The notes below the pieces were generated by a model, which worked only from the letters and a program-made list of their open reading frames with translations, was not told the origin of the DNA and made no database searches. Shown here one piece after another: positions 1-64,000 of a stretch of 64,000 bases of DNA. Each line of letters begins with the position of its first letter. Position 1 is the stretch's first letter. The position numbers and the translations under genes were made by a program. Source of the stretch: Stenotrophomonas maltophilia. GTDB taxonomy: Bacteria; Pseudomonadota; Gammaproteobacteria; Xanthomonadales; Xanthomonadaceae. The DNA is taken from NCBI RefSeq assembly GCF_006974125.1, contig NZ_CP037858.1, positions 2,232,001 to 2,296,000 on the forward strand. The letters run 5' to 3'.

Positions 1-1135
1 CAACGAACAGCATTGCCGGCACACCGGGAGCACTCACCGAGAACGCGTCCTGGCTGCGGTCACCGCGTTCGGAGGCCAGATCCATACGCTGGTTGGCCGG
101 ATCGAGCAGCGCGCGCAGTTCTGCGACGTACGCCGGCCCCAGGTGCTGCATGGCATCGGCGGCGTTGTCGCGCAGCTGCGCCAGCGTCAGCACCGGTGGC
201 GTGTAGCCGGCATCGGGCACCGTGGTATCCCAGATCTGCGGCGCGTCGATGCCCGATCGCGCAGCGTGGTGCAGCAGCATGTCCTGGTAGGCGCGGCGGT
301 CCCCCGCGTGCTGTTCGATTGCAATCAGCGTCGCATCCACTGCCGCTGTATCCAGACCCATGCGCTGGTAGCCGTGTGCCGGCGCCGAGCCATCGCCCTG
401 CAGGCGTGCGGCGGCGTCATTCACCTGCACCAGCCCCAGCAGCACCGAAGCCATCGGCTCACGGCGCGAGTGCAGCCCCTGCCAGTAGCCCTTCCAGCCG
501 GCCTCGCGCAGGGCGCGGTCGGGCTGCTGGGCCAGCGCCTGCTTGTCGCGCCCCGTGTCCCAGTGCCGACCGCCGTGCTCGAGCTGCGGGTACTCGGCGC
601 TGCGCAGGATCTGCCCGCGCAGGCGCGCGAAGCTGTCCAGCGCCGGATCGGCCAGTGCCTCCACGGCCTCGTCCAGCACAGCGTTGGCCGGGGTGGCGGC
701 TTCCTTCAACGCACGTGCGTGCAGGAAGCCATACGGTGCTGCCCACGTCGCATCTGCGGGCGCCTCGCGCAGTGCAGCACGACCGCTGCGGGCGATGCGG
801 CTGCACAGCCCCATTGCCTGGTCCATCGCCTGGGCCGGGCGATGATCGCGGGCGTTGCGGGCGGACTGCAGGTGCAGGTAGCCGAGATGCCGCAGGCACT
901 GCGCCTCCAGTGCCTCGGCCTGCTGGAAGCGTTCCGCCGGTGCAAGGGTGGACGCCTGCTGCAGGGCCTCGACGCGCTTGCCCAGCGCGTCGCGCGCGGC
1001 TTGTTCGGCGGTGGCATTGGCGAAGTAGGCGCGGTCATCGGCATGCACCGACTGTGCCTGGGCGCCGCTGAAGGGGGCTATCGCCAATACGGCGGCGACG
1101 GCGGCGGTGGTAGCGCGCTTCCTGAAAGCCTGCAT
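1..1135 (-). CDS. M3-family (oligoendopeptidase F-like) metallopeptidase, N-terminal part, runs off the window
   Basis: The frame is open from an ATG at 1135 to the window edge, giving 378 codons with the C-terminal half missing. GGGAGA lies just upstream of the ATG. The protein opens with a clear signal peptide (positively charged MQAFRKR, hydrophobic Ala/Val stretch, AQA-Q cleavage region), so it is probably periplasmic. The visible part is helical and Ala/Leu/Arg-rich, as in M3 peptidases. Its last residues (LDPANQRMDLASERGD, then GVPAMLFV) resemble the strand region just before the zinc-binding HExxH helix in oligoendopeptidase F-type enzymes. The HExxH motif itself would lie outside the window, so catalytic competence cannot be judged. 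The family call is an inference from this resemblance. Confidence 0.6.
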   Translation of the reverse strand, partial: MQAFRKRATTAAVAAVLAIAPFSGAQAQSVHADDRAYFANATAEQAARDALGKRVEALQQASTLAPAERFQQAEALEAQCLRHLGYLHLQSARNARDHRPAQAMDQAMGLCSRIARSGRAALREAPADATWAAPYGFLHARALKEAATPANAVLDEAVEALADPALDSFARLRGQILRSAEYPQLEHGGRHWDTGRDKQALAQQPDRALREAGWKGYWQGLHSRREPMASVLLGLVQVNDAAARLQGDGSAPAHGYQRMGLDTAAVDATLIAIEQHAGDRRAYQDMLLHHAARSGIDAPQIWDTTVPDAGYTPPVLTLAQLRDNAADAMQHLGPAYVAELRALLDPANQRMDLASERGDRSQDAFSVSAPGVPAMLFV

Positions 1136-1208
1136 CGGCGTCTCCCTGCCTGGACCAGGCTTCGAGCCTAGCAGCCAGCCGCCCGGCTCGCCTGTGCCGA
1201 GTCAGGCC

Positions 1209-1724
1209 TCAGATCGACTCATCCTCACGCTTGACCAGTGTCCAGCACGGCGCCTGCGCGAAGGTATAGGTCTGCTGGTCGCTGCTGTCCGGCGTGCGGA
1301 CCTGCACCTGCCGCTGCCCATCGGCCAGGGCACTGACCTGCATTTCGCGGCCCTGCCCGGCCAATGCGGCAGGATCGGGCATCACCGGCCACTCGACATC
1401 GGCCAGCGCCAGCCGGCTTTCCACCTTGCGCGGTTCCGGCTCAGCCTCCGCATCGATGTAGCTGTCCAGCAGCGGATCGGCAGTGGTCTTTTCCTGCAGC
1501 GCGATCTCGTTGCCGAAATGCTTCAGGAACGTATCGAATTCCGGGTAGGGGCATTCACTGGGTGCAGCCGCAGGTGTGGGCTCGGCGGCGGTCGCTGGCG
1601 CGGCTGGAGCAGGCACGGCTGGAGCAGGCGCCGCCTCGGCCGCTGTCTGCGGCGCTGGTGTGCAGGCAGCCAGAACCACGCCGCAGGCAAGCGTCAGCAG
1701 AACGGCAGAACGGTATCGACACAT
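1209..1724 (-). CDS. Putative lipoprotein of unknown function
   Basis: 171 residues from ATG 1724. The N-terminus MCRYRS is followed by a hydrophobic stretch ending in the lipobox VVLAAC (Cys about residue 20), so it should be lipidated and membrane-anchored. After the Cys comes an Ala/Pro-rich linker of roughly 35 residues, which often spans the periplasm, and then a folded domain starting ECPYPEFDTFLKHFGN. Two further Cys, one at the start of the domain and one in APCWTLV near the C-terminus, could form a disulfide. I do not recognise the family. It is transcribed towards the M3 peptidase gene, about 70 bases apart, and could share its transcript. Confidence 0.7.
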   Translation of the reverse strand: MCRYRSAVLLTLACGVVLAACTPAPQTAAEAAPAPAVPAPAAPATAAEPTPAAAPSECPYPEFDTFLKHFGNEIALQEKTTADPLLDSYIDAEAEPEPRKVESRLALADVEWPVMPDPAALAGQGREMQVSALADGQRQVQVRTPDSSDQQTYTFAQAPCWTLVKREDESI

Positions 1725-1806
1725 GGGCTCATCCTGAATCCGGTCCGGTCGCTCCATGCTACCGCGCACCCTACAATTCCGGCATTCCGCCTGTCCGAGA
1801 GTCCTC

Positions 1807-2433
1807 ATGCATCGCCTCCTGCTCCTGATCGGCCTGCTGCTGCCCGCCCTGTGGCCGGCTGTGGCGTTGGCCGTCGATGTCCATGAAGGCGATCTGCTGT
1901 TCGTCACCGCCGGCCGCAGCGGCCTCAGTGCGGCCATCGACGATGCCACCGGCAAGCAGGGCGCGCTCAGCTTCGATCACGTTGCCCTGGTCGCTTCCAC
2001 GCCGAAGGGCTGGGAGGTTTTGCATGCGGACGAGAAAGGATCGCGCCGGCAATCGCTGGTCGAGTTCCGCCAGGAGGCGCGCGCCAAGCAGCGGCAGATC
2101 GTGGTCTATCGCCTGCACGCGCCGCAGCAGGCGGCCATCAAGGATGCGGTCGCCACCGCGCGCACGATGCTGGGCAAGCCGTACAACACGTCGTATGTGT
2201 TGAGCGAGGACAGCTACTACTGCTCGGACTTCATCGAACGCGCCTTCCGTGCGCATCACGTGTTCGCATTGCAGCCGATGAACTTCCGCAACCCGCAGAC
2301 CGGGGAGATCGCCCAGCACTGGGTGGATCTGTATCGCGGCATGGGCATGGACGTGCCGCAGGATCAGCCCGGCACCAATCCGAACGACATGTCGGCAGCG
2401 CCGGTGCTGCAGCGTATCGGCGTGCTGGAATAA
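1807..2433 (+). CDS. YiiX/YebB-like (NlpC/P60-related, DUF830) secreted cysteine peptidase
   Basis: 208 residues from ATG 1807. A signal peptide (MHRLLLLIGLLLPALW...VALA) precedes the mature chain VDVHEGDLLFV. The order of motifs fits the permuted papain-like YiiX family: GDLLFV, then SFDHVALV with the candidate catalytic His, then YYCSDFIERAF with the candidate nucleophile Cys near residue 140. YiiX-like proteins are thought to act on amide or ester bonds of lipids or peptidoglycan; the substrate here is unknown. Upstream in-frame codons are possible starts but would place charged residues before the signal peptide. A GC-rich hairpin follows six bases after the stop. Confidence 0.8.
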   Translation: MHRLLLLIGLLLPALWPAVALAVDVHEGDLLFVTAGRSGLSAAIDDATGKQGALSFDHVALVASTPKGWEVLHADEKGSRRQSLVEFRQEARAKQRQIVVYRLHAPQQAAIKDAVATARTMLGKPYNTSYVLSEDSYYCSDFIERAFRAHHVFALQPMNFRNPQTGEIAQHWVDLYRGMGMDVPQDQPGTNPNDMSAAPVLQRIGVLE

Positions 2434-2438
2434 GCAAA

Positions 2439-2457
2439 GCCCCGCACGGGGCGGGGC
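2439..2457. terminator. GC-rich hairpin between convergent genes
   Basis: GCCCCGC (2439-2445) pairs with GCGGGGC (2451-2457) around a 5-base loop. A-rich sequence precedes it, which becomes a short T-run on the minus strand. It sits between the stop of the YiiX-like gene and the stop of the minus-strand Gln-rich gene, so it can serve as a bidirectional terminator. Confidence 0.65.
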
Positions 2458-2487
2458 CTTGCCGGTCACGTTGCATGCGCAACGCGG

Positions 2488-2649
2488 TCATTCTTCTTCG
2501 TCGTGGCCGCCCTGCTGCTGGTTCTGGTTGCGCTTCTGCTGTTCCTGCTGCTGTTGCTGCTGCTGGTCGCGGCCACGGCCCTGCTGCTGATCCTGCTGGT
2601 TCTGCTGGCCCTGCTGCTTCTGGTTCGGGTTCTGGTTCTGCTGTGCCAT
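2488..2649 (-). CDS. Small Gln/Asn-rich acidic-tailed protein (53 aa)
   Basis: Starts at ATG 2649 with GGAG eight bases upstream and reads to TGA at 2488. More than half of the residues are Gln or Asn, in runs such as QQNQQDQQQGRGRDQQQ, and the C-terminus is acidic (GGHDEEE). It has no hydrophobic segment and no signal peptide, and is almost certainly disordered. The good ribosome site and the terminator just beyond its stop argue that it is a real gene rather than a repeat. No function is known to me; a stress-related or phase-separating role is only a guess. Confidence 0.6.
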   Translation of the reverse strand: MAQQNQNPNQKQQGQQNQQDQQQGRGRDQQQQQQQEQQKRNQNQQQGGHDEEE

Positions 2650-2885
2650 GTCCGATCTCCAAAGCCACTCGCGGAATGCGGTGGACGTGGCCATCGTCTG
2701 CAGCGAATGGTTAATCAGGCGTGGGTGGGCGGCTACATCTGTGTGTACGCCTGTGAATGAACGCGCAGAAGCCCTTGCGGCACAAGCAGCTGAAGAATTC
2801 ATGCGGGTTCGGCATGTGCTCATGCCTTCGTCAGCCTGCACGCATTCATGGCGTTCGCCGCCGGAAACACGCGCTGAACGAGGCT

Positions 2886-2911
2886 GGCTTCCCGGCTCAC
2901 GCAGGGAAGCC
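2886..2911 (-). terminator. Hairpin after atoE
   Basis: GGCTTCCC (2886-2893) pairs perfectly with GGGAAGCC (2904-2911) around a 10-base loop, ten bases beyond the atoE stop codon on the minus strand. There is no strong T-tract, so it may be a weak or Rho-assisted terminator. Confidence 0.45.
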
Positions 2912-2921
2912 AACCCTGCAT

Positions 2922-4346
2922 TCAGGGCATCACCGGCGGCACATACGCCAGGGTCATCCCCAGCAGCCACAGCAGGCCCAGCACCAGCGGGATATGCACC
3001 AGCAGCTGGATGAAGGTGAAGCCGACGATGTCCCGCGCCTTCAGGCCCAGCACGCCCAGCAGCGGCAGCATCCAGAACGGATTGATCAGGTTCGGCAGCG
3101 CTTCGGCCGCGTTGTAGACCTGCACCGCCCAGCCCAGGTGCGCCTTCAGTTCGTTGGCGGCCTGCATCACGTACGGCGCCTCGATGATCCACTTGCCACC
3201 ACCGGACGGCACGAAGAAGCCCAGCACCGCCGAATAGACGCCCATCACCAGCGCGAAGGTATCAGTGATGGCCACGTGCACGAACAGGCTCGACAGCCGG
3301 TGCGCCAGGGTCTGACCGTCACCGCCTGCAGCGTGGGTGAGGATCATCGCGATGCCACCGTACAGCGGGAACTGGATCAGCACACCGGTGGTGCTCGGTA
3401 CCGCCTTGGCCACCGCGTTGAGGAAGCTGCGCGGGCGCCAGTGCAGCAGCAGGCCCAGCGAAATGAACAGGAAGTTGTAGGTGTTGAGGTTGGCGATGGC
3501 GGTGACCACCGGCTTGTTGGCGAACTCGTTGAACAGCCAGCCGAACGCCAGCAGCGAGAGCAGTACGGTCAGCAACGGACTGTACTCCAGCCATTCGCCC
3601 GGGCGCGTGCGGCGCTGCAGTGGCTCCGGTTCTGCCTGCGCGGCGCCGGGGAAGTCTTCAGCGGTGCGGGCACTGCCGGCGGCCGGTGCGGTCAACCAGG
3701 CGATCAGCAGCGAGACCAGGATCAGCACTGCGGTCAGCGCGATCGACTGCCACAGGAAGATGGTTTCGGTGAACGGCAGGACGCCGGTGATCTCCACCAG
3801 CCCTGGCGGCATGCTGGCCGGGTTGGCCTGCAGCTGTGCGGCAGACGAACTCAGCCCCATTGCCCACACCGCACCCAGGCCGAGGTAGGCCGAAGCACCG
3901 GCCGCGCGGTAGTCCATGCGCAGTTCGGTACGGCGCGCCAGCGCGCGCACCAGCAGGCCGCCGAATACCAGCGAGAAGCCCCAGCTGAGCAGCGAGGCCA
4001 GCATGCTGACCAGGCCCACGTACACCACCGCACCGCGGCCGGTGCGCGGCACCCGGGCCAGGTAGTCGATGAAGCGCGCGACCACCGGCGCGGTCGCCAC
4101 GGCGTAGCCACCGATGACCACGAAGGCCATCTGCATGGTGAAGGGAATCAGGCTCCAGAAGCCGTCGCCGAAGGCACTGGCGGTGGCCTGCGGGGTCGAG
4201 CCGAAGCTCATCGCAGCCAGCGCGACGATGACCACGCCGAGCACCGCGAACACGTACGCATCGGGGAACCACCTTTCCGCCCAGGCGGCCGAGCGCAGCG
4301 CTGCGCGCGCCATCCAGCCGTCCTGTACTGCTGCCGTCGAGGCCAT
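2922..4346 (-). CDS. atoE: Short-chain fatty acid transporter (AtoE family)
   Basis: 474 residues, close to the usual family length, from ATG 4346 with GGGAGG eight to nine bases upstream. A short cytoplasmic N-terminus (AERWFPDAYVFAVLG) is followed by about twelve hydrophobic helices, including IPFTMQMAFVVIGGYAVA and GFFVPSGGGKWIIEAP. The last of these is a conserved polar stretch of the AtoE/DcuC-like ion-transporter superfamily. The expected role is proton- or sodium-coupled uptake of short-chain acids such as acetoacetate or butyrate across the inner membrane. No acetoacetate-degradation genes (atoDAB) lie next to it, so its substrate here is inferred from family alone. It appears to be a single-gene unit with its own terminator. 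Confidence 0.85.
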   Translation of the reverse strand: MASTAAVQDGWMARAALRSAAWAERWFPDAYVFAVLGVVIVALAAMSFGSTPQATASAFGDGFWSLIPFTMQMAFVVIGGYAVATAPVVARFIDYLARVPRTGRGAVVYVGLVSMLASLLSWGFSLVFGGLLVRALARRTELRMDYRAAGASAYLGLGAVWAMGLSSSAAQLQANPASMPPGLVEITGVLPFTETIFLWQSIALTAVLILVSLLIAWLTAPAAGSARTAEDFPGAAQAEPEPLQRRTRPGEWLEYSPLLTVLLSLLAFGWLFNEFANKPVVTAIANLNTYNFLFISLGLLLHWRPRSFLNAVAKAVPSTTGVLIQFPLYGGIAMILTHAAGGDGQTLAHRLSSLFVHVAITDTFALVMGVYSAVLGFFVPSGGGKWIIEAPYVMQAANELKAHLGWAVQVYNAAEALPNLINPFWMLPLLGVLGLKARDIVGFTFIQLLVHIPLVLGLLWLLGMTLAYVPPVMP

Positions 4347-4433
4347 CGCCTACCCTCCCAGGTTCGATGGTTCGATTCTGGGCGGCGGGGTGCGGGCTGT
4401 CAGCCACCTATTGGTCGTAGGTAGCGGAGGATG

Positions 4434-4502
4434 GTCGTGCCGGCCGTTGGCCGGCAATCCCGGGATCGCGCACGGCTGCAGCCGGCCAGCGGCCGGCTCT
4501 AC
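4434..4502. repeat. SMAG/REP element pair (inverted)
   Basis: Two palindromic units, 4434-4456 (core GCCGGCCGTTGGCCGGC) and 4478-4502 (core GCCGGCCAGCGGCCGGC), face each other. The second, read on the minus strand, begins GTAGAGCCGG, the GTAG-tagged form described in S. maltophilia. It fills the gap between atoE and ubiA and could act as a transcript-stabilising or terminating structure. Confidence 0.75.
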
Positions 4503-4514
4503 CTCACCTTGGGC

Positions 4515-5408
4515 TCAACGCAGCGCCAGATCCACGGCGATGCCGGCGAACAGCGCGGCACCCACCCAGTTGTTGTGCAGGAACGCCTTGAAGCAGGGGC
4601 CGCGCTCGCGGTTGCGGCAGATCCAGAACTCGTAGACCACCAGCACCGTAGCCACGGCCACGCCGGCCAGGTAGTAGCCGCCCAGCCCGCCGCGCACGCC
4701 AACCAACGCCATGGTGGCCAGGAACAGCGCGTACAGCACGCCCTGGATGACCAGATCCAGGTCACCGAACAGGATCGCAGTGGAGTGCGAGCCCATCTTC
4801 AGGTCGTCCTCGCGATCGACCATGGCGTACCAGGTGTCGTACGCGGTGGACCACAGGATGTTGCCGGCATACAGCAGCCAGCCCAGCATCGGCACCTCGC
4901 CCTGCACCGCGGCGAACGCCATCGGGATGCCCCAGCCGAACGACATGCCCAGGTAGACCTGCGGCAGGTGGGTGTAGCGCTTCAGGTACGGGTAGCTGGC
5001 CGCCAGGAACACGCCGATGAAGCTGAGGCCGATGGTCAGCCCGTTCAGGGTCAGCACCAGGCCGAACGCCACCAGCATCAGCACGGCAAACAGCGCCAGC
5101 GCGGCGCGGCCGCTGATCGCACCGGTGGCCAGCGGACGCGCCTTGGTGCGTTCCACATGCGGGTCAAGCCAGCGGTCGGCGTAGTCGTTGATGACGCATC
5201 CGGCCGAGCGGGTCAGCCACACGCCGGTGGTGAACACGAACAGCGTCCACAGCGGCGGCAGGCCGCCCGCGGCCAGCCACAACGCCCACCAGGTGGGCCA
5301 CAGCAGCAGCAGCGTGCCGATCGGGCGATCAGCGCGCATCAGACTCCAGTAATGCCGCCAACGCGGCGTCGCCGGCGACTGCGGCGAAGTGAGGGGGGTA
5401 TCAGCCAT
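4515..5408 (-). CDS. ubiA: 4-hydroxybenzoate polyprenyltransferase
   Basis: 297 residues, typical length, from ATG 5408 with AGGAGT about ten bases upstream. It attaches the polyprenyl tail to 4-hydroxybenzoate in ubiquinone synthesis, in the inner membrane. The first aspartate-rich motif is [18 protein letters not shown] (residues about 72-90), which binds Mg-diphosphate. The second conserved region is around [16 protein letters not shown] with [18 protein letters not shown] before it, matching the YDTxYAxxDxxDDxxxG signature of UbiA. Roughly eight or nine membrane segments are visible. It stands alone on the minus strand, about 150 bases from the divergent tRNA-Arg gene. Confidence 0.95.
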
Positions 5409-5557
5409 GGCGATAGGATACTCCTGCCCCTCTGGCAGGGCTTTGCCCGTGGGGGGAGATTTGTTCGGCGAAACTGGATAGAATGCCGGTCCCGCACCGC
5501 TTCATGGCGCTGCGATGCCCGCCCCGGCACTGGTCGGTGGCGCGGCGGTTCTACAAC

Positions 5558-5634
5558 GCGCCCGTAGCTCAGCCGGATAGAGTAGTGGCTTCCGAAGCCA
5601 TTGGTCGGGGGTTCGAATCCCTCCGGGCGCGCCA
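5558..5634 (+). tRNA. tRNA-Arg (anticodon CCG)
   Basis: Acceptor stem GCGCCCG (5558-5564) pairs with CGGGCGC (5624-5630), followed by G and an encoded CCA (5632-5634). The anticodon arm reads GTGGC-TTCCGAA-GCCAT, giving anticodon CCG. The T arm GGGGTTCGAATCCCT is canonical. A T-run starts immediately after the CCA and probably terminates transcription. A TAGAAT -10-like box at 5479-5484 followed by GC-rich sequence is the best promoter candidate, but it has no good -35. Confidence 0.97.
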
Positions 5635-6081
5635 TTTTTCCTGTCTGGATCAACGCCGCTCACCGTGCCCAGGTGCAACGACGCCCCATCCTGCAAGGCA
5701 ACCGGATATTCGACGTCGGCAGCCGGCCCCATAAGCGGGTACGCGAGCCCTGCCGGATATGACATCAATCCACGCTCGTGCGCTTGCCAGCCAGATCCGG
5801 ATTGACCACGGGAACATGGTCTCGGATTGGTCCATGCTCTTCTCGATCTAGACGGGACGGCACACGCGGGTCCGATCAGCCTGTGTGGATGCTCATCATC
5901 CGAGCGCAGAGCAAGCGCTGAAGCCAGAGTACCCGTCGAGCAACCAGGCACGTCGTTGCTGGTCTCCAACCAGGCCCACCGCGCCATTGACACCTGAGTG
6001 CCTGAAACGCACTCTCCCTGACACCCATGCCTCCAGCGCGTGGGTGAGGCTAATCATGGACCGAACGCCAAGGAGAAATTC
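5635..6081. other. Gene-free stretch downstream of tRNA-Arg
   Basis: 447 bases without a convincing gene. Open frames here lack ribosome sites and show no family resemblance; those crossing the tRNA are its shadows. The base composition is more mixed than in the flanking core genes. I looked for a second copy of the tRNA 3' end (an attachment-site repeat) here and near 7.8 kb and saw none. A TTGACA lies at 5987-5992, but without a matching -10 box. Confidence 0.5.
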
Positions 6082-7791
6082 GTGGACCCGCGATTCTGGC
6101 TGATCCTGCTGTTGGCACCCGCAGCCGCTCTGTTTTCGACCCCGTCTCTGGCGTCTGAGGCCGTCGGCTACTGCGGAACTCCGTATGACAAGGCTGTCAC
6201 CACAGAGTACCCAATACGCGGAACATGGATGTATGCCCGGTCGGCCTGTGGGTGGCAGACCTCGCTGCAGGACTTTCATCGGATGGGTGGCACGACCGTA
6301 CTCAATTTCGGGCCGCATCTTAAGCGTCACACCGACCCTAGTACCGTCGCGATCGGTTGCACGACCGCGGAGGGCACCTCCTGCGTGCAGCAGGCCAGGC
6401 AGGAAATTGGGACTGAGCGCATCCGCAACTGGCTGAGCTACGAGTTCAACGAACACTACGGCTCTGCGATCGCGTGCCCCGGAGGATTTGATCGGAAGAT
6501 CGAAACTGTCGTTGACGGCGTACCCAAAGTGTTCTGGCGCATTGTTCTGCCCCATGACGGGCAGGCAGCCTGTGATTACTCGAGTGGTTCATTCGACGTA
6601 CTTTTCGTCCAGTACGACGCGAACGCAATCGAGAGCACCACCGCAATGCTCACTGTCGCCGATCACCTCGGTATGGAAGTCTACCTGGGAGCTCCCGCAT
6701 TTCCCGTTGTTACCGGTCAAGAGTGGATGATCGATGCCGCCATGCTCTCGTCACACCGCGACTGGGCGCGGCGCGTCTATGCCGACTGGGCAGCAAGACA
6801 TGCTGGACACAGCAGTTTTCGCGGCGCATATCAATCCTATGAGGTGCTGCTGGGAAGCACCTACACTGCGTCCGACACGGAGTATGGCCAGGATGCCGGC
6901 CTGTTCCGAAACCTCAACCCAGGCAGAAAATATGCCATCTCGCCCTACCTTCTTCTTCTGAAGGACGGTCGCGGCAATACCCAGACTGTCGAGCAGACCG
7001 TCAGCGGTTTCAGGCGCCTGGCCACGGCCGGAGTGGACATCATCGCGCCTCAGGATGGGCGCGGTACCGGAAACGCGGCCTACTACTGGCCGGGCCAGGC
7101 AACGCAGCTGGTGGGCGCCGTCGACCCCAGGCTTGGTCACTACCCGCGCGTTGACGCTTCCAGTAGTTTCTCCAGTCAATACGGCGGATCGATACGGGAT
7201 GTATTCAATGCCCTGGGAGAGGCCAGGAGTGAATTCAACCGGGGGAATCGAAGGGTCGACTTGTGGGTCAATATAGAGGCGTTCGAGGAAGACACCGAAA
7301 GTCCAGACTACGCAGGTTGCAGCTACATCTCGCTATCGCGAACAACGAAGGAACGGATGGATCGAGCCCTGACATTCGTGGCAGGGCGCGTCGACAAGGT
7401 TATTTCCTTCATGTACGACCCGTTGTTCACCTGTACAGAACGCTTCGGTCTTCCGCTCCATCAAACTATCGCGGGCGATCATGATCGCCCTGTCATAACC
7501 GACGCATTTTTCTGGGATGCACCGTCAACCGGCATGGTTGTGAACGGCCACGGCATCGGTGCGGGCACCGAACTTCAGATCACCTGGTACGACTCCAACT
7601 GGCAATTGCAGACCCAGCGTCTTGCGCCAGGCTGGATCTATCCAGGTGGTGCCGGCGCAGGGCTTGACTCCATATGGATTCCATTCCAGCGCTCAGATCT
7701 TGCTCCTGGCTTCTTCATTTACATCGGCGCGGTTAAAAGTACCCAGTCAGGAAAAAAATCCACTATCGAGAACTTCAGCCTAGGATATTGA
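6082..7791 (+). CDS. Secreted protein of unknown function, possibly a TIM-barrel glycoside-hydrolase-like (DUF4434-type) enzyme
   Basis: 569 residues from GTG 6082, chosen because AGGAG lies six bases upstream and the product then opens directly with a signal peptide (MDPRFWLILLLAPAAALF...LASEA). The mature protein begins VGYCGTPYDKAVTTEYPIRG. Blocks such as GTWMYARSACGWQ, FHRMGGTTVLNFG, DVLFVQYDANA, MEVYLGAPAFP and TAGVDIIAPQDGRG suggest a beta/alpha barrel with strand ends rich in polar and acidic residues, like DUF4434 putative glycosidases. A C-terminal beta-rich segment (from about residue 470) may be a separate sandwich domain. Several paired Cys fit an exported protein. Codon use is visibly less GC-biased than its neighbours, suggesting transfer. 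The enzymatic call is tentative. Confidence 0.55.
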   Translation: MDPRFWLILLLAPAAALFSTPSLASEAVGYCGTPYDKAVTTEYPIRGTWMYARSACGWQTSLQDFHRMGGTTVLNFGPHLKRHTDPSTVAIGCTTAEGTSCVQQARQEIGTERIRNWLSYEFNEHYGSAIACPGGFDRKIETVVDGVPKVFWRIVLPHDGQAACDYSSGSFDVLFVQYDANAIESTTAMLTVADHLGMEVYLGAPAFPVVTGQEWMIDAAMLSSHRDWARRVYADWAARHAGHSSFRGAYQSYEVLLGSTYTASDTEYGQDAGLFRNLNPGRKYAISPYLLLLKDGRGNTQTVEQTVSGFRRLATAGVDIIAPQDGRGTGNAAYYWPGQATQLVGAVDPRLGHYPRVDASSSFSSQYGGSIRDVFNALGEARSEFNRGNRRVDLWVNIEAFEEDTESPDYAGCSYISLSRTTKERMDRALTFVAGRVDKVISFMYDPLFTCTERFGLPLHQTIAGDHDRPVITDAFFWDAPSTGMVVNGHGIGAGTELQITWYDSNWQLQTQRLAPGWIYPGGAGAGLDSIWIPFQRSDLAPGFFIYIGAVKSTQSGKKSTIENFSLGY

Positions 7792-7802
7792 CTGGTTTCG
7801 TC

Positions 7803-7828
7803 GCAGCCGAGCGTGGGCTCGGCTCTAC
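7803..7828 (-). repeat. SMAG/REP element
   Basis: Read on the minus strand it begins GTAGAGCCGAGC and folds back on itself (GCCGAGC...GCTCGGC). It lies 11 bases after the stop of the secreted-protein gene. Confidence 0.75.
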
Positions 7829-7850
7829 AAGGCGAATGCCCCAGAAACAG

Positions 7851-7875
7851 AAACGCCGGGCATGGCCCGGCGTTT
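7851..7875. terminator. Bidirectional terminator hairpin
   Basis: AAACGCCGGG and CCCGGCGTTT form a perfect 10-bp stem around CATGG. Flanking A and T runs make it a plausible Rho-independent terminator for both the plus-strand secreted protein and the minus-strand GH109 gene. Confidence 0.75.
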
Positions 7876-7901
7876 CCGTCACCGCATGGAAGGGGTAAAC
7901 C

Positions 7902-9257
7902 TCAGTACCTGCCGTCGAACGCAAAAATCGGCTTGCGCTGCTTCCATGCACCGGCGGTGAAGTCCGGGAATTCCAGCGTCTGGAAGCTGTTGGCGATCGA
8001 CTGCTCGCTCAGCGGCGTGATCGCGCTCCAGGTCACTGCGTCGTAGATGTCGATCGGCATCGGCGCCTTGGCCTTCAGCGCCTCGACGAACGCATGGATG
8101 ACGAACCAGTCCATGCCACCATGGCCGGCACTGGCAGCGGTGTCGGCATTCTGCTTCCACAGCGGGTGTTCGTACTCGTCCTGGTACTTCTTGAACTCTT
8201 CCCACTGGTGCGGCGGGCTGCGGCCTTCGATGTGGATCGAATGGTTCACATCCATCCACAGGCCCTTGGTTCCCTGCACGCGGAAACCCATCGAGTATGG
8301 GCGCGGCAGCGAGGTGTCGTGCTGCAGCAGGATGGTCTCGCCGTTCTCGCAGGCCAGCGTGGTGGTCACGATGTCGCCCAGCTTGAACTTCACCTTGGTG
8401 CTGGGATGCGTGGTGCCGCCACTCTTGGCCACGGTGTATTCGTGCAGGCCACGCGCCTTGGTCGCGAAGGCGTTGATATGGGTGAAGCGGTTGCCGCGGT
8501 TGATGCCGGTGTACATCGCGCAGGGACCGATGCCGTGGCTGGGGTACAGCTCGCCATTGCGTTCCACCGAATGCTCGGTGCGCCAGCGGGCTTCGCTCCA
8601 GCCCTTGGGCCCGAACTCCACCCCGCTGTCGTAGGGCTGGTTGGGGTCGCCGGAATTGAACTTCACGCCGCGCAGGTCGTGCTGGTAGCCGGCCTGCAGG
8701 TGCACCAGCTCGCCGAACAGGCCCTGGCGCACCATCTGCAGCGCGGCCATCACGTCGCGGCGGTAGCAGACGTTCTCCAGCAGCATGTACGGGGTGCCGG
8801 TGCTCAGCTGGGTCTTCAGCACGTCCCAGTGGTCCTGCAGGGTGATGCCGGCCACCACTTCGCAGCCCACCGCCACGCCAGCCTGCATCGCGGCAATCGC
8901 CATCGGTGCGTGGTACTCCCACGGCGTGGCGATGATCACGCCATCGATGCCCTTCTGATCCAGCAGGCGCTTCCAGGCATTGGTATCGCGATCCTGGCCA
9001 TAGGTCTTCGGCGCCGGCTTGCCGGCCTTGCTGACCATCTCCACGGCGCGGCCGAGCATGATCGGCTCGATATCGCAGACGGCGACCACCTCGACGTCGT
9101 CGCGGCGCACCAGTTCCTTCAGCAGCACCAGGCCACGCATGCCGGTACCGATCATGGCCAGGCGCACCTTGCGCCCGCGTGCCCATGCCGGGGTCTGCGG
9201 CAGCAGGCTGCTGGCGGCGACAGCGGCACTGGCCGCGATGAATTCCCTACGCTTCAT
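7902..9257 (-). CDS. GH109-family NAD-dependent alpha-N-acetylgalactosaminidase (Gfo/Idh/MocA fold), Tat-exported
   Basis: 451 residues, the usual GH109 length. GH109 enzymes cleave terminal alpha-GalNAc by an NAD-dependent oxidation-elimination mechanism. ATG 9257 is preferred: AGGAG lies 11 bases upstream, while an ATG at 9266 sits only two bases from it. The N-terminus MKRREFIAASAAVAA is a twin-arginine signal, usual for this cofactor-carrying family. The Rossmann fold shows MIGTGMRGLVLL, VCDIEPI and VIIATPWEYHAPMAIA. Family blocks follow: LLENVCYRRDVMAALQMVRQ, GYQHDLRGVKFN, YPSHGIGPCAMY, AGHGGMDWFV and SAITPLSEQSIA. It is the last gene of the minus-strand arm of the GalNAc locus, with the receptor gene ending 65 bases upstream. 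Confidence 0.88.
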   Translation of the reverse strand: MKRREFIAASAAVAASSLLPQTPAWARGRKVRLAMIGTGMRGLVLLKELVRRDDVEVVAVCDIEPIMLGRAVEMVSKAGKPAPKTYGQDRDTNAWKRLLDQKGIDGVIIATPWEYHAPMAIAAMQAGVAVGCEVVAGITLQDHWDVLKTQLSTGTPYMLLENVCYRRDVMAALQMVRQGLFGELVHLQAGYQHDLRGVKFNSGDPNQPYDSGVEFGPKGWSEARWRTEHSVERNGELYPSHGIGPCAMYTGINRGNRFTHINAFATKARGLHEYTVAKSGGTTHPSTKVKFKLGDIVTTTLACENGETILLQHDTSLPRPYSMGFRVQGTKGLWMDVNHSIHIEGRSPPHQWEEFKKYQDEYEHPLWKQNADTAASAGHGGMDWFVIHAFVEALKAKAPMPIDIYDAVTWSAITPLSEQSIANSFQTLEFPDFTAGAWKQRKPIFAFDGRY

Positions 9258-9322
9258 GGCAAACATCTCTCCTCTTGGCAGCGTGCCGGCCGCAGCCGGC
9301 ACGCCAGGTCACGCAAACGGAA

Positions 9323-12298
9323 TTACTTGAAACGGTAGCCGATGGTCACACTGTAACCACGGCCGAAGATGGTTGCGTAGTCACTGGAGTCACCCAGGAA
9401 GCTGTTCGGATCGTAGAACGGCAGGCGATCGAACAGGTTCTTGACGGTGAAGCTCAGGTTCCAGGCATCATCCGGGCGCCAGGTGACGCTCATGTTGGCG
9501 GTCCACCACGACGGCGCACCATCGCACTTGCTCTTCTGCAGGGCCAGGTAGCCGCCGGTGCAGGTTTCCTTGTTGTTGCTCACCTCATCAACCTGGTCGG
9601 TGGCCCACTTGGTGCCGCCCACGTAGTTGACGAACATGCTGGTGGTCACCTGCTTGTAGGTCCAGTCGGCATTGAGCGTGGCACGCAGGCGCGGGTTGTT
9701 GTAGTAGCCCACCACGTCGCCGTAGTACCAGCCGTTGGCTTCATCCATGTAGAAACGGTTGCGGTTGGCGATGGTGGCAGCCAGGCCGATGTTCAGGTTG
9801 CCCCAGTCACCCAGCGAGAAGCGGCTGCGCGCATCGATGTCGAAGCCGTCGATCAGGGTCTTGCCACGGTTCTTGTACTGGCCCACCACGCTGGCCACGT
9901 TGCCGGCGGAGTAGCCCGGCAGCACCGACGGGCAGCTCACGCCACTGGCCGGGTCCGCACACATCGCCGCCAGCTGCGCCAGGTTGGCGCGGTCACTGTC
10001 GGTGATCGGCGAGCGCGACGAGGAGATGATGTCTTCCATGCGGCGGTAGTCCGGCGCGACGATCTCATTGTCGCGATAGATGAACCAGTAGTCGGCCGAC
10101 ACCGACAGCCAGGTCGCCGGCTCGTAGACGAAGCCGAGGGTGGCGATCTTCGCCTTCTCCGGCTTCAGGTTCTTGTTCGGCTGGGTCATGCGTGCCACGG
10201 TGCGGCTGCAATCCACGTTCAACAGGTTCTTGCCCAGATCGACATCGCCCGGGCGCTGCGACTTCAGCAGCAGGTTGGCGATGGCGTTGGTCTCGTTGCA
10301 GCGCAGCTCGTCACGGTAGCCACCCAGCTGGGCGAACACGCCACCGTTGCCGGATTCGGCCAGGCTCGGTGCACGGAAACCGGTCGAGTAGGTACCGCGC
10401 AGCATCAGCTGGTCGAACGCCTGGTACTTGAAGCCGATCTTCGGCGCCACGTTGGCGCTGAAGTTCGGGTACTTGTCCACGCGCACCGCCGCATCCAGTT
10501 CCAGCTTGTCGGTGATCGGCGCCACGGTTTCGGCGAACAGCGCGTAGGTGTTGCGCTTGCCGTCGAACCAGGAGCCGCCCTGCTGGGAGATCAGGCCGTT
10601 GGCCGCATCGGCATTGCCCGGGGTGTAGAAGGTTTCGCGGCTGGCGTTGAAGCCGAACGCGGCGCGCATCTCGCCGGCCGGCAGCTGGAACAGCGGGCCT
10701 TCGATCTTGCCGTCGAGGGTGTGCAGGCGGGTCCACGACTGGATGTCGAAGGTCGGGAACGCTTCACGGATCAATGCGGCGTTGGCTTCACTGATCTCGC
10801 CGAACTTGTACGCCGGGTGGTCGGAGATGATCACGCGGCCGGTGCCCGGATCGATCGAGTACGGGCCGAACGCCTTCTCGAAGCCCTTGATGTTGACGTT
10901 GATCGTCTGGTACGTGGTGGAGTGCGTACCGGCGCTGGCGAACGCGGTCTCCCAGTTCCAGTCACCCCGGTTGCCACGCGCACCGGCCAGCACGCGGTAG
11001 CTCTTGTCGGTGTTGCGCTGGCCGAAGTAGTTCGGGCCGGCATCCTGCAGCAGGTAGTTCAGGCCGACCACGCCACCCATCATCGCCTTCATTTCCGGGC
11101 TGGCGTGGTTGTACTCGTTGTTCGGGCCCAGGAACGGGTACAGGAACTGGTTGACGGTGTTGCCGGTATTGCGCGAGAACCAGCTGGTCGGGTTGCCGGT
11201 GGTGGTGCCGTAGGTGCGCGGCGTACCGCCGTTGGCGCGCAGGTCGATATCGGTGTAGGTGGCCTCGGCAAAGATCTCGGTGCTGTCGCCCACCAGGAAG
11301 GTGCCGTTGAGGTAGGCGGTGTTGCGCTCGGACTTGGCGCCGGCATCGATCTCGTTGTTCATCCAGGTTTCCCAGACGCAACGCGGGCCGGCCGCTTCAC
11401 TGGTCAGCACGTTCTTGCAGCCCGGTGCAGCTTCCTGCACACGACGGCCGGTGACCGGATCGAAGGCGAAGTAGCTGCCCGGGTTGAACTCGCCCGGCTT
11501 GCTGCCCACGCCCAGGCGCAGGTTGTTGAGGTAGTTCGGGTTGTTGACGTAGTACTGGTCGGGCCGCTTGTCGTAGAAGTCGCTCAGCGGGATCGCGTCG
11601 CGGCGGTACATGTTCACCGCGCCGTAGATGTTGAAGCGGTTTTCGGCCAGGTCACCGAAGCCGGCGGTGATGCTGGCCTGGCGCTCGCCGTAGGAGTCGA
11701 TGCGCGAGGAGGTGTCGTTGGTGAAGCTGACCTCGGCACCCTGGAAGTTGCGCTTGGTGATCACGTTGATCACGCCGGCCACCGCGTCGGTGCCGTACAC
11801 CGCCGAGGCGCCGTCGGTCAGCACTTCCATGCGCTCGATGGCCGCGGCCGGGATCGCATCGATGTTGACGAACTGGGTCTGGAAGCCGGCCGGTGCACCG
11901 TAGTACGACAGGCGACGGCCGTTCAGCAGCACCAGCGTGCCCTGCGCGCCCAAGCCACGCAGGTTGGCCTGCGAGGCACCATCGGAACCGGTGAACAGCG
12001 AGCGCGCATCCTGCTGCGCCGGGCGTGCGGCGGGCAGGTTGTCGAGCACCTGCAGCAGCGTGCGCGCGCCCATGTTCTGGATGTCCTGCTTGCTGATCAC
12101 CTGCACCGGGGACGCGGTTTCCACGTCGGTGCGGCGGATGTTGGAGCCGGTGACCTCGATGCGGGCCAGGTCGGTGGCCTTGTCCTTGCTCTCCTGGGCG
12201 AAGGCAGGAACGGCGACCGACAGCAGCACGCCGGCGATGGCCAGCGACAGCGGAGCGATCGAGCGACAGGGGGGGCGGTGGTGGCGTGCGGGCAACAT
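9323..12298 (-). CDS. TonB-dependent outer-membrane receptor
   Basis: 991 residues from ATG 12298 (GGAGAG seven to eight bases upstream). A signal peptide (hydrophobic stretch then AVPAFAQES) is followed by the plug domain with VTGSNIRRTDVETASPVQV and EVLTDGASAVYGTDAVAGVI, both typical of the large sugar/glycan receptors of Xanthomonadaceae. A 22-strand barrel follows and ends in an aromatic C-terminal strand (YSVTIGYRFK), the usual BAM signal. It would import a GalNAc-containing oligosaccharide or GalNAc with energy from TonB/ExbBD encoded elsewhere. It lies between the two glycosidases, about 130 bases after GH31 and on the same strand, so it is probably co-transcribed. The substrate is inferred from context. 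Confidence 0.88.
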   Translation of the reverse strand: MLPARHHRPPCRSIAPLSLAIAGVLLSVAVPAFAQESKDKATDLARIEVTGSNIRRTDVETASPVQVISKQDIQNMGARTLLQVLDNLPAARPAQQDARSLFTGSDGASQANLRGLGAQGTLVLLNGRRLSYYGAPAGFQTQFVNIDAIPAAAIERMEVLTDGASAVYGTDAVAGVINVITKRNFQGAEVSFTNDTSSRIDSYGERQASITAGFGDLAENRFNIYGAVNMYRRDAIPLSDFYDKRPDQYYVNNPNYLNNLRLGVGSKPGEFNPGSYFAFDPVTGRRVQEAAPGCKNVLTSEAAGPRCVWETWMNNEIDAGAKSERNTAYLNGTFLVGDSTEIFAEATYTDIDLRANGGTPRTYGTTTGNPTSWFSRNTGNTVNQFLYPFLGPNNEYNHASPEMKAMMGGVVGLNYLLQDAGPNYFGQRNTDKSYRVLAGARGNRGDWNWETAFASAGTHSTTYQTINVNIKGFEKAFGPYSIDPGTGRVIISDHPAYKFGEISEANAALIREAFPTFDIQSWTRLHTLDGKIEGPLFQLPAGEMRAAFGFNASRETFYTPGNADAANGLISQQGGSWFDGKRNTYALFAETVAPITDKLELDAAVRVDKYPNFSANVAPKIGFKYQAFDQLMLRGTYSTGFRAPSLAESGNGGVFAQLGGYRDELRCNETNAIANLLLKSQRPGDVDLGKNLLNVDCSRTVARMTQPNKNLKPEKAKIATLGFVYEPATWLSVSADYWFIYRDNEIVAPDYRRMEDIISSSRSPITDSDRANLAQLAAMCADPASGVSCPSVLPGYSAGNVASVVGQYKNRGKTLIDGFDIDARSRFSLGDWGNLNIGLAATIANRNRFYMDEANGWYYGDVVGYYNNPRLRATLNADWTYKQVTTSMFVNYVGGTKWATDQVDEVSNNKETCTGGYLALQKSKCDGAPSWWTANMSVTWRPDDAWNLSFTVKNLFDRLPFYDPNSFLGDSSDYATIFGRGYSVTIGYRFK

Positions 12299-12431
12299 CG
12301 GGGTTCTCTCCTGGCAGGGGTGCAGCGCAATAAATGAGCGCGTGGGCGTTCGGCGGGCAAAACGCTCCCGGGCCACGGCCATGAGGGCCGTAGTCGGAAT
12401 GGGCGGGGGGAGGAGCGGTGTTACGAGGGGG

Positions 12432-15400
12432 TCATGGGGCGACGATGCTGGCGGAGTCGCCCTCCTGGCCGATCAGCACGGCGTTGGCCCAGTTGGCACA
12501 GACCTGGGCGGGTTGGCTGCCCTGCGCACCCAGCGTGCGCAGGCTCAGGGTGGAAAGGCCACGGATGTCCAGCTCCGGCTTGACCACGCCGGGTGCCTTC
12601 ACCAGGCCGCTGTCGTACAGCAGGCGGTTGTCGCCCCAGACCTGGAACTGCAGGCCACCGGCGGTGCGGCAGGCGTCGTCGATGCCGAGGTCGGCACGCA
12701 GCAGGTGCCAGCCGCCCTGCAGGCGCAGGTCGATGCGGCTGGTGGCGCCGACGCCCAGGCCACGGCGGAACTGCAGGCCGTTCATGCGCATGCCGGCGTC
12801 GCCACGGAAGGACTGGTCGGTGCGCACCTGGCTGGCCAGCGCGGCCGGCACCGGCAGCTCGGAGAGATAGCGCTGCCGGGCCGGTCGCTCCGGTTCCTGG
12901 TGTTCGAGGATGTGGAAGGTGGACAGGGCGATCGGGCCGACGTCGCGCGGCTGCAGTGCATCGAACGCGCGGGCGCTGCCCTGTGCGGCCGTGACCATCG
13001 GGTCGGTGCTGCTGGCGCCGTCGCCTTCCGGGTTCTGCACGCTCAGCACGCGGAAGCGCAGCAGGCGTCCGGCATGTGCCGGGAAGTCGATGCGCTGCAC
13101 GCCTTCCTTCAACTGCAGGCGGCCACGCGCGATCGGCTCGCCCCACTCGCCGTTGCTGTCGCCCAGGTAGACCTCATAGTCGCGTACCTGGCCGTGCTTC
13201 CAGTTCTTGTCGTTGCGCGGTGCGATGTCGATGCCATCGATCATCCTGCGCTCGCCGAAGCCCACCACCCATTCGTGGGCACCGGTGCGCACGGCCTGGT
13301 TGCGCACACTGCGGAACCAGGTACCCGGGTCATCATCGAAGGCGTTTTCCAGCGCGTGGCCGGGCTCTTCGGCCGGGCGATTCACCACCAGCAGGCTGTC
13401 GGCCGGCAGTTCACGGCCCAGCACCGGCGCGGCCGGATAGGCATCGTCGGCGGCCGCGGCGGCCACCGCAAAGTCCAGAGCCAACTGCAGCGGCTGACGG
13501 ATGTCCTGGGTGGCGGTACGCACGTGCAGCGTGCCGCGGCGTTCTGCGGCATCGAAGTACCAGCCTTCAGCCGCACCGTTGAACGCAGCGGCATCAGCCA
13601 GCGCCGGCAGCGCACGGCCACCGGCCTGCACCGCACGCGGCGCCTGGCGGCTGAGCACGCGCAGGCCATAACGACGCTGCGCCAGCTGGCCGTTGTACTG
13701 ACCCTGCACCGCATCGATCTGCACCTGCACCGGGCCACTGCCCTGCGCCGGGGCCTGCACGCGGATCTGCTGCGTGCTCGACTCGCCCTGCTGGTAGCGG
13801 CGCGTGTTGCCATCGTCTTCGTACAGCGTGTACTGCGAATCGCCCTGCGGGTACAGGTCGAACGTCACTTCATCCAGCGGCTTCTCGCCGTCGAACAGCA
13901 TCGACGGGTACATCGGCAGGATCGCACCGGCACGCACGAACACCGGCAGCGTGGCCAGGTCCACCTGGCGGTCAAGCTGGCGGCCATCGGCGGCGGCCTG
14001 CACGCGGCGGCCGTCCCAGTAGTCGATCCAGCCGCCGGCCGGCAGATGGATGTCGCGGCGCCAGCCACGGCTGGCGGCCTGGCTGCGGTATACCGGCGCG
14101 ACCAGCAGATCGCGGCCGAGCAGGAACTGGTACTTGTAGGTTTCATCCTGCGCATGCGGATCGCGCGGGTTGTCCCACATCAGGCCACGCACCGGCGGCG
14201 CGCCGGTCTGCGCGGCCTCGTGCACCAGCCCGTACATGTACGGGGTCAGGCGCATCTTCAACTTCAGGTAATCGCGGTTGATGCTGCGATAGGGTTCGTC
14301 GTACCACCAGGGGTGCTTGCGTGCGTTCGACGACCAGCCGCTCATGCCCATCAGCACCGGCGTGAACGCCTTCCACTGCAGGTCGCGGGTGAAGGTTTCG
14401 GCGCTGCCGCCGAAGATCGCATCGACATCGCCACTGGCGTAGGCCATGCCGGACAGGCCCGAACCGACCAGGGTCGGCACGTGCCAGCGGATGTAATCCC
14501 AGCTGCTGCTCTGGTCGCCGGTCCAGGCCACGGCATAGCGCTGGATGCCGGCCCAGCCCATCACCGTCCACAGGAACGGGCGCGAATCGGAATTGTCGAG
14601 GATGCCGTTGAACGCCTGGCGGTTGGCGTCCATCGCGAACTGGTAGCCCTTGCCGGTCCAGGCCACGTCCAGCTTCTGCACGCGGCTGCCCGCCTTGCCC
14701 ACTTCCCAGGCGATCTTGTCGACGCCGTTCTCGGTCCACAGGCCGGTGCGGAAACCATACCCGGCCAAGCCCTTCACTGTTTCCGGCAACTGCTTGTAGC
14801 CGCAGCCGTAGCCATCGTTGGGCAGGATCCAGCCACCGGGCATGTCGTTGGCGCGGTACTGCTTGGCCACGGAGTCGATCACATCGGGCGTGGTGCCGGT
14901 CGGGCCGTCGCTCCAGCCCTCAGGTACGGTGCCGGGCTTCTTGCTGTTGTCGCCGTCGTTGTAGCAATCGGCATCGCCGTAGGACAGCGCCCAGCGCGCG
15001 ACCATGTTCGGGCGGCCGGTCAGCTGGGTGTAGCGCTCGATCAGTTTCGGCAGGTCGGCGCCCACGAAGTAGTACGCATCGAAGCGGTCTTCGCGATGCA
15101 GCAGCGTGGCCTGGTCGGCCTCGCGCAGATCGTAGCTGCCATCGCTCCAGGTGTTGCGCAGCATGCCCCAGCCGCGGCTGCTGAGCAGCATCGGCGCCGG
15201 GCTGGGGCGATCGCCCTCTTCCCAGCCGCCGGAGTAGGACACCTCCAGCTCGCGGCCCTTGAACTGGTAACGGCCGTTCTGCTGGCCGCCGCCGAAGTAG
15301 CCTTCATCAGCCTGCGAAGAAAGCACCTGCACGCTCTGCGTCGCATCCAGATCCAGCGGCTGCAGTTCCTGCCACAGCGCGGTGGGCTGGCCGTTGTCCA

Positions 15401-15791
15401 GCCGCTCCAGGCGCAGGCGCAGCGGCTGGCGCTGCACGTGCAGCACCAGCGCAGCGGTACGCACGCGGATTTCCTGTGCGTCCTCTTCCAGCTGCGCCTG
15501 CACGTCTGCCTTGGGCTGCGGCAGCACGATGGGCGCGGCCTTGTCGCCGGCACCGGTCAGGGTGCCCTTGCGGCCAGCCTGCACGCGGATGATGTCGGTG
15601 GCGGGCAGTTCGATGCGGATGCGCGCGCCGCTGTCGGTCTGCAGGTCCCAGCCCTGCACGCCGTCACGGCTGGCGCTGGCGCTGACCGAACGCAGGTTGC
15701 CGACCGGCTCGGCCTGGGCCGATGTCGCAACCAGCAGCAATGCTGGCAGCAGGGCCAGCAGCAGCGGCGAGCGACGAACGCAGTTTTCCAC
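12432..15791 (-). CDS. GH31-family glycosidase with CBM32-like and NPCBM domains; likely alpha-N-acetylgalactosaminidase (GH31 subfamily 18-like)
   Basis: 1119 residues from GTG 15791, chosen because GGGAG lies five to six bases upstream and the product then starts with a signal peptide (CVRRSPLLLALLPALLLVA...AQAEP). A GH31 N-terminal beta domain leads into the catalytic barrel: VQKLDVAWTG carries the probable nucleophile Asp375 and AWTGDQSSSWDYIRW the probable acid/base Asp426. After the barrel and its C-terminal sandwich come an F5/8-type C (CBM32-like) domain (about 800-960) and a C-terminal NPCBM domain (about 980-1119, GLGVGATSRIDLRLQG). GH31 enzymes with this layout have been shown in other bacteria to be retaining alpha-GalNAc-ases; the GalNAc specificity here rests on that and on the agaSKZRA genes next door. 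Confidence 0.82.
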   Translation of the reverse strand: MENCVRRSPLLLALLPALLLVATSAQAEPVGNLRSVSASASRDGVQGWDLQTDSGARIRIELPATDIIRVQAGRKGTLTGAGDKAAPIVLPQPKADVQAQLEEDAQEIRVRTAALVLHVQRQPLRLRLERLDNGQPTALWQELQPLDLDATQSVQVLSSQADEGYFGGGQQNGRYQFKGRELEVSYSGGWEEGDRPSPAPMLLSSRGWGMLRNTWSDGSYDLREADQATLLHREDRFDAYYFVGADLPKLIERYTQLTGRPNMVARWALSYGDADCYNDGDNSKKPGTVPEGWSDGPTGTTPDVIDSVAKQYRANDMPGGWILPNDGYGCGYKQLPETVKGLAGYGFRTGLWTENGVDKIAWEVGKAGSRVQKLDVAWTGKGYQFAMDANRQAFNGILDNSDSRPFLWTVMGWAGIQRYAVAWTGDQSSSWDYIRWHVPTLVGSGLSGMAYASGDVDAIFGGSAETFTRDLQWKAFTPVLMGMSGWSSNARKHPWWYDEPYRSINRDYLKLKMRLTPYMYGLVHEAAQTGAPPVRGLMWDNPRDPHAQDETYKYQFLLGRDLLVAPVYRSQAASRGWRRDIHLPAGGWIDYWDGRRVQAAADGRQLDRQVDLATLPVFVRAGAILPMYPSMLFDGEKPLDEVTFDLYPQGDSQYTLYEDDGNTRRYQQGESSTQQIRVQAPAQGSGPVQVQIDAVQGQYNGQLAQRRYGLRVLSRQAPRAVQAGGRALPALADAAAFNGAAEGWYFDAAERRGTLHVRTATQDIRQPLQLALDFAVAAAAADDAYPAAPVLGRELPADSLLVVNRPAEEPGHALENAFDDDPGTWFRSVRNQAVRTGAHEWVVGFGERRMIDGIDIAPRNDKNWKHGQVRDYEVYLGDSNGEWGEPIARGRLQLKEGVQRIDFPAHAGRLLRFRVLSVQNPEGDGASSTDPMVTAAQGSARAFDALQPRDVGPIALSTFHILEHQEPERPARQRYLSELPVPAALASQVRTDQSFRGDAGMRMNGLQFRRGLGVGATSRIDLRLQGGWHLLRADLGIDDACRTAGGLQFQVWGDNRLLYDSGLVKAPGVVKPELDIRGLSTLSLRTLGAQGSQPAQVCANWANAVLIGQEGDSASIVAP

Positions 15792-16113
15792 GCGGACTCC
15801 CAACCCGTTCACCGGGCGTTTCGAAAGCGGTTGGGCCGACTCTAGGGCAGCGATTCGAAAGATGTCAACAAATTGAAAGGAAAAAGGAAGATATATTCCG
15901 TTGAAACGAAAGTTGTTGCGTCGCAATACTTTGTGTAAGCGCTTGCAGGCGCCTGTTAAGCATTGTGCGATACGGCATTCGCCGGTTTCTTGCGTTTTCC
16001 GGGATGCACTAGGTAGAGCGAAGTCGGCATCACATTTTCTTTCTTTTTACTTTCGCTATTTGACATTTCGAAAGAAAACACAGATGGTGCGCTGGCCCAA
16101 CTGGAACCTCCGA
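15792..16113. promoter_or_regulatory. Divergent regulatory region of the GalNAc locus with putative AgaR operators
   Basis: 322 bases between the GH31 gene and agaS, much more AT-rich than the coding DNA. WTTCGAAAG occurs three times: 15819-15827, 15853-15861 and 16066-16074. Additional CTTTC/GAAAG repeats lie at 15872-15912 and 16036-16056, recalling the direct-repeat operators of the DeoR-type regulator AgaR. A minus-strand promoter is plausible: TTGACA (complement of 15863-15868), 18-base spacer, TAGAGT (complement of 15839-15844), with a motif copy in the spacer. On the plus strand TTGACA is at 16060-16065, with only a weak -10 (GATGGT, 16083-16088). The symmetric placement suggests both arms are repressed together. 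Confidence 0.6.
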
Positions 16114-17280
16114 ATGGACGTCACCCTGCTTTCCGATGTGTCCGCCTGGCAGCGCCTTGGCGGAGCCGATACCGCTACCGAAATCGCCCAGCAGCCAGTG
16201 CTGTGGGACGCCCTCGCACAGGACCTGTCGCGTGCACGCGACCGCCTGCAGGCCTTCCTCGGCGACAGCCTCAACGATCCCAACCAGCGCGTGCTGTTCA
16301 CCGGCGCCGGCAGCTCCGGCTTCATCGCCGAAATGGTGGCCGACGCGATCAATGCGCAGTGGCCGGCCGAGGTGCGCGTGGTGCACACCACCAGCCTGCT
16401 GACCCACCCGGCGCTTTACCTGCAGCGCGACCGCCCGACCCTGCTGGTCTCGTTCGGCCGCAGCGGTTCCAGCCCGGAAAGCGTGGCCGCGGTGGACCGC
16501 GTGCGCAGCGATGTGGATGACGCGCGCTTCCTCGACATCACCTGCAACGCCGATGGCGAACTGGCCCGCCGTGGCGCCGGCCGTGCCGATACCTGCACCC
16601 TGCTGATGCCGTCGGCCAGCTGCGACCGCGCCTTCGCCATGACCAGCAGCCTGACCTGCATGCTGCTGGCCGCGCTGACCGTGTTCGATCGTTCGCCGTG
16701 GGATGCGCGCGTGGCGCGGCTGAAGCAGATCGCCGCGCTGGCCCGCGAAGGCCTGACGCAGTGGGATGCACCGGTGGCGGCGCTGGCGCAGCGCCCGTTC
16801 AACCGCATCATCTACCTCGGCAGCGGCCCGCTGGAAGCACTGGCACGCGAGTGCGCGCTGAAGGTGCTGGAGCTGACCGCTGGCCGCGTGCTGGCGCTGG
16901 CCAACACGCCGCTGGGCTTCCGTCATGGCCCGAAGTCGACGCTGGATGGCAACACCCTGGTGGTGGTGCTGCGCAGCGTGCAGCCACTGGCGCGGCGCTA
17001 CGAACAGGACCTGCTGGAAGAACTGCGCCGCGATGGCGTGGCCGGCCAGGTGCTGGCGATCGGCCCGCACTCGGATATCGGCGCCGATGACGAGTACACC
17101 CTTGTGGTGCCGCCGCTTCACACTGCATTCGACGACCCGTGGCTGGCGCCGGTGTGGCTGGGCTTCGCGCAGCTGTTCGCGCTGCAGCGCTCGACCGCGC
17201 TCGGCCTGACCCCGGACAACCCGTTCCCGGACGGCACCGTCAACCGCGTCGTCAAGGGCGTCACCATCCACCATGGCTGA
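16114..17280 (+). CDS. agaS: AgaS-type sugar isomerase/deaminase (galactosamine-6-phosphate deaminase)
   Basis: 388 residues from ATG 16114, which starts the protein just before the conserved TATEIAQQP segment as in other AgaS proteins; an ATG at 16084 is possible but would overlap the putative promoter. Two SIS domains are visible: the first with VLFTGAGSSGFIAEMVADA and LLVSFGRSGSSPESVAA, the second with IIYLGSGPLEALARECALK and GFRHGPKSTLDGNTLVVV. AgaS converts galactosamine 6-phosphate to tagatose 6-phosphate and ammonia in the cytoplasm. It is the first gene of the plus-strand arm and overlaps agaK by eight bases. Confidence 0.9.
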   Translation: MDVTLLSDVSAWQRLGGADTATEIAQQPVLWDALAQDLSRARDRLQAFLGDSLNDPNQRVLFTGAGSSGFIAEMVADAINAQWPAEVRVVHTTSLLTHPALYLQRDRPTLLVSFGRSGSSPESVAAVDRVRSDVDDARFLDITCNADGELARRGAGRADTCTLLMPSASCDRAFAMTSSLTCMLLAALTVFDRSPWDARVARLKQIAALAREGLTQWDAPVAALAQRPFNRIIYLGSGPLEALARECALKVLELTAGRVLALANTPLGFRHGPKSTLDGNTLVVVLRSVQPLARRYEQDLLEELRRDGVAGQVLAIGPHSDIGADDEYTLVVPPLHTAFDDPWLAPVWLGFAQLFALQRSTALGLTPDNPFPDGTVNRVVKGVTIHHG

Positions 17281-18211
17281 GCTGATCGCCCACGCCTGCT
17301 ACGGCATCGACATCGGCGGCACCAAGATCGAGCTGGTGGCGTGCGATGCGGCGATGCAGGTCACCTGGCGCCGCCGGGTCAGCACCCCACAGGGTGACTA
17401 CGACGGCTTCCTCCTGGCGGTGGTGGCGCTGGCGGCAGAGGCAGATGCTGCACTTGGCCGCAGCGATGCGGCCATCGGCATCGCCCTGCCCGGCGTGCGC
17501 GATCGCCGCACCGGCCGCCAGCTCAGCGCGAATGTGCCTGCACTGACCGGCCAATGCGTGGCGCAGGATCTGCAGACACGGCTGCGGCGCCCGCTGCACT
17601 TCGGCAACGATCTGCAGTGCTTTGCCCTGTCTGAAGCGCACGGCGGTGCGGCTGACGGCTACCCCAGCATGTTCGGCGCCATCCTCGGCACCGGCGCCGG
17701 CGGCGGCTTCTGCCTGCAGGGCCGGCTGCTGTCCGGCTTCAATGGCCTGGCCGGCGAATGGGGCCACTGGAGCGTGCCCGGCCACCTGCTGCAGCGCCAT
17801 GGCCTGCCACTGATCGACTGCGCCTGTGGCCTGCAGGGCTGCGTGGAGCGATACGTGTCCGGCAGCGGGCTGGCGATGATCGAACGCCATCTGGGTGGCG
17901 GTGCGGTGGATGCCAGCGCGGTGATCGCCCTGGCCGAGGCCGGTGATGCCCGTGCACGCCAGGCGCTGGACATCCACCGGGACCTGCTCGGCCACAGCCT
18001 GGCCGCGCTGGTGCTGGCGCTGGACCCGCACGTGATCGTGCTCGGCGGTGGCCTCTCGCAGTACGCACCGCTGTACCAGCAGCTGCCGGCGGCCATCGCC
18101 GCCCATCTGTTCAACGGCGTGCAGGTACCGCCGATCGTGCCGCCGCGCTTCGGCGATGCCGGTGGCGCACGTGGTGCCGCCCTGCTCGCCTGCCAACCCT
18201 CGTTTTCCTGA
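17273..18211 (+). CDS. agaK: ROK-family N-acetylgalactosamine kinase
   Basis: 312 residues from ATG 17273, overlapping the end of agaS, which implies translational coupling. The N-terminal phosphate-binding loop is YGIDIGGTKIEL; GTGAGGGF and GEWGHWSVPGH follow. The ROK zinc signature appears as CACGLQGCVERYVSG (CxCGxxGCxE) and the C-terminal nucleotide loop as IVLGGGLSQ. ROK kinases phosphorylate hexoses and N-acetylhexosamines at C6. With agaS, agaZ, agaR and agaA around it, the substrate is most likely GalNAc; by sequence alone GlcNAc or glucose cannot be excluded. A kinase is needed here because the locus encodes a porter rather than a phosphotransferase system. Confidence 0.85.
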   Translation: MAELIAHACYGIDIGGTKIELVACDAAMQVTWRRRVSTPQGDYDGFLLAVVALAAEADAALGRSDAAIGIALPGVRDRRTGRQLSANVPALTGQCVAQDLQTRLRRPLHFGNDLQCFALSEAHGGAADGYPSMFGAILGTGAGGGFCLQGRLLSGFNGLAGEWGHWSVPGHLLQRHGLPLIDCACGLQGCVERYVSGSGLAMIERHLGGGAVDASAVIALAEAGDARARQALDIHRDLLGHSLAALVLALDPHVIVLGGGLSQYAPLYQQLPAAIAAHLFNGVQVPPIVPPRFGDAGGARGAALLACQPSFS

Positions 18212-18227
18212 TGTCCGGAGCCTGACC

Positions 18228-19562
18228 ATGTCCCCGTTGCAGACCCTGCTTGCCTCCCACCGCGCCGGTGCCAACGTCGGCCTGTACAGCGTCTGCTGCA
18301 GCAACGAACAGGTGCTGCGCGCGGCCATGCACGTGGCGCTTGCGCACGGTACCGTGCTGCTGATCGAGGCCACCTCCAACCAGGTCGACCAGTTCGGCGG
18401 CTACACCGGCATGACCCCGCCGCAGTACCGCGACTACGTGGGCACGCTGGCCGATGAGGAAGGCTTCCCGCGCGAGCGGCTGATCCTGGGCGGTGACCAC
18501 CTTGGCCCGAATGCCTGGCAGAAGCGCCCGGCCGTCGAGGCGATGACCCACGCGCGCGTACTGATCGAAGCCTACGTCGCCGCGGGTTTCCACAAGATCC
18601 ACCTGGATTGCAGCATGTCCTGCGCCGATGACCCGGTGCCGCTGCCGGACGCGATCGTCGCCGCGCGTTCGGCCGAGCTGGCCGAAATCGCCGAGCGCAC
18701 CGCTGCGGATCATGGCCTGCCACCGCCGGTCTACGTGATCGGTACCGAAGTGCCGATTCCCGGTGGCGAAGCCTCGCTGGCCGAAGGCCTGCAGGTGACC
18801 ACGCCCGCTGCTGCCGCGCAGACCCTGGCCATCCACCAGCAGGCGTTCGACACGCCGCAGCTGCGCGATGCGTGGCAACGCGTGATCGCGATGGTGGTGC
18901 AGCCGGGCGTGGACTTCGACCACAGCAGCGTGCACGAGTACGACGCGGCCGCTGCCAGCACGCTGGCCGACTTCCTCGAACAGCAGCCGCGCATCGTGTT
19001 CGAGGCGCATTCCACCGACTACCAGCGCGAAAGCGGCCTGCACGCGCTGGTGCGCGACCACTTCGCGATCCTCAAGGTCGGCCCGGCGGCCACCTTCGCC
19101 TACCGCGAAGCGCTGTTCGCGCTGGCCGCGATCGAGGCCGAACTGCTGCCGGCCGCGCAGTGCTCGCGCCTGCCGCAGGTGCTGGACGAAGTGATGGTGG
19201 CGCAGCCGAAGTACTGGCAGTCCTACTACCAGGGCGATGATGCCGCGCTGCGCCTGCTGCGCAGCTACTCCTTCAGCGATCGCTGCCGCTACTACTGGGG
19301 CGAGCCCGCGCTGGTGCAGGCGGTGCAGACCCTGTTCGCCAACCTGGAACAGCACGCGCCGCCGCTGGTGCTGCTCAGCCAGTACCTGCCGGAGCAGTAC
19401 CGCGCCGTGCGCGAGGGCACCCTGGCCAATACGCCCACCGCGCTGGCGCAACATCGCGTCGGCCTGTGCCTGGGCGAGTACGCCCGTGCGTGCAGCGCCA
19501 ACCAGGCCGGAACCCGCACGCAGAACGCAGGTTCGGCTGCCGCTGTTCCTGTGAACGGCTAA
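18228..19562 (+). CDS. agaZ: AgaZ/GatZ/KbaZ-family protein (tagatose-bisphosphate aldolase non-catalytic-subunit family)
   Basis: 444 residues, standard for the family, from ATG 18228 with GGAG eight bases upstream. Characteristic blocks are LIEATSNQVDQFGGYTGM, LGGDHLGPNAWQ, HLDCSMSCADD, YVIGTEVPIPGG, VQPGVDFDHSSVHEYD and IVFEAHSTDYQ. In enterobacteria these proteins stabilise the catalytic KbaY/GatY aldolase. Here no such partner and no PfkB-type kinase is encoded in the window. The conserved His, Asp and Glu residues suggest a barrel with an intact metal/phosphate site, so an independent catalytic role is possible. Its exact step in the pathway is therefore open. Confidence 0.85.
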   Translation: MSPLQTLLASHRAGANVGLYSVCCSNEQVLRAAMHVALAHGTVLLIEATSNQVDQFGGYTGMTPPQYRDYVGTLADEEGFPRERLILGGDHLGPNAWQKRPAVEAMTHARVLIEAYVAAGFHKIHLDCSMSCADDPVPLPDAIVAARSAELAEIAERTAADHGLPPPVYVIGTEVPIPGGEASLAEGLQVTTPAAAAQTLAIHQQAFDTPQLRDAWQRVIAMVVQPGVDFDHSSVHEYDAAAASTLADFLEQQPRIVFEAHSTDYQRESGLHALVRDHFAILKVGPAATFAYREALFALAAIEAELLPAAQCSRLPQVLDEVMVAQPKYWQSYYQGDDAALRLLRSYSFSDRCRYYWGEPALVQAVQTLFANLEQHAPPLVLLSQYLPEQYRAVREGTLANTPTALAQHRVGLCLGEYARACSANQAGTRTQNAGSAAAVPVNG

Positions 19563-19589
19563 TCTCTACCTTTCCCCGCGACACCGAGA

Positions 19590-20372
19590 ATGGCCATGCG
19601 CAACACCCGCTCCCGCCGACAACAGATCCTGCAGCTGCTGATCGAGCACGGCTCGGTGCAGGTGGCCGATCTGGTCGAGCGCTTTGGCGTGTCGGCGGTG
19701 ACCATCCGTGCCGACCTGACCCACTTCGAGTCGCAGGGCCTGGCCAACCGTACCCACGGTGGCGCCACCCTGGTGCGCACGCCACCGCAGGAACAGGACA
19801 TCCACGAAAAGGACGCACTGAACCTGCCGCTGAAGGAATCGATCGGTGCGTGTGCCGCGCGCCTGGTACGGCCTGGTGACAACATCATCATCGACTCTGG
19901 CTCGACCACGATGACCCTGGCCCGCCACCTGCGCACGCAGCGCGACGTGACGGTGATGACCAACGGCCTGAACATCGCCTGGGAACTGGCCAACGCGCCC
20001 GGCATCAACGTGCTGCTGACTGGTGGCCTGCTGCGCCAGCAGTCGTTGTCGCTGCAGGGCAGCCAGGCCGAAGCCAGCCTCAATTCGTACAGCTTCGACA
20101 CGCTGTTCCTGGGCGTGGACGGCCTGGACCTGCAGTTCGGCCTGACCACCCACGACGAAGCCGAAGCCCGCCTCAACCATCGCATGGTCGAGCGTGCACG
20201 CCGCATCGTGGTGCTGACCGACGCCTCCAAGTTCGGGCGCGTCAGCCTGCACCGCATCGCCCTGCTGGATCAGATCCACACCATCATCACCGATGCCGGT
20301 ATCGACGACGTCTCCCGCGAGGGCCTGCAGCGGCTGGGCATCGAAGTGATCATCGCCGAGCCCGCCACATGA
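19590..20372 (+). CDS. agaR: DeoR-family transcriptional regulator of GalNAc catabolism
   Basis: 260 residues from ATG 19590 (ATG 19596 is also possible; neither has a strong ribosome site). The N-terminal winged helix carries the DeoR signature: RRQQILQLLIEHGSVQVADL and VSAVTIRADLTHFESQG, then RTHGGA. The sensor domain shows IIIDSGSTTMTLARHL and FLGVDGLDLQFGLTTHD, the sugar-phosphate-binding fold of this family. It probably represses the locus and is released by a pathway sugar phosphate, acting at the repeats between 15792 and 16113. It sits inside the operon it likely controls, and its last bases overlap the agaA start (ATGA). Confidence 0.88.
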   Translation: MAMRNTRSRRQQILQLLIEHGSVQVADLVERFGVSAVTIRADLTHFESQGLANRTHGGATLVRTPPQEQDIHEKDALNLPLKESIGACAARLVRPGDNIIIDSGSTTMTLARHLRTQRDVTVMTNGLNIAWELANAPGINVLLTGGLLRQQSLSLQGSQAEASLNSYSFDTLFLGVDGLDLQFGLTTHDEAEARLNHRMVERARRIVVLTDASKFGRVSLHRIALLDQIHTIITDAGIDDVSREGLQRLGIEVIIAEPAT

Positions 20373-21496
20373 CCGACACCCGCTCCCTGCATGGCCGCAT
20401 CCTCACCCCGCTGGGCTGGCGGCGTGGCCACGTCCACTTCGATTCGCACGTGCGCCACCTGCAGGTGGATGACCACAGCGGTGCCGACGACCTGCAGTTG
20501 CCGGTGATCCTGCCCGGCTTCATCGACCTGCACGTGCACGGTGCGGCCGGCGTGGACCTGATGCAGGGCGGCGACGTGGCGCGCACCATCGCCCGTACCC
20601 ATCTGCGCTTCGGCACCACCACGCTGCTGGCGACCACCATGACCGCCGGCCTGGATGAGATCGAGCACGCGCTGCACGGCGTGGCCGCGACCATGGCCGC
20701 ACCCGATGCAGACGCCGCCAGCATCGTCGGCGTACATCTGGAAGGGCCGTTCATCAGCCCGCAGCGGCTGGGCGCGCAGCCCAACCGCACCATCGAGGCG
20801 ACGCTGGCGCTGGTACAGCAGCTGCACGCGCTGGCGCCGATCCGGGTGATGACGCTGGCGCCGGAGATCGGCGAGCACACCGCGCTGATTCCCGCGCTTT
20901 CGGCAATGGGCATCCGCGTGCAGCTCGGCCACAGCGCCGGCACCTACGAAGAGGGTGTTGCTGCGCTGCAGGCCGGTGCCTCCGGCTTCACCCATCTGTT
21001 CAACGGCATGACCGGCGTCGATCACTATCGCCCGGGCATCGCCGCCGCCGCACTGGCACACGCACAGTACGCCGAGATCATCCCCGACCTGCAGCACACC
21101 CATCCCGGCGTGATCCGCCTGGCCGCGCGCGCGATCCCGCGCCTGTACGCGGTGACCGACGCCACCGCCGCCACCGGCATGCCCGATGGCGAATACGCGC
21201 TGGGCGAGCAGCGCGTGCACAAGTGCGGCGGCTGCGTGCGCCTGGCCACGGGTTCACTGGCCGGCAGCGCGCTGACCATGGACCAGGCGCTGCGCAACCT
21301 GGTGCGCGTCGGTCTGGAGCTGGCCGATGCCTCGCAGCGTGTATCCACCTTCCCGGCCGACTACCTGGGGCTGGATGATCGCGGCCGCATCGCGCCCGAC
21401 GCCCGCGCCGACCTGGTGGTGATGGACGCCGAACTGCGCCTGCAGCGGGTGGTGGTGGGCGGGCGCGTGGTCAATTTGAACGCCGCAAACGCCTGA
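20369..21496 (+). CDS. agaA: N-acetylgalactosamine-6-phosphate deacetylase (NagA family)
   Basis: 375 residues from ATG 20369, overlapping agaR by four bases. It is an amidohydrolase barrel with metal ligands in GFIDLHVHGAAGVDLMQGG (HxH), VGVHLEGPFISP (Glu), VQLGHSAGTYEE (His) and FTHLFNGMTGVDH (His), and the catalytic Asp in YAVTDATAATGMPDG. It removes acetate from GalNAc-6-phosphate to give galactosamine 6-phosphate for AgaS. GlcNAc-6-P deacetylase activity cannot be excluded from sequence, but the neighbours favour GalNAc. Length and motif order are normal. Confidence 0.9.
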   Translation: MTDTRSLHGRILTPLGWRRGHVHFDSHVRHLQVDDHSGADDLQLPVILPGFIDLHVHGAAGVDLMQGGDVARTIARTHLRFGTTTLLATTMTAGLDEIEHALHGVAATMAAPDADAASIVGVHLEGPFISPQRLGAQPNRTIEATLALVQQLHALAPIRVMTLAPEIGEHTALIPALSAMGIRVQLGHSAGTYEEGVAALQAGASGFTHLFNGMTGVDHYRPGIAAAALAHAQYAEIIPDLQHTHPGVIRLAARAIPRLYAVTDATAATGMPDGEYALGEQRVHKCGGCVRLATGSLAGSALTMDQALRNLVRVGLELADASQRVSTFPADYLGLDDRGRIAPDARADLVVMDAELRLQRVVVGGRVVNLNAANA

Positions 21497-21509
21497 TATC
21501 TGCGTTTCT

Positions 21510-21603
21510 GTAGAGCCGAGCCATGCTCGGCTGCTTTTCATACCGACATCGATGACGTCCGTGCCGCGCTTCGCACGGCAAGCCGAGCCTGGCTCGGCCC
21601 TTC
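21510..21603. repeat. SMAG/REP elements, one typical and one degenerate
   Basis: A unit starting GTAGAGCCGAGCCATG (21510-21534) is followed about 45 bases later by a related palindrome, AAGCCGAGCC-TGGCTCGG (about 21582-21600). They fill the gap between agaA and the porter gene and may limit read-through between them. Confidence 0.7.
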
Positions 21604-21665
21604 ATGAAGCGCGCAAGCGCAACGCCTCAGCCACGCACCATCCCCGCTATTCCAGGAATACGCCG

Positions 21666-23468
21666 ATGACCGCAGCCGCCGCACCTGCCGTACCCGCTTC
21701 CAGCGCTCCGCGCTGGCCCGTACGTTACCTGCTCTTCATCGGCGGCCTCGGTGGCCTGTTGTACGGCATCGACATCGGCATCATCGCCGGTGCCCTGCCC
21801 TACCTGGAGGCAACGGCCAGCCACGCGTGGCAGCTCAGCAGCCAGCAGCTTGGCTTCGTGGTGGCAGCGGTACTGCTGGGCAGCGTGTTGTCGTCGCTGT
21901 TCGCCGGCATGGTCGCCGACCTGATCGGCCGCCGCGGCGCGATGCTGCTGGCCGGCCTGTTGTTCACTGCCTCGATTCCGATCATGGCACTGGCCTCCGG
22001 CTACACACCGCTGCTGCTGGGACGCCTGCTGCAGGGCATCAGTGGCGGCCTGATCGGAGTGGTCATTCCGTTGTACCTGGCCGAAGTGCTCAGCCCCGAA
22101 CGACGTGGGCGCGGCGCGGCCATGTTCCAGCTGCTGCTGACCGTTGGCCTGGTGCTGGCAGCCCTGATCGGCCTGTACCACGCCCACGCCGTGGATGCCG
22201 CCGCCGAAGCCGTGCGTTCGCTGCCGGTCGCGCAACAGGCGCAGGAACTGTTCACGGTGAAGGACCATGCCTGGCGCACCATCTTCTGGACCTGCCTGGC
22301 GCCAGGCCTGCTGTTCTGCGCCGGCATCTTCTGGCTGTCCGAATCGCCACGCTGGCTGGTACGCCGCGGCCGCATCGATGAAGCCCGCCGCAGCCTTCAG
22401 CGCGTCCTTCCCGCCGCAGACGTCGAGCCCACGCTGGCCCAGATCCAAGCGCCGGAATCGAGCAGCAGCGACGGCAAGCGCGATCCGCTGCTCAGCCGCC
22501 GCTATGTGGTGCCGTTCCTGCTCGCCTGCGTGGTGCTGGCCTGCACCCAGGCCACCGGCATCAACTCAGTGCTGGCCTACGCGGTCAACATCCTCAACCA
22601 GGCCGGCCTGTCCGGCTCGGTCGCCAATGGCGCCGACGTGGCGATCAAGCTGCTCAACGCGGTGATGACCGTGGTCGCGTTGCTGCTGGTCGACCGCAAG
22701 GGTCGCAAGTTCCTGCTGATGCTCGGCAGCGGCGGCATCTGCGTGGCCCTGCTGGCGGCCGCCACGCTGTTCTTCCAGGCCGAGCGCGGCCGTGCCGATG
22801 TGCAGCCGCAACTGCAGGCGGCGGTCAGCGGCGACGGCCTGCAGCTGGTGCTTGATGACGCGCAGTGGCAGCGCCTGGGCAATGGCATCGACAGCCAGGG
22901 CCGACCGATGCAGCTGACCGTGTCGTACGCCTATGGTGACTTCACCAACGTGCGCGCCCTGCGCAGCGACAACCTGATTGATCGCGAGCTGCGCATCGAG
23001 CGCGCAGGCACCGTGCAGCCCGACAGCGTGATTGGTGCGTTCTTCCGCAAACTGCATCTGAACCCGTTCGCCGACCCGGCCAGTGCCGCGCAGGCGCCGC
23101 TGCGCATCGAACAGGCCCGCATCGGCCCGGTGCCGCCGCCGGCACATGGCTGGGCGGTGGCCGCCTGCATCCTGGTGTTCGTCGCGTTCTTCGCGGTCGG
23201 CCCCGGCGTGTGCGTGTGGCTGGCACTGTCGGAGCTGATGCCGAACCGCATCCGCTCCAACGGCATGAGCATCGCACTGCTGATCAACCAGTTCGTGTCG
23301 ACCACCATCGCCGCCATCTTCCTGCCCACGGTGGGCCACTACGGCTACGCCAGCATGTTCGTGTTCTGGGCGGCGTGCACCTTCGTGTTCTTCCTGGTGG
23401 CCGCGTTCTGGCTGCCGGAGACCAAGGGCAAGTCGCTGGAGGAGATCGAGGCACGGTTCGCCCGGTAG
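21666..23468 (+). CDS. MFS sugar porter with enlarged periplasmic loop, probable GalNAc permease
   Basis: 600 residues from ATG 21666, against roughly 460-500 for most sugar porters. Standard signatures are present: GGLLYGIDIGIIAGAL in helix 1, DLIGRRGAML between helices 2 and 3, GRLLQGISGGLIGVVIPLYL, ERRGRG, VDRKGRKFLLM and the C-terminal PETKGKSLEEIE. The extra length comes from a long insertion (residues about 373-493, AERGRADVQPQ to PPPAHGWA) between helices 9 and 10, on the periplasmic side, and a smaller one near residues 176-200 between helices 5 and 6. It is the last gene of the aga arm and would bring free GalNAc across the inner membrane for AgaK. The specificity is inferred from position. 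Confidence 0.82.
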   Translation: MTAAAAPAVPASSAPRWPVRYLLFIGGLGGLLYGIDIGIIAGALPYLEATASHAWQLSSQQLGFVVAAVLLGSVLSSLFAGMVADLIGRRGAMLLAGLLFTASIPIMALASGYTPLLLGRLLQGISGGLIGVVIPLYLAEVLSPERRGRGAAMFQLLLTVGLVLAALIGLYHAHAVDAAAEAVRSLPVAQQAQELFTVKDHAWRTIFWTCLAPGLLFCAGIFWLSESPRWLVRRGRIDEARRSLQRVLPAADVEPTLAQIQAPESSSSDGKRDPLLSRRYVVPFLLACVVLACTQATGINSVLAYAVNILNQAGLSGSVANGADVAIKLLNAVMTVVALLLVDRKGRKFLLMLGSGGICVALLAAATLFFQAERGRADVQPQLQAAVSGDGLQLVLDDAQWQRLGNGIDSQGRPMQLTVSYAYGDFTNVRALRSDNLIDRELRIERAGTVQPDSVIGAFFRKLHLNPFADPASAAQAPLRIEQARIGPVPPPAHGWAVAACILVFVAFFAVGPGVCVWLALSELMPNRIRSNGMSIALLINQFVSTTIAAIFLPTVGHYGYASMFVFWAACTFVFFLVAAFWLPETKGKSLEEIEARFAR

Positions 23469-23486
23469 CGGTCGACCTTGATCGAC
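23465..23486 (+). repeat. SMAG/REP element overlapping a stop codon
   Basis: Begins GTAGCGGTCGACC and folds GGTCGA with TCGACC. The TAG of its GTAG head is the stop codon of the sugar porter gene. Confidence 0.6.
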
Positions 23487-23520
23487 CCCCGCGCACGGCG
23501 CGGCGGTGTTGGCGCGCCCG

Positions 23521-23991
23521 TCACTGACCGGTGATGTGCTTCGCCAACGCCTGCGCCTCGGCAATGCTCGGCAGCCCGCTCAGCATCATCGATTCACCGA
23601 ACGGGCCTTTCACCGTCGCCACCATCAGCACGCGGCCATCCACACTGATCGCTGCTCGCTGGCCCACCAGTGCTGCCGTGCCATCGTGGATGCGCTGATG
23701 CGCTTCCGGCCGATAGCGGATCTGCAGGCCGGGCTGCTGGCCTGCGTCCAGCACATAGCGCACATCGGCAATGTCGGCGCTGCCGGCAATCGGCGGCTCG
23801 CGCAGCGCAAGGGTCTCGCCCTGCCACTGCGCTTGCGTGCCCTTGCCGTCCGCATCAACCGCGCTCAGGCGCACATCCACACCGGGCCGCGGCGCATGCT
23901 CCTTGCCTGCCAGGACACCGGGTGTGGCACCCGGCGTGCATCCGGTGATGGCCAGTGCCGCGCCCAGCAGCAGCAGAAGCGCCGTTCTCAC
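23521..23991 (-). CDS. Lipoprotein with SecD periplasmic-head-like fold
   Basis: 156 residues from GTG 23991, whose GTGA overlaps the stop of the HdeD-like gene; this coupling fixes the start. The N-terminus MRTALLLLLGAALAITGC ends in a lipobox. The mature part resembles the P1 head subdomain of SecD: GVDVRLSAVDADGK, DVRYVLDAGQQPGLQIRY, GQRAAISVDGRVLMVA, then a hydrophobic Gly/Phe segment and SIAEAQALAKHITGQ. No transmembrane pore segments are present, so it is not a translocase subunit. It may be a stand-alone periplasmic module; its role is unknown. Confidence 0.7.
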   Translation of the reverse strand: MRTALLLLLGAALAITGCTPGATPGVLAGKEHAPRPGVDVRLSAVDADGKGTQAQWQGETLALREPPIAGSADIADVRYVLDAGQQPGLQIRYRPEAHQRIHDGTAALVGQRAAISVDGRVLMVATVKGPFGESMMLSGLPSIAEAQALAKHITGQ

Positions 23992-24539
23992 TTCAGCTTC
24001 CGCAGCTTGAATGCCACCAGCACCTGCAGCAGGCCGTACAGCAGGCTGCCGATGCCGATCCACAACGTGGTTACCGCCACGCCGGCATATGGATTGGCCG
24101 CAAACAGCAGGCCCAGCACCACCGCCAGCACGCCGCTGAGGACCAGCAGCCATTCGCCCTGGATCTGCTTGCGCACGCGGATCGCGAACACGATGCGATA
24201 GATGCCGGCCACCAGCAGCCACGCCGCCAGGAACAGCACCAGCACGCTGGCCGTTGCCAGCGGATTGATCACCGCCAGGATGCCGAAGCCCAGCGAAGCA
24301 ATGACATACAGCGCAAGCCAGCCGCGCGAAGCGCCGCTACCGCCGCTGATCAAAGCGAACAGGCTGATGACGCCCTCGACGATGGCCATCACGCCCAGCG
24401 TCCAGGCCAGTGCCATGGCCGCCGACAACGGCCAGCCGATGGCGACGATGCCGAAGCCGAGAGCGACCAGGCCATACAGCAGGAGGATCCACCAGCTACG
24501 GCCAACCGCCGACAACAGGGGAGAGAGGGGGGAATTCAT
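23988..24539 (-). CDS. HdeD-family (DUF308) six-helix membrane protein
   Basis: 183 residues from ATG 24539 with AGGAG five bases upstream (a GTG at 24545 is too close to the ribosome site). Six hydrophobic helices in three related hairpins are visible, e.g. WWILLLYGLVALGFGIVAI, LYVIASLGFGILAVINP and WLLVLSGVLAVVLGLLF, ending in a basic KLRKLK tail. HdeD proteins are linked to acid resistance in E. coli, but most homologues have no proven function. It is followed by, and overlaps, the SecD-like lipoprotein gene, which suggests a joint envelope role. Confidence 0.82.
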   Translation of the reverse strand: MNSPLSPLLSAVGRSWWILLLYGLVALGFGIVAIGWPLSAAMALAWTLGVMAIVEGVISLFALISGGSGASRGWLALYVIASLGFGILAVINPLATASVLVLFLAAWLLVAGIYRIVFAIRVRKQIQGEWLLVLSGVLAVVLGLLFAANPYAGVAVTTLWIGIGSLLYGLLQVLVAFKLRKLK

Positions 24540-24597
24540 GGCCACTCCTTCGATCCGGAATCGGGTTCATCGTAGCCCCTGTGGATGAAGAGAGCGA

Positions 24598-25293
24598 TCA
24601 CGGCACCCGCGCGCAGACCCATACGCGCACCTCCGCAGCGCCAACCAGGCGCAGCGTCTCGGCCACCTCCATCACCGTACTGCCGGTGGTCATCACGTCA
24701 TCGACCACGGTCAGCCGCGTGGGCACCGGACCACGAACAGCGAACGCATCGAACAGATTCTCCCTGCGCTGTTCTGCGCTGCGCTCGGACTGCGGCGCGG
24801 TGTGGCGGCGCCGGTAAAGCCCCTGCCAGACCGGCATCGGCAACAGGCGGCACAGTTCGGCGGCCTGGTTGTAGCCGCGCTGGCGCAGGCGTCGCCCATG
24901 CAGCGGCACCGGCACCAGCGGCGCGCACGACCAGGGGGGCGGGGCGCGCAGCATCAGCTGCGCGAGCAGGCGACCTGCCGCCAGATCCTGATGGAACTTG
25001 TAACGCACCAACAGCTGATCGACGGGGGGAAGGTACAGCAGGCTGGCATGCGTGGCGGCCTGCGGCGGTACCTCGTCGCGGCAAATGCCGCAGACGATCA
25101 GGGCGTTCCCGGGTAGCGGGAGTGCACAGCGCAGGCAGGCACGACCGGCCCAAGGCAGTCCGGCAAGGCAGTCGCGGCACAGGTCAAGTTCATCGTGGCC
25201 CGGCTCGCCACAGACCAGGCAGCGTAGTGGCAGCAGTAGCTGCAGGAGCTTCTGCGGGCGGACGATTTCCGTTGCGAGTGAAGATGTGAGCAC
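24598..25293 (-). CDS. comF: ComF-family phosphoribosyltransferase-like protein
   Basis: 231 residues from ATG 25293. An N-terminal zinc finger is formed by CLVCGEPGH, CRDC, CLRC and CGIC (residues about 25-75). A type I phosphoribosyltransferase domain follows, with LVPVPLHGRRLRQRGYNQA and the PRPP loop LTVVDDVMTTGSTVMEVAE. ComF is needed for natural DNA uptake in several bacteria, where it works with late competence proteins and ssDNA handling. Here it borders the RHS island; from memory comF and bioB are close neighbours in related genomes. Confidence 0.88.
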   Translation of the reverse strand: MLTSSLATEIVRPQKLLQLLLPLRCLVCGEPGHDELDLCRDCLAGLPWAGRACLRCALPLPGNALIVCGICRDEVPPQAATHASLLYLPPVDQLLVRYKFHQDLAAGRLLAQLMLRAPPPWSCAPLVPVPLHGRRLRQRGYNQAAELCRLLPMPVWQGLYRRRHTAPQSERSAEQRRENLFDAFAVRGPVPTRLTVVDDVMTTGSTVMEVAETLRLVGAAEVRVWVCARVP

Positions 25294-25386
25294 GCCCCAG
25301 CATCAACCCGCTTCGACTCGTTCTCCATCCGATGACACGGCGTTGTCGTGTAGGGAACAGGCGCTATGGACTCCGTGGACCCCACT

Positions 25387-25410
25387 CTGCCGGTCGCATT
25401 CGACCGGCAG
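25387..25410. repeat. Perfect palindrome at the edge of the RHS island
   Basis: CTGCCGGTCG and CGACCGGCAG form a 10-bp stem around CATT. It lies 21 bases beyond the stop of the minus-strand RHS gene and about 90 bases from the comF start. It may be a terminator without T-tract or a REP-like element; no GTAG head is visible. Confidence 0.55.
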
Positions 25411-25430
25411 GGGTCAGCATCGCAGCGAGG

Positions 25431-27275
25431 TCAGTTTGATCTTTCCAGAATTCTTGCCGGGCGCGCCAGCGAGTCGAATGACTGGACCTCCCAGACGAAT
25501 TCGCCACCATCCTGGCGTGTCGTGACTTTCCTCAGTGGAATGAAGTTCTCCAATGGCCATGCCTGGAAGCCCCTCCCAACCTGCTTCACGCGGATACCAG
25601 GCCGCTGCGGATACCCCGCCGCGACGGTCTGATACTCACGGATAGTCTGCCCCGCAGAAGACGTTTCCCTTGAGTTCAAGAACGGAAGGTACACATCAAG
25701 AATGTCAGTCGATGGCTCGACATCGAACTTCGCACCAAAATCCTCTCTCAATATCTTGCCCTCAAGGCCATCACGGCCCGAAGCCCCTGTGAACGTGAGT
25801 TTCCACTGCCCCTGCGGATCGCGCGCGGCCATGACGTTCACGGGTCCAGCGTAGGATCCGCCGAAACGTGCCGCAACCTGATCCGCGGGAAGTCCCGTTC
25901 GGTAGAGGTACGTCCAGCTCTGCGCAGGCAAACCCGGTCCGGACAGGGTCTTCTTCCTGAGCGACTGCGACGTCAGGTGACATGGGTCCCAATACTCGTA
26001 GACCGGCGGTGCCATCCAGCAGATATCAGCAACGGTGTTCTCCCTTATGCCGTCCATGTTGACGAAGACGAATTCACCTTTCGCCCCGGACGGCGACACC
26101 ATGCGCGCAGAGTATCCGCGCCGCCCACCAGAGAAGATGTTGTCGCAGTAGTAGTTAAACCCCTGTGGTGAATCATCCGTTACATAGGTCAGGCACATCT
26201 TCCGGATGTCCTCCATGTCAAACGACCAGGCGGATCCATCCGGGAATCCCGCAGAAGCAAGGGATCCCAGTGGGTTCTCATTCGACGCCGGCCGGTAGTT
26301 GTAGCTCCACCTCCGTACCCCGCCATCCACATTCGTCGAGATTGCCGAGATCCGGTCCTTCCCGTCATATGCAAATGAGAGGTTTCGTCCATCGCTTGCA
26401 GTAATCGACTGGAGTCGCTTCCCAGACCACGCATAGGTCAGACTGTTCCCATGCCGGTCTTCAATCCGCGTCGGATACATGGACACTTCGTAGCGGAAGA
26501 TCGTCCAACCACCGCTGTCGGATAGATCCCAGTTGTTGTCCACGACAAACCAATCAAACCAGTACTTTGTGCCGTCAGGCGATATCGCGAGGAACGCTTC
26601 TCCCGTAACGCCATTCCGGGTTTGTGACAGGCAACTGATTGCCCAGTTGCTCCGCGTTACAATCGGGTACGAACCACCCGCTGGCGCAAGCTGAAATCCG
26701 GCGTCTCGTTTCAGAAGTTCTTCCCCGCCTCCTGGAGCCGACTCCAGAAAGACACCGGGCCACCACAATCCGGGGTCAACTTGATTCTTCGGGCTCATCA
26801 ATGCACTTGAGAAAGCCGAACATCTTGCGTTGGGGTTCGATCCCTCGACCTGCCACAGCTCATGTTCCTTTCCAGGTTCAAGCCGTGTGTTCGCTTTCAG
26901 CGGTAGGCCGAAGGTCGAGATACGAGGAATGAACATCTCCCAGTCGCCAAAGCGCTGCCAGCCCAATCCCAGCGCGGCATACCTGGAAACATCGAACTTC
27001 CGGACAACCGCGATGTCCGGCCCTGTGCCTTCAAGCCGGATGTCGCTCTGAAGGAAAACGGTACTTCCACTTGAAGGGGAAACGCTCTCTCCAAACACCG
27101 AATCCGCGGTCTGTGCCTGAAGGCCCGAAGCGCCCACGAGCCTCATATGAGCGGGGAACACGCTTGGTTGAAATGACGGATCCCCTGGAAACCTTTGAGC
27201 GTAAGCCGCAACAGGCAGCAGCAGGCAGAGGGCGACAGCACATGCGGCAACATCAACAACCGACTTGAACTTCAT
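25431..27275 (-). CDS. RHS-type secreted protein, N-terminal third of the RHS architecture only
   Basis: 614 residues from ATG 27275. A signal peptide (MKFKSVVDVAACAVAL...AAYAQ) leads to FPGDPSFQPSVFPAHM, then blocks typical of the start of long RHS/YD proteins: DIAVVRKFDVSRYAALG, RFGDWEMFIPRIS, YWFDWFVVDNNWDLSD, YPTRIEDRHGNSLTYAW and ITASDGRNLSFAYDG. It ends VWEVQSFDSLARPARILERS-Asn-stop, the point where a full-length RHS protein would continue into its YD-repeat middle. No core-closing motif (RYYDPxxGRFxxxDP) is present. Codon use is less GC-rich than core genes. Either it is a truncated RHS gene or one subunit of a split shell; see the matching pieces at 31943-32968 and 27721-31527. Confidence 0.75.
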   Translation of the reverse strand: MKFKSVVDVAACAVALCLLLPVAAYAQRFPGDPSFQPSVFPAHMRLVGASGLQAQTADSVFGESVSPSSGSTVFLQSDIRLEGTGPDIAVVRKFDVSRYAALGLGWQRFGDWEMFIPRISTFGLPLKANTRLEPGKEHELWQVEGSNPNARCSAFSSALMSPKNQVDPGLWWPGVFLESAPGGGEELLKRDAGFQLAPAGGSYPIVTRSNWAISCLSQTRNGVTGEAFLAISPDGTKYWFDWFVVDNNWDLSDSGGWTIFRYEVSMYPTRIEDRHGNSLTYAWSGKRLQSITASDGRNLSFAYDGKDRISAISTNVDGGVRRWSYNYRPASNENPLGSLASAGFPDGSAWSFDMEDIRKMCLTYVTDDSPQGFNYYCDNIFSGGRRGYSARMVSPSGAKGEFVFVNMDGIRENTVADICWMAPPVYEYWDPCHLTSQSLRKKTLSGPGLPAQSWTYLYRTGLPADQVAARFGGSYAGPVNVMAARDPQGQWKLTFTGASGRDGLEGKILREDFGAKFDVEPSTDILDVYLPFLNSRETSSAGQTIREYQTVAAGYPQRPGIRVKQVGRGFQAWPLENFIPLRKVTTRQDGGEFVWEVQSFDSLARPARILERSN

Positions 27276-27496
27276 CAGTGAAGCACCAGATTTTCCATGA
27301 GAAGCGAAAGCTTCGGGAAGCCAATCCAGCCGCAGAGATGCGGCTGCAGATCGCCATCGACATGATCAGGCAGCACTAGCGCTCTGCTCATGTATCGCCA
27401 GGCTCAGATGCATCGAAGCGGCCCGATCGGCTCAACGCGCGGCGAACTCATCCGATGAAATAGCCCACCGACTCAATCCCTACATGTATCTATTAT

Positions 27497-27724
27497 CTAT
27501 GCTTGGGACTTTGAAGCCCTGTATCGCCGGAAGATCCGTATGACAACCAGCAACAAAACCACCGTCGCGATGACATGCAGGATGGTATACGGGCGTCCTG
27601 ATACCATGGCACCTACCGTTTGATACAAGGCAAACAGAAAAAGGAGGCCCCAACAGACCAAGCTTACAAGATTGGCCACCGGGCCATTGAAATAGTTACG
27701 ACCGTTCACCAAAGACAACCTCAC
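27497..27724 (-). CDS. Small two-helix membrane protein, candidate immunity protein
   Basis: 75 residues from GTG 27724; the GTGA overlaps the RHS stop codon (27721-27723), so translation is coupled to the RHS gene. Two hydrophobic helices, VANLVSLVCWGLLFLFALY and TILHVIATVVLLLVVIRIF, are joined by a short polar loop, and the C-terminus is basic (RRYRASKSQA). A small gene directly after and overlapping an RHS toxin gene is the classic immunity position, and an inner-membrane protein would suit a toxin acting on the membrane. No family match is recognised. Its lower GC fits an exchangeable toxin-immunity cassette. Confidence 0.6.
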   Translation of the reverse strand: MRLSLVNGRNYFNGPVANLVSLVCWGLLFLFALYQTVGAMVSGRPYTILHVIATVVLLLVVIRIFRRYRASKSQA

Positions 27725-30700
27725 TTGGTCTTTTCCTGACTATCCTTGAATGGATCGGAGAATTTCTCCACAAGCGGCTTTACCGCTTCGGTGAACCCTT
27801 TGACCGTTCCATCAATATTACTTAGAGCCTTTGCGGCACCATGGAACGTCACAACTGTTCCAACCGCCTTTCCTGCCTTTGCGCCATCCTCGCCGCCGAA
27901 GAAACCGCCAGCTTGCTCAAGAGAGGAAGGCCGCTCTCTTCCATCCAAGGCGCTCAGTACCCCGCGCAAACCATCGACAACCTGCACGCCATCCTTCAGT
28001 CCCCCCACGGCAAAGGCCACATCCAGTACGGGACCATCCATCGGGCTGGAAATACCTACGAGGGCACCCATAGCATAACCTGAGGCTCCGATACTTCCAT
28101 AGACAAGATCCGCCCCGCCGAAGACACCAGCCGTCAGTCGCTCGGACCTGCTCATGGTTACGGGCGTTTCCTTCACATAGATCCCCGTCAGAATCTTCTC
28201 GTCGATGACGTTGTAATGATCCCTGGACTGCCGGCCATCGGGGTCGGTGAAGTTGTAGGGGCTGTTGTCCGCATACCGATAGCGGTTGAACGCGCCCACG
28301 GGACTGCTGTACGCGGTCAATGGATCCACCGAAAGGAACCGCCCGATCTGCGGATCGTAGTAGCGCTGCTGCATGTACACGAGCCCGGACGCGGCATCGG
28401 AGACATGGCCGGTGTATCCCACGCCATCGACAGCCTTGCCGATGGACTGGCCATAGGGCTCGTACTGTGTCCGCTCGGTCACCTGCCCTGCCGCATTGCT
28501 GGTTGCCACCGGGCTTCCCAGCGAATCCACGTGCTGATAGGTGACCACGCCACCCTGGCGCTTGGCCAGCAGTCGGCTGCCCAGCATGATGAACTCCGCC
28601 GCGCCTCCGTCACGTCGCTGCTCATACAACAGCTGTCCACCCTGCCCATAGAACGAGCGCAGCCGATCACCGCTACCATCGGAGGTCACCGTCCGACGGC
28701 CGGCGGCATCGTACTGGTAGCTTTCCAGACCCTGGATGGTGCGCAAGCGGTTGCCGAGATCGAACTCGTGGACCCGACCATTCTTGCTGCGCAGATTGCC
28801 CTGGGCGTCATAGGACAGCCCGATGATCGTCGCGCCATCCGCATTGAGGATGTTGGCAAGGCGATTGCGCTCGTCGTACCAGTAGCGGTAGTCCTTGACG
28901 CCGCCCAGTGAGGCGGACAGCAGGTTGTCGCGCGCGTCGTAACTGTAGCGATGCCAGTGATCACCGCCGAAGCTGGCCGAACCGGCAGCAACCAACCGCT
29001 GGCCAGCATCGTACTGCAACGTGCGATCGAAGCCGGCACCTTGCTGCAGATCTGCAATCCCCGTGACGTTGCCGATCGCGTCGTAGCTGTAGCGATAGGA
29101 CATGGCGCCCGCGTCGGTCTGCTGATACGGAAGTTGCCGCGCGTTCAACTGCGTCGCATGGACAATACCGTTGCCATAGCTGAAGGACTGCACCGACCCG
29201 GTCGGGTGGTAGCGCACACCGGAGGCGTAACTGACACCGCCCGCGGAGACACTTAGCGGCTGCCCCTGGGCATTGTTGGCGTAGCTGACTGTCAGACCGC
29301 CCGGATAGACCACGCTGGCCAGCGCGCCCTGCGCGTCGTAACCGTAACCCATCGACCAGGTTGGGCGACCGGTGCTGGCCGCGCTTTCGCCCACCAACAG
29401 GTTGCGCTTGTTGTACTGGAAGGAGTTGACGGTGGTCTGCCTGCCCTGGTCGTTCCAGGTGGTGACGCTCTGTACTTCGCCACTGTTGCGATAGCTCAAG
29501 TCCTGGTCGCCGTTGCGATCAGGGAAGCGTATCCGCACAACACGATTGAGTGCGTCGTAGGCACGATCCACACGGCGCCCCGATGCCGAGGCCTCGGCGC
29601 GGTTGCAGGCACCGGTGTCGGTCAGATCAAGCCCGGACGCCGTCCACGCAATGTTACCCGCGGCATCGTAGTCCACCACGGTAGCGCCAGTTTCCGGCTC
29701 GATGGTCTTGCACAGCCGCTGGTTGCCATCGTAGACATAGGTCCGCGTAACCGCACGGGGCGACTGCCCGCGGACGACCGACACCGTATGCGTATTCGAT
29801 GTCGCGGTCGCGCCGCGTCGATCAGTGGCCACCGCATGGAATCTGTAGCTCCCTGCACCCAGGCCGGAAACCGTGAACTCGTAGGGTGCGGCGCCAACCA
29901 CTGCGACCTGATTCCCATCGCGATAGAAAGCGACCTGCGCCACGGCATCGTCCGGATCGCTGGCGTTGGCAACCAGCCGGATCTCTCCCGGACTCTCCAC
30001 CTGCACGTTGCCAGGTGATACCAGCGAGATCGTCGGTGGGCTGTTGACCGGCACGCTGAAGGTACCGCCGTTTGCCAGCACATTGTTGCCGCCGCCGACC
30101 GGCGATATGCCATGCAGATAGATCTTCTTGCCACCGTGATCGCGCACCATTGCGTCGGTGATCGGAATGCTGAAGCGGTACGCGCCACCACCACCCTTGC
30201 ATTGATTGTTGATGGCAGGCTCGCTACCCAGGTTTGCGGTGGCGATGCCATAGCCCACACCCGTTCCATACGGACCTCCAAGATAGAGGTGAACCGGAAT
30301 CGAACCGTTGAAGTGCGTTGCGCATGCCCAACCAAAGATGGCACCGTTGGCCACGCCGGTGTCTCCAATCACGCGTGAACCATAGATCGTCCGGGCTGGC
30401 GTGGTGGTCACCGCGCCGCGGGTATCGCGGGCCTGCACCTGGAGCGTGTGCGGCCCCTCGGGAATATCGCTGTAGGTCCATTGATAGGGTGCACCACTGG
30501 TTGCCCGGGCATTGCCGTCGACCAGGAATGTCACCTGCGATACGCCGTCATCGGGATCGGACGCATTGGCCGAGATCAGCGTGGACCCACCCTCCGCCAC
30601 CACGGCACCGGCCGCAGGCGCAGTGAACGCGACCGACGGAGGCGCGTTGTAGGGAATTCGGAAATTGCCCGAACCACCTATGGTCAGGTTGGGCGCGCCC

Positions 30701-31527
30701 ACCGGCGAGATGCCATGGATGTAGATGGGCTTGTTGGCATGGCTGACCGTCCAGTCCCCCTGGATCGGAATATAGAAACGATAGGCGCCGCCCGCTGCTC
30801 CGCAGGCGGTGGCGACGCCAGGTTCGCTCACGCTGCCGGCGCGGTAACCACCCACCATGACCGCACCGTTGGCACCCGCAGCGCCGCCCAGGTACACATG
30901 GACGTCGATCGGATCATTGATGCCGCTGGAGCAGGCCCAGCCGGTGATCTGCCCGTTGGTGATGCCATCGATATTGCCGCGGATGGTCGATCCGACGACG
31001 TTGACCTGCACGTTGCTGGAGCTTGGGCCAAACCAGGTCACCCCGTCCTGCACCATACGCCACTGGAAGTTGTAGCGGCCCGCATTCCGCGGTGCAGTGA
31101 CCGTGAAATTGTAGGTGGCGGTCTGCCCTTCGCCGACGCTGCCCGGGGTAGGAACACGGTGCAGGCCCCATGTCCAGTTGTCGCCCGGGTTCTGCGAGCC
31201 CAGATTGACGTTCTGCGCCGCCGTCCACACCAGCGTACCGGTGTTGCGCATGGATACGCTGACGTTGTAACGCTGGCCCACCACCATCGTCGTGGGAACG
31301 CTCTGACCGGCAAAGATCGACGCGTGATATTCGGGTTCGGGAGGAAGCTCCGGGAACTCCGGGCAGAATGCCCGCAGCGACGACGAAGTAGCCGCGGCCG
31401 CAGACCTCAGCATGCGAGGCTCTTCGCAGAAAGGGGCGGCCTTGGCAGTGGAAGCTACAGCAAAACCAAGAAGCAGACCGAGCGCAGGCAACGCCCGCAC
31501 CACAGCAACGACAACGTACTTCAACAT
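27721..31527 (-). CDS. RHS polymorphic-toxin-like protein with Ig-like modules, YD-repeat core and variable C-terminal tip
   Basis: 1268 residues from ATG 31527 (AGGA nine bases upstream; ATG 31536 lies too close to it). Order: signal peptide (VVVAVVRALPALGLLLGF...STAKA); an NBR1-type Ig-like domain (about 60-170); two copies of a roughly 100-residue unit (about 180-285 and 390-490, each with a GWAC motif and IYxHGISPVG), each followed by a bacterial Ig domain (PPSVAFTAPAAG, PPTISLVSPG); YD repeats from VTRTYVYDGNQRLCK (about 590); and RHS core RYYDPQIGRFLSVDPLTAYS closing at DPDGR (1095-1099). The last about 169 residues are a Gly/Ala-rich, partly hydrophobic tip (GGADLVYGSIGASGYAMGAL) of unknown activity. 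The YD part starts where the usual RHS middle ends, so the first two thirds of a normal shell are replaced by Ig modules. No PAAR or VgrG domain is seen. Confidence 0.85.
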   Translation of the reverse strand: MLKYVVVAVVRALPALGLLLGFAVASTAKAAPFCEEPRMLRSAAAATSSSLRAFCPEFPELPPEPEYHASIFAGQSVPTTMVVGQRYNVSVSMRNTGTLVWTAAQNVNLGSQNPGDNWTWGLHRVPTPGSVGEGQTATYNFTVTAPRNAGRYNFQWRMVQDGVTWFGPSSSNVQVNVVGSTIRGNIDGITNGQITGWACSSGINDPIDVHVYLGGAAGANGAVMVGGYRAGSVSEPGVATACGAAGGAYRFYIPIQGDWTVSHANKPIYIHGISPVGAPNLTIGGSGNFRIPYNAPPSVAFTAPAAGAVVAEGGSTLISANASDPDDGVSQVTFLVDGNARATSGAPYQWTYSDIPEGPHTLQVQARDTRGAVTTTPARTIYGSRVIGDTGVANGAIFGWACATHFNGSIPVHLYLGGPYGTGVGYGIATANLGSEPAINNQCKGGGGAYRFSIPITDAMVRDHGGKKIYLHGISPVGGGNNVLANGGTFSVPVNSPPTISLVSPGNVQVESPGEIRLVANASDPDDAVAQVAFYRDGNQVAVVGAAPYEFTVSGLGAGSYRFHAVATDRRGATATSNTHTVSVVRGQSPRAVTRTYVYDGNQRLCKTIEPETGATVVDYDAAGNIAWTASGLDLTDTGACNRAEASASGRRVDRAYDALNRVVRIRFPDRNGDQDLSYRNSGEVQSVTTWNDQGRQTTVNSFQYNKRNLLVGESAASTGRPTWSMGYGYDAQGALASVVYPGGLTVSYANNAQGQPLSVSAGGVSYASGVRYHPTGSVQSFSYGNGIVHATQLNARQLPYQQTDAGAMSYRYSYDAIGNVTGIADLQQGAGFDRTLQYDAGQRLVAAGSASFGGDHWHRYSYDARDNLLSASLGGVKDYRYWYDERNRLANILNADGATIIGLSYDAQGNLRSKNGRVHEFDLGNRLRTIQGLESYQYDAAGRRTVTSDGSGDRLRSFYGQGGQLLYEQRRDGGAAEFIMLGSRLLAKRQGGVVTYQHVDSLGSPVATSNAAGQVTERTQYEPYGQSIGKAVDGVGYTGHVSDAASGLVYMQQRYYDPQIGRFLSVDPLTAYSSPVGAFNRYRYADNSPYNFTDPDGRQSRDHYNVIDEKILTGIYVKETPVTMSRSERLTAGVFGGADLVYGSIGASGYAMGALVGISSPMDGPVLDVAFAVGGLKDGVQVVDGLRGVLSALDGRERPSSLEQAGGFFGGEDGAKAGKAVGTVVTFHGAAKALSNIDGTVKGFTEAVKPLVEKFSDPFKDSQEKTK

Positions 31528-31942
31528 GCGAAGCATTCCTTGAATCGCAGTTTCACCCGCCTCCCGCGCGCTGCGCCGTTGGCCCCCTTGTGCGCGTATC
31601 GGCGTGGACGGAACCGGAGTCGACCCTGACCTTGTTCCCCAGGCAGGATCCGCAGCCACATCGCGGCATCGGTCGTCGATCACGAAAGATCGCAACGCGC
31701 TGTATATCACATCGGTCAGGCCCGCCGCACGAGCGCAGAGCATCGCCCTGCCGGTTGCGTTGCCATCTTCCGCGCAGCCATTGCCTGCTGTAGGCTGCTG
31801 CGGCCAACGGAGGAGCAGCCTGCAACGCAGGTCGCGAGACGCACTCCAGTCATTGCAGAAACGGGGGCATGCCAACCGGCCCAGCGCGCGCCGTGGAGGT
31901 TGGTATGTGCAGGCAGGAAGATGGGCTCACGAGGAAGTGGGA
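31528..31942. other. Divergent intergenic region inside the RHS island
   Basis: 415 bases between the divergent RHS genes. Frames crossing it lack ribosome sites and protein-like composition. An inverted repeat AGGCTGCT (31792-31799) / AGCAGCCT (31814-31821) is present. An AT-rich TGTATATC at 31701-31708 could hold a minus-strand -10 box, but no good -35 accompanies it. Confidence 0.45.
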
Positions 31943-32968
31943 ATGCATAATCGATCGTCACGTCGCCGGAAGCTCGTGCTTCTTCTGGCATGCATCACCG
32001 GGCCGGCAGTGGCCCAGCAGTACTCGCGTACCGAGCAGGTCACCTATCACGACAACACCAGCGCATGGGTGCTGGGCCAGGTTGCCACGCGCACCATCAA
32101 TGGCGTCGTCGCCGAGTCGACCACCTACGACGCAGCCACGGCCCTTCCGGCAACGCGCAGCGAGTTTGGCATCCTCAAGACCAGGCTTTCCTACAACGGT
32201 GATGGCACGCTGGCCAGCAGCGCCGACGGTGCAGGCAACACCACGCGCTATGGAAACTGGAAGCGCGGCATACCGCAGTCGATCACACGCCCCGACGGTA
32301 CCACCCAGATCGCCGCAGTCAGCGACCAGGGCTGGATCACGCAGATTACCGACGAAAACGGCAGCATCACCACCTACGGCTACGACAGCATGGGCCGGAT
32401 CAACCGGGTTACGCCTCCGGCTGGCGATACGGTCAACTGGACTCCGACGACCCGGATCTTCGAGTCCGTCAGTGGCGAAGAGCATGGTATTGCAGCAGGC
32501 CATTGGCGGCAGACTGAAACCACCGGCAATGCAGTCACTGTGACCTACTATGACGCCCTGTGGCGACCGCTTACCGTTTGGCAGTACGACGCTGCACGTG
32601 TGGCCGAAAGCCAGAAGTACACCCGCTTCGCCTATGACAGCCAGGGCCGTAAAGTATTTGCCTCCTACCCTTCAGCTGCTGCCAACCCAAGTACGGGCGT
32701 GTGGAGCGAGTACGACGCGCTTGGTCGGTTGACGGCGTCCAGCCAGGACAGCGAGCAGGGCCTGCTGATCACTACCACGGCCTATGGGGCCGATGCTTCT
32801 GGAGCGTTCACCCTGGTGACACAACCAGGAGGTCTTCAGACGCGCACGTGGTACCAGATGTTTGCAGAGCCGAACTACGAAGCCCCCGTCAAAGTACGCA
32901 AGGCGGATGGATCCATCACGACCATTGCCCGGGATGTTTTCGGGAAGCCGGTCTCAATCAGCCGCTGA
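31943..32968 (+). CDS. RHS-type secreted protein, middle (YD-repeat) third of the RHS architecture only
   Basis: 341 residues from ATG 31943 with GAGGAAG six bases upstream. A short signal peptide (MHNRSSRRRKLVLLLACITG...AVAQ) leads straight into YD-repeat sequence: SRTEQVTYHDNTSAWVLGQV, ITDENGSITTYGYDSMGRI, TVTYYDALWRPLTVWQYDA and WSEYDALGRLTASSQDSEQG. It ends IARDVFGKPVSISR-stop, the point where standard RHS proteins continue into an ARxYVYDGNQxLCK block; that block opens the YD part of the divergent gene at 27721-31527. Its own ribosome site and signal peptide argue against a simple degraded fragment. Function alone is unclear. Confidence 0.72.
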   Translation: MHNRSSRRRKLVLLLACITGPAVAQQYSRTEQVTYHDNTSAWVLGQVATRTINGVVAESTTYDAATALPATRSEFGILKTRLSYNGDGTLASSADGAGNTTRYGNWKRGIPQSITRPDGTTQIAAVSDQGWITQITDENGSITTYGYDSMGRINRVTPPAGDTVNWTPTTRIFESVSGEEHGIAAGHWRQTETTGNAVTVTYYDALWRPLTVWQYDAARVAESQKYTRFAYDSQGRKVFASYPSAAANPSTGVWSEYDALGRLTASSQDSEQGLLITTTAYGADASGAFTLVTQPGGLQTRTWYQMFAEPNYEAPVKVRKADGSITTIARDVFGKPVSISR

Positions 32969-33016
32969 ACTCAAGCTCCAGGCCGATCCAGGTTCGAGCG
33001 CTCGAGCGGAGGGCCT

Positions 33017-34186
33017 TCACCGCGTCGGCGCAGGCTTCGCATCCACCCGGGTGCGATACACCATGTACGGCGTCTGCCGGCGATCCACGCCACCATTGAA
33101 GCCGGCCTGTCGATGCAGCTGGTTGGCGGTGAAGTACAGATAGCCGTCCGGCCCCATCGACAGCGTATCCGGCCACAGGATGCGCGGGTCGTGCACCACC
33201 GTCGTCCATCGCCCCTGCGCGTCGCGGGCATGGATGGCGTTGTGCTCGTAATCGCTCGCATACAGCCGGCCGTTGGCGTCCATCTCCATGCCATCGGAGG
33301 CGCCCTTGTCGCCCAGGTCGACCACAGCTGCCGCCAGTGCCGCCTCACTCACCTTCGGGTCGCGCAGCAGCGCGGTCGGCACGCTGTACAGATGACGACT
33401 GGACAAGGGCGTGTAGAACAGCGTGCCGCCATCGGGCGACAGGGCGATGCCATCGGCGGCCACGGTAAACGGCGCCGATGAACCATCGGCGTTACGCAGC
33501 CGCATCTGCTGCCCTTCCACGATCGGCACGAAGGCGGCATCGGCCGAGGTGGATACGTGGCCGACCAGTCGCTTGGACGCGACGCCAGTGGCGAGGTCGA
33601 TCACGATGATGCCGCCGATACCGCTCAGCGACGAGTCGGTCACGTAGGCCACGCCCTCGCGGCCAACCCGGAAATCGAAGCGCACATCGTTGACATAGGT
33701 GCGCGCGTCGATGACGTTGGCCGGGAACACCAGCGTCTTGACCACGGTGTTGGTGGCAAGGTCGATCGCCACCAGTTTGGCACCTCCGGCCTGTGGCGCA
33801 GAGAACCCGGGCGCGGCGGTGTCCAGCACCCACAACCGGCCCTGGCCATCGGCCACCACGCTCTGCACGCTGATGAAATGGGCCGCCGGATCGGGACCGT
33901 CCTTGCGGTTGATGCGCGCATCCGGATAGGGAACGGCGCGGCCGTCGCGCCATTCGGCCACGCTGTAGTCCACCTCATCGCCCCAGCGCGGGAAGTTGAC
34001 GAAGATCCGCCCGGTCTCGGACACCGCCACGCTGGTGGGCATGGCACCTTCGAAACGCGCCACCGGTTCGAGGGTGCCGATGCTGCGCTCGCTGGGCAGC
34101 AATGGGGTACCGGCGATCGCCAGCATGGGGGAACTGGCCAGGGCCAGGACGGCAGCCGCCAGGCTGCGGATACGGCAGTTGATCAT
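33017..34186 (-). CDS. Secreted yellow/major-royal-jelly-protein family beta-propeller
   Basis: 389 residues from ATG 34186; upstream in-frame codons would put a long non-signal stretch before the signal peptide MINCRIRSLAAAVLALASS. Family blocks include VAVSETGRIFVNFPRWGD, LWVLDTAAPGF, RTYVNDVRFDFR, AYVTDSSLSGIGGIIVIDLA, ADGIALSPDGGTLFY and SDGMEMDANGRLYASDYE, forming a six-bladed propeller. Bacterial members are often labelled L-dopachrome tautomerase-related or lactonase-like; the activity here is unknown. It converges with the RHS middle-fragment gene with only 48 bases between stops. Confidence 0.8.
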   Translation of the reverse strand: MINCRIRSLAAAVLALASSPMLAIAGTPLLPSERSIGTLEPVARFEGAMPTSVAVSETGRIFVNFPRWGDEVDYSVAEWRDGRAVPYPDARINRKDGPDPAAHFISVQSVVADGQGRLWVLDTAAPGFSAPQAGGAKLVAIDLATNTVVKTLVFPANVIDARTYVNDVRFDFRVGREGVAYVTDSSLSGIGGIIVIDLATGVASKRLVGHVSTSADAAFVPIVEGQQMRLRNADGSSAPFTVAADGIALSPDGGTLFYTPLSSRHLYSVPTALLRDPKVSEAALAAAVVDLGDKGASDGMEMDANGRLYASDYEHNAIHARDAQGRWTTVVHDPRILWPDTLSMGPDGYLYFTANQLHRQAGFNGGVDRRQTPYMVYRTRVDAKPAPTR

Positions 34187-34282
34187 GGTCGCGGTCTCGA
34201 TGCAGGTCCGGGTGCAGCCCCGGCGTGGGTGCATCTTCAGCGGCGCACCTGGCATCGGGTAGACGGTGCAACGGGGAATCAG

Positions 34283-34301
34283 CTTCACTGCAGGAGTGAA
34301 G
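34283..34301. promoter_or_regulatory. Inverted repeat upstream of the yellow-family gene
   Basis: CTTCACT (34283-34289) and AGTGAAG (34295-34301) form a perfect 7-bp inverted repeat with a 5-base centre, about 100 bases upstream of the gene's start. It could be an operator or a hairpin at the end of clcA, whose stop is farther right on the same strand. Confidence 0.3.
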
Positions 34302-34335
34302 ATTGCGACCTGATTGATCCTGTTGATCAAGGTAA

Positions 34336-35661
34336 TCAGCGATGCCTATCAGCTGGCTCTGCTTGCGGCGCCATCAACAACTCCGCCAACCCGCGGTAGA
34401 TCGGCACGCGGCAGACCAGCCCGGACACGCCGCGCGCGATCAGCACCGTGGCCAGGATCGGCAGCAGCAGATCGCCGCTGTCGGTCAGCTCCAGCGAGAT
34501 CACCGCCGAGGTCAGTGGCGCCTGGGTGACGCCGGTCAGGTAGGCACACATGCCCAGCAGCACGAACGCGCGCGGGTCCACGCCCGGCATCAGTACCGCC
34601 AGGTTGTGGCCCAGTCCCGCGCCGACCGCCAGCGCCGGCGAGAACAGGCCGCCGGGAATGCCGGCCACGTACGATGCGAGGTTGGCCAGCAGCTTCATCA
34701 GTCCGAACTCGTGGCCGACCATCGCCTGCCCCTGCACCAGGCTGCGCGCCTGTTCGTAGCCGGTGCCGAACGCGCCTTCACCGAAGACCAGGGCGAGCAG
34801 TACCACCACCAGACCGCAGCCTGCGGCCAACAGAACCGGATGCCGCTGCCGCAGTTCCCCGAGCCAGCGCGGGCGGCCCGCCGCACTGGCCAATACCGCG
34901 CGTGCGAACAGGCCTCCCAGCAAGCCCGCCACCACGCCGCATAGCAGGATGGCCAGCCAGCCCTGGCCGAGCGGCAGGCGTGCGCTCACATGGCCGAAGT
35001 AGGTGTAGTTGCCCAGCAGGCCCAGCGACACCACGCCACCGACGATCACCGCGGTCAGCAATGTGCCTGAGAAGCGATGCTCGAAGCGGCCGCTGAGCTC
35101 TTCGATGGCGAAGACGATGCCGGCCAGCGGCGTGTTGAACGCCGCCGCGATACCCGCCGCACCACCGGCCAGCAGGAAGTGCGAGAGCTCGCGGGGATCC
35201 TTGAAACCGAACCAGCGGCCGAACAGGTACATCAGGCTGGCGCCCACATGCACCGTGGGACCCTCGCGCCCGACCGATGCGCCGCCGAGCAGCGACAACG
35301 AGGTCAGCAGCAGCTTGCCGGCTGAGACCGCAGGCGAAAGATTGGTCCTGCGGAATGGCTCATCGGGCTTGTCCAACGCAGCGATGACCTGCGGAATACC
35401 GCTGCCCCGCGTGGGTTTCAGCACACCGGAAGTGAGCCACGCCAGCAGCGCGAAGATGCCCGGCGTGAGCAGCAGGGCCCACCACGGCGAGTGCGAGGTG
35501 ATGCGCTGGAACAGATGGAAGGCCGCGTCGCTGGCCTTGGCGAACAGGATGGCCACCAGCGCCACGGCCACGGCGCCGCCCCAGAGCGCAGCACGGCGGC
35601 GCCAGGCCTCGCTGAGAACCAGCGCGGTGATGCGGCCGCGGAGGCTGTAAAGATCAAACAT
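34336..35661 (-). CDS. clcA: ClC-family chloride channel/antiporter
   Basis: 441 residues from ATG 35661. The selectivity-filter motifs are all present: GSGIPQVIAAL, GGASVGREGPTVHVGA (GREGP with the gating glutamate) and GIPGGLFSPALAVGAG. The chain spans the membrane many times and ends soon after YRGLAELLM with no CBS domains. Such proteins exchange chloride for protons and assist extreme acid resistance in enteric bacteria. A longer upstream in-frame extension would run across the bio operator and lacks sequence typical of ClC proteins, so MFDLYSLRG is the better start. It diverges from bioB. Confidence 0.88.
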   Translation of the reverse strand: MFDLYSLRGRITALVLSEAWRRRAALWGGAVAVALVAILFAKASDAAFHLFQRITSHSPWWALLLTPGIFALLAWLTSGVLKPTRGSGIPQVIAALDKPDEPFRRTNLSPAVSAGKLLLTSLSLLGGASVGREGPTVHVGASLMYLFGRWFGFKDPRELSHFLLAGGAAGIAAAFNTPLAGIVFAIEELSGRFEHRFSGTLLTAVIVGGVVSLGLLGNYTYFGHVSARLPLGQGWLAILLCGVVAGLLGGLFARAVLASAAGRPRWLGELRQRHPVLLAAGCGLVVVLLALVFGEGAFGTGYEQARSLVQGQAMVGHEFGLMKLLANLASYVAGIPGGLFSPALAVGAGLGHNLAVLMPGVDPRAFVLLGMCAYLTGVTQAPLTSAVISLELTDSGDLLLPILATVLIARGVSGLVCRVPIYRGLAELLMAPQAEPADRHR

Positions 35662-35773
35662 GGGCAGGAGTCTGCGCGCTGTCGTACCGGTTGGGCAGCG
35701 GCCACTGTGGCCGAAGGCCTTGCTGGATACGGTGAAACACCGCATTTCCACCGCACCTGACTGGATGCGCGCA

Positions 35774-35807
35774 CTGTAAACCATTGTTCGAATAATATTG
35801 TTGACAG
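35774..35807. promoter_or_regulatory. Putative BirA (biotin repressor) operator upstream of bioB
   Basis: CTGTAAACC (35774-35782) and TGTTGACAG (35799-35807) form an imperfect inverted repeat, 7 of 9 positions, separated by a 16-base AT-rich spacer. The enterobacterial BirA site is TTGTAAACC-(about 14-15)-GGTTTACAA, so the halves match well and the spacer is one base longer. It lies 58 bases before the bioB start, in an AT-rich island, and would link biotin supply to operon expression. Confidence 0.55.
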
Positions 35808-35864
35808 CCTTCATCTACCCACCCACACTGCCGCCCTCGCTCCATTCGTACCCAAGGTCCCGCC

Positions 35865-36908
35865 ATGGCTGCTGCCATCCGCCACGACTGGCAACACGAC
35901 GAACTGCAGGCACTGTTCGATCTGCCGTTCCCCGAGCTGCTGTTCCGCGCCGCCGCGGTCCATCGCGAGCACTTCGACCCGTCGCAGGTGCAGGTGTCCA
36001 CGCTGCTGTCGGTGAAGACCGGTGGCTGCCCGGAAGACTGCGCGTACTGCCCGCAGGCGCAGCGCTACAGCACCGGGGTGAACGCGCAGAAGCTGATGGA
36101 GACCGATGCGGTGCTGGCCAAGGCACGTCAGGCCAAGGCCGCCGGCGCATCGCGCTTCTGCATGGGCGCGGCGTGGCGTTCGCCGAAGGACCGCGACATC
36201 CCGAAGGTGGCGGCGATGATCGCCGGGGTGAAGGCACTGGGGCTGGAGACCTGCGCCACGCTGGGCATGCTCAGCGGCGAGCAGGCGCGTGCGCTGAAGG
36301 ATGCGGGCCTGGACTACTACAACCACAACCTCGACACCGCGCCGGACTACTACGATTCGATCATCCACACGCGCCAGTACCAGGACCGCCTGGACACGCT
36401 GGAGCATGTGCGCGATGCCGGCCTGAAGACCTGCTGCGGCGGTATTGTCGGCATGGGCGAGACGCGCGCGCAGCGCGTTGGCCTGCTGCTGGCGCTGGCC
36501 ACGTTGCCGGCACACCCCGATTCGGTGCCGATCAACAAGCTGGTGCAGGTGGCGGGCACGCCGCTGCATGGCAGCGCCGAACTGGACCCGTTCGAGTTCG
36601 TGCGCATGATCGCGGTGGCCCGCATCGCCATGCCGCGCTCGATGGTGCGGCTGTCGGCCGGCCGCGAGGCGATGAGCGACGAACTTCAGGCGCTGTGCTT
36701 CCTGGCCGGTGCCAATTCGATCTTCTACGGCGACAAGCTGCTGACCACCGGCAACCCGGAAAGCGAACGCGACCTGGCCCTGTTCGCGCGGCTGGGTCTG
36801 CAGCCAATGGCAGTACAGGTGGATGCCGAAGGCCACGACCACGGCGGCACCGTGCACGCAGATATCAGCGCCGATACGCCCGGCTGCGGCTGCGCTCACG
36901 CGGCCTGA
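35865..36908 (+). CDS. bioB: Biotin synthase (radical SAM)
   Basis: 347 residues from ATG 35865 (AAGG seven bases upstream). The radical-SAM cluster motif is [12 protein letters not shown] (CxxxCxxC, near residues 54-61). Downstream blocks [58 protein letters not shown] and [12 protein letters not shown] match biotin synthases, including the conserved Arg that binds the [2Fe-2S] cluster. It inserts sulfur into dethiobiotin, the last step of biotin synthesis. First gene of bioB-bioF-bioH-SDR-bioC. Confidence 0.97.
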
Positions 36909-36975
36909 GACGGGCCGCAAGCAGGCGCAGCGGCAACGCGCTACCCTAGCCGCCCCGTCGACGCATTCAGCCACC

Positions 36976-38199
36976 ATGGCCCGCCCCGACCTGACCGCCC
37001 GCCTCCACGCCCAGCGCGCTCTGCGCGATGCCCAAGGCCGTCGCCGCCCGCGACGCACGGTCACCCGTCGTGATGGCGTGCGCCTGGAAGTGGACGGCCA
37101 ATGGCTGACCGGCTTCTGCAGCAACGACTACCTGGGCCTTGCCCAGCAGTTCAGCGTGGTCAACGCGCTGCAGGACGCCGCCGCACGCGAAGGCGCTGGC
37201 GCTGGTGCCTCGCACCTGGTCTGCGGCCACCACGCGATGCACGACGCACTCGAACGCGAGGTGGCCGAGTGGCTGGGTTACCCGCGTGCATTGCTGTTCG
37301 GCAGTGGCTTCGCCGCCAATCTGGCGGTGCAGCAGGCACTGCTGAGTGAAGAGAACGATGTCTGCGTACAGGACAAGCTCAACCACGCCAGCCTGCTCGA
37401 TGCCACCCGGTTGGCCGGTGCACGTCTACGTCGTTATCCGCATCTGGATGCGGAAGGCGCGATGCGTCAGCTCAAGCACGCGCCCGATGGCGCGGCAATG
37501 CTGGCCACCGATGGTGTCTTCAGCATGGATGGCGACATCGCACCGCTGCGTGCATTGTCGCTTGTGGCACGCCTGCAGCAGGCGCTGTTCTATGTGGATG
37601 ATGCGCACGGTGTAGGCGTGGTCGGTGATGGCCGTGGTGCCGTGGCCGCCGCAGGACTGGGCGTGGACGATGTGCCGCTGCAGCTGGTCACACTGGGCAA
37701 GGCGCTGGGTGGTTCCGGTGCACTGGTGCTGGGCCGCGACGACCTGATCGAGCATCTGGCCGAAACCGCGCGCCCGTACATCTACACCACCGCCGTGCCA
37801 CCGGCGATGGCCGCCGCTGCACTCGAAGCGGTGCGTCTGGCGCGCAGGAACAACTGGCGCCGCTCCAAGCTGGCCGACCTGATCGCGCTGTTCCGCAGCG
37901 AAGCACGCCGCCACGGGCTGGACCTGATGGCCTCGGAAACGCCGATCCAGCCGCTGCTGTGCGGCGATGACCACAGCGCCATGGCGATGTCCAAGGCGCT
38001 GGAACAGGCCGGCTGGCTGGTCGGCGCGATCCGCCCGCCGACGGTGCCGGAAGGCAAGGCGCGCCTGCGCGTCACGCTGTCCGCACTGCATGCACCGGAA
38101 CAGGTGCGGGGTCTGGTCGAGGCCATCGCCAACGCGCGCGATCGCGTCGACCTGGCCGTACGCGAAGCCGCCCCACCGCCGCTGCCCGCTTTTGCCTGA
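36976..38199 (+). CDS. bioF: 8-amino-7-oxononanoate synthase
   Basis: 407 residues from ATG 36976. A PLP-dependent fold type I enzyme that condenses pimeloyl-ACP (or -CoA) with L-alanine. Visible motifs are [65 protein letters not shown] and [17 protein letters not shown], the last with the Schiff-base Lys. The N-terminus [15 protein letters not shown] is normal for BioF. It follows bioB by 67 bases and precedes bioH by 17, so it is within one transcript. Confidence 0.95.
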
Positions 38200-38216
38200 G
38201 TTCCGTGTAGTTGCCC

Positions 38217-38996
38217 ATGCATATTGAAGTCACCGGCCGTGGGCCGGACCTGGTGTTGATCCACGGTTGGGCCCTGCAGGGCGGCGTGTTCGCGCCGCTG
38301 GTACAGCGGCTTGCGGACCAGTTCACCCTGCATCTTGTCGACCTGCCCGGCCACGGGCACAGCCGCGAGGACACCACGTCGCTGCGCCTGCCGTTCGTGG
38401 TCAGTGCCATTGCCGCGGCCACGCCGCCGGCGGTGTGGTGCGGCTGGTCGCTGGGCGGCCTGTTCGCATTGCACGCGGCGGCAACGCTGCCGAAGGTACG
38501 CGGCCTGGCAATGATCGCCGCCACGCCGCGTTTCGTGCGTGGCGAGGATTGGCCGCACGCGGTGGAACCGGCGGTGTTCGAGCAGTTCGGGCGCGAGCTG
38601 GCCAACGATTTCGGCGGCACCCTGGAGCGCTTCCTGGCACTGGACGTGATGGGCTCGGCGCACGCCCGCGAGGAGCTGCGCACGCTGCGCCAGCGCCTGG
38701 TCGAGCGCGGCGCCCCCACTGAACGCGCCCTGCTGGAAGGCCTGCGCCTGCTCGAAAGCACCGACCTGCGCGGCGCCCTGCCAGCGCTGGGGAAGCCCAG
38801 CCTGTGGATCGCCGGCCAGCGCGACCGCCTGGTGTCACCGGTCGCCATGCAGGCCGCTGCGGCGCTGGCCCCGGGCGCGCAGGCGCTGACCATCGCCCAC
38901 GGCGGCCATGCACCCTTCCTCGGCCATGCCGATGAGGTGGCAGCCGCCCTGCAACACTTCGTTGCCGGCCTGTCACCGGCCGATGGCGGACAATGA
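38217..38996 (+). CDS. bioH: Pimeloyl-ACP methyl ester carboxylesterase
   Basis: 259 residues from ATG 38217 (a TTG six bases earlier is possible). An alpha/beta hydrolase: oxyanion segment LVLIHGWALQGG, nucleophile elbow CGWSLGGLFAL with the catalytic Ser, Asp in AGQRDRLVSP and His in IAHGGHAPFLGH. BioH cleaves the methyl ester of pimeloyl-ACP after two elongation rounds, ending the BioC-started disguise step. The presence of both bioC and bioH in this operon completes the E. coli-type route to pimelate. Confidence 0.92.
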   Translation: MHIEVTGRGPDLVLIHGWALQGGVFAPLVQRLADQFTLHLVDLPGHGHSREDTTSLRLPFVVSAIAAATPPAVWCGWSLGGLFALHAAATLPKVRGLAMIAATPRFVRGEDWPHAVEPAVFEQFGRELANDFGGTLERFLALDVMGSAHAREELRTLRQRLVERGAPTERALLEGLRLLESTDLRGALPALGKPSLWIAGQRDRLVSPVAMQAAAALAPGAQALTIAHGGHAPFLGHADEVAAALQHFVAGLSPADGGQ

Positions 38997-39025
38997 GCGC
39001 CTACCGAATTCCGCAGGACTGACGC

Positions 39026-39805
39026 ATGGATCTGGGTATCACTGGTCGCTGGGCACTGGTCTGCGGCGCAAGCAAGGGGTTGGGCCTGGGCTGCGCGCGT
39101 GCACTGGTGCGCGAGGGCGTGAACGTAGTGATCGTGGCTCGTGGCGAGGCTGCACTGCAGATCGCTGCCGACGAACTGCGTGCACTGCCCGGTGCCGGTG
39201 AGGTACGCACCGTCGTCGCCGACATCACCACCGAGGCCGGCCGCAAGGCGGTACTGGCTGCCTGCCCGCAGGTGGACATCCTGGTCAACAACGCCGGTGG
39301 CCCGCCGCCCGGTGATTTCCGCAATTTCGAGCGCGACGACTGGATTGCCGCGCTGGACGCCAACATGCTGGCGCCGATCGCGCTGATCCGCGCCACCGTC
39401 GACGCGATGATCGAGCGCGGCTTCGGCCGCATCGTCAACATCACCTCGTCGGCGGTGAAGGCACCGATCGACATCCTGGCACTGTCCAACGGCGCGCGCA
39501 GTGGCCTGACCGGCTTCGTCGCCGGCCTGTCGCGCCGCACCGTGGCCCACAACGTCACGATCAACAACCTGCTTCCCGGCCAGTTCGACACCGATCGCCT
39601 GCGCGCCAACTTCGCCCACAGTGCGGGCAAGGACGGCGACGCCGGCGACGTGGCTGAACGCCGGCGCCAGCAGATTCCCGCCGGCCGCTTCGGCACGCCG
39701 GACGAATTCGGCGCCGCCTGCGCCTTCCTGTGCAGTGCACAGGCCGGTTACCTCACCGGGCAGAACCTGCTGATCGACGGCGGCGCCTACCCCGGTACGT
39801 TCTAA
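39026..39805 (+). CDS. Short-chain dehydrogenase/reductase-like protein without the usual YxxxK motif, in the bio operon
   Basis: 259 residues from ATG 39026. The cofactor loop is CGASKGLGLGCARAL (GxxxGxG) and the structural motif is DILVNNAGGPPPG, so nucleotide binding looks intact. VNITSSAVKAPIDILALSNG keeps the serine region, but at the expected YxASK position it reads LALSN when aligned on the following GLT, so both the catalytic Tyr and Lys are replaced. The C-terminal NNLLPGQFDTDRLR and GYLTGQNLLIDGGAYPG are standard. It lies 29 bases after bioH and 12 before bioC. Its part in biotin synthesis is unknown; it may be non-catalytic or use other residues. Confidence 0.85.
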   Translation: MDLGITGRWALVCGASKGLGLGCARALVREGVNVVIVARGEAALQIAADELRALPGAGEVRTVVADITTEAGRKAVLAACPQVDILVNNAGGPPPGDFRNFERDDWIAALDANMLAPIALIRATVDAMIERGFGRIVNITSSAVKAPIDILALSNGARSGLTGFVAGLSRRTVAHNVTINNLLPGQFDTDRLRANFAHSAGKDGDAGDVAERRRQQIPAGRFGTPDEFGAACAFLCSAQAGYLTGQNLLIDGGAYPGTF

Positions 39806-39817
39806 GAGACTTTCGCA

Positions 39818-40702
39818 ATGCCGTCCCACTTCGATGCCCGCCATGTCCGCCGCGCGTTCGCGCGTGCCGCCACCAGTTACGACGCTGCTGCCGCCCTGCA
39901 GCGCGAGGTGCAGTCGCGGCTGATCGAATCGCTGGACTACCTGGAGGCACGCAAGCCCGAGGTGGTGCTGGACATTGGTTCCGGCACCGGCCACGCCAGT
40001 GCGCTGATGAAGAAGCGCTGGCCCAAGGCACAGGTGATCGCGCTGGACGTGGCCTTGCCGATGCTGGACCAGGCCAAGCGCCAGGCCGGCTGGTGGAAGC
40101 CGTTCCAGCGCCTGTGCGGTGACGCCGCTGCGCTGCCGCTGGCCGACAACAGCGTCGACGTGATCTTCAGCAACCTGTGCCTGCAGTGGGTGGATGACCT
40201 GCCGGCGGTGTTCGCCGGGTTCCGCCGCGTGCTCAAGCCGGGTGGCCTGCTGCTGTGCTCGACCTTCGGCCCGGAAACCCTGGTGGAACTCAACGAAGCC
40301 TTCGCCGCCGCCGACGACCGCCCGCACGTGAGCCGCTTCGCGCAGATCGCGCAGTTCGGCGATGCACTGATGATGGCTGGCTTCCGCGACCCGGTGCTGG
40401 ACCGCGATCTGTTCACCCTGACCTACGACGACCTGCCCTCGCTGATGCGCGAGCTGCGCGCGATGGGCGCGACCAATGCACGGGTAGACCGCCGTCATAC
40501 CCTGACCGGGCGCGGACGTTTCGCGGCGGCGGCGGCGGCGTACGAACCGATGCGCCGCGCCGACGGCAAGCTGCCCAGCAGCTGGGAAGTGATCTACGCC
40601 CACGCCTGGGCACCGGACCCGGGCGCGCCGATCCGCGAGGGCGGGCATGACGTGGCCGCGGTGCCGGTGTCGGCGATTCCGATCCGTCGCAAGCAGACCT
40701 GA
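39818..40702 (+). CDS. bioC: Malonyl-ACP O-methyltransferase
   Basis: 294 residues from ATG 39818. A class I methyltransferase: FDARHVRRAFARAATSYD at the N-terminus is typical of BioC, VVLDIGSGTGHASALM is the SAM-binding loop, and VIFSNLCLQWVDDLPAVF and GGLLLCSTFGPETLVELNEA are further family blocks. BioC methylates malonyl-ACP so that fatty acid synthase can extend it to pimeloyl-ACP methyl ester. It ends the operon; two SMAG elements follow within 26-105 bases. Confidence 0.93.
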   Translation: MPSHFDARHVRRAFARAATSYDAAAALQREVQSRLIESLDYLEARKPEVVLDIGSGTGHASALMKKRWPKAQVIALDVALPMLDQAKRQAGWWKPFQRLCGDAAALPLADNSVDVIFSNLCLQWVDDLPAVFAGFRRVLKPGGLLLCSTFGPETLVELNEAFAAADDRPHVSRFAQIAQFGDALMMAGFRDPVLDRDLFTLTYDDLPSLMRELRAMGATNARVDRRHTLTGRGRFAAAAAAYEPMRRADGKLPSSWEVIYAHAWAPDPGAPIREGGHDVAAVPVSAIPIRRKQT

Positions 40703-40727
40703 TCGAACGATCGCGGGTCTGCTTTTG

Positions 40728-40806
40728 GTAGGTGCCAACCTTGGTTGGCACAATCCATCAGATCGCGGTGCCGCCAGCATCGTGCCGACCAAGGTCGGCA
40801 CCTACC
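40728..40806. repeat. SMAG/REP element pair (inverted)
   Basis: GTAGGTGCCAACC-TTGG... (40728-40751) and the complement-oriented GTGCCGACCAAGG...CCTACC (40782-40806) face each other after bioC. Confidence 0.8.
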
Positions 40807-40858
40807 AAAGGCAGGTATGGGCCAGCACGACAACCCGGGCGATCGTAGCGGCAGCTAC

Positions 40859-41491
40859 TCAGGTGTTGGCCGGCGAACTCAACGGCGGGCGCACCAGGTC
40901 GCGGTGGAAGAAATAGATTTCCTGCACCAGGAAGCGCCAGCTGGTATGGAAGCTGCGGAAACGCGTGCTGGGCGTGGACGAGGCCAGCGCATCGATGCCC
41001 AGCGCCTTGCTCAGGCGCAGCGCGCGCGCCATGTGCAGCGGGTCGCTGACAATGATCACCCGGTGCAGGCTGCGCTGGTCCATCAGCCGCTTGGCTTCCA
41101 CCAGGTTCTGCACGGTATTGCGCGAGGCGGTCTCGATCAGGATCGCGTCGTCCGGCACGCCGTGCTTGAGCGCATAGCGCCGCGCGACCTGCGATTCGGA
41201 GAAGCGGGCACCGGTACCGCCATAGCCACCGGTGAAGATCAGCAGCGGCGCATAGCGCGCTTCATACAGGTCCAGCCCATGGCGGATGCGTTCTTCAAAC
41301 ACGGGTGACGGCTTGGCGTCATAGGCGGCGGCACCCAGCACGATGATGGCGTCGGCCTTGGCGGCCTGGTCACGCTCCCCCACCCAGACGATCCAGGCGG
41401 TCACGCCCAGCAGCCAGATCACCAGCAGCACGAACAGCCGCCACAACCAGCCCAGCAGGCCGGTGCGTTCGCGGTGCCGCCCGCGGCTCAC
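40859..41491 (-). CDS. YdcF/SanA-like (DUF218) membrane-anchored protein
   Basis: 210 residues from GTG 41491, whose GTGA overlaps the stop of the dehydratase gene. A single N-terminal helix (LFVLLVIWLLGVTAWIVWV) anchors a DUF218 domain: DAIIVLGAAAYDAKPSPVF, LLIFTGGYGGTG, SESQVARRYALKHGVPDDAI, ASRNTVQNLVEAKRLM and RVIIVSDPLHMARALRLSK. Such proteins are linked to envelope barrier function (SanA, ElyC) and to SAM binding (YdcF). The substrate is unknown. Coupling to a threonine dehydratase-like gene has no obvious metabolic logic. Confidence 0.85.
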   Translation of the reverse strand: MSRGRHRERTGLLGWLWRLFVLLVIWLLGVTAWIVWVGERDQAAKADAIIVLGAAAYDAKPSPVFEERIRHGLDLYEARYAPLLIFTGGYGGTGARFSESQVARRYALKHGVPDDAILIETASRNTVQNLVEAKRLMDQRSLHRVIIVSDPLHMARALRLSKALGIDALASSTPSTRFRSFHTSWRFLVQEIYFFHRDLVRPPLSSPANT

Positions 41492-42450
41492 GCAGCCCCC
41501 CAGCGCAGCGCTGGCAGGTCGACGTTGCCGCCAGACAACACCAGGCCCACGCGCAGGCCGGCGAAGCGCTGTGGCTGCGCCAGCACCGCAGCCAGCACGG
41601 TGGCCGATGAGGGTTCCACTACCTGCTTGAGCACGTCCCACAGCAGGCGCATCGCCGCCAGCGTTGCGGCGTCATCGACCACGATGACCTCGGCACCGGC
41701 GGCGCGCAGCAAGTCGAAATTGGGCGCGCCGATCAGGGTACGCAGGCCATCGCAGATGGTGTCCGGGGTGAACGCGCCCTGGCGCTCGCCGGTGGCCAGC
41801 GAGCGCGCGGTGTCATCGGCACCGGCCGGCTCGGCCAGAATCAGCCGGGTCTGCGGACTGGCGTGCTGCAGGGCGAGCGCGGTACCGCTGGCCAGGCCAC
41901 CGCCGCCTACCGGCACCAACAGCGCATCGAACGGGCCGTCGCTGTGCAGCAGTTCCAGGGCCGCAGTGCCCTGACCGGCCATCACCGCCGGGTCCGCGTA
42001 CGGATGGACCAGGGTCGCGCCCGTATCGGCCTGCACCCTGGCACAGGTGGCCTCGCGGTCGGCGATGGTCGGCGGGCAGCGCCAGAGCGTGGCGCCGTGG
42101 CGGGCGATGTTGGCCAGCTTGGCGGCCACCGCCCCTTCCGGCACCACCACATGGCAGGGGATGCCCCGGGTGCGTGCGGCCAGGGCCAGCGCGGCACCGT
42201 GGTTGCCGGAGGAATGGGTCACCACGCCGGTACTGGCACGATCGGCATCGAGCGACCACACCGCATTGCAGGCGCCACGGAACTTGAATGCGCCACCGCG
42301 CTGCAGGTGCTCGGCCTTGAACGCCAGCTGTGCGCCGGTCATCGCATCGAGCGTGCGCGAGCGCAGCACCGGGGTCACGCTGGCATGCGGGGCGATCCTC
42401 GCAGCAGCAAGCAGGACGTCATCGGCGCGGGGCAACAGTGAATCGCTCAT
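41488..42450 (-). CDS. PLP-dependent threonine/serine dehydratase or serine racemase-like enzyme
   Basis: 320 residues from ATG 42450. Fold type II PLP enzyme: GGAFKFRGACNAV with the Schiff-base Lys, THSSGNHGAALALAA, VPVGGGGLASGTALAL as the phosphate loop, and LVLSGGNVDLPAL near the end. The lack of an ACT regulatory domain points to a catabolic threonine dehydratase or a serine racemase rather than biosynthetic IlvA. The exact substrate cannot be told from sequence. It overlaps the YdcF-like gene by four bases. Confidence 0.85.
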   Translation of the reverse strand: MSDSLLPRADDVLLAAARIAPHASVTPVLRSRTLDAMTGAQLAFKAEHLQRGGAFKFRGACNAVWSLDADRASTGVVTHSSGNHGAALALAARTRGIPCHVVVPEGAVAAKLANIARHGATLWRCPPTIADREATCARVQADTGATLVHPYADPAVMAGQGTAALELLHSDGPFDALLVPVGGGGLASGTALALQHASPQTRLILAEPAGADDTARSLATGERQGAFTPDTICDGLRTLIGAPNFDLLRAAGAEVIVVDDAATLAAMRLLWDVLKQVVEPSSATVLAAVLAQPQRFAGLRVGLVLSGGNVDLPALRWGAA

Positions 42451-42609
42451 GACGCAAGATTAACGTATGCCCCTGCGCTGGCGACCGGGGCACAGGTCAT
42501 GCCAGCATGCGGGCCTACGCCTCCATTCATCCTGGCCAGCCGGATTAAGGGCCGATTCAATGCCCGCGCACGAAGCTGACTGCACACCCGTCCTCTGGGG
42601 GGACCCACC

Positions 42610-43098
42610 ATGAAAATGCGCCTGTTGCTTGCCGGTGGCCTGTTGCTGGGCCTGACTGGCTGCACCACCTACGACTATGTAGGCGGTGGCCGCGGTGGCG
42701 GCTACTACCACGGCGCGCCGTCGGTGGAGTACCGCTACCCGGCCGGCTATCCCTACAACTACGGCTACCCGTACTACGGTGGCTATGGCGGCTATTACGG
42801 CGGCTATGGCAACCCGTACTACTCGCGCCCGATCTACCGCCCGCCGCACAACCACCGCCCGCCGCCGCGCCCGCCCGGCAACGGTGGCGAGAACCGTCCG
42901 CCGCCGCCGAGGCCGTCGTACAACGGCGGTTCCCCGTGGCGGAACATGGATTCGATGCGTCGCCCGCCGCAGTCGAACATGCAGCCGCCGGCGCCCGCAC
43001 CGCAGGCCCGCCCGGCCCCGGCACCGAGTGCGCCGAGGATGAACGGTTCCCCCTGGCGCAACATGGATCGTGCGACGCAGCGCGCAGTTGAGCGCTGA
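42610..43098 (+). CDS. Tyr/Gly- and Pro-rich lipoprotein
   Basis: 162 residues from ATG 42610. MKMRLLLAGGLLLGLTGC is a lipoprotein signal with lipobox LTGC. A Gly/Tyr-rich stretch (residues about 25-75, e.g. YPYYGGYGGYYGGYGNPYY) is followed by a Pro/Arg-rich tail holding two copies of GSPWRNMD. It is low-complexity and probably unstructured, with likely surface or periplasmic exposure. No function is recognised. The repeated SPWRNMD could be a short binding motif. Confidence 0.75.
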   Translation: MKMRLLLAGGLLLGLTGCTTYDYVGGGRGGGYYHGAPSVEYRYPAGYPYNYGYPYYGGYGGYYGGYGNPYYSRPIYRPPHNHRPPPRPPGNGGENRPPPPRPSYNGGSPWRNMDSMRRPPQSNMQPPAPAPQARPAPAPSAPRMNGSPWRNMDRATQRAVER

Positions 43099-43139
43099 AC
43101 CGTCTTGCATTTCACACGGTCTAAGCCGCAATCTACGCG

Positions 43140-43304
43140 GACAGTGACGGCCCGCGTCACAAAGTGACAAAAACGACACGGGCCGCCGCAAAAAGCTCTA
43201 CGTCGATATCCGACAGGAACATCTGGATCCCCCCTGTTCCGGCCCTGTCGGATGTCGGCACCTCTGAAGGCAGACGGCCCCGCAATGCGGGGCCGTTTGT
43301 TTTG
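43140..43304 (+). ncRNA. Candidate structured small RNA ending in a Rho-independent terminator
   Basis: Three nested structures precede a canonical terminator. The first, 43144-43184, has GTGACG...CGTCAC and GGCCCG...CGGGCC pairings that could alternate. The second is a 10-bp stem ATCCGACAGG (43208-43217) / CCTGTCGGAT (43244-43253) with an inner AACA/TGTT and a C-rich loop (GGATCCCCCC). The third is ACGGCCCCGC-AAT-GCGGGGCCGT (43274-43296) followed by a T-rich tail. No frame here looks coding, and the next gene starts 400 bases later, so a leader role is unlikely. The C-rich loop recalls Xanthomonas sRNAs such as sX13, but I cannot confirm relatedness. It could also be the long 3' UTR of the lipoprotein gene. 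Confidence 0.5.
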
Positions 43305-43321
43305 GACCGGGGTCGCCGAGC

Positions 43322-43429
43322 CATCCACGCATGGCGTGGATCTACCGGGCATTGCGCGCGATGGGCATCCAAGCGTGGCGTGGATCGACCCTGGGGCCGT
43401 CATCAGTAGATCCACGCCATGCGTGGATG
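43322..43429. repeat. SMAG/REP element cluster
   Basis: Complement-oriented unit 43322-43345 (CATCCACGCATGG...TCTAC), a degenerate unit 43367-43390, and a plus-oriented unit 43406-43429 (GTAGATCCACGCC...). They sit between the candidate RNA terminator and mnmG. The remaining bases up to 43714 show no gene; they include the mnmG promoter region. Confidence 0.8.
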
Positions 43430-43714
43430 GGGCCTTTCCCGGCGCCCCAAAAAACAGGGCCGGACAGTCCCCCGACTGCCGGCCCTCTGCTCCCCCATCG
43501 TGCACCTGTACCGGCCCCTGTTCCAATTCCGGTCACGGGCGCCTACGGCGCCAGCCACGATGGGTGCTATTGGGTTATCTGCAAAAATCCTGCCAACTTT
43601 AGGGTTGATTTCGACGCCAACTGGCCGGCGCCGGCGTCCTGGCCCCGAATGGCGCTAAAATCGCCACCCCGGCGCCGGCGCCCGGCCGCGCCCGCCCCCA
43701 GCTGAACAGCCCCC

Positions 43715-45604
43715 ATGAATCCGTCCTTCCATCGTTACGACGTCATCGTCATCGGCGGTGGCCACGCTGGCACCGAAGCCGCGCTGGCCGCGGCCCGCAC
43801 CGGCGTGCGCACCCTGCTGCTGACCCACAACATCGAAACCGTGGGCGCGATGAGTTGCAACCCGGCCATCGGCGGCATCGGCAAGGGCCACCTGGTCAAG
43901 GAAATCGACGCCCTGGGCGGTGCGATGGCGCATGCCGCCGACCGCGCCGGCATCCAGTGGCGCACGCTCAACGCATCCAAGGGCCCGGCCGTGCGCGCCA
44001 CCCGCTGCCAGGCCGACCGCAACCTGTACCGCATGGCGATCCGCGCCATCGTCGAAGGCCAGGCCAACCTGACCGTGTTCCAGGCCGCGGTCGATGACCT
44101 GGTCATCGAAGGCGACGCCGTGCGTGGGGTCATCACCCAGACCGGCCTGCGCTTCGATGCCGAGGCCGTGGTGCTGACCGCCGGCACCTTCCTGGCCGGC
44201 AAGATCCATGTCGGCCCCACCCAGTACGCCGCCGGCCGCATGGGCGATCCGCCGGCCACCACGCTGGCGGCACGCCTGCGCGAACGTCCGTTCCAGGTGG
44301 ACCGCTTGAAGACCGGCACGCCGCCGCGCATCGATGGCCGTTCGCTGGATTACAGCGCGATGGACGAGCAGCCCGGCGACACGCCGCGTCCGGTGATGTC
44401 CTTCCTCGGCTCGGTGGACGAGCATCCGCAGCAGGTCAGCTGCTGGATCACCCACACCACCGAGCAGACCCACCAGATCATCCGCGACGCGCTGCATCGC
44501 TCGCCGCTGTACAGCGGCCAGATCGAGGGCATCGGCCCGCGCTACTGCCCGTCCATCGAGGACAAGGTGGTGCGCTTCGCCGAAAAGGCCAGCCACCAGA
44601 TCTTCGTCGAACCCGAAGGCCTGGGCATCGTCGAGATCTACCCCAACGGCATTTCCACCTCGCTGCCCTTCGACGTGCAGCTGGAGATGGTGCGCAGCAT
44701 CCGCGGCTTCGAAAACGCGCATATCACCCGCCCCGGCTATGCGATCGAGTACGACTTCTTCGACCCGCGCGGGCTGAAGGCTTCGCTGGAAACCAAGCTG
44801 GTCAACGGCCTGTTCTTCGCTGGCCAGATCAACGGCACCACCGGTTATGAAGAAGCCGCCGCGCAGGGACTGCTGGCCGGCCTCAACGCCGCGCGCCAGG
44901 TGCGCGGGCTGGACGGCTGGTGCCCGCGCCGCGATGAGGCGTACCTGGGCGTGCTGGTGGATGACCTGATCACCCACGGCACCAACGAGCCGTACCGCAT
45001 GTTCACCAGCCGCGCCGAATACCGCCTGCAGCTGCGCGAGGACAATGCCGACCAGCGCCTGACCCCGGCCGGTCGCGAGATGGGCCTGGTCGATGACCGC
45101 CGCTGGAACGCGTTCGAGACCAAGCAGGCTGCCGTGGCCGCCGAGCGCGTGCGATTGGGTGCACTGTGGGCGACCCCGGCCAATGCGCTGGGCCGCGAAG
45201 TGCAGGAAACGCTGGGCGTGGCGGTCAGCCGCGAAACCAATGTGCTGGACCTGATCAAGCGCCCCGAGCTGGATTACGCGCAGCTGATGCAGGTGCCGTC
45301 GCTGGGCCCGGCCGTGGCCGACGCCAAAGTCGCCGAACAGGTGGAGATCGGGGTGAAGTACGCCGGCTACCTGGATCGCCAGCGCGAGGAAATCGAGCGG
45401 CAGCAGCGGCATGAGGCCACGCCGATCGCCGAGGCGTTCGACTATGCGACCGTGCGCGGGCTGTCGGCTGAGGCACTGCAGAAACTGGAACGTGTGCGCC
45501 CGCAGACCATCGGCCAGGCGCAGCGTATCCCGGGCATGACCCCGGCGGCGATCTCGCTGCTGCTGGTGCACCTGGAGCGGGCGCGGCGCGGACGCGTGGC
45601 GTAA
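43715..45604 (+). CDS. mnmG: tRNA uridine-5-carboxymethylaminomethyl modification enzyme MnmG (GidA)
   Basis: 629 residues, the usual length. FAD-binding N-terminus [19 protein letters not shown], then [19 protein letters not shown] and [20 protein letters not shown], all diagnostic of Mnm[21 protein letters not shown] and [20 protein letters not shown] follow, and the C-terminal helical domain (ERARRG end) binds MnmE and tRNA. With MnmE it installs the cmnm5 group at wobble U34 of certain tRNAs. It stands alone between SMAG clusters. Confidence 0.97.
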
Positions 45605-45623
45605 CGCGGTCGAACCTGCTTCT

Positions 45624-45762
45624 GGTGGGTGCCGACCTTGGTCGGCACGAATCATCAGATCGCGATGCTGCATGCATTTGTGCCGACCAAGGCCTCCCGC
45701 CCCGGTAGATCCACGCCATGCGTGGATGAAGGCCTTTGTGCCGCCCCAGGTCGGCACCTACC
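45624..45762. repeat. SMAG/REP element cluster
   Basis: Three units in 140 bases: 45624-45648 (GTGGGTGCCGACC...), a typical GTAGATCCACGCC unit at 45705-45728, and an imperfect complement-oriented unit at about 45738-45762 ending GGCACCTACC. They separate the convergent mnmG and efflux genes. Confidence 0.75.
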
Positions 45763-45795
45763 GGAGCGGAAGACACACCCACATTGGCGGGCGCG

Positions 45796-47211
45796 TTACC
45801 GTGCGTCCGCGCCTCCGCCCAGCACCTTGAACAACGTCACCCGGTTGCCCGCTTCCTGCTGCTGCAGGGCGATCAGGTCCTGCTGCGCGGCATACAGGCT
45901 GCGCTGCGCGTCCAACGACTGCAGATAGCCATCCAGTCCGGTGCGGTAGCGTGCCTCGGCCAGCGTGTAGCTGCGCTGGCTGGCGGCCACCAACGCGCGT
46001 TGCGCATCGATCTGCGCGGCCAGGTGATCACGCGTGGCCAGCGCATCGGCCACTTCGCTGAAGGCCTGCTGGATCGCCTTCTCGTACTGCGCGATGCCGA
46101 TGTCCTTGCCGATCTTCGAGGCATCCAGCGACGCCTTCAGTGCGCCGGCATGGAAGATCGGCGCGGTGATGCTGGGCACGAACGACCAGCCACGGGTGCC
46201 GGCCGAGAACAGCGTCGACAACGCGGTGGAGCTGTGCCCGTAGTTGGCAGTCAACGTCAGCGTCGGGAAGAATGCAGCGCGCGCGGCACCGATATCGGCG
46301 TTGGCTGCCTGCAACGCATGCTCAGCGGACAGCACGTCCGGGCGCTGCAGCAACACGCTGGAGGGCAGGTTGGCGGGCAGCGGTGCCAGCGCGACGCTGC
46401 CTTCCAGCACCTGCGTTGTCGGCAGCAGGGCCGGATCCAGCGGCGCCCCCGCCAACAGCTGCAATGCATCACGATCCTGCGCCTGCTGCGTCTGCAGCTT
46501 GGCGAGCGCGCCGCGCGCGGCTTCCACGCTGGTCTGCACCTGCGACAGGTCCAGGCCCGAGGCCAACCCCTGCGCATGGCGGGCCTCGGTGCGCTGCAGG
46601 GTCTGCTGCTGGCTGTCCAGGGTCTGTTGCGTGAATGCCAGCGACTGCCCATCGGCGGCCAGCGCCAGCCACGCCGTCGCCACTTCGGCGACCAGGCTGG
46701 TGCGCGCCGCGCGCTGGTTCTCGGCACTGGCCAGCCAGTTCTGCAGGGCCTCGTTCTTCAGGCTGCGGATGCGACCGAACAGGTCCAGCTCCCAGCTGCT
46801 GATGCCCACCTGCACCGCATCGGACTCGGTCACCTGGGTGGCCCCGGTCTCACTGTTGGCATCGCTGACCCGCGAGCGGGTGACACTGCCGCTGGCATCC
46901 ACCGATGGCAGCAGCGCTGCACGCTGGATGCGGTACTGCGCCCGCTCCTTCTCCACCTGCAGCACGGCCACGCGCAGGTCGCGGTTGTTCTGCAGGGCCA
47001 GCGCGATCACCTGCTGCAGGCGCGGTTCGAGGAACACCTCACGCCATGCCGGCATCGCCAGCACAGGATCAGCTTCGCCGGTCGCTGCATTGCTGAACTG
47101 CATCGGCACCGGCGCCTCGGGCCGCTGGTAACGCGGCGCCATGCTCACGCAGCCACCGAGCACGGTGGTCATCGTCGCGGCCGTCAGGGCGCGCAGCAGC
47201 AACGGCTTCAT
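45796..47211 (-). CDS. smeC: RND efflux outer-membrane factor (SmeC/OprM type)
   Basis: 471 residues from ATG 47211. A lipoprotein signal (TMTTVLGGC) leads to the OMF start VSMAPRYQRPEAPVP, as in OprM homologues. Two internally repeated TolC-type halves are seen, with SSWELDLFGRIRSLKNEAL and LLQRPDVLSAEHALQAANAD in the first and second. It forms the trimeric outer-membrane exit duct of a drug pump. It overlaps the RND gene by four bases (ATGA). The name smeC is inferred from the gene order pump-plus-divergent two-component system. Confidence 0.82.
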   Translation of the reverse strand: MKPLLLRALTAATMTTVLGGCVSMAPRYQRPEAPVPMQFSNAATGEADPVLAMPAWREVFLEPRLQQVIALALQNNRDLRVAVLQVEKERAQYRIQRAALLPSVDASGSVTRSRVSDANSETGATQVTESDAVQVGISSWELDLFGRIRSLKNEALQNWLASAENQRAARTSLVAEVATAWLALAADGQSLAFTQQTLDSQQQTLQRTEARHAQGLASGLDLSQVQTSVEAARGALAKLQTQQAQDRDALQLLAGAPLDPALLPTTQVLEGSVALAPLPANLPSSVLLQRPDVLSAEHALQAANADIGAARAAFFPTLTLTANYGHSSTALSTLFSAGTRGWSFVPSITAPIFHAGALKASLDASKIGKDIGIAQYEKAIQQAFSEVADALATRDHLAAQIDAQRALVAASQRSYTLAEARYRTGLDGYLQSLDAQRSLYAAQQDLIALQQQEAGNRVTLFKVLGGGADAR

Positions 47212-50200
47212 GGGCTTGCCTCCAGGGCAATGGCTTGGGCCGCCGCGCGGCCCGGGAACATGCGGCGCACCAGCAGGTAGAACAACGGCACGAAGAACAT
47301 GCCCAGCACCATCGAGGCAACCGTACCACCGGCCACGCCGGTACCCAGCGAACGGCGCGCAGCCGAACCGGCGCCGGTGGCGAACACCAGCGGCAGTACG
47401 CCCATCAGGAACGCCAGCGAGGTCATTACGATCGGCCGCAGCCGGAGATAGACGGCCTGCAGGATCGCTTCGCGGGTGCTCTTGCCCTGCTGTTCGAGGA
47501 TGCGCGCGAACTCGACGATCAAGATGCCGTTCTTCGCTGCCAGACCAATCGTGGTCAACAGGCCGACCTGGAAGTACACATCGTTGTTGAGGCCACGCAG
47601 GTTCATCATCAGCACGGCACCGAACACGCCTACCGGCACGGCTAGCATCACCGCGAACGGCACCGCCCAGCTTTCATACAGCGCGGCCAGGCACAGGAAC
47701 ACGAACAGCAGCGAGATGGCATACAGCATCGGCGCCTGGTTGCCCGACAGCTGTTCCTGGTAGGCCATGTCCGACCAGGCGTGGCTGAAGCCTTCCGGCA
47801 GTGTGTCGGCCAGGCGCGCGATCTCGGCCATCGCCTCGCCGGAGCTGACACCCGGCGCCGGTTGGCCGGTGATTTCCATCGCCGAGATGCCGTTGTAGCG
47901 CTGCAGCGCGGCCGGTGCGCTGGTCCAGTGGGTGCTGACCAGCGACGACAGCGGCACCATCTGCCCGGCCTGGTTGCGCACGCTCCAGCGCTCGATGTCC
48001 TGCGGCTGCATGCGTGCTTCGGCGGTGCCCTGGATGAACACCTTCTTGATGCGGCCCTTGTAGATGAAGTTGTTGACGAAGTCGCCGCCCAGCGCCGCGT
48101 TCAAGGTGTCATTGATGTCCTGCGGGCTCACGCCCATCGCCTGCGCCTTGGCGTCGTCCACCTTCACCGCATACACCGGTGCATCTTCCAGGCTGGCATA
48201 GCGCACGTTGACCAGCCTCGGATCCTTGGCAGCTTCCTTCAGCAGGGTGTTGCGCGCGGCCACCGCGGCCGCATGGCCGGCACCGCCTTCGTCCTGCAGT
48301 TCCAGGGTGAATCCGCCCGCATCACCCAGGCCGAGGATGGCCGGTGGCGAGGTGATGAACACCTGTGCATCGGGCACGCTGGCCATGGCTGTAGTCAAGC
48401 GCGCGGCGATGGTATCGGCATCATCCTTGCGGTCATCCCAATCCTTCAGGCGGATGAAGGCCTGACCGACGTTCTGGCCGCTGCCGGTCACGCTGAAACC
48501 GGCGGTGGCCTGGATCGACAGAACGCTGTCGTCCTTCACCGCGGCGGCACTCAGGCGATCCATCACCGCCCGCGTCTGCTCCAGCGTGGAACCGGCCGGC
48601 AGCTTCACCAGCGCGTTGAGCATGCCCTGGTCCTCATCAGGCAGGAATGCACCCGGCAGGTGCCATAGCAGCAGGCCGGTGGCCACGCTCAGCACCAGGT
48701 AGAACACCACGCCCAGCGTGCGCCGGCCGAGGAATCCATCCACCCGACGACGCAGGCCGTTGGAGGTGCGTTCGAAGCGGTGATTGAACCAGATGAAGAA
48801 CTTGCCCAGCAGGCTCGGTTCGCCGCCGTGGTCTCCATGCGGGTGGCCGCCCTTGGGGATCTGATGCAGGATGCTGCCGCACAGCGCGGGGGTGATGGTC
48901 ATCGCCACCAGCACCGACAGGATCATCGCTGCAGCAATCGTCACCGAGAACTGGCGGTAGATCACGCCGGTGACACCGCTGAAGAACGCCATCGGCAGGA
49001 ACACCGCGGTCAGCACCAGCACGATGCCGACCAGCGCGCCGGTGATCTGGCCCATCGCCTTGAGTGTGGCCGGCTTCGGCGCCAGCCCTTCGAAGGTCAT
49101 CACCCGCTCCACGTTCTCCACCACCACGATGGCATCGTCCACCAGCAGGCCGATGGCCAGCACCAGTGCGAACATGGTCAGCGTGTTGATCGAATAGCCG
49201 AACGCGGCCAGCACGCCGAACGTGCCCAGCAGCACCACCGGCACCGCGATGGTCGGGATCAGGGTGGCGCGCCAGTTCTGCAGGAACAGGTACATCACCA
49301 GCACCACCAGGATGATCGCCTCGATCAGGGTGATCACCACTTCCTTCAGCGAGATGGTCACGAACGGCGTGGTGGTGAAGGCCACGTGGGCGGTGTAGCC
49401 ATGCGGCCAGTACTTCTGCAGCTGCTGAAGCCGTGCATCGATGGCCTTGGAGACGGCGATCGCGTTCGCACCGGCATTGAGTTCAATGCCCAGCGAGGCC
49501 GACGGCTTGCCGTTGAAGGTGCTGATGCTGTCGTAGCTCTCCGGCCCCAGGCCGATCGTCGCCACGTCGCCCAGGTGCACCACGCTGCCGTTGGCGTCAG
49601 CCTTGAGCACCACCTGCGCGAACTGCTCGGGCGTGTGCAGGCGGCTGCGCGCGGTCACCGTGGCGTCGAGCTGCTGGCCCTTCAGCGCCGGCTGGCCGCC
49701 GAGTTCACCGGCCGACACGTCGGTGTTCTGCGCCTGCAGTGCGGTCTCGATGTCCGACGGCATCAGTGCGTACTGGCGCATCTTCTCCGGATCCAGCCAG
49801 ATCCGCATGGCGTACTCCTGGCCGATCGGCTGGATGTTGCCGACACCGCTGACGCGGCTGATCTGGTCGTCGATGCGCGCTTCCATGAAGTTGGCGACAT
49901 CGAAGTTGTCCATGCTGCCGTCTTCGCTGGTGAACGACAGCACCTCGAAGATCGAACCACTGGACTTGGTGATGGTCAGGCCGTTCTGCTGCACCGCCTG
50001 CGGCAGCGTGGCCATGGCGGCCTGCAGCTGGTTCTGCACCTGCACCTGCGCCGTATCCGGATTGGTGCCGGTGGCGAACACCAGATTCACCTGCGCCGAG
50101 CCGTCCGAGGCACTGGTCGAGGTCATGTACATCAGGTGATCGAGGCTCTGCTGCGACTGCTCGATGACCTGGGTGACCGCGTTTTCCACGGTCTGCGACG

Positions 50201-50357
50201 AGGCACCGGTGTAGGTGGCGCGGATGGTGATGGTGGGCGGAGCGATCTGCGGGTAGCGGTCCACCGGCAGGATCAGGATCGCAAGCAGGCCGAGCAGGCT
50301 GACCGCGATGGCGATCACCCAGGCGAAGATCGGCCGGTCGATGAAGAAACGAACCAT
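47208..50357 (-). CDS. smeB: RND multidrug efflux transporter (HAE1 family, SmeB type)
   Basis: 1049 residues, full length for HAE1. Helix 1 is MVRFFIDRPIFAWVIAIAVS. The proton-relay region of helix 4 is ALVLAIGLLVDDAIVVVENV with the paired Asp, and GLAAKNGILIVEFARILEQQ lies in the second half. Two large periplasmic loops flank these. It uses the proton gradient to expel drugs from periplasm and inner membrane into the outer-membrane channel. The gene follows smeA by 12 bases and overlaps smeC. Confidence 0.92.
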   Translation of the reverse strand: MVRFFIDRPIFAWVIAIAVSLLGLLAILILPVDRYPQIAPPTITIRATYTGASSQTVENAVTQVIEQSQQSLDHLMYMTSTSASDGSAQVNLVFATGTNPDTAQVQVQNQLQAAMATLPQAVQQNGLTITKSSGSIFEVLSFTSEDGSMDNFDVANFMEARIDDQISRVSGVGNIQPIGQEYAMRIWLDPEKMRQYALMPSDIETALQAQNTDVSAGELGGQPALKGQQLDATVTARSRLHTPEQFAQVVLKADANGSVVHLGDVATIGLGPESYDSISTFNGKPSASLGIELNAGANAIAVSKAIDARLQQLQKYWPHGYTAHVAFTTTPFVTISLKEVVITLIEAIILVVLVMYLFLQNWRATLIPTIAVPVVLLGTFGVLAAFGYSINTLTMFALVLAIGLLVDDAIVVVENVERVMTFEGLAPKPATLKAMGQITGALVGIVLVLTAVFLPMAFFSGVTGVIYRQFSVTIAAAMILSVLVAMTITPALCGSILHQIPKGGHPHGDHGGEPSLLGKFFIWFNHRFERTSNGLRRRVDGFLGRRTLGVVFYLVLSVATGLLLWHLPGAFLPDEDQGMLNALVKLPAGSTLEQTRAVMDRLSAAAVKDDSVLSIQATAGFSVTGSGQNVGQAFIRLKDWDDRKDDADTIAARLTTAMASVPDAQVFITSPPAILGLGDAGGFTLELQDEGGAGHAAAVAARNTLLKEAAKDPRLVNVRYASLEDAPVYAVKVDDAKAQAMGVSPQDINDTLNAALGGDFVNNFIYKGRIKKVFIQGTAEARMQPQDIERWSVRNQAGQMVPLSSLVSTHWTSAPAALQRYNGISAMEITGQPAPGVSSGEAMAEIARLADTLPEGFSHAWSDMAYQEQLSGNQAPMLYAISLLFVFLCLAALYESWAVPFAVMLAVPVGVFGAVLMMNLRGLNNDVYFQVGLLTTIGLAAKNGILIVEFARILEQQGKSTREAILQAVYLRLRPIVMTSLAFLMGVLPLVFATGAGSAARRSLGTGVAGGTVASMVLGMFFVPLFYLLVRRMFPGRAAAQAIALEASP

Positions 50358-50369
50358 GTGCGGCAGGCC

Positions 50370-51566
50370 TCAGTGCGACTTTTCGTCGGTGTTGCCGTTC
50401 GGGTCGACCGCCGGCATCGCGGCCAGCTGTACCGTGGTGGCCGCCACTGCCTTCACCTGCTGGCCCAGCGATACCGCGCTGCCGTTGCTGACGATCACCC
50501 GTTCGCCGGCCTTGAGGCCATCGGTGATCTGCCACTGGTTGCCGACCACCTGGCCGGTGCTGACCCGGCGCTCGACCACATGATCCCTGGCGTCGAGCAG
50601 GCGCAGCAGCGGCTCGCCGCGCTCGTTGCGCATCACCGCCTTCTGCGGCACCAGCAGCGCGCGCGCGTCGGTGGCCATCGGCAGCACCGCCTTCAGGTAC
50701 ATGCCGGGCAGCAACAGACCGTCCGGGTTCGGGATGACCGCGCGCAGCACCACGTTGCCGGTGCCCGGATCAACCGCGCTGCCAACGAACTCCAGGGTGC
50801 CCTCATGCGCATAGGTGCTGCCGTCCTCCAGCAGCACCTTCACCTGTACCTTGCCATCGATGGCCTTCACCAGGCCGGCATCGAGCTGCTTGCGCAGCGC
50901 CAGCATCTGCGTGCTGGACTGGGTGACATCCAGGTACACCGGGTCCAGCCGCTGGATGGTGGTCAGCGCGGCATCCTGCCCGGCCGCGACCAGCGCACCA
51001 GCGGTCACGCTGGAAGTGCCAATGCGACCGTCGATGGGCGCGGTCACCCGCGTGTAGTCAAGGTTGATGCGGGCGGCCTGCAATGCAGCGCGCGCGGCAA
51101 TCACGTTGGCCTGCGCCTGCTTCAGCGCCGAGGTGGCGTCGTCGGCATCCTGCTTGCTGGCCGCATCCATGCTCACCAGCGCGCGGGTGCGCTCGGCCTT
51201 GGGCTGTGCCGACAACACGGTGGCCTCGGCCTGCGCCAGCTGCCCGCGCGCGGTATCGAAAGCAGCCTGGTACGGCGCCGGGTCGACCTGATACAGCAGC
51301 TGCCCTGCCTTGACCTGCTGGCCTTCGGTGAACAGACGCTGGCGGATCAGGCCGCCGATCTGCGGCCGCACCTCGGAGATCTCGAACGGCACGGCGCGGC
51401 CGGGCAAGGTCTGCTGCAGTGCCAGCGGCTGCGCGCTGGCGGTGATGACGCCCACTTCGGGCATGGCCGGGGCTTCAGTCCTGCCCGCCGAACAGGCCGC
51501 CAGGGCCAGCAGCAGGGGCAGCAGCAGGGGACGCGGGGAACGGGACAGCGGGCGCAGGAGGGACAT
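50370..51566 (-). CDS. smeA: RND efflux membrane-fusion lipoprotein (SmeA type)
   Basis: 398 residues from ATG 51566. The lipobox ALAAC anchors it in the inner membrane. HlyD/AcrA-type segments follow: EVRPQIGGLIRQRLFTEGQQ and AGQLLYQVDPAPYQAAFD (lipoyl domain), a coiled-coil hairpin (AQAEATVLSAQPKAERT), NLDYTRVTAPIDGRIGTSSV and LLLPGMYLKAVLP. It bridges pump and duct. It is the first gene of the efflux operon, 130 bases from the divergent sensor kinase gene, so the shared gap holds both promoters. Confidence 0.9.
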   Translation of the reverse strand: MSLLRPLSRSPRPLLLPLLLALAACSAGRTEAPAMPEVGVITASAQPLALQQTLPGRAVPFEISEVRPQIGGLIRQRLFTEGQQVKAGQLLYQVDPAPYQAAFDTARGQLAQAEATVLSAQPKAERTRALVSMDAASKQDADDATSALKQAQANVIAARAALQAARINLDYTRVTAPIDGRIGTSSVTAGALVAAGQDAALTTIQRLDPVYLDVTQSSTQMLALRKQLDAGLVKAIDGKVQVKVLLEDGSTYAHEGTLEFVGSAVDPGTGNVVLRAVIPNPDGLLLPGMYLKAVLPMATDARALLVPQKAVMRNERGEPLLRLLDARDHVVERRVSTGQVVGNQWQITDGLKAGERVIVSNGSAVSLGQQVKAVAATTVQLAAMPAVDPNGNTDEKSH

Positions 51567-51696
51567 GGGGGGCGTGGGGGGCCTTGCGTGGACCCGTGCA
51601 CGCTGCCGTGGAACTGTGCAGAGAATATGGAGATTGTGCGACCGGCTCAGCTGGCGCTTGCTTTCGGCGCCGCATGCGCCGCTAATGGCCTCCGCG

Positions 51697-53088
51697 ATGG
51701 CGAAGATTCGACTCAAATTCGGCCTGACCGCGAAGACCTTCCTCGCGATCTTCACCGCCTGCCTGCTGGTGCTGGCAGTGAACGGTATTGCCAGCCGCGT
51801 GGCCTTCCAGACCGGCTTCCTGGACTACCTCAACGACCAGGGCGACCTGCGCATGCAGCGGCTGATGCCACACCTGCAGCGCGAGTACCGCGAGCACGGT
51901 GGCTGGGAGCATCTGCATGGTGATGGCGACCGCTGGGCGCGGTTGCTGCGCCCGGATCTGGCCCATGGGCACGAAGGACCGGTGCCGCCGCTGTCCGACC
52001 AGACCGGCGTGCCCTCGCGTCTGGGCCTGTTCGATGCGCAGCACCGCTTCGTGGCCGGCAACCCCGACGCCACCAGCGATGACGAGCCGCACGCGGTGCA
52101 GGTGGACGGGCAGACCGTAGGTTGGCTGGGCATGGTCCCCTTCCAGACCGTCATCGCCACCAACGACCTGAATTTCTACAACACCCAGGTGCGTGCCTGG
52201 TGGGTGATCGGCATTGCACTACTGCTGGTGACGGTACTGCTGGCCTGGCTGGTATCGCGTGCGCTGCGCAAGCGCCTGGCCAAGCTGGCCGCGGCCACGC
52301 ACCGGCTGGCCGCCGGTGACTACGCCACCCGCATCGAGCGCACCAGCGACGATGAGCTGGACGCACTGGTCAACGACTTCAACCGGATGGCGCAGGCGCT
52401 GGACGATACCGAGCGCAACCGCCGCGCCTTCATTGCCGACATCTCGCATGAACTGCGCACGCCGCTGGCGGTGGTGCGCGCCGAGCTGGAGGCGATCGAA
52501 GATGGCATCCGTCCGCTGGACCGCGCCAACCTGGTGGGCCTGCAGGGCGAGATCCACCAGCTGGGCAAGCTGATCGACGACCTGCACGACCTGTCGATGA
52601 CCCAGTCCGGCGGCCTGGCGTACCGCTTCGCGCCACTGGACCTGGTGGCGCTGCTTCGCAGCGAACTCAATGGCATGCGCGTGCGCTTTGCCAATGCAGG
52701 CCTGGCGCTGGAAGAAGATCTGCCCGCCACGCCGTTGCAGGTGTCCGGTGACGAACGGCGCCTGCAGCAGGTGCTGGCCAACCTGCTGGAAAATGCACTG
52801 CGCTACACCCACGCCGGTGGCCGCGTACTCGTGCAGGCAGCGCGCGTGCCTGCCGGCCTGCAGCTGATCGTGGAAGACACCGCGCCGGGTGTGCCGGCCG
52901 ACAAGTGCGCGCTGCTGTTCGAACGCTTCTACCGCGTGGAAAGTTCGCGCAACCGCGCCAGTGGCGGCAGCGGGCTGGGCCTGGCCATCAGCCACAACAT
53001 CATCCTGGCCCACCACGGCGTCATCCACGCCGAGCCCTCGCCACTGGGCGGGCTGCGCGTGGTCATCACCCTGCCGGAGCCTGCATGA
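51697..53088 (+). CDS. smeS: Sensor histidine kinase (BaeS/SmeS type)
   Basis: 463 residues from ATG 51697 (ATG 51685 is also in frame; neither has a clear ribosome site). Helix 1 (TFLAIFTACLLVLAVNGIA) and helix 2 (WWVIGIALLLVTVLLAWLV) enclose a periplasmic sensor of about 140 residues. A HAMP domain (RLAAGDYATRIE) follows, then FIADISHELRTPLAVV with the phospho-acceptor His251, the N box NLLENALRYTHAGG and the G boxes VPADKCALLFERFY and GGSGLGLAISHN. It probably controls the divergent pump. Its stop overlaps the regulator start (ATGA). Confidence 0.88.
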   Translation: MAKIRLKFGLTAKTFLAIFTACLLVLAVNGIASRVAFQTGFLDYLNDQGDLRMQRLMPHLQREYREHGGWEHLHGDGDRWARLLRPDLAHGHEGPVPPLSDQTGVPSRLGLFDAQHRFVAGNPDATSDDEPHAVQVDGQTVGWLGMVPFQTVIATNDLNFYNTQVRAWWVIGIALLLVTVLLAWLVSRALRKRLAKLAAATHRLAAGDYATRIERTSDDELDALVNDFNRMAQALDDTERNRRAFIADISHELRTPLAVVRAELEAIEDGIRPLDRANLVGLQGEIHQLGKLIDDLHDLSMTQSGGLAYRFAPLDLVALLRSELNGMRVRFANAGLALEEDLPATPLQVSGDERRLQQVLANLLENALRYTHAGGRVLVQAARVPAGLQLIVEDTAPGVPADKCALLFERFYRVESSRNRASGGSGLGLAISHNIILAHHGVIHAEPSPLGGLRVVITLPEPA

Positions 53089-53774
53089 GCACGTCGCCCG
53101 CCACGTCCGCGAAGATCCTGATCGTCGAGGACAAGCCACGCCTGGCCTCGGTACTGCGCGACTACCTGGCCGCTGCCGGCATGGCCAGCGAGTGGGTGGA
53201 CGACGGTGGCCAGGTGATCGAGGCGTTCGCGCGCTACCAGCCCGACCTGGTGCTGCTGGACCTGATGCTGCCGCAGCGCGACGGCGTGGACCTGTGCCGC
53301 GAACTGCGCGCCGGCAGCGATGTGCCGGTCATCATGGTCACCGCACGGGTGGAAGAGATCGACCGCCTGCTGGGCCTGGAGATCGGTGCCGACGACTACA
53401 TCTGCAAGCCGTTCAGTCCGCGTGAAGTGGTCGCTCGGGTGATGGCGGTGCTGCGCCGCTACCGCCCGGACCCCGGTGCGCGCGCCAACGGCGGCCTGCA
53501 CATCGACGAGCCGGCCGCACGCGCCACCTGGAACGGCAAGGGCCTGGACCTGACCCCGGTGGAATACCGCCTGCTGCGCACGCTGCTGGCCACGCCGGGC
53601 CGGATCTGGGCGCGCGATGAACTGCTCGACCGGCTGTACCTGGACCATCGCGTGGTGGTCGACCGCACCGTCGACAGCCATGTGCGCAACCTGCGCCGCA
53701 AGCTGGCCGACGCCGGCATGGAAGGCGAACCGATCCGTTCGGTGTACGGCATGGGCTACAGCTACGAGCCGTGA
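53085..53774 (+). CDS. smeR: OmpR-family response regulator (BaeR/SmeR type)
   Basis: 229 residues from ATG 53085. The receiver domain has AKILIVEDKPRLASVL, phospho-acceptor Asp59 in LVLLDLMLPQRDG, the Thr in VIMVTARV and the Lys in ADDYICKPFSPRE. The winged-helix output domain has LDLTPVEYRLLRTLLATPG and VDSHVRNLRRKLADAG, ending SVYGMGYSYEP. It pairs with the overlapping kinase gene. The assignment to SmeR of the SmeABC system is inferred from gene order, since SmeYZ is also adjacent to a two-component pair but lacks its own outer-membrane gene. Confidence 0.88.
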   Translation: MSTSPATSAKILIVEDKPRLASVLRDYLAAAGMASEWVDDGGQVIEAFARYQPDLVLLDLMLPQRDGVDLCRELRAGSDVPVIMVTARVEEIDRLLGLEIGADDYICKPFSPREVVARVMAVLRRYRPDPGARANGGLHIDEPAARATWNGKGLDLTPVEYRLLRTLLATPGRIWARDELLDRLYLDHRVVVDRTVDSHVRNLRRKLADAGMEGEPIRSVYGMGYSYEP

Positions 53775-53862
53775 TCGCGTTCGCCTGGCTTGGCCCGGCA
53801 GGCGCAGTGTGTTCGATCTGCGCTACATTCGAGAACGCTCGACATCAACGAATCACGACTGC

Positions 53863-54684
53863 ATGGACGACATCCACCCGATCGCGCCGGACAAGCGCGC
53901 CGCCATTCTTTCCACCCTCGCCGACATCGAACAGCGCCACGATGTGCGTGTGCTGCTGGCCTGCGAATCCGGCAGCCGCGGCTGGGGTTTTTCCTCGCCG
54001 GACAGCGACTACGACGCGCGCTTCATCTACGTGCATCGCCAGCCGTGGTATCTCACCGTCAACGAGAGCACCGGCCCCGATGAAGCACAGCGCGATGTGA
54101 TCGAACTGCCGATCGACGATGAACTCGACGTCAGCGGCTGGGACCTGCGCAAAGCGCTGCGCCTGGTTTCAAAATCCAATCCGACACTGATCGAGTGGCT
54201 GCGCTCGCCGATCATCTACCAGCAGGATCACACCGCGGTGTCGCAGCTGTGGAAGGCAGCTGAGTCGTTCCATTCACCACTGGGCACGTGGTGGCACTAC
54301 TTCAACATGGCGCGCTCGAACCATCGCGGCTACCTGCGTGGCGAAACGGTACGCACCAAGAAGTACCTGTACGTGCTGCGCCCACTGCTGGCCTGCCAGT
54401 GGATCGAACACGAGCAGACACCCCCGCCGATGGCCTTCGAGGATCTGCTGGACCGGCTGCTGCCACATGGCCCGGTGCGTGAAGCCATCGATGCCCTGCT
54501 GGTGGTGAAACGCGCCAGTGCCGAGGTCAGTGCCGGACCGCGCATCGCGGCGATCAGCGATTTCATCGATCGTGAGCTGGCCGCCCGCGTCGAGCAGGCC
54601 CCGCATCTGCCCGCTGGGCAGGGCGACAGCACCTGGCTGGACGCGCTGTTCCGGCAGATGCTGGCCGAGCACGCGCCGGCCTGA
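53863..54684 (+). CDS. Predicted nucleotidyltransferase (PF10127-like, DNA polymerase beta superfamily)
   Basis: 273 residues from ATG 53863. The nucleotidyltransferase signature is LACESGSRGWGFSSPDSDYD (GSxxxG...DSDxD), followed by RFIYVHRQPWYL. Family blocks DVSGWDLRKALRLVSKSNP, LIEWLRSPIIYQ and TVRTKKYLYVLRPLLAC follow. Relatives occur in RNA-repair gene sets, but no ligase or kinase partner is near, so it stands as an orphan. Target and nucleotide are unknown. Confidence 0.82.
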   Translation: MDDIHPIAPDKRAAILSTLADIEQRHDVRVLLACESGSRGWGFSSPDSDYDARFIYVHRQPWYLTVNESTGPDEAQRDVIELPIDDELDVSGWDLRKALRLVSKSNPTLIEWLRSPIIYQQDHTAVSQLWKAAESFHSPLGTWWHYFNMARSNHRGYLRGETVRTKKYLYVLRPLLACQWIEHEQTPPPMAFEDLLDRLLPHGPVREAIDALLVVKRASAEVSAGPRIAAISDFIDRELAARVEQAPHLPAGQGDSTWLDALFRQMLAEHAPA

Positions 54685-54703
54685 GCGGTTGCACACGTTT
54701 CTG

Positions 54704-54760
54704 GTAGCTGCCGACCTTGGTCGGCACCGAGATCACCATCCACGCATGGCGTGGATCTAC
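54704..54760. repeat. SMAG/REP element pair (inverted)
   Basis: GTAGCTGCCGACC...GGCACC (54704-54728) and complement-oriented CATCCACGC...GGATCTAC (54737-54760) follow the nucleotidyltransferase gene. Confidence 0.8.
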
Positions 54761-54848
54761 TGCGTATCCGCGCGGCCCCAGGGCGGTACCTCCCCCAGCG
54801 GACGCACGCGTATCATCGTCGCGAATGGCCTGATTTCCGGAGACACCG

Positions 54849-55379
54849 ATGAACCCGCTGCGCCCCTTCCGCGACAAGATGCCCGTCCTCGGCGAGCGCG
54901 TGTACATCGACCCGGCCTGCACCGTCATCGGCGACGTGGACCTGGCCGACGACGTGTCGGTGTGGCCGGGCACGGTCATCCGCGGTGATGTCAATTACGT
55001 GCGCATCGGTGCGCGCACCAACGTGCAGGACGGCACCATCATCCATGTCAGCCACCACAGCCCGTACAACAAGGCCGGTTACCCGACCCTGATCGGCGAG
55101 GGCGTGACCGTCGGCCACGGCTGCATCATCCATGCCTGCACCATCGGCGATTACAGCCTGATCGGCATGGGCGCCTGCATCCTCGACGGTGCCCGCGTTG
55201 AACGCCACGGCTTCGTCGGTGCCGGCGCGGTGATCGGCCCCGGCAAGGTGGTGGGCGAAGGCGAGCTGTGGGTCGGTAACCCGGCCCGGCCGGCGCGGAC
55301 GCTGAGCGACAAGGAGATCGAGTCGCTGCACTATTCGGCCGACCACTACGTGCGCCTGAAGGACGAGTACCGGGGCTGA
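54849..55379 (+). CDS. Gamma-class carbonic anhydrase-like hexapeptide protein (YrdA family)
   Basis: 176 residues from ATG 54849 with GGAG seven to eight bases upstream. Left-handed beta-helix repeats run from DPACTVIGDVDLADDVSVWP to the helix EKEIESLHYSADHY-like C-terminus (DKEIESLHYSADHYVRL). Metal-ligand His residues appear in TIIHVSHH and in GHGCIIHACTIGD, and the conserved WPGTVIRGDVNYVRIG is present. Many YrdA homologues show little carbonic anhydrase activity, so the biochemical role is uncertain. Confidence 0.88.
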   Translation: MNPLRPFRDKMPVLGERVYIDPACTVIGDVDLADDVSVWPGTVIRGDVNYVRIGARTNVQDGTIIHVSHHSPYNKAGYPTLIGEGVTVGHGCIIHACTIGDYSLIGMGACILDGARVERHGFVGAGAVIGPGKVVGEGELWVGNPARPARTLSDKEIESLHYSADHYVRLKDEYRG

Positions 55380-55504
55380 GCAGCCAACGCCGCCACGCGG
55401 CTCTGCTAAAGTCTGGGCCCGACCAGGACCTGTCGAGATCCCCCCATGCCTGTGGTTGCCCGCCGGAGAGGACTCCGGCGCCCACAACGAAGGCCATCGC
55501 GCTG

Positions 55505-56194
55505 ATGGCCGCACCGATGCTCGATACCTACCGTGAGGTGGTGACGCCGGAGGGCGTGCTGCTTCAATTGCCGGTAGCCGGGCCGCTGCCGCGGGCCATG
55601 GCGTGGCTGGTCGATCTTGGCGTGCGCATCGCGGTACTGGTGCTCATGGCAATCCCGCTGGCGGTGCTGGACGAATTCGGCTCCGGCCTCAACCTGGTGC
55701 TGATGTTCCTGGTCTACTGGGTCTACCCGATCGTGTGCGAGGCGCTGTGGGGCCGCACGCTGGGCAAGCGCGCGCTGGGCCTGCGCGTGCTGTCCCGCGA
55801 TGGCGCGCCCGTGGGCTGGATGGCGGCGATCACCCGCAACCTGCTGCGTACGGTGGACATGCTGCCGTTTGGCTATGCACTGGGCCTGGTCAGCAGCCTG
55901 TTCGATCCGCACGGCCGCCGCCTCGGCGACCTGGTGGCCGGCACCGTGGTGGTACACGCGCCTGTACCGTACCTGCCGCCGCCCCCCACCATCGACAGCG
56001 TGCTGGCCCCACCGCAGCCGCTGCGGCTGGAAGAGCAGGCCGCGCTGATGGCCTTCGCCGAGCGCGCCCCACGTCTGTCCGCGCCCCGCCAGCAGGAGTT
56101 GGCCGGCATTGCCGAACCCCTGACCGGCAGCCTGGGCCAGATCGGTGTGCTGCGCCTGTATGCAATGGCCAACTGGCTGCTGGGGCGGCGATGA
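55505..56194 (+). CDS. RDD-family membrane protein
   Basis: 229 residues from ATG 55505. An RDD domain: PLPRAMAWLVDLGVRIAVLV (Arg and Asp of the name-giving motif), GRTLGKRALGLRVLSRDG and DPHGRRLGDLVAGTVVV. Three hydrophobic segments are visible, with a cytoplasmic Pro-rich tail. It is the first gene of the operon and overlaps the next gene by ATGA. RDD proteins in such clusters are thought to be transport or assembly partners of MoxR systems. Confidence 0.85.
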   Translation: MAAPMLDTYREVVTPEGVLLQLPVAGPLPRAMAWLVDLGVRIAVLVLMAIPLAVLDEFGSGLNLVLMFLVYWVYPIVCEALWGRTLGKRALGLRVLSRDGAPVGWMAAITRNLLRTVDMLPFGYALGLVSSLFDPHGRRLGDLVAGTVVVHAPVPYLPPPPTIDSVLAPPQPLRLEEQAALMAFAERAPRLSAPRQQELAGIAEPLTGSLGQIGVLRLYAMANWLLGRR

Positions 56195-57183
56195 AACAGG
56201 AACAGTTCGTCGCCCGCTACCACCAGGAATGGGAGGAGCTGGAACAGTGGCTGCTGCTGCGTGCCGGCGCCTCCCGCCGCGCGCGCCGCAAGGCCAGCGG
56301 CCTGGCACTGGACGATACCGCCGTCCCGCAACGCTATCGACGCCTGTGCCAGCAGCTGGCGCTGGCCCGCGAGCGCGGCTACAGCCCGCAGCTGGTCCAG
56401 CGCCTGCAGCAGCTGATGCAGCAGGGCCACAGCGTGCTGTACCGCACACGGCCGACGCGCTGGCGCGCCGCGCTGGAATTCCTGGTGGCCGACTTCCCGC
56501 TGCTCGTGCGCAGCCAGGCACGCAGCATGTGGGTAGCGCTGGCGATGTTCGCGCTGCCGGCGATCGCCTGCTTCGTGCTTGCACAGGTCCATCCGGACCT
56601 GATCCACACGCTGATGGACAACCGCCAGATCGCCGCGATGGAGCGCATGTACGACCCTGCTGCCGAACGACTGGGCCGCGACAGCGGCACCGACTGGATG
56701 ATGTTCGGCCACTACATCCTCAACAACATCAGCATTGCCCTGCGCACCTTCGCCAGCGGCCTGCTGGCCGGGCTGGGCACGCTGCTGGTGCTGCTGTTCA
56801 ACGGCGTAACCATCGGTGCGGTGGCCGGCCACCTGCAGCACATCGGGCACGGTGGACCGTTCTGGCGCTTCGTGGTCGGCCATGGCGCATTCGAGCTGAC
56901 CGCGATCGTGATCGCCGGCGGTGCCGGCCTGCAGCTGGGCATGAAACTGCTGGCACCGGGCCGGCGCAGCCGCCTGGATGCGCTGGTCGACGGTGGCCGC
57001 ATCGGTGCCCGGCTGTGCCTGGGCGTGGCGTTCATGCTGCTGGTCGCGGCCTTCATCGAAGCGTTCTGGTCGTCGATCGCCGAAGTCCCCGCATGGATCA
57101 AGTTCAGCGTCGCCGGAGTGCTCTGGGCCGGCGTGCTGCTGTGGCTGTGGCGTGGCGGGCGTGGAGACGGCCATGCGCATTGA
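56191..57183 (+). CDS. SpoIIM-like (DUF95) membrane protein
   Basis: 330 residues from ATG 56191. A basic, helical N-terminal third (KQEQFVARYHQEWEELEQWL, RARRKASGLALDD) precedes about six hydrophobic helices, including MWVALAMFALPAIACFVLA and LGTLLVLLFNGVTIGAVAGH, and the family motif VVGHGAFELTAIVIAGGAGL. Named after a sporulation protein, but this clade belongs to MoxR-linked operons of non-sporulating bacteria. It overlaps the genes on both sides. Confidence 0.85.
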   Translation: MKQEQFVARYHQEWEELEQWLLLRAGASRRARRKASGLALDDTAVPQRYRRLCQQLALARERGYSPQLVQRLQQLMQQGHSVLYRTRPTRWRAALEFLVADFPLLVRSQARSMWVALAMFALPAIACFVLAQVHPDLIHTLMDNRQIAAMERMYDPAAERLGRDSGTDWMMFGHYILNNISIALRTFASGLLAGLGTLLVLLFNGVTIGAVAGHLQHIGHGGPFWRFVVGHGAFELTAIVIAGGAGLQLGMKLLAPGRRSRLDALVDGGRIGARLCLGVAFMLLVAAFIEAFWSSIAEVPAWIKFSVAGVLWAGVLLWLWRGGRGDGHAH

Positions 57184-58795
57184 CCGCCTGGACGTGGTGC
57201 TGCGTGCACGCAGCGGCTGGGAAGCGATGGAGCTGGGCACTGCCCTCTCCCGCCGCCATGCGCGCGCAGTGTGGGGCAGCTGGCTGCTGGCCAGTGCCCC
57301 CTTGTTCGTGATCTTCAACGTGCTGGGAGGGTGGCTGGATGCCTTCGGCTGGGCCTGGCTGGCGATGTGGTGGTGCAAGCCGTTGTTCGAGCGTGCGCCG
57401 CTGTATGTGCTGTCGCGCGGCATCTTCGGCGAACCGGTCAGCACGCTTTCGGCCCTGCGTGCGCAGCGCCACTGGGGCAACACCGGTTTCTGGGGCTACC
57501 TTGGCTGGCGTCGCTTCAGCGTGCTGCGCAGCCTGTGCCTGCCGGTGAACCTGCTGGAAGGCAACGCACCGGGCCAGCGCGGTCCACGCCGCCGTGCGGT
57601 GGCGGCTGGCGCCGCAGGTGCGGCGACAGTGCTGACCGTGACCTGCATGGCGTTCGAAGCGGTGCTGGTGTCCGGTGCCATCGGTGCAGTGTTCATGTTC
57701 ATGCCACTGGACCTGATGTCCGAATCCTGGCGCGCGGCGTGGGACATGATCGGCAAGGACACGCCCGCATGGGCACGCTTCGGTTTCAATCTGGCCTGCT
57801 GGCTGGCCTCGGCGCTGATCGGCCCGTTCTTCGTCGGTGCGGGCTTTGGCCTGTACTTGAACCGGCGTACGCAGATGGAAGCCTGGGACGTCGAGATCGC
57901 CCTGCGCCGCCTGCGCGATCGCCTGCTGCCGGCGGCATCGACGCTGGCCCTGCTGCTGTGCCTGGCACTGCCGCTGGTCTCCGCACCGGTGCACGCGCAG
58001 GACGCAGATGCCGAGCCCGAACGCGCAATGGGCAAACCCAGCGCCAGCGGCATTGCCGCCGAAGAGGACGACGAAGAGCCGACCATCGACCCGGCCAACA
58101 CGCCGGCCACCATCTTCGGTGGCACGCCGGTGGACACTGCCGGTTTCCGCCAGGCGGTGAATCGCGCCTACGAGGATCCGCTGCAGCGCCCGACCCGCCA
58201 GGTCACCCACTGGAAGCCGATCGAACAGGCCGAGGAAAAAAAGAAGGAAGACAAGCAGCTGCAGAGTGACAGCAGCGCCCGGGGCGAACGCAAGGCCCGC
58301 AAGGATGGCATCGCCTGGCTGGCACGGTTGGCCGAGTGGGGCCTGTGGGGCCTGCTCGGCGTCCTGCTGCTGGTGCTGCTGCTGACGGCGCGGATGTGGT
58401 TGCCCTGGCTGCGCGGCAGCGGCCGGCGCAAGGCCGATGCACCACCGCAGGTGATGGAGGAACAGGTGGAACTGCCCGTGGTGCTGCCGCCGGACGTGGC
58501 CACGCAGGCCGGCCTGCTCTGGGACCAGGGCCGACCCCGCCAGGCGCTGGCCCTGCTCTACCGTGCCAGCGTGGGTACCGTGGGGGAACGCAGTGGCATC
58601 GCGCTGCCCCCCGGCGCCACCGAAGCACAGTGCCTGCGCGCATCGCGACGCATGCCTGACGCCACCGACCGTGACCTGTTCGCGCGCATCGTCCGCATGT
58701 GGCAGTACGCGGCCTACGGTGGCCGCCTGCCCAGCCGCAGCGATTTCGACGCACTGGCCGCAGCGCTGCGCCAGCAGTACGGGTGGCAGGCATGA
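57173..58795 (+). CDS. Multi-pass membrane protein with C-terminal DUF4129 domain
   Basis: 540 residues from ATG 57173, overlapping the SpoIIM-like gene by 11 bases. The N-terminal half has about four helices (residues 40-270), then a helix ending PLVSAPVHAQ, a charged linker (EEDDEEPTIDPANTPATIFG), a Lys/Glu coiled stretch, another helix (LLGVLLLVLLLTARMWLPW) and a cytoplasmic DUF4129 domain with RPRQALALLYRASVGTV and MWQYAAYGGRLPSRSDFDAL. The signal-like ALA/VHAQD in the middle marks a switch to a periplasmic loop. Its function in the MoxR system is unknown. Confidence 0.8.
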   Translation: MRIDRLDVVLRARSGWEAMELGTALSRRHARAVWGSWLLASAPLFVIFNVLGGWLDAFGWAWLAMWWCKPLFERAPLYVLSRGIFGEPVSTLSALRAQRHWGNTGFWGYLGWRRFSVLRSLCLPVNLLEGNAPGQRGPRRRAVAAGAAGAATVLTVTCMAFEAVLVSGAIGAVFMFMPLDLMSESWRAAWDMIGKDTPAWARFGFNLACWLASALIGPFFVGAGFGLYLNRRTQMEAWDVEIALRRLRDRLLPAASTLALLLCLALPLVSAPVHAQDADAEPERAMGKPSASGIAAEEDDEEPTIDPANTPATIFGGTPVDTAGFRQAVNRAYEDPLQRPTRQVTHWKPIEQAEEKKKEDKQLQSDSSARGERKARKDGIAWLARLAEWGLWGLLGVLLLVLLLTARMWLPWLRGSGRRKADAPPQVMEEQVELPVVLPPDVATQAGLLWDQGRPRQALALLYRASVGTVGERSGIALPPGATEAQCLRASRRMPDATDRDLFARIVRMWQYAAYGGRLPSRSDFDALAAALRQQYGWQA

Positions 58796-59972
58796 GCCCG
58801 CGCCTGTTCTGGTCGTTGCTTCTGGGCGTGCTGGTTCTGTTCGGCGTGCCGCTGACCATCCTCTACCTGCGCACGCATGAGCGCGTGACCGAGACCATCC
58901 GGCTGCCGCCGCAGGGCGAAGCCGGCTACAACCCGCTGTACGTGCTTGGCCAGGCCCTGCGTGCCGACGGCATCGACGTGCATTCGCTGCCCCGGCTGGA
59001 ACTGCAGCAGATGACGCTGGGGCCGCACGACACGGTGGTGCTGCTGCAGGACAGCAGCGAGCTGCCGCCGCCCGTCGCCAACGCCCTGCTGGATTGGGTC
59101 GAGGATGGCGGCCACCTGCTGGTACGCACACCGCCGCCGGCCGAGGACGATGCCGGCAGCACGCAGGGGCCGCTGCTGGACCGGCTGGGCGTGGACAGCC
59201 TGTTCCAGCGCAGCGACTGCCAACCCTTCCATGTCGACGATGATCCGGGCCACGTTGAATTCTGCGGTGGCCGCCGTTTCACCCTGGGCTTTGCGGCCAG
59301 TGCGCAGGCCGAACGCCGTTGGGGCGGTGATCGCGATCTCGTGTTCGCACGCCTCCGCCATGGCCAGGGCAAGGTGAGCGTGCTGGCTGACATGGAGTTC
59401 ATGCGCAGCGAGGTGGATTCACCGGCAGCGCGCCTGGCCTCGGCGGGCGGCAGGACCAGCGATGGCCTGCACGATGCTTCGCACCGCGACCTGACCCGCC
59501 ATCTGCTGGACCCGAACTACGGCAAGGGTACGGTCTGGCTGATCTACGCCAGCCGTCCGCCATCGCTGTGGGCACGCGTCTTCTACCAGGGCTGGCCGCT
59601 GTGGGCGCCACTTCTGCTGGCCCTGCTGGGTTGGCTGTGGGGCCGCTCGCAGCGCTTCGGCAGCCTGCTGCCGTCACCGGTACTGGAACGCCGTTCGCTG
59701 CTGGAGCACGTGCGCGCCAGTGGTGAACTGCTGCTGCGTTTCGGCCACGGCGCGCGCCTGCACGACGCCGTGCTCGCCCTGTTCCTGCACCGCCTGCGCC
59801 TGCGCGCACCGATTGCCGCCGCACTGGACGGTGCGCCACGCGATCAGGCCATCGCCGAGCTGCTGAAGTGGCCGCAGGGCCGCGTTGCCAGCGCGCTCAC
59901 ACCGCCTCCGCCGCACGATTCCTCCGCCCTGCGCGAGCGCATCCGCTTGCTGCTCCAGATGAGATCCCTGCT

Positions 59973-59976
<4 letters not shown>
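58792..59976 (+). CDS. DUF4350-domain membrane protein
   Basis: 394 residues from ATG 58792 (ATGA overlap). An N-terminal helix (LFWSLLLGVLVLFGVPLTI) leads to a periplasmic domain with YNPLYVLGQALRADGIDV, HDTVVLLQDSSELPP and VEDGGHLLVRTPPP, the flavodoxin/GATase-like DUF4350 fold. After a second helix (LWAPLLLALLGWLWGRSQ) comes a cytoplasmic helical tail with ERRSLLEHVRASGELLLRFG. It is a standard component between the DUF4129 and MoxR genes. Confidence 0.82.
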
Positions 59977-60955
<979 letters not shown>

Positions 60956-60959
<4 letters not shown>

Positions 60960-62254
60960 GGCCGGCCCCGCTGCTGCTGGCGCTGCTGCTGGCCTGGGCC
61001 GCGCTGGGCGGCCTGGTGCTGGGCGACCTGCTGCCACGCTGGAGCTGGGCGCTGGCCGCGGTGGCCATCGCACTGCCTGCGCTGTTCGACCTGTGGCGGC
61101 AGACGCGACGTCCATCGCCGCAGATCCAGCGCGAACTGCCCGAAGCACTGGCACTGGGCGTGCGCCGCGAGGCTGCACTGCGATTGCAGGCAGACGCAGC
61201 GATGACGGTGCAGGTGTTCGACCTGGTGCCCGGCGGATGGCCGCTGGAATCGCTGCCGCAGCGCGTGCGCCTGCAGCCCGGTAGCGCCTCCACACTTCAC
61301 TATCACCTGCAGCCGCTGCAGCGTGGGCGCTTCCGCTTCGACGGCGTGCATCTGCGCATGCGCTCGCCATGGCGGCTGTGGTGGCAGCAACGCACCCTGC
61401 CCCCCGCGCTGGACGTGCGGGTCTATCCGAACTTCGTGCCGCTCACCCGCTTCGCCCTGTTCAGCGCCGACCAGGCCTCGCGCCTGGTGGGTGCGCACGT
61501 GAAGCGTCGCCGCGGTGAAGGCACCGACTTCCACCAGATGCGCGAATACCGCGTGGGCGACAGCCTGCGCCAGCTCGACTGGAAGGCCACCGCACGGGCG
61601 CGCAAGCTGGTCTCGCGCGAGTACCAGGACGAGAAGAACCAGCAGCTGCTGCTGATGCTCGACAGTGGGCGACGCATGCTGGCCAGCGAAGGCGGCCTCT
61701 CGCATTTCGACCACGCCTTGAACGCCTCACTGGTGGTGGCGTACCTGGCATTGCGCCAGGGCGATGCCGCCGGCCTGTTCGCTGCCGGTGGCGAGCGCCG
61801 CTGGGTGGCGCCGCAGCGTGGCATGGGTACGGTCGAGCACCTGCTGCGTGCCAGCTACGACCTGCAGCCGCGCGCGGTGGCCACCGATTACCTGGCCGCC
61901 GCCACCGAGGTGTCGCTGCGCCAGCGCCGACGCGCGCTGGTGATGCTGGTCAGCAACGTGCGCGACGAAGACATCGAGGATCTGCTGGCGGCAGTGCGCC
62001 TGCTGCAGAAACTCCACCTGGTGTGCGTGGCCAGCCTGCGCGAGCGCGAACTGGATGCTGTCCTCGATGATGAGGTGCAGTCGCTGGAGGACGCCGCCCA
62101 GGCTGGCGCTGCGGCGCTGTACCTGCAGCAGCGCGCGAAGGCGCACGAGGCACTGCGCAGCGAGAAGGTGATGGTGCTGGACGTGACCGCCGATGCGCTG
62201 CCTGCTGCGCTGGTGGAGCGCTATCTGGCAGTGAAGCGCGAAGGGTTGCTCTGA
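60956..62254 (+). CDS. DUF58-domain membrane protein, MoxR partner
   Basis: 432 residues from ATG 60956. Two N-terminal helices (PLLLALLLAWAALGGLVLGD and WALAAVAIALPALFDLW) are followed by a beta-rich region and the DUF58 signature EGTDFHQMREYRVGDSLRQL with DWKATARARKLVSREYQDE. A VWA-like segment with LLMLDSGRRM completes it. It is probably an inner-membrane adaptor worked on by MoxR. Last gene of the six-gene operon; SMAG elements follow 12 bases later. Confidence 0.88.
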
Positions 62255-62266
62255 AACCAGCAACGG

Positions 62267-62377
62267 TTGCCGGCCAACGGCCGGCACTACCCCCCTGCAA
62301 CAACCGCCTCATCGCTCTGGTGGGTGCCAACCTTGGTTGGCACCAACCCACAGCGCCGACCAAGGTCGGCATCTACC
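62267..62377. repeat. SMAG/REP element cluster
   Basis: Three units: 62267-62290 (complement-oriented, ending GGCACTAC), 62320-62344 (GTGGGTGCCAACC...) and 62354-62377 (complement-oriented, ending GGCATCTACC). The last supplies the TAG stop of the minus-strand gene ending at 62373. Confidence 0.75.
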
Positions 62378-63020
62378 AATGCAACAACCGACGCTGCAGG
62401 CGCTCCACCGCACGCTGCAGCAACACCCGGTTGCGGGCCAGCTTCATCCACTGCGGCAGGCGCGAGAACATGGATCGGTGATGGCCGCGGCTTTCCCGCA
62501 GTGTCGCGCTCGCGTACTCGTGCAGTGCCTGCAGATGCTCAGCGTTGTAGGCCCAGAGCAGGCCCGCGCGGGTCGGTTCAACCAGGCGCAGCGGCAATCC
62601 GAAGTGCGGATCGGCAGGCTCGGCATCACGCAACGGACGCACCGAGACCGAAACATCGGTACTACGATCACATTGCGCACATCGAGCAGCGAAGGACGCC
62701 GGTGCAGGGATGCCAGCGGGAACCCGGCGACGCACATGCAGCCACTGATGCCCACAGAATCCACAAGGTTGGCGGCCCAGCATGTATACCGCGCCGACCC
62801 AGTCACCACTGTCCAACGCAGAACTGCAGCCGGTGCAGCGGAATCGCGCCGTCCACCGATAAGGTTTCCAGCTGGCGATCACCCAGCCGGGGGTGTCGCA
62901 GCGATGGCAACGCACAGCGACGCGGTCCGCGAAGGCCTGCAGGCTGCGCCCGTCATCGAAATGCCGGCCCGGCACGGGCGTGGGACGCCCATGCCGGCCA
63001 GGCCAACGCCGCACCGTCAT
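62373..63020 (-). CDS. Zinc-ribbon-type protein of unknown function
   Basis: 215 residues from ATG 63020, overlapping the upstream gene by ATGA. Four CxxC pairs are visible: CHRC, CTGC, CGFC and CAQC (residues about 38-117), enough for two zinc ribbons. An Arg/Leu-rich helical tail follows, with RLVEPTRAGLLWAYNAEHLQ and KLARNRVLLQRAVERLQRR. No family is recognised; a nucleic-acid or protein-binding role is a guess. The stop codon lies in the GTAG head of a SMAG element. Confidence 0.7.
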   Translation of the reverse strand: MTVRRWPGRHGRPTPVPGRHFDDGRSLQAFADRVAVRCHRCDTPGWVIASWKPYRWTARFRCTGCSSALDSGDWVGAVYMLGRQPCGFCGHQWLHVRRRVPAGIPAPASFAARCAQCDRSTDVSVSVRPLRDAEPADPHFGLPLRLVEPTRAGLLWAYNAEHLQALHEYASATLRESRGHHRSMFSRLPQWMKLARNRVLLQRAVERLQRRLLHW

Positions 63021-64000
63021 CAGACGTAGATCCGCGTCGGCGCCTCATCAACGATCGCGTGCGGCACGAAGCGCGCACTGTCACGGGTAATCGCGCTGTC
63101 GTCCTCGCGAATACCGATGCCGCAGGCGTGGTCACCGATCACCCAGCTGCCGATCAGCGGATAGCCGCCTTCGAAGCGGGTGAGCGGATGCGCGCGCTGG
63201 ATGATCGCCGGGCCATCGTAGGGACCGTCGCTGCGCTGGGTACTGCCATCGGCCAGGTGCATCTCGATGTTCGCGCCTTCGCGCGAGAACAGCGGCTTTC
63301 GCACCCAGCCCGACGCCAGCGTGCTGCCGTCATCGAAGTGCGCTTCCAGCAGGTTGGGATGGCCCACGTTGCGCTGCCACAGCAACGGCAGGATGCCCTT
63401 GTTGCTCAGCACCGCCTTCCAGGCCGGCTCCAGCAGCTGCACGCCCGAGCCGGGAAGCGCGCGACCGAATTCCTCGGCCATCAGGTCTTCCAGCGGGTAC
63501 AGCTTGAACAACGTACCGATCACCGAATCATCCAGCGCGGTGAACCGGCCATCCTCGGACAACCCGATATCCTCGACGGCGATGGCCTGGCCATGCAGGC
63601 CGGCCTGCGAAGCGCAGTCGCGCAGGTAATCGACGGTGCCACGGTCTTCTTCGGAACTGCCCACCGCGCTGAAGTACAGCGGCGGCGGCAGCTGCGTGGC
63701 CAGTTCGCCGAAACGGTCGACCAGCGCTTCGTGGATCGCATTGAACTGGTCGGCGTGCTGCGGCAGGCGACCGGCGTTGCGCTGGTCTTCCAGCCACTGC
63801 CACTGGAAGAAGCTGGCCTCGAACAGCGAGGTCGGCGTGTCGTAGTTCAACTCGTACAGCTTGGCCGGACCGGTGCCATCGTAGGCCAGGTCCAGGCGGC
63901 CATAGAGATGCGGCTGGCGCTGGCGCCAGCTGTCGGCGATCCAGTCGCGGTAGTGCGACGGAATCGCCAGCTGGTCCATCAACCGTTCGCTGGCGATGAC
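63020..64000 (-). CDS. Glutathionylspermidine synthase-like ATP-grasp protein, C-terminal part, begins outside the window
   Basis: 327 codons are visible and the start lies beyond 64000. Blocks typical of the PF03738 family (YgiC/YjfC/Gsp synthase C-domain) are RLDLAYDGTGPAKLYELNYD, TPTSLFEASFFQWQWLEDQ, LFKLYPLEDLMAEEFG, PAWKAVLSNKGILPLLW, SGWVRKPLFSREGANIEM and PLIGSWVIGDHACGIGIRED. This is an ATP-grasp ligase fold joining a peptide-like acid to an amine. YgiC/YjfC-type proteins lack proven glutathionylspermidine activity, so the true substrate is open. Confidence 0.85.
   Translation of the reverse strand, partial: VIASERLMDQLAIPSHYRDWIADSWRQRQPHLYGRLDLAYDGTGPAKLYELNYDTPTSLFEASFFQWQWLEDQRNAGRLPQHADQFNAIHEALVDRFGELATQLPPPLYFSAVGSSEEDRGTVDYLRDCASQAGLHGQAIAVEDIGLSEDGRFTALDDSVIGTLFKLYPLEDLMAEEFGRALPGSGVQLLEPAWKAVLSNKGILPLLWQRNVGHPNLLEAHFDDGSTLASGWVRKPLFSREGANIEMHLADGSTQRSDGPYDGPAIIQRAHPLTRFEGGYPLIGSWVIGDHACGIGIREDDSAITRDSARFVPHAIVDEAPTRIYV

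What the first reader, a model, noticed from the sequence alone, without database searches (positions are those of the whole stretch)
25431..32968. RHS protein split into three separately secreted pieces with complementary breakpoints
Three genes each carry one third of a standard RHS/YD architecture and do not overlap in content. The piece at 25431-27275 ends ARPARILERS-Asn. The piece at 31943-32968 starts, right after its signal peptide, at SRTEQVTYHDN and ends DVFGKPVSISR. The YD part of 27721-31527 starts VTRTYVYDGNQ and closes the shell. In usual RHS proteins these segments follow each other in one chain. Each piece here has its own signal peptide, and the middle piece a good ribosome site. 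This suggests either a split shell assembled from three chains, by analogy with TcB/TcC cocoons, or a neatly modular rearrangement that left silent donor cassettes.
Basis: partly seen in the sequence, partly recalled or inferred. Interest (0 to 1): 0.85.

Follow-up and report, generated by a model that had tools for sequence, protein, structure and literature searches.

The report
Toxin shell built from three proteins
In this Stenotrophomonas genome the hollow protein shell that normally carries a bacterial weapon toxin as one long chain is encoded as three proteins with their own export signals that fit end to end, and many relatives are cut at the same few places, which suggests that such weapons are often assembled from parts after export.

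Summary
Confirmed, and wider than reported. A (25431-27275 -), B (31943-32968 +) and IgC (27721-31527 -) tile consecutively onto intact one-chain RHS relatives (17 chains; median gap 2 residues at A/B, 7 at B/C). In Lysobacteraceae this shell (A-B-C-D; D = closing core plus toxin) is often cut: 52 of 70 regular loci in one scan. Cuts recur at four sites (137 of 180 internal starts, 126 of 151 ends). Pieces starting at a site have a signal peptide in 101 of 108 cases, elsewhere in 0 of 29. Ten lone B proteins, the window's included, form a fully supported clade. The host genome holds a second, scattered set (A, BC, two D) with dN/dS 0-0.26 against a related species. A published secreted bacteriocin, Bcn-A of Xanthomonas perforans, fits an ABC|D split, and both genes were needed (PMC7259588). 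Best reading: separately exported chains assemble into one RHS toxin shell. Assembly is inferred; no complex was predicted or measured. The silent-cassette alternative is disfavoured. New variant of a known kind (TcB/TcC is the two-chain precedent).

The parts
25431..27275 (-). A: 614 aa, signal peptide plus N-terminal third of the RHS shell; ends at the recurrent A|B site
31943..32968 (+). B: 341 aa, signal peptide plus middle of the shell; starts at the A|B site and ends at the B|C1 site
27721..31527 (-). IgC: 1268 aa, signal peptide, Ig-like arm, C1 and C2 shell parts, variable tail
29758..31350 (-). Ig-like arm of IgC (about residues 60-590)
   Evidence: Big_7, N_BRCA1_IG; 325-708 residues precede C1 in the CD genes measured
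28561..29754 (-). C1: YD-repeat part of IgC (about residues 592-989)
28231..28560 (-). C2 (also called D): closing RHS core of IgC (about residues 990-1099, up to DPDGR)
   Evidence: TIGR03696 Rhs_assc_core, 73.8 bits against a cut-off of 32.5
27724..28230 (-). variable 169-residue tail of IgC after DPDGR, presumed toxin; no Pfam match
   Evidence: no real similarity to the tails of four close IgC relatives, P0145 with a 99% identical core among them
27497..27724 (-). 75-aa ORF with two hydrophobic segments by eye, start overlapping the IgC stop (GTGA); candidate immunity gene
   Evidence: no Pfam family at its cut-off
31528..31942 (.). divergent intergenic region between IgC and B
   Evidence: no sigma-70-like site found there

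Best explanation
A, B and IgC are three separately Sec-exported parts of one RHS-type antibacterial toxin. Each carries a consecutive sector of the spiral beta-sheet shell. After crossing the inner membrane the chains dock edge to edge in the order A-B-C, the C2 core closes the shell around the variable C-terminal toxin of IgC, and the particle probably leaves through the type II secretion system. The 75-aa membrane protein encoded after IgC would protect the producer. Shown here by computation: the consecutive anatomy, the signal peptides, the recurrence of the cut sites, long conservation of B as a lone gene, purifying selection on other cut pieces of the family, variability of the tail. Inferred: that the chains assemble with each other, where they assemble, type II export, toxin activity and immunity.
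For: Tiling on 17 intact chains. Four recurrent sites: 137 of 180 internal starts and 126 of 151 internal ends within 8 residues, about 5% expected by chance (exact duplicates removed, relatives remain). Signal peptide in 101 of 108 pieces starting at a site against 0 of 29 starting elsewhere (own rule-based predictor, near-duplicates not removed). Edges: leader directly before B in 39 of 40 measurable genes and before D in 62 of 62; A ends within 15 residues of its domain in 40 of 45 and AB in 21 of 21. 87 adjacent gene pairs in which one piece continues where the other ends, 24 with a 4-base overlap. Lone B: ten proteins in one fully supported clade with the window B, keeping 55 of 63 columns that are near-invariant in 117 fused B domains; the end of the chain stays conserved. 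Lone B hits P0012, P0009, P0030 and P0055, and the 299-aa hit P0068, have the same longest-contig length and source type as IgC-like proteins P0147, P0149, P0187, P0197 and P0206. Cut state needs 47 changes by parsimony on the quick B tree; strongly supported branches alone force 4-7 for each state. Scattered set in the same genome under purifying selection, dN/dS 0.10 (A), 0.14 (BC), 0 and 0.26 (two D). In the genus, 25 of 26 genomes with a gene ending at C1|C2 also have a lone D, against at least 13 of 65 others (counted by hand from the truncated list, match starting at query residue 380 or later). Bcn-A: ORFA of 1,398 aa and ORF4 of 290 aa (signal peptide, RHS/WapA identity) both abolish activity when removed; activity is in the supernatant and needs xpsD (PMC7259588: abstract, found passages, sections 19 and 21).
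Against: No complex was predicted or measured. Nearest relatives differ: the nine best matches of window C1 are all CD genes, the two best of B are a BCD and a BC gene, those of A lone A genes, so the trio is a mosaic. Structural registers are not exact: on 7q97_A the ranges of A and B overlap, on 8qjb_A there is a gap between them. No sigma-70-like promoter before A or between B and IgC. Genome G072 has A and BC but no lone D. Short A fragments in G022 and G047 show that decay happens. No DNA relative close enough for dN/dS of the window trio was available. The link to Bcn-A rests on sizes, order and one primer; primers for ORF2-ORF4 and two published ORF4 peptides found no match in my loci.
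Confidence: 0.72

Rival explanations
1. The A and B genes are silent donor cassettes or remnants left by recombination in an RHS locus; only IgC, or nothing, works.
For: Polymorphic toxins are said to swap domains with standalone cassettes (abstract of PMC3482391 as listed); fragments without signal peptide exist (29 pieces); the trio sits in a variable insertion site and its pieces have different nearest relatives.
Against: Signal peptides in 101 of 108 pieces at the sites against 0 of 29 elsewhere; clean edges; a lone-B clade of ten proteins that keeps 55 of 63 near-invariant columns; dN/dS 0-0.26 for the scattered cut set; required parts in Bcn-A.
Confidence: 0.13
2. The pieces are made and exported but act separately, for example as adhesins, decoys or inhibitors of RHS shells, without joining one shell.
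For: Ig-like and Fn3-like arms suggest binding functions; chains have their own export signals; no direct assembly evidence.
Against: The pieces hold consecutive, non-overlapping sectors; the edge strand at the end of lone B is conserved; intact, two-part and three-part versions are interspersed on the tree.
Confidence: 0.1
3. The window A and B are spare parts for several shells: they pair with other copies in the genome (BC at 1.90 Mb, D at 1.75 and 3.38 Mb) as well as, or instead of, IgC.
For: The genome holds two A, one B, one BC, one CD and two lone D, which sums to two shells with a choice of D; gene order is shuffled or divergent in L092, L125 and L095; G064 and G005 have two A and one gene starting at A|B.
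Against: A, B and IgC are neighbours here, and lone B appears to share contigs with IgC elsewhere.
Confidence: 0.25

Closest known systems
TcB/TcC cocoon of Tc (ABC) toxins
   Same: One RHS shell made of two polypeptides, toxin at the C-terminus of the second (PMC8765631, passages)
Bcn-A bacteriocin of Xanthomonas perforans (PMC7259588)
   Same: Secreted RHS protein plus a second signal-peptide protein with RHS similarity, both required; immunity gene beside them; sizes and order fit the ABC|D layout with two small genes between, as in L118 and L100
   Different: Bcn-A is inferred to be cut at C1|C2; the window at A|B and B|C1. Its sequence was not compared except through published primers: A3 fits the 3' end of the L118 gene and A5 an internal in-frame site, each with one mismatch; the primers for ORF2-ORF4 do not fit. 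In the parts read the authors describe a multi-component bacteriocin, not a split shell
T6SS RHS effectors (RhsA, RhsP, Tse5, Tse15)
   Same: Shell fold and closing core
   Different: One chain, T6SS-delivered, no Sec signal peptide (recalled)
Orphan RHS C-terminal cassettes (recalled)
   Same: Displaced core and toxin modules
   Different: Lone D genes here mostly have a signal peptide directly before the core (40 of 44; 62 of 62 measurable within 20 residues)

Membership tests
RHS/YD-repeat toxin | YD/RHS repeats | tested here: met
   B 52 bits and IgC 74.7 bits against a cut-off of 22; A 20.7, just below
RHS/YD-repeat toxin | RHS-associated core closing the shell | tested here: met
   TIGR03696 in IgC, 73.8 bits, cut-off 32.5
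RHS/YD-repeat toxin | beta-shell fold | tested here: met
   predicted A (pLDDT 73) and B (pLDDT 87) match solved RHS shells; IgC by sequence only
RHS/YD-repeat toxin | variable C-terminal toxin | tested here: met
   tail unlike those of four relatives, one with a 99% identical core; toxic activity untested
RHS/YD-repeat toxin | adjacent immunity gene | tested here: inconclusive
   75-aa candidate, no Pfam family
RHS/YD-repeat toxin | autoproteolysis at the core | not testable with these tools
   a DPxG-like motif is visible by eye only
Tc toxin BC cocoon | shell formed by two or more chains | not testable with these tools
   no complex prediction available
Tc toxin BC cocoon | SpvB/TcB-type domains in the first chain | tested here: inconclusive
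Tc toxin BC cocoon | TcA partner | not tested
   not searched
Bcn-A type secreted RHS bacteriocin | cut between C1 and the core-toxin part | tested here: not met
   in the window C1 and C2 are in one chain; the host genome's second set does have that cut
Bcn-A type secreted RHS bacteriocin | type II secretion dependence | not testable with these tools
   needs a secretion mutant

The most novel reading that the evidence does not exclude
RHS weapons of Lysobacteraceae are a combinatorial kit: separately exported shell sectors (A, B, BC, AB, C) and toxin-bearing lids (D) are cut at four standard joints, are encoded together or at scattered loci, and assemble outside the cytoplasm in exchangeable combinations, so that one genome can load several toxins into shared shell parts.
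Probability: 0.3. Interest if true: 0.9.

Novelty: new variant of a known kind. Interest (0 to 1): 0.74.

Why it matters
It would turn a shell thought of as one folded chain (or the two-chain Tc case) into a self-assembling kit with standard joints, would explain why Bcn-A needs a second RHS-like gene, and would let the question of where and how secreted RHS toxins fold be tested with naturally separated parts. It also warns that lone RHS pieces annotated as fragments may be working subunits.

Tried and rejected
Repeat-mediated inversion: no long direct or inverted repeat joining the pieces is among the largest families listed (one search shows 20 of 54 and 25 of 56). One broken gene: rejected, because the pieces have signal peptides and intact frames. 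PADLOC gave no match for the three proteins. Sigma-70 scans gave nothing before A or between B and IgC; two terminator-like sites lie between IgC and A, 0.6 expected. No account of RHS shells cut into three separately exported parts came up in nine literature searches of open-access papers, judged from titles, abstracts and the passages read; subscription papers and preprints were not covered. Zhang et al. 2012 (PMC3482391) was seen as abstract and passages, the teneurin-like paper (PMC13018210) as abstract and outline, PMC8765631 as passages.

Dropped or weak items: the pair L050/L052 (AB) is void because I gave a wrong start, and A of L042/L043 is near saturation (0.27). L040 and L041 (other RHS families) were left out of the counts from then on, and genes cut by a contig end were left out of the start or end counts. 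In the family-wide fetch I mostly chose loci with shorter open frames, which favours cut loci, so proportions come only. That sample is the best 78 loci for a profile of lone B, which may favour cut forms too; 8 of the 78 were at contig ends or irregular. The profile edges were set at the window's own breaks and, for C1|C2, at a break seen in L037/L038; the site inside B was not so set; one search checks the edges another way. Exceptions to clean edges: 6 of 45 genes starting at A|B have more than 100 residues before B (the window only through an upstream frame extension; L084, L112, L116, L128 and L194 otherwise), and 5 of 45 A genes run on past their domain (L123, L132, L138, L139, and L144 by 17 residues). 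State labels on the tree include a few broken genes (L043, L134). Lone-B database hits were limited to 0.55-1.75 times the query length, so fused relatives could not appear there; genome scans found no fused B above 60% identity. Contig-length matches are a fingerprint, not a reading of the contig. The names comF, bioB and lactonase-like are recognised by eye, from no call.
Full report
What is there. The three genes stand as described: A at 25431-27275 (-), IgC at 27721-31527 (-), B at 31943-32968 (+). All three N-termini look like Sec signal peptides by eye. The window lies in a complete 4,554,224-base chromosome at 2,232,001-2,296,000.

Do the pieces tile? Of 18 intact single-chain A-B-C-D relatives, 17 had hits for all three pieces; the extrapolated gap is median 2 residues between A and B and 7 between B and C. 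The outlying A/B values (-24, -20, -18 and 45) come from A alignments that stop about 100-160 residues short of the end of A. Identities are modest: A 24-35%, B 44-51%, C 40-50%.

A family habit. Profiles for A, B, C1 and C2 (C2 and D name the same closing core) were built from the window and fetched loci and used on L037-L142 and L143-L226. In the genome scan (78 loci, named organisms), the gene holding B is ABC in 19, BCD in 18, ABCD in 18 (two counted with a doubled A hit), AB in 9, BC in 5, B alone in 1, and irregular or at a contig end in 8. So 52 of 70 regular loci are cut. Across 319 genes left after removal of duplicates, 137 of 180 internal starts and 126 of 151 internal ends lie within 8 residues of four sites: A|B, inside B, B|C1, C1|C2. 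In the window and L037-L142, pieces starting at a site have a signal peptide in 101 of 108 cases (35 of 38, 3 of 3, 23 of 23, 40 of 44); pieces starting elsewhere in 0 of 29 (Fisher p 2e-23, not corrected for relatedness). Of the seven failures at least L037 and L038 look like signal peptides by eye.

Grammar of the joints. At A|B both edges are mostly clean: A stops within 15 residues of its domain in 40 of 45, and B follows the hydrophobic core of the leader by a median of 6 residues in the 40 genes where that could be measured; 6 of 45 have more than 100 residues before B. At B|C1 the upstream chain stops cleanly (21 of 21) and the downstream chain has 325-708 residues before C1, counted from the frame start (20 genes). 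At C1|C2 the upstream chain always has an extension (at least 98 residues in 52 of 52, median 453) and D is clean (62 of 62 measurable). In the examples scanned Pfam names such arms Ig-like (Big_7, N_BRCA1_IG, PKD) or Fn3-like; for L037 it names none. The window trio uses A|B and B|C1 together. The only other locus of that form seen is L173 (Luteimonas sp. Y-2-2-4F), A then B alone, where the contig ends.

B alone is an old gene. The protein database holds lone B homologues, mostly about 340-360 aa with signal peptide and the same end in the 27 fetched. On a tree of 140 B domains the window B lies in a clade of ten lone B proteins with full SH-aLRT support; the six cut states need 47 changes by parsimony (quick tree, 42 of 136 inner branches weak; strongly supported branches alone force 4-7 changes for each state). 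Those ten keep 55 of 63 columns that are near-invariant in 117 fused B domains, and column variability correlates (Spearman 0.64). Lone B proteins P0012, P0009, P0030 and P0055 share longest-contig lengths (14,658; 135,527; 37,934; 12,852) with IgC-like proteins P0147, P0149, P0187 and P0197, and the shorter B hit P0068 (164,378) with P0206, which suggests linkage of lone B with IgC elsewhere. Lone A proteins are listed from Xanthomonas, Lysobacter, Luteimonas, Pseudoxanthomonas and others.

Selection and scatter. The same genome has lone A at 255 kb (L057), BC at 1.90 Mb (L037) and lone D at 1.75 and 3.38 Mb (L038, L039); genome G005 of another species of the genus has counterparts, also scattered (L058, L048, L221, L222). 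Nei-Gojobori dN/dS is 0.10, 0.14, 0 and 0.26 (dS only 0.03 for the D pair with 0). Two-gene AB and CD pairs elsewhere give 0.05-0.22. In the genus (91 genomes) 25 of 26 genomes with a gene ending at C1|C2 have a lone D, G072 being the exception, against at least 13 of 65 others (counted by hand from the truncated listing). The six genomes with complete lone A that I saw (G000, G005, G020, G051, G064, G072) all have a gene starting at A|B.

Mosaic origin. The nine best matches of the window C1 are all CD genes (22 of 129 C1 domains are). The two best of B are a BCD and a BC gene, then mixed; the two best of A are lone A genes, then mixed. The trio is therefore a mosaic of family modules. The locus sits between genes that I recognise as comF and bioB: here they are about 10.6 kb apart, while in the 22 other Stenotrophomonas genomes with both genes the distance runs from about 0.1 to 6.6 kb, leaving aside G010, where comF itself appears interrupted.

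Fold. AlphaFold models of A (pLDDT 73, pTM 0.74) and B (87, 0.61) match RHS shells. On 8h8b A aligns to 146-477 and B to 560-836, and residues 656-1098 of IgC align by sequence to 717-1151 of the same protein, so the order is right; B and C overlap in these registers, as may happen with repeats, and on other chains A and B overlap or leave a gap.

Toxin end. IgC has a 169-residue tail after DPDGR without Pfam match. P0145 (S. maltophilia, 61 member sequences) is 99% identical over residues 60-1110 but its tail, like those of P0146, P0147 and P0149, shows no real similarity to the window's, as in live polymorphic toxins. A 75-aa ORF with two hydrophobic stretches overlaps the IgC stop: a candidate immunity gene.

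Link to experiment. Bcn-A of X. perforans consists of ORFA (1,398 aa, RHS), ORF2 (124), ORF3 (100), ORF4 (290 aa, signal peptide, identity to RhsA/WapA) and the immunity gene ORF5; removal of ORFA, ORF2 or ORF4 abolished killing, activity was in the supernatant, and an xpsD mutant lost it (PMC7259588; the abstract says three genes were required, the introduction four). Eleven loci from genera g7 and g18, each of which contains a contig matching a named Xanthomonas record in length, have ABC of 1,386-1,441 aa followed by D with signal peptide (L099-L107, L118, L131). In L118 and L100 two small genes lie between. Published primer A3 fits the 3' end of the L118 ABC gene and A5 an internal in-frame site, each with one mismatch; A5 also fits eight other loci with one or two mismatches, the primers for ORF2-ORF4 fit none, and ORF5F only L107 with two. 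I infer that ORFA is ABC and ORF4 is D; the two peptide stretches published for ORF4 were not found in my loci.

Verdict. The best reading is a multi-chain RHS shell assembled from separately exported parts. Assembly is inferred from anatomy, selection, recurrence and one published genetic result in a probable relative.

Noticed in passing
window 25294-33016, between the comF-like gene (24598-25293) and the lactonase-like gene at 33017-34330: The trio sits in a variable insertion site: comF to bioB is about 10.6 kb here and about 0.1-6.6 kb in the other Stenotrophomonas genomes searched that have both genes, G010 aside (gene names by eye).
   Followed up: partly
G010:C14:187655-213351: The comF-like gene appears interrupted by about 25 kb in genome G010 (two parts of the match far apart).
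   Followed up: no
L132:9612-13166 and proteins P0127, P0140: Some lone A proteins run on past the shell part; Fn3-like matches are seen in L132, as if the arm can sit at other joints too.
   Followed up: no
L100:11369-12092 and L118:10273-10952: Two small proteins with leader-like N-termini by eye lie between ABC and D, like ORF2 and ORF3 of Bcn-A; ORF2 is required there and its role is unknown.
   Followed up: no
L044, L046, L047: A fourth cut site inside B (near profile position 220 of 313), with an Ig-like arm on the downstream chain in the one example scanned, L044.
   Followed up: partly
L043: In G020 a second A|BCD-like locus near the one in L042 has its BCD broken into two frames: decay coexists with intact copies.
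   Followed up: no
L064 (G072): A|BC locus in a genome without any lone D match: an incomplete set.
   Followed up: no
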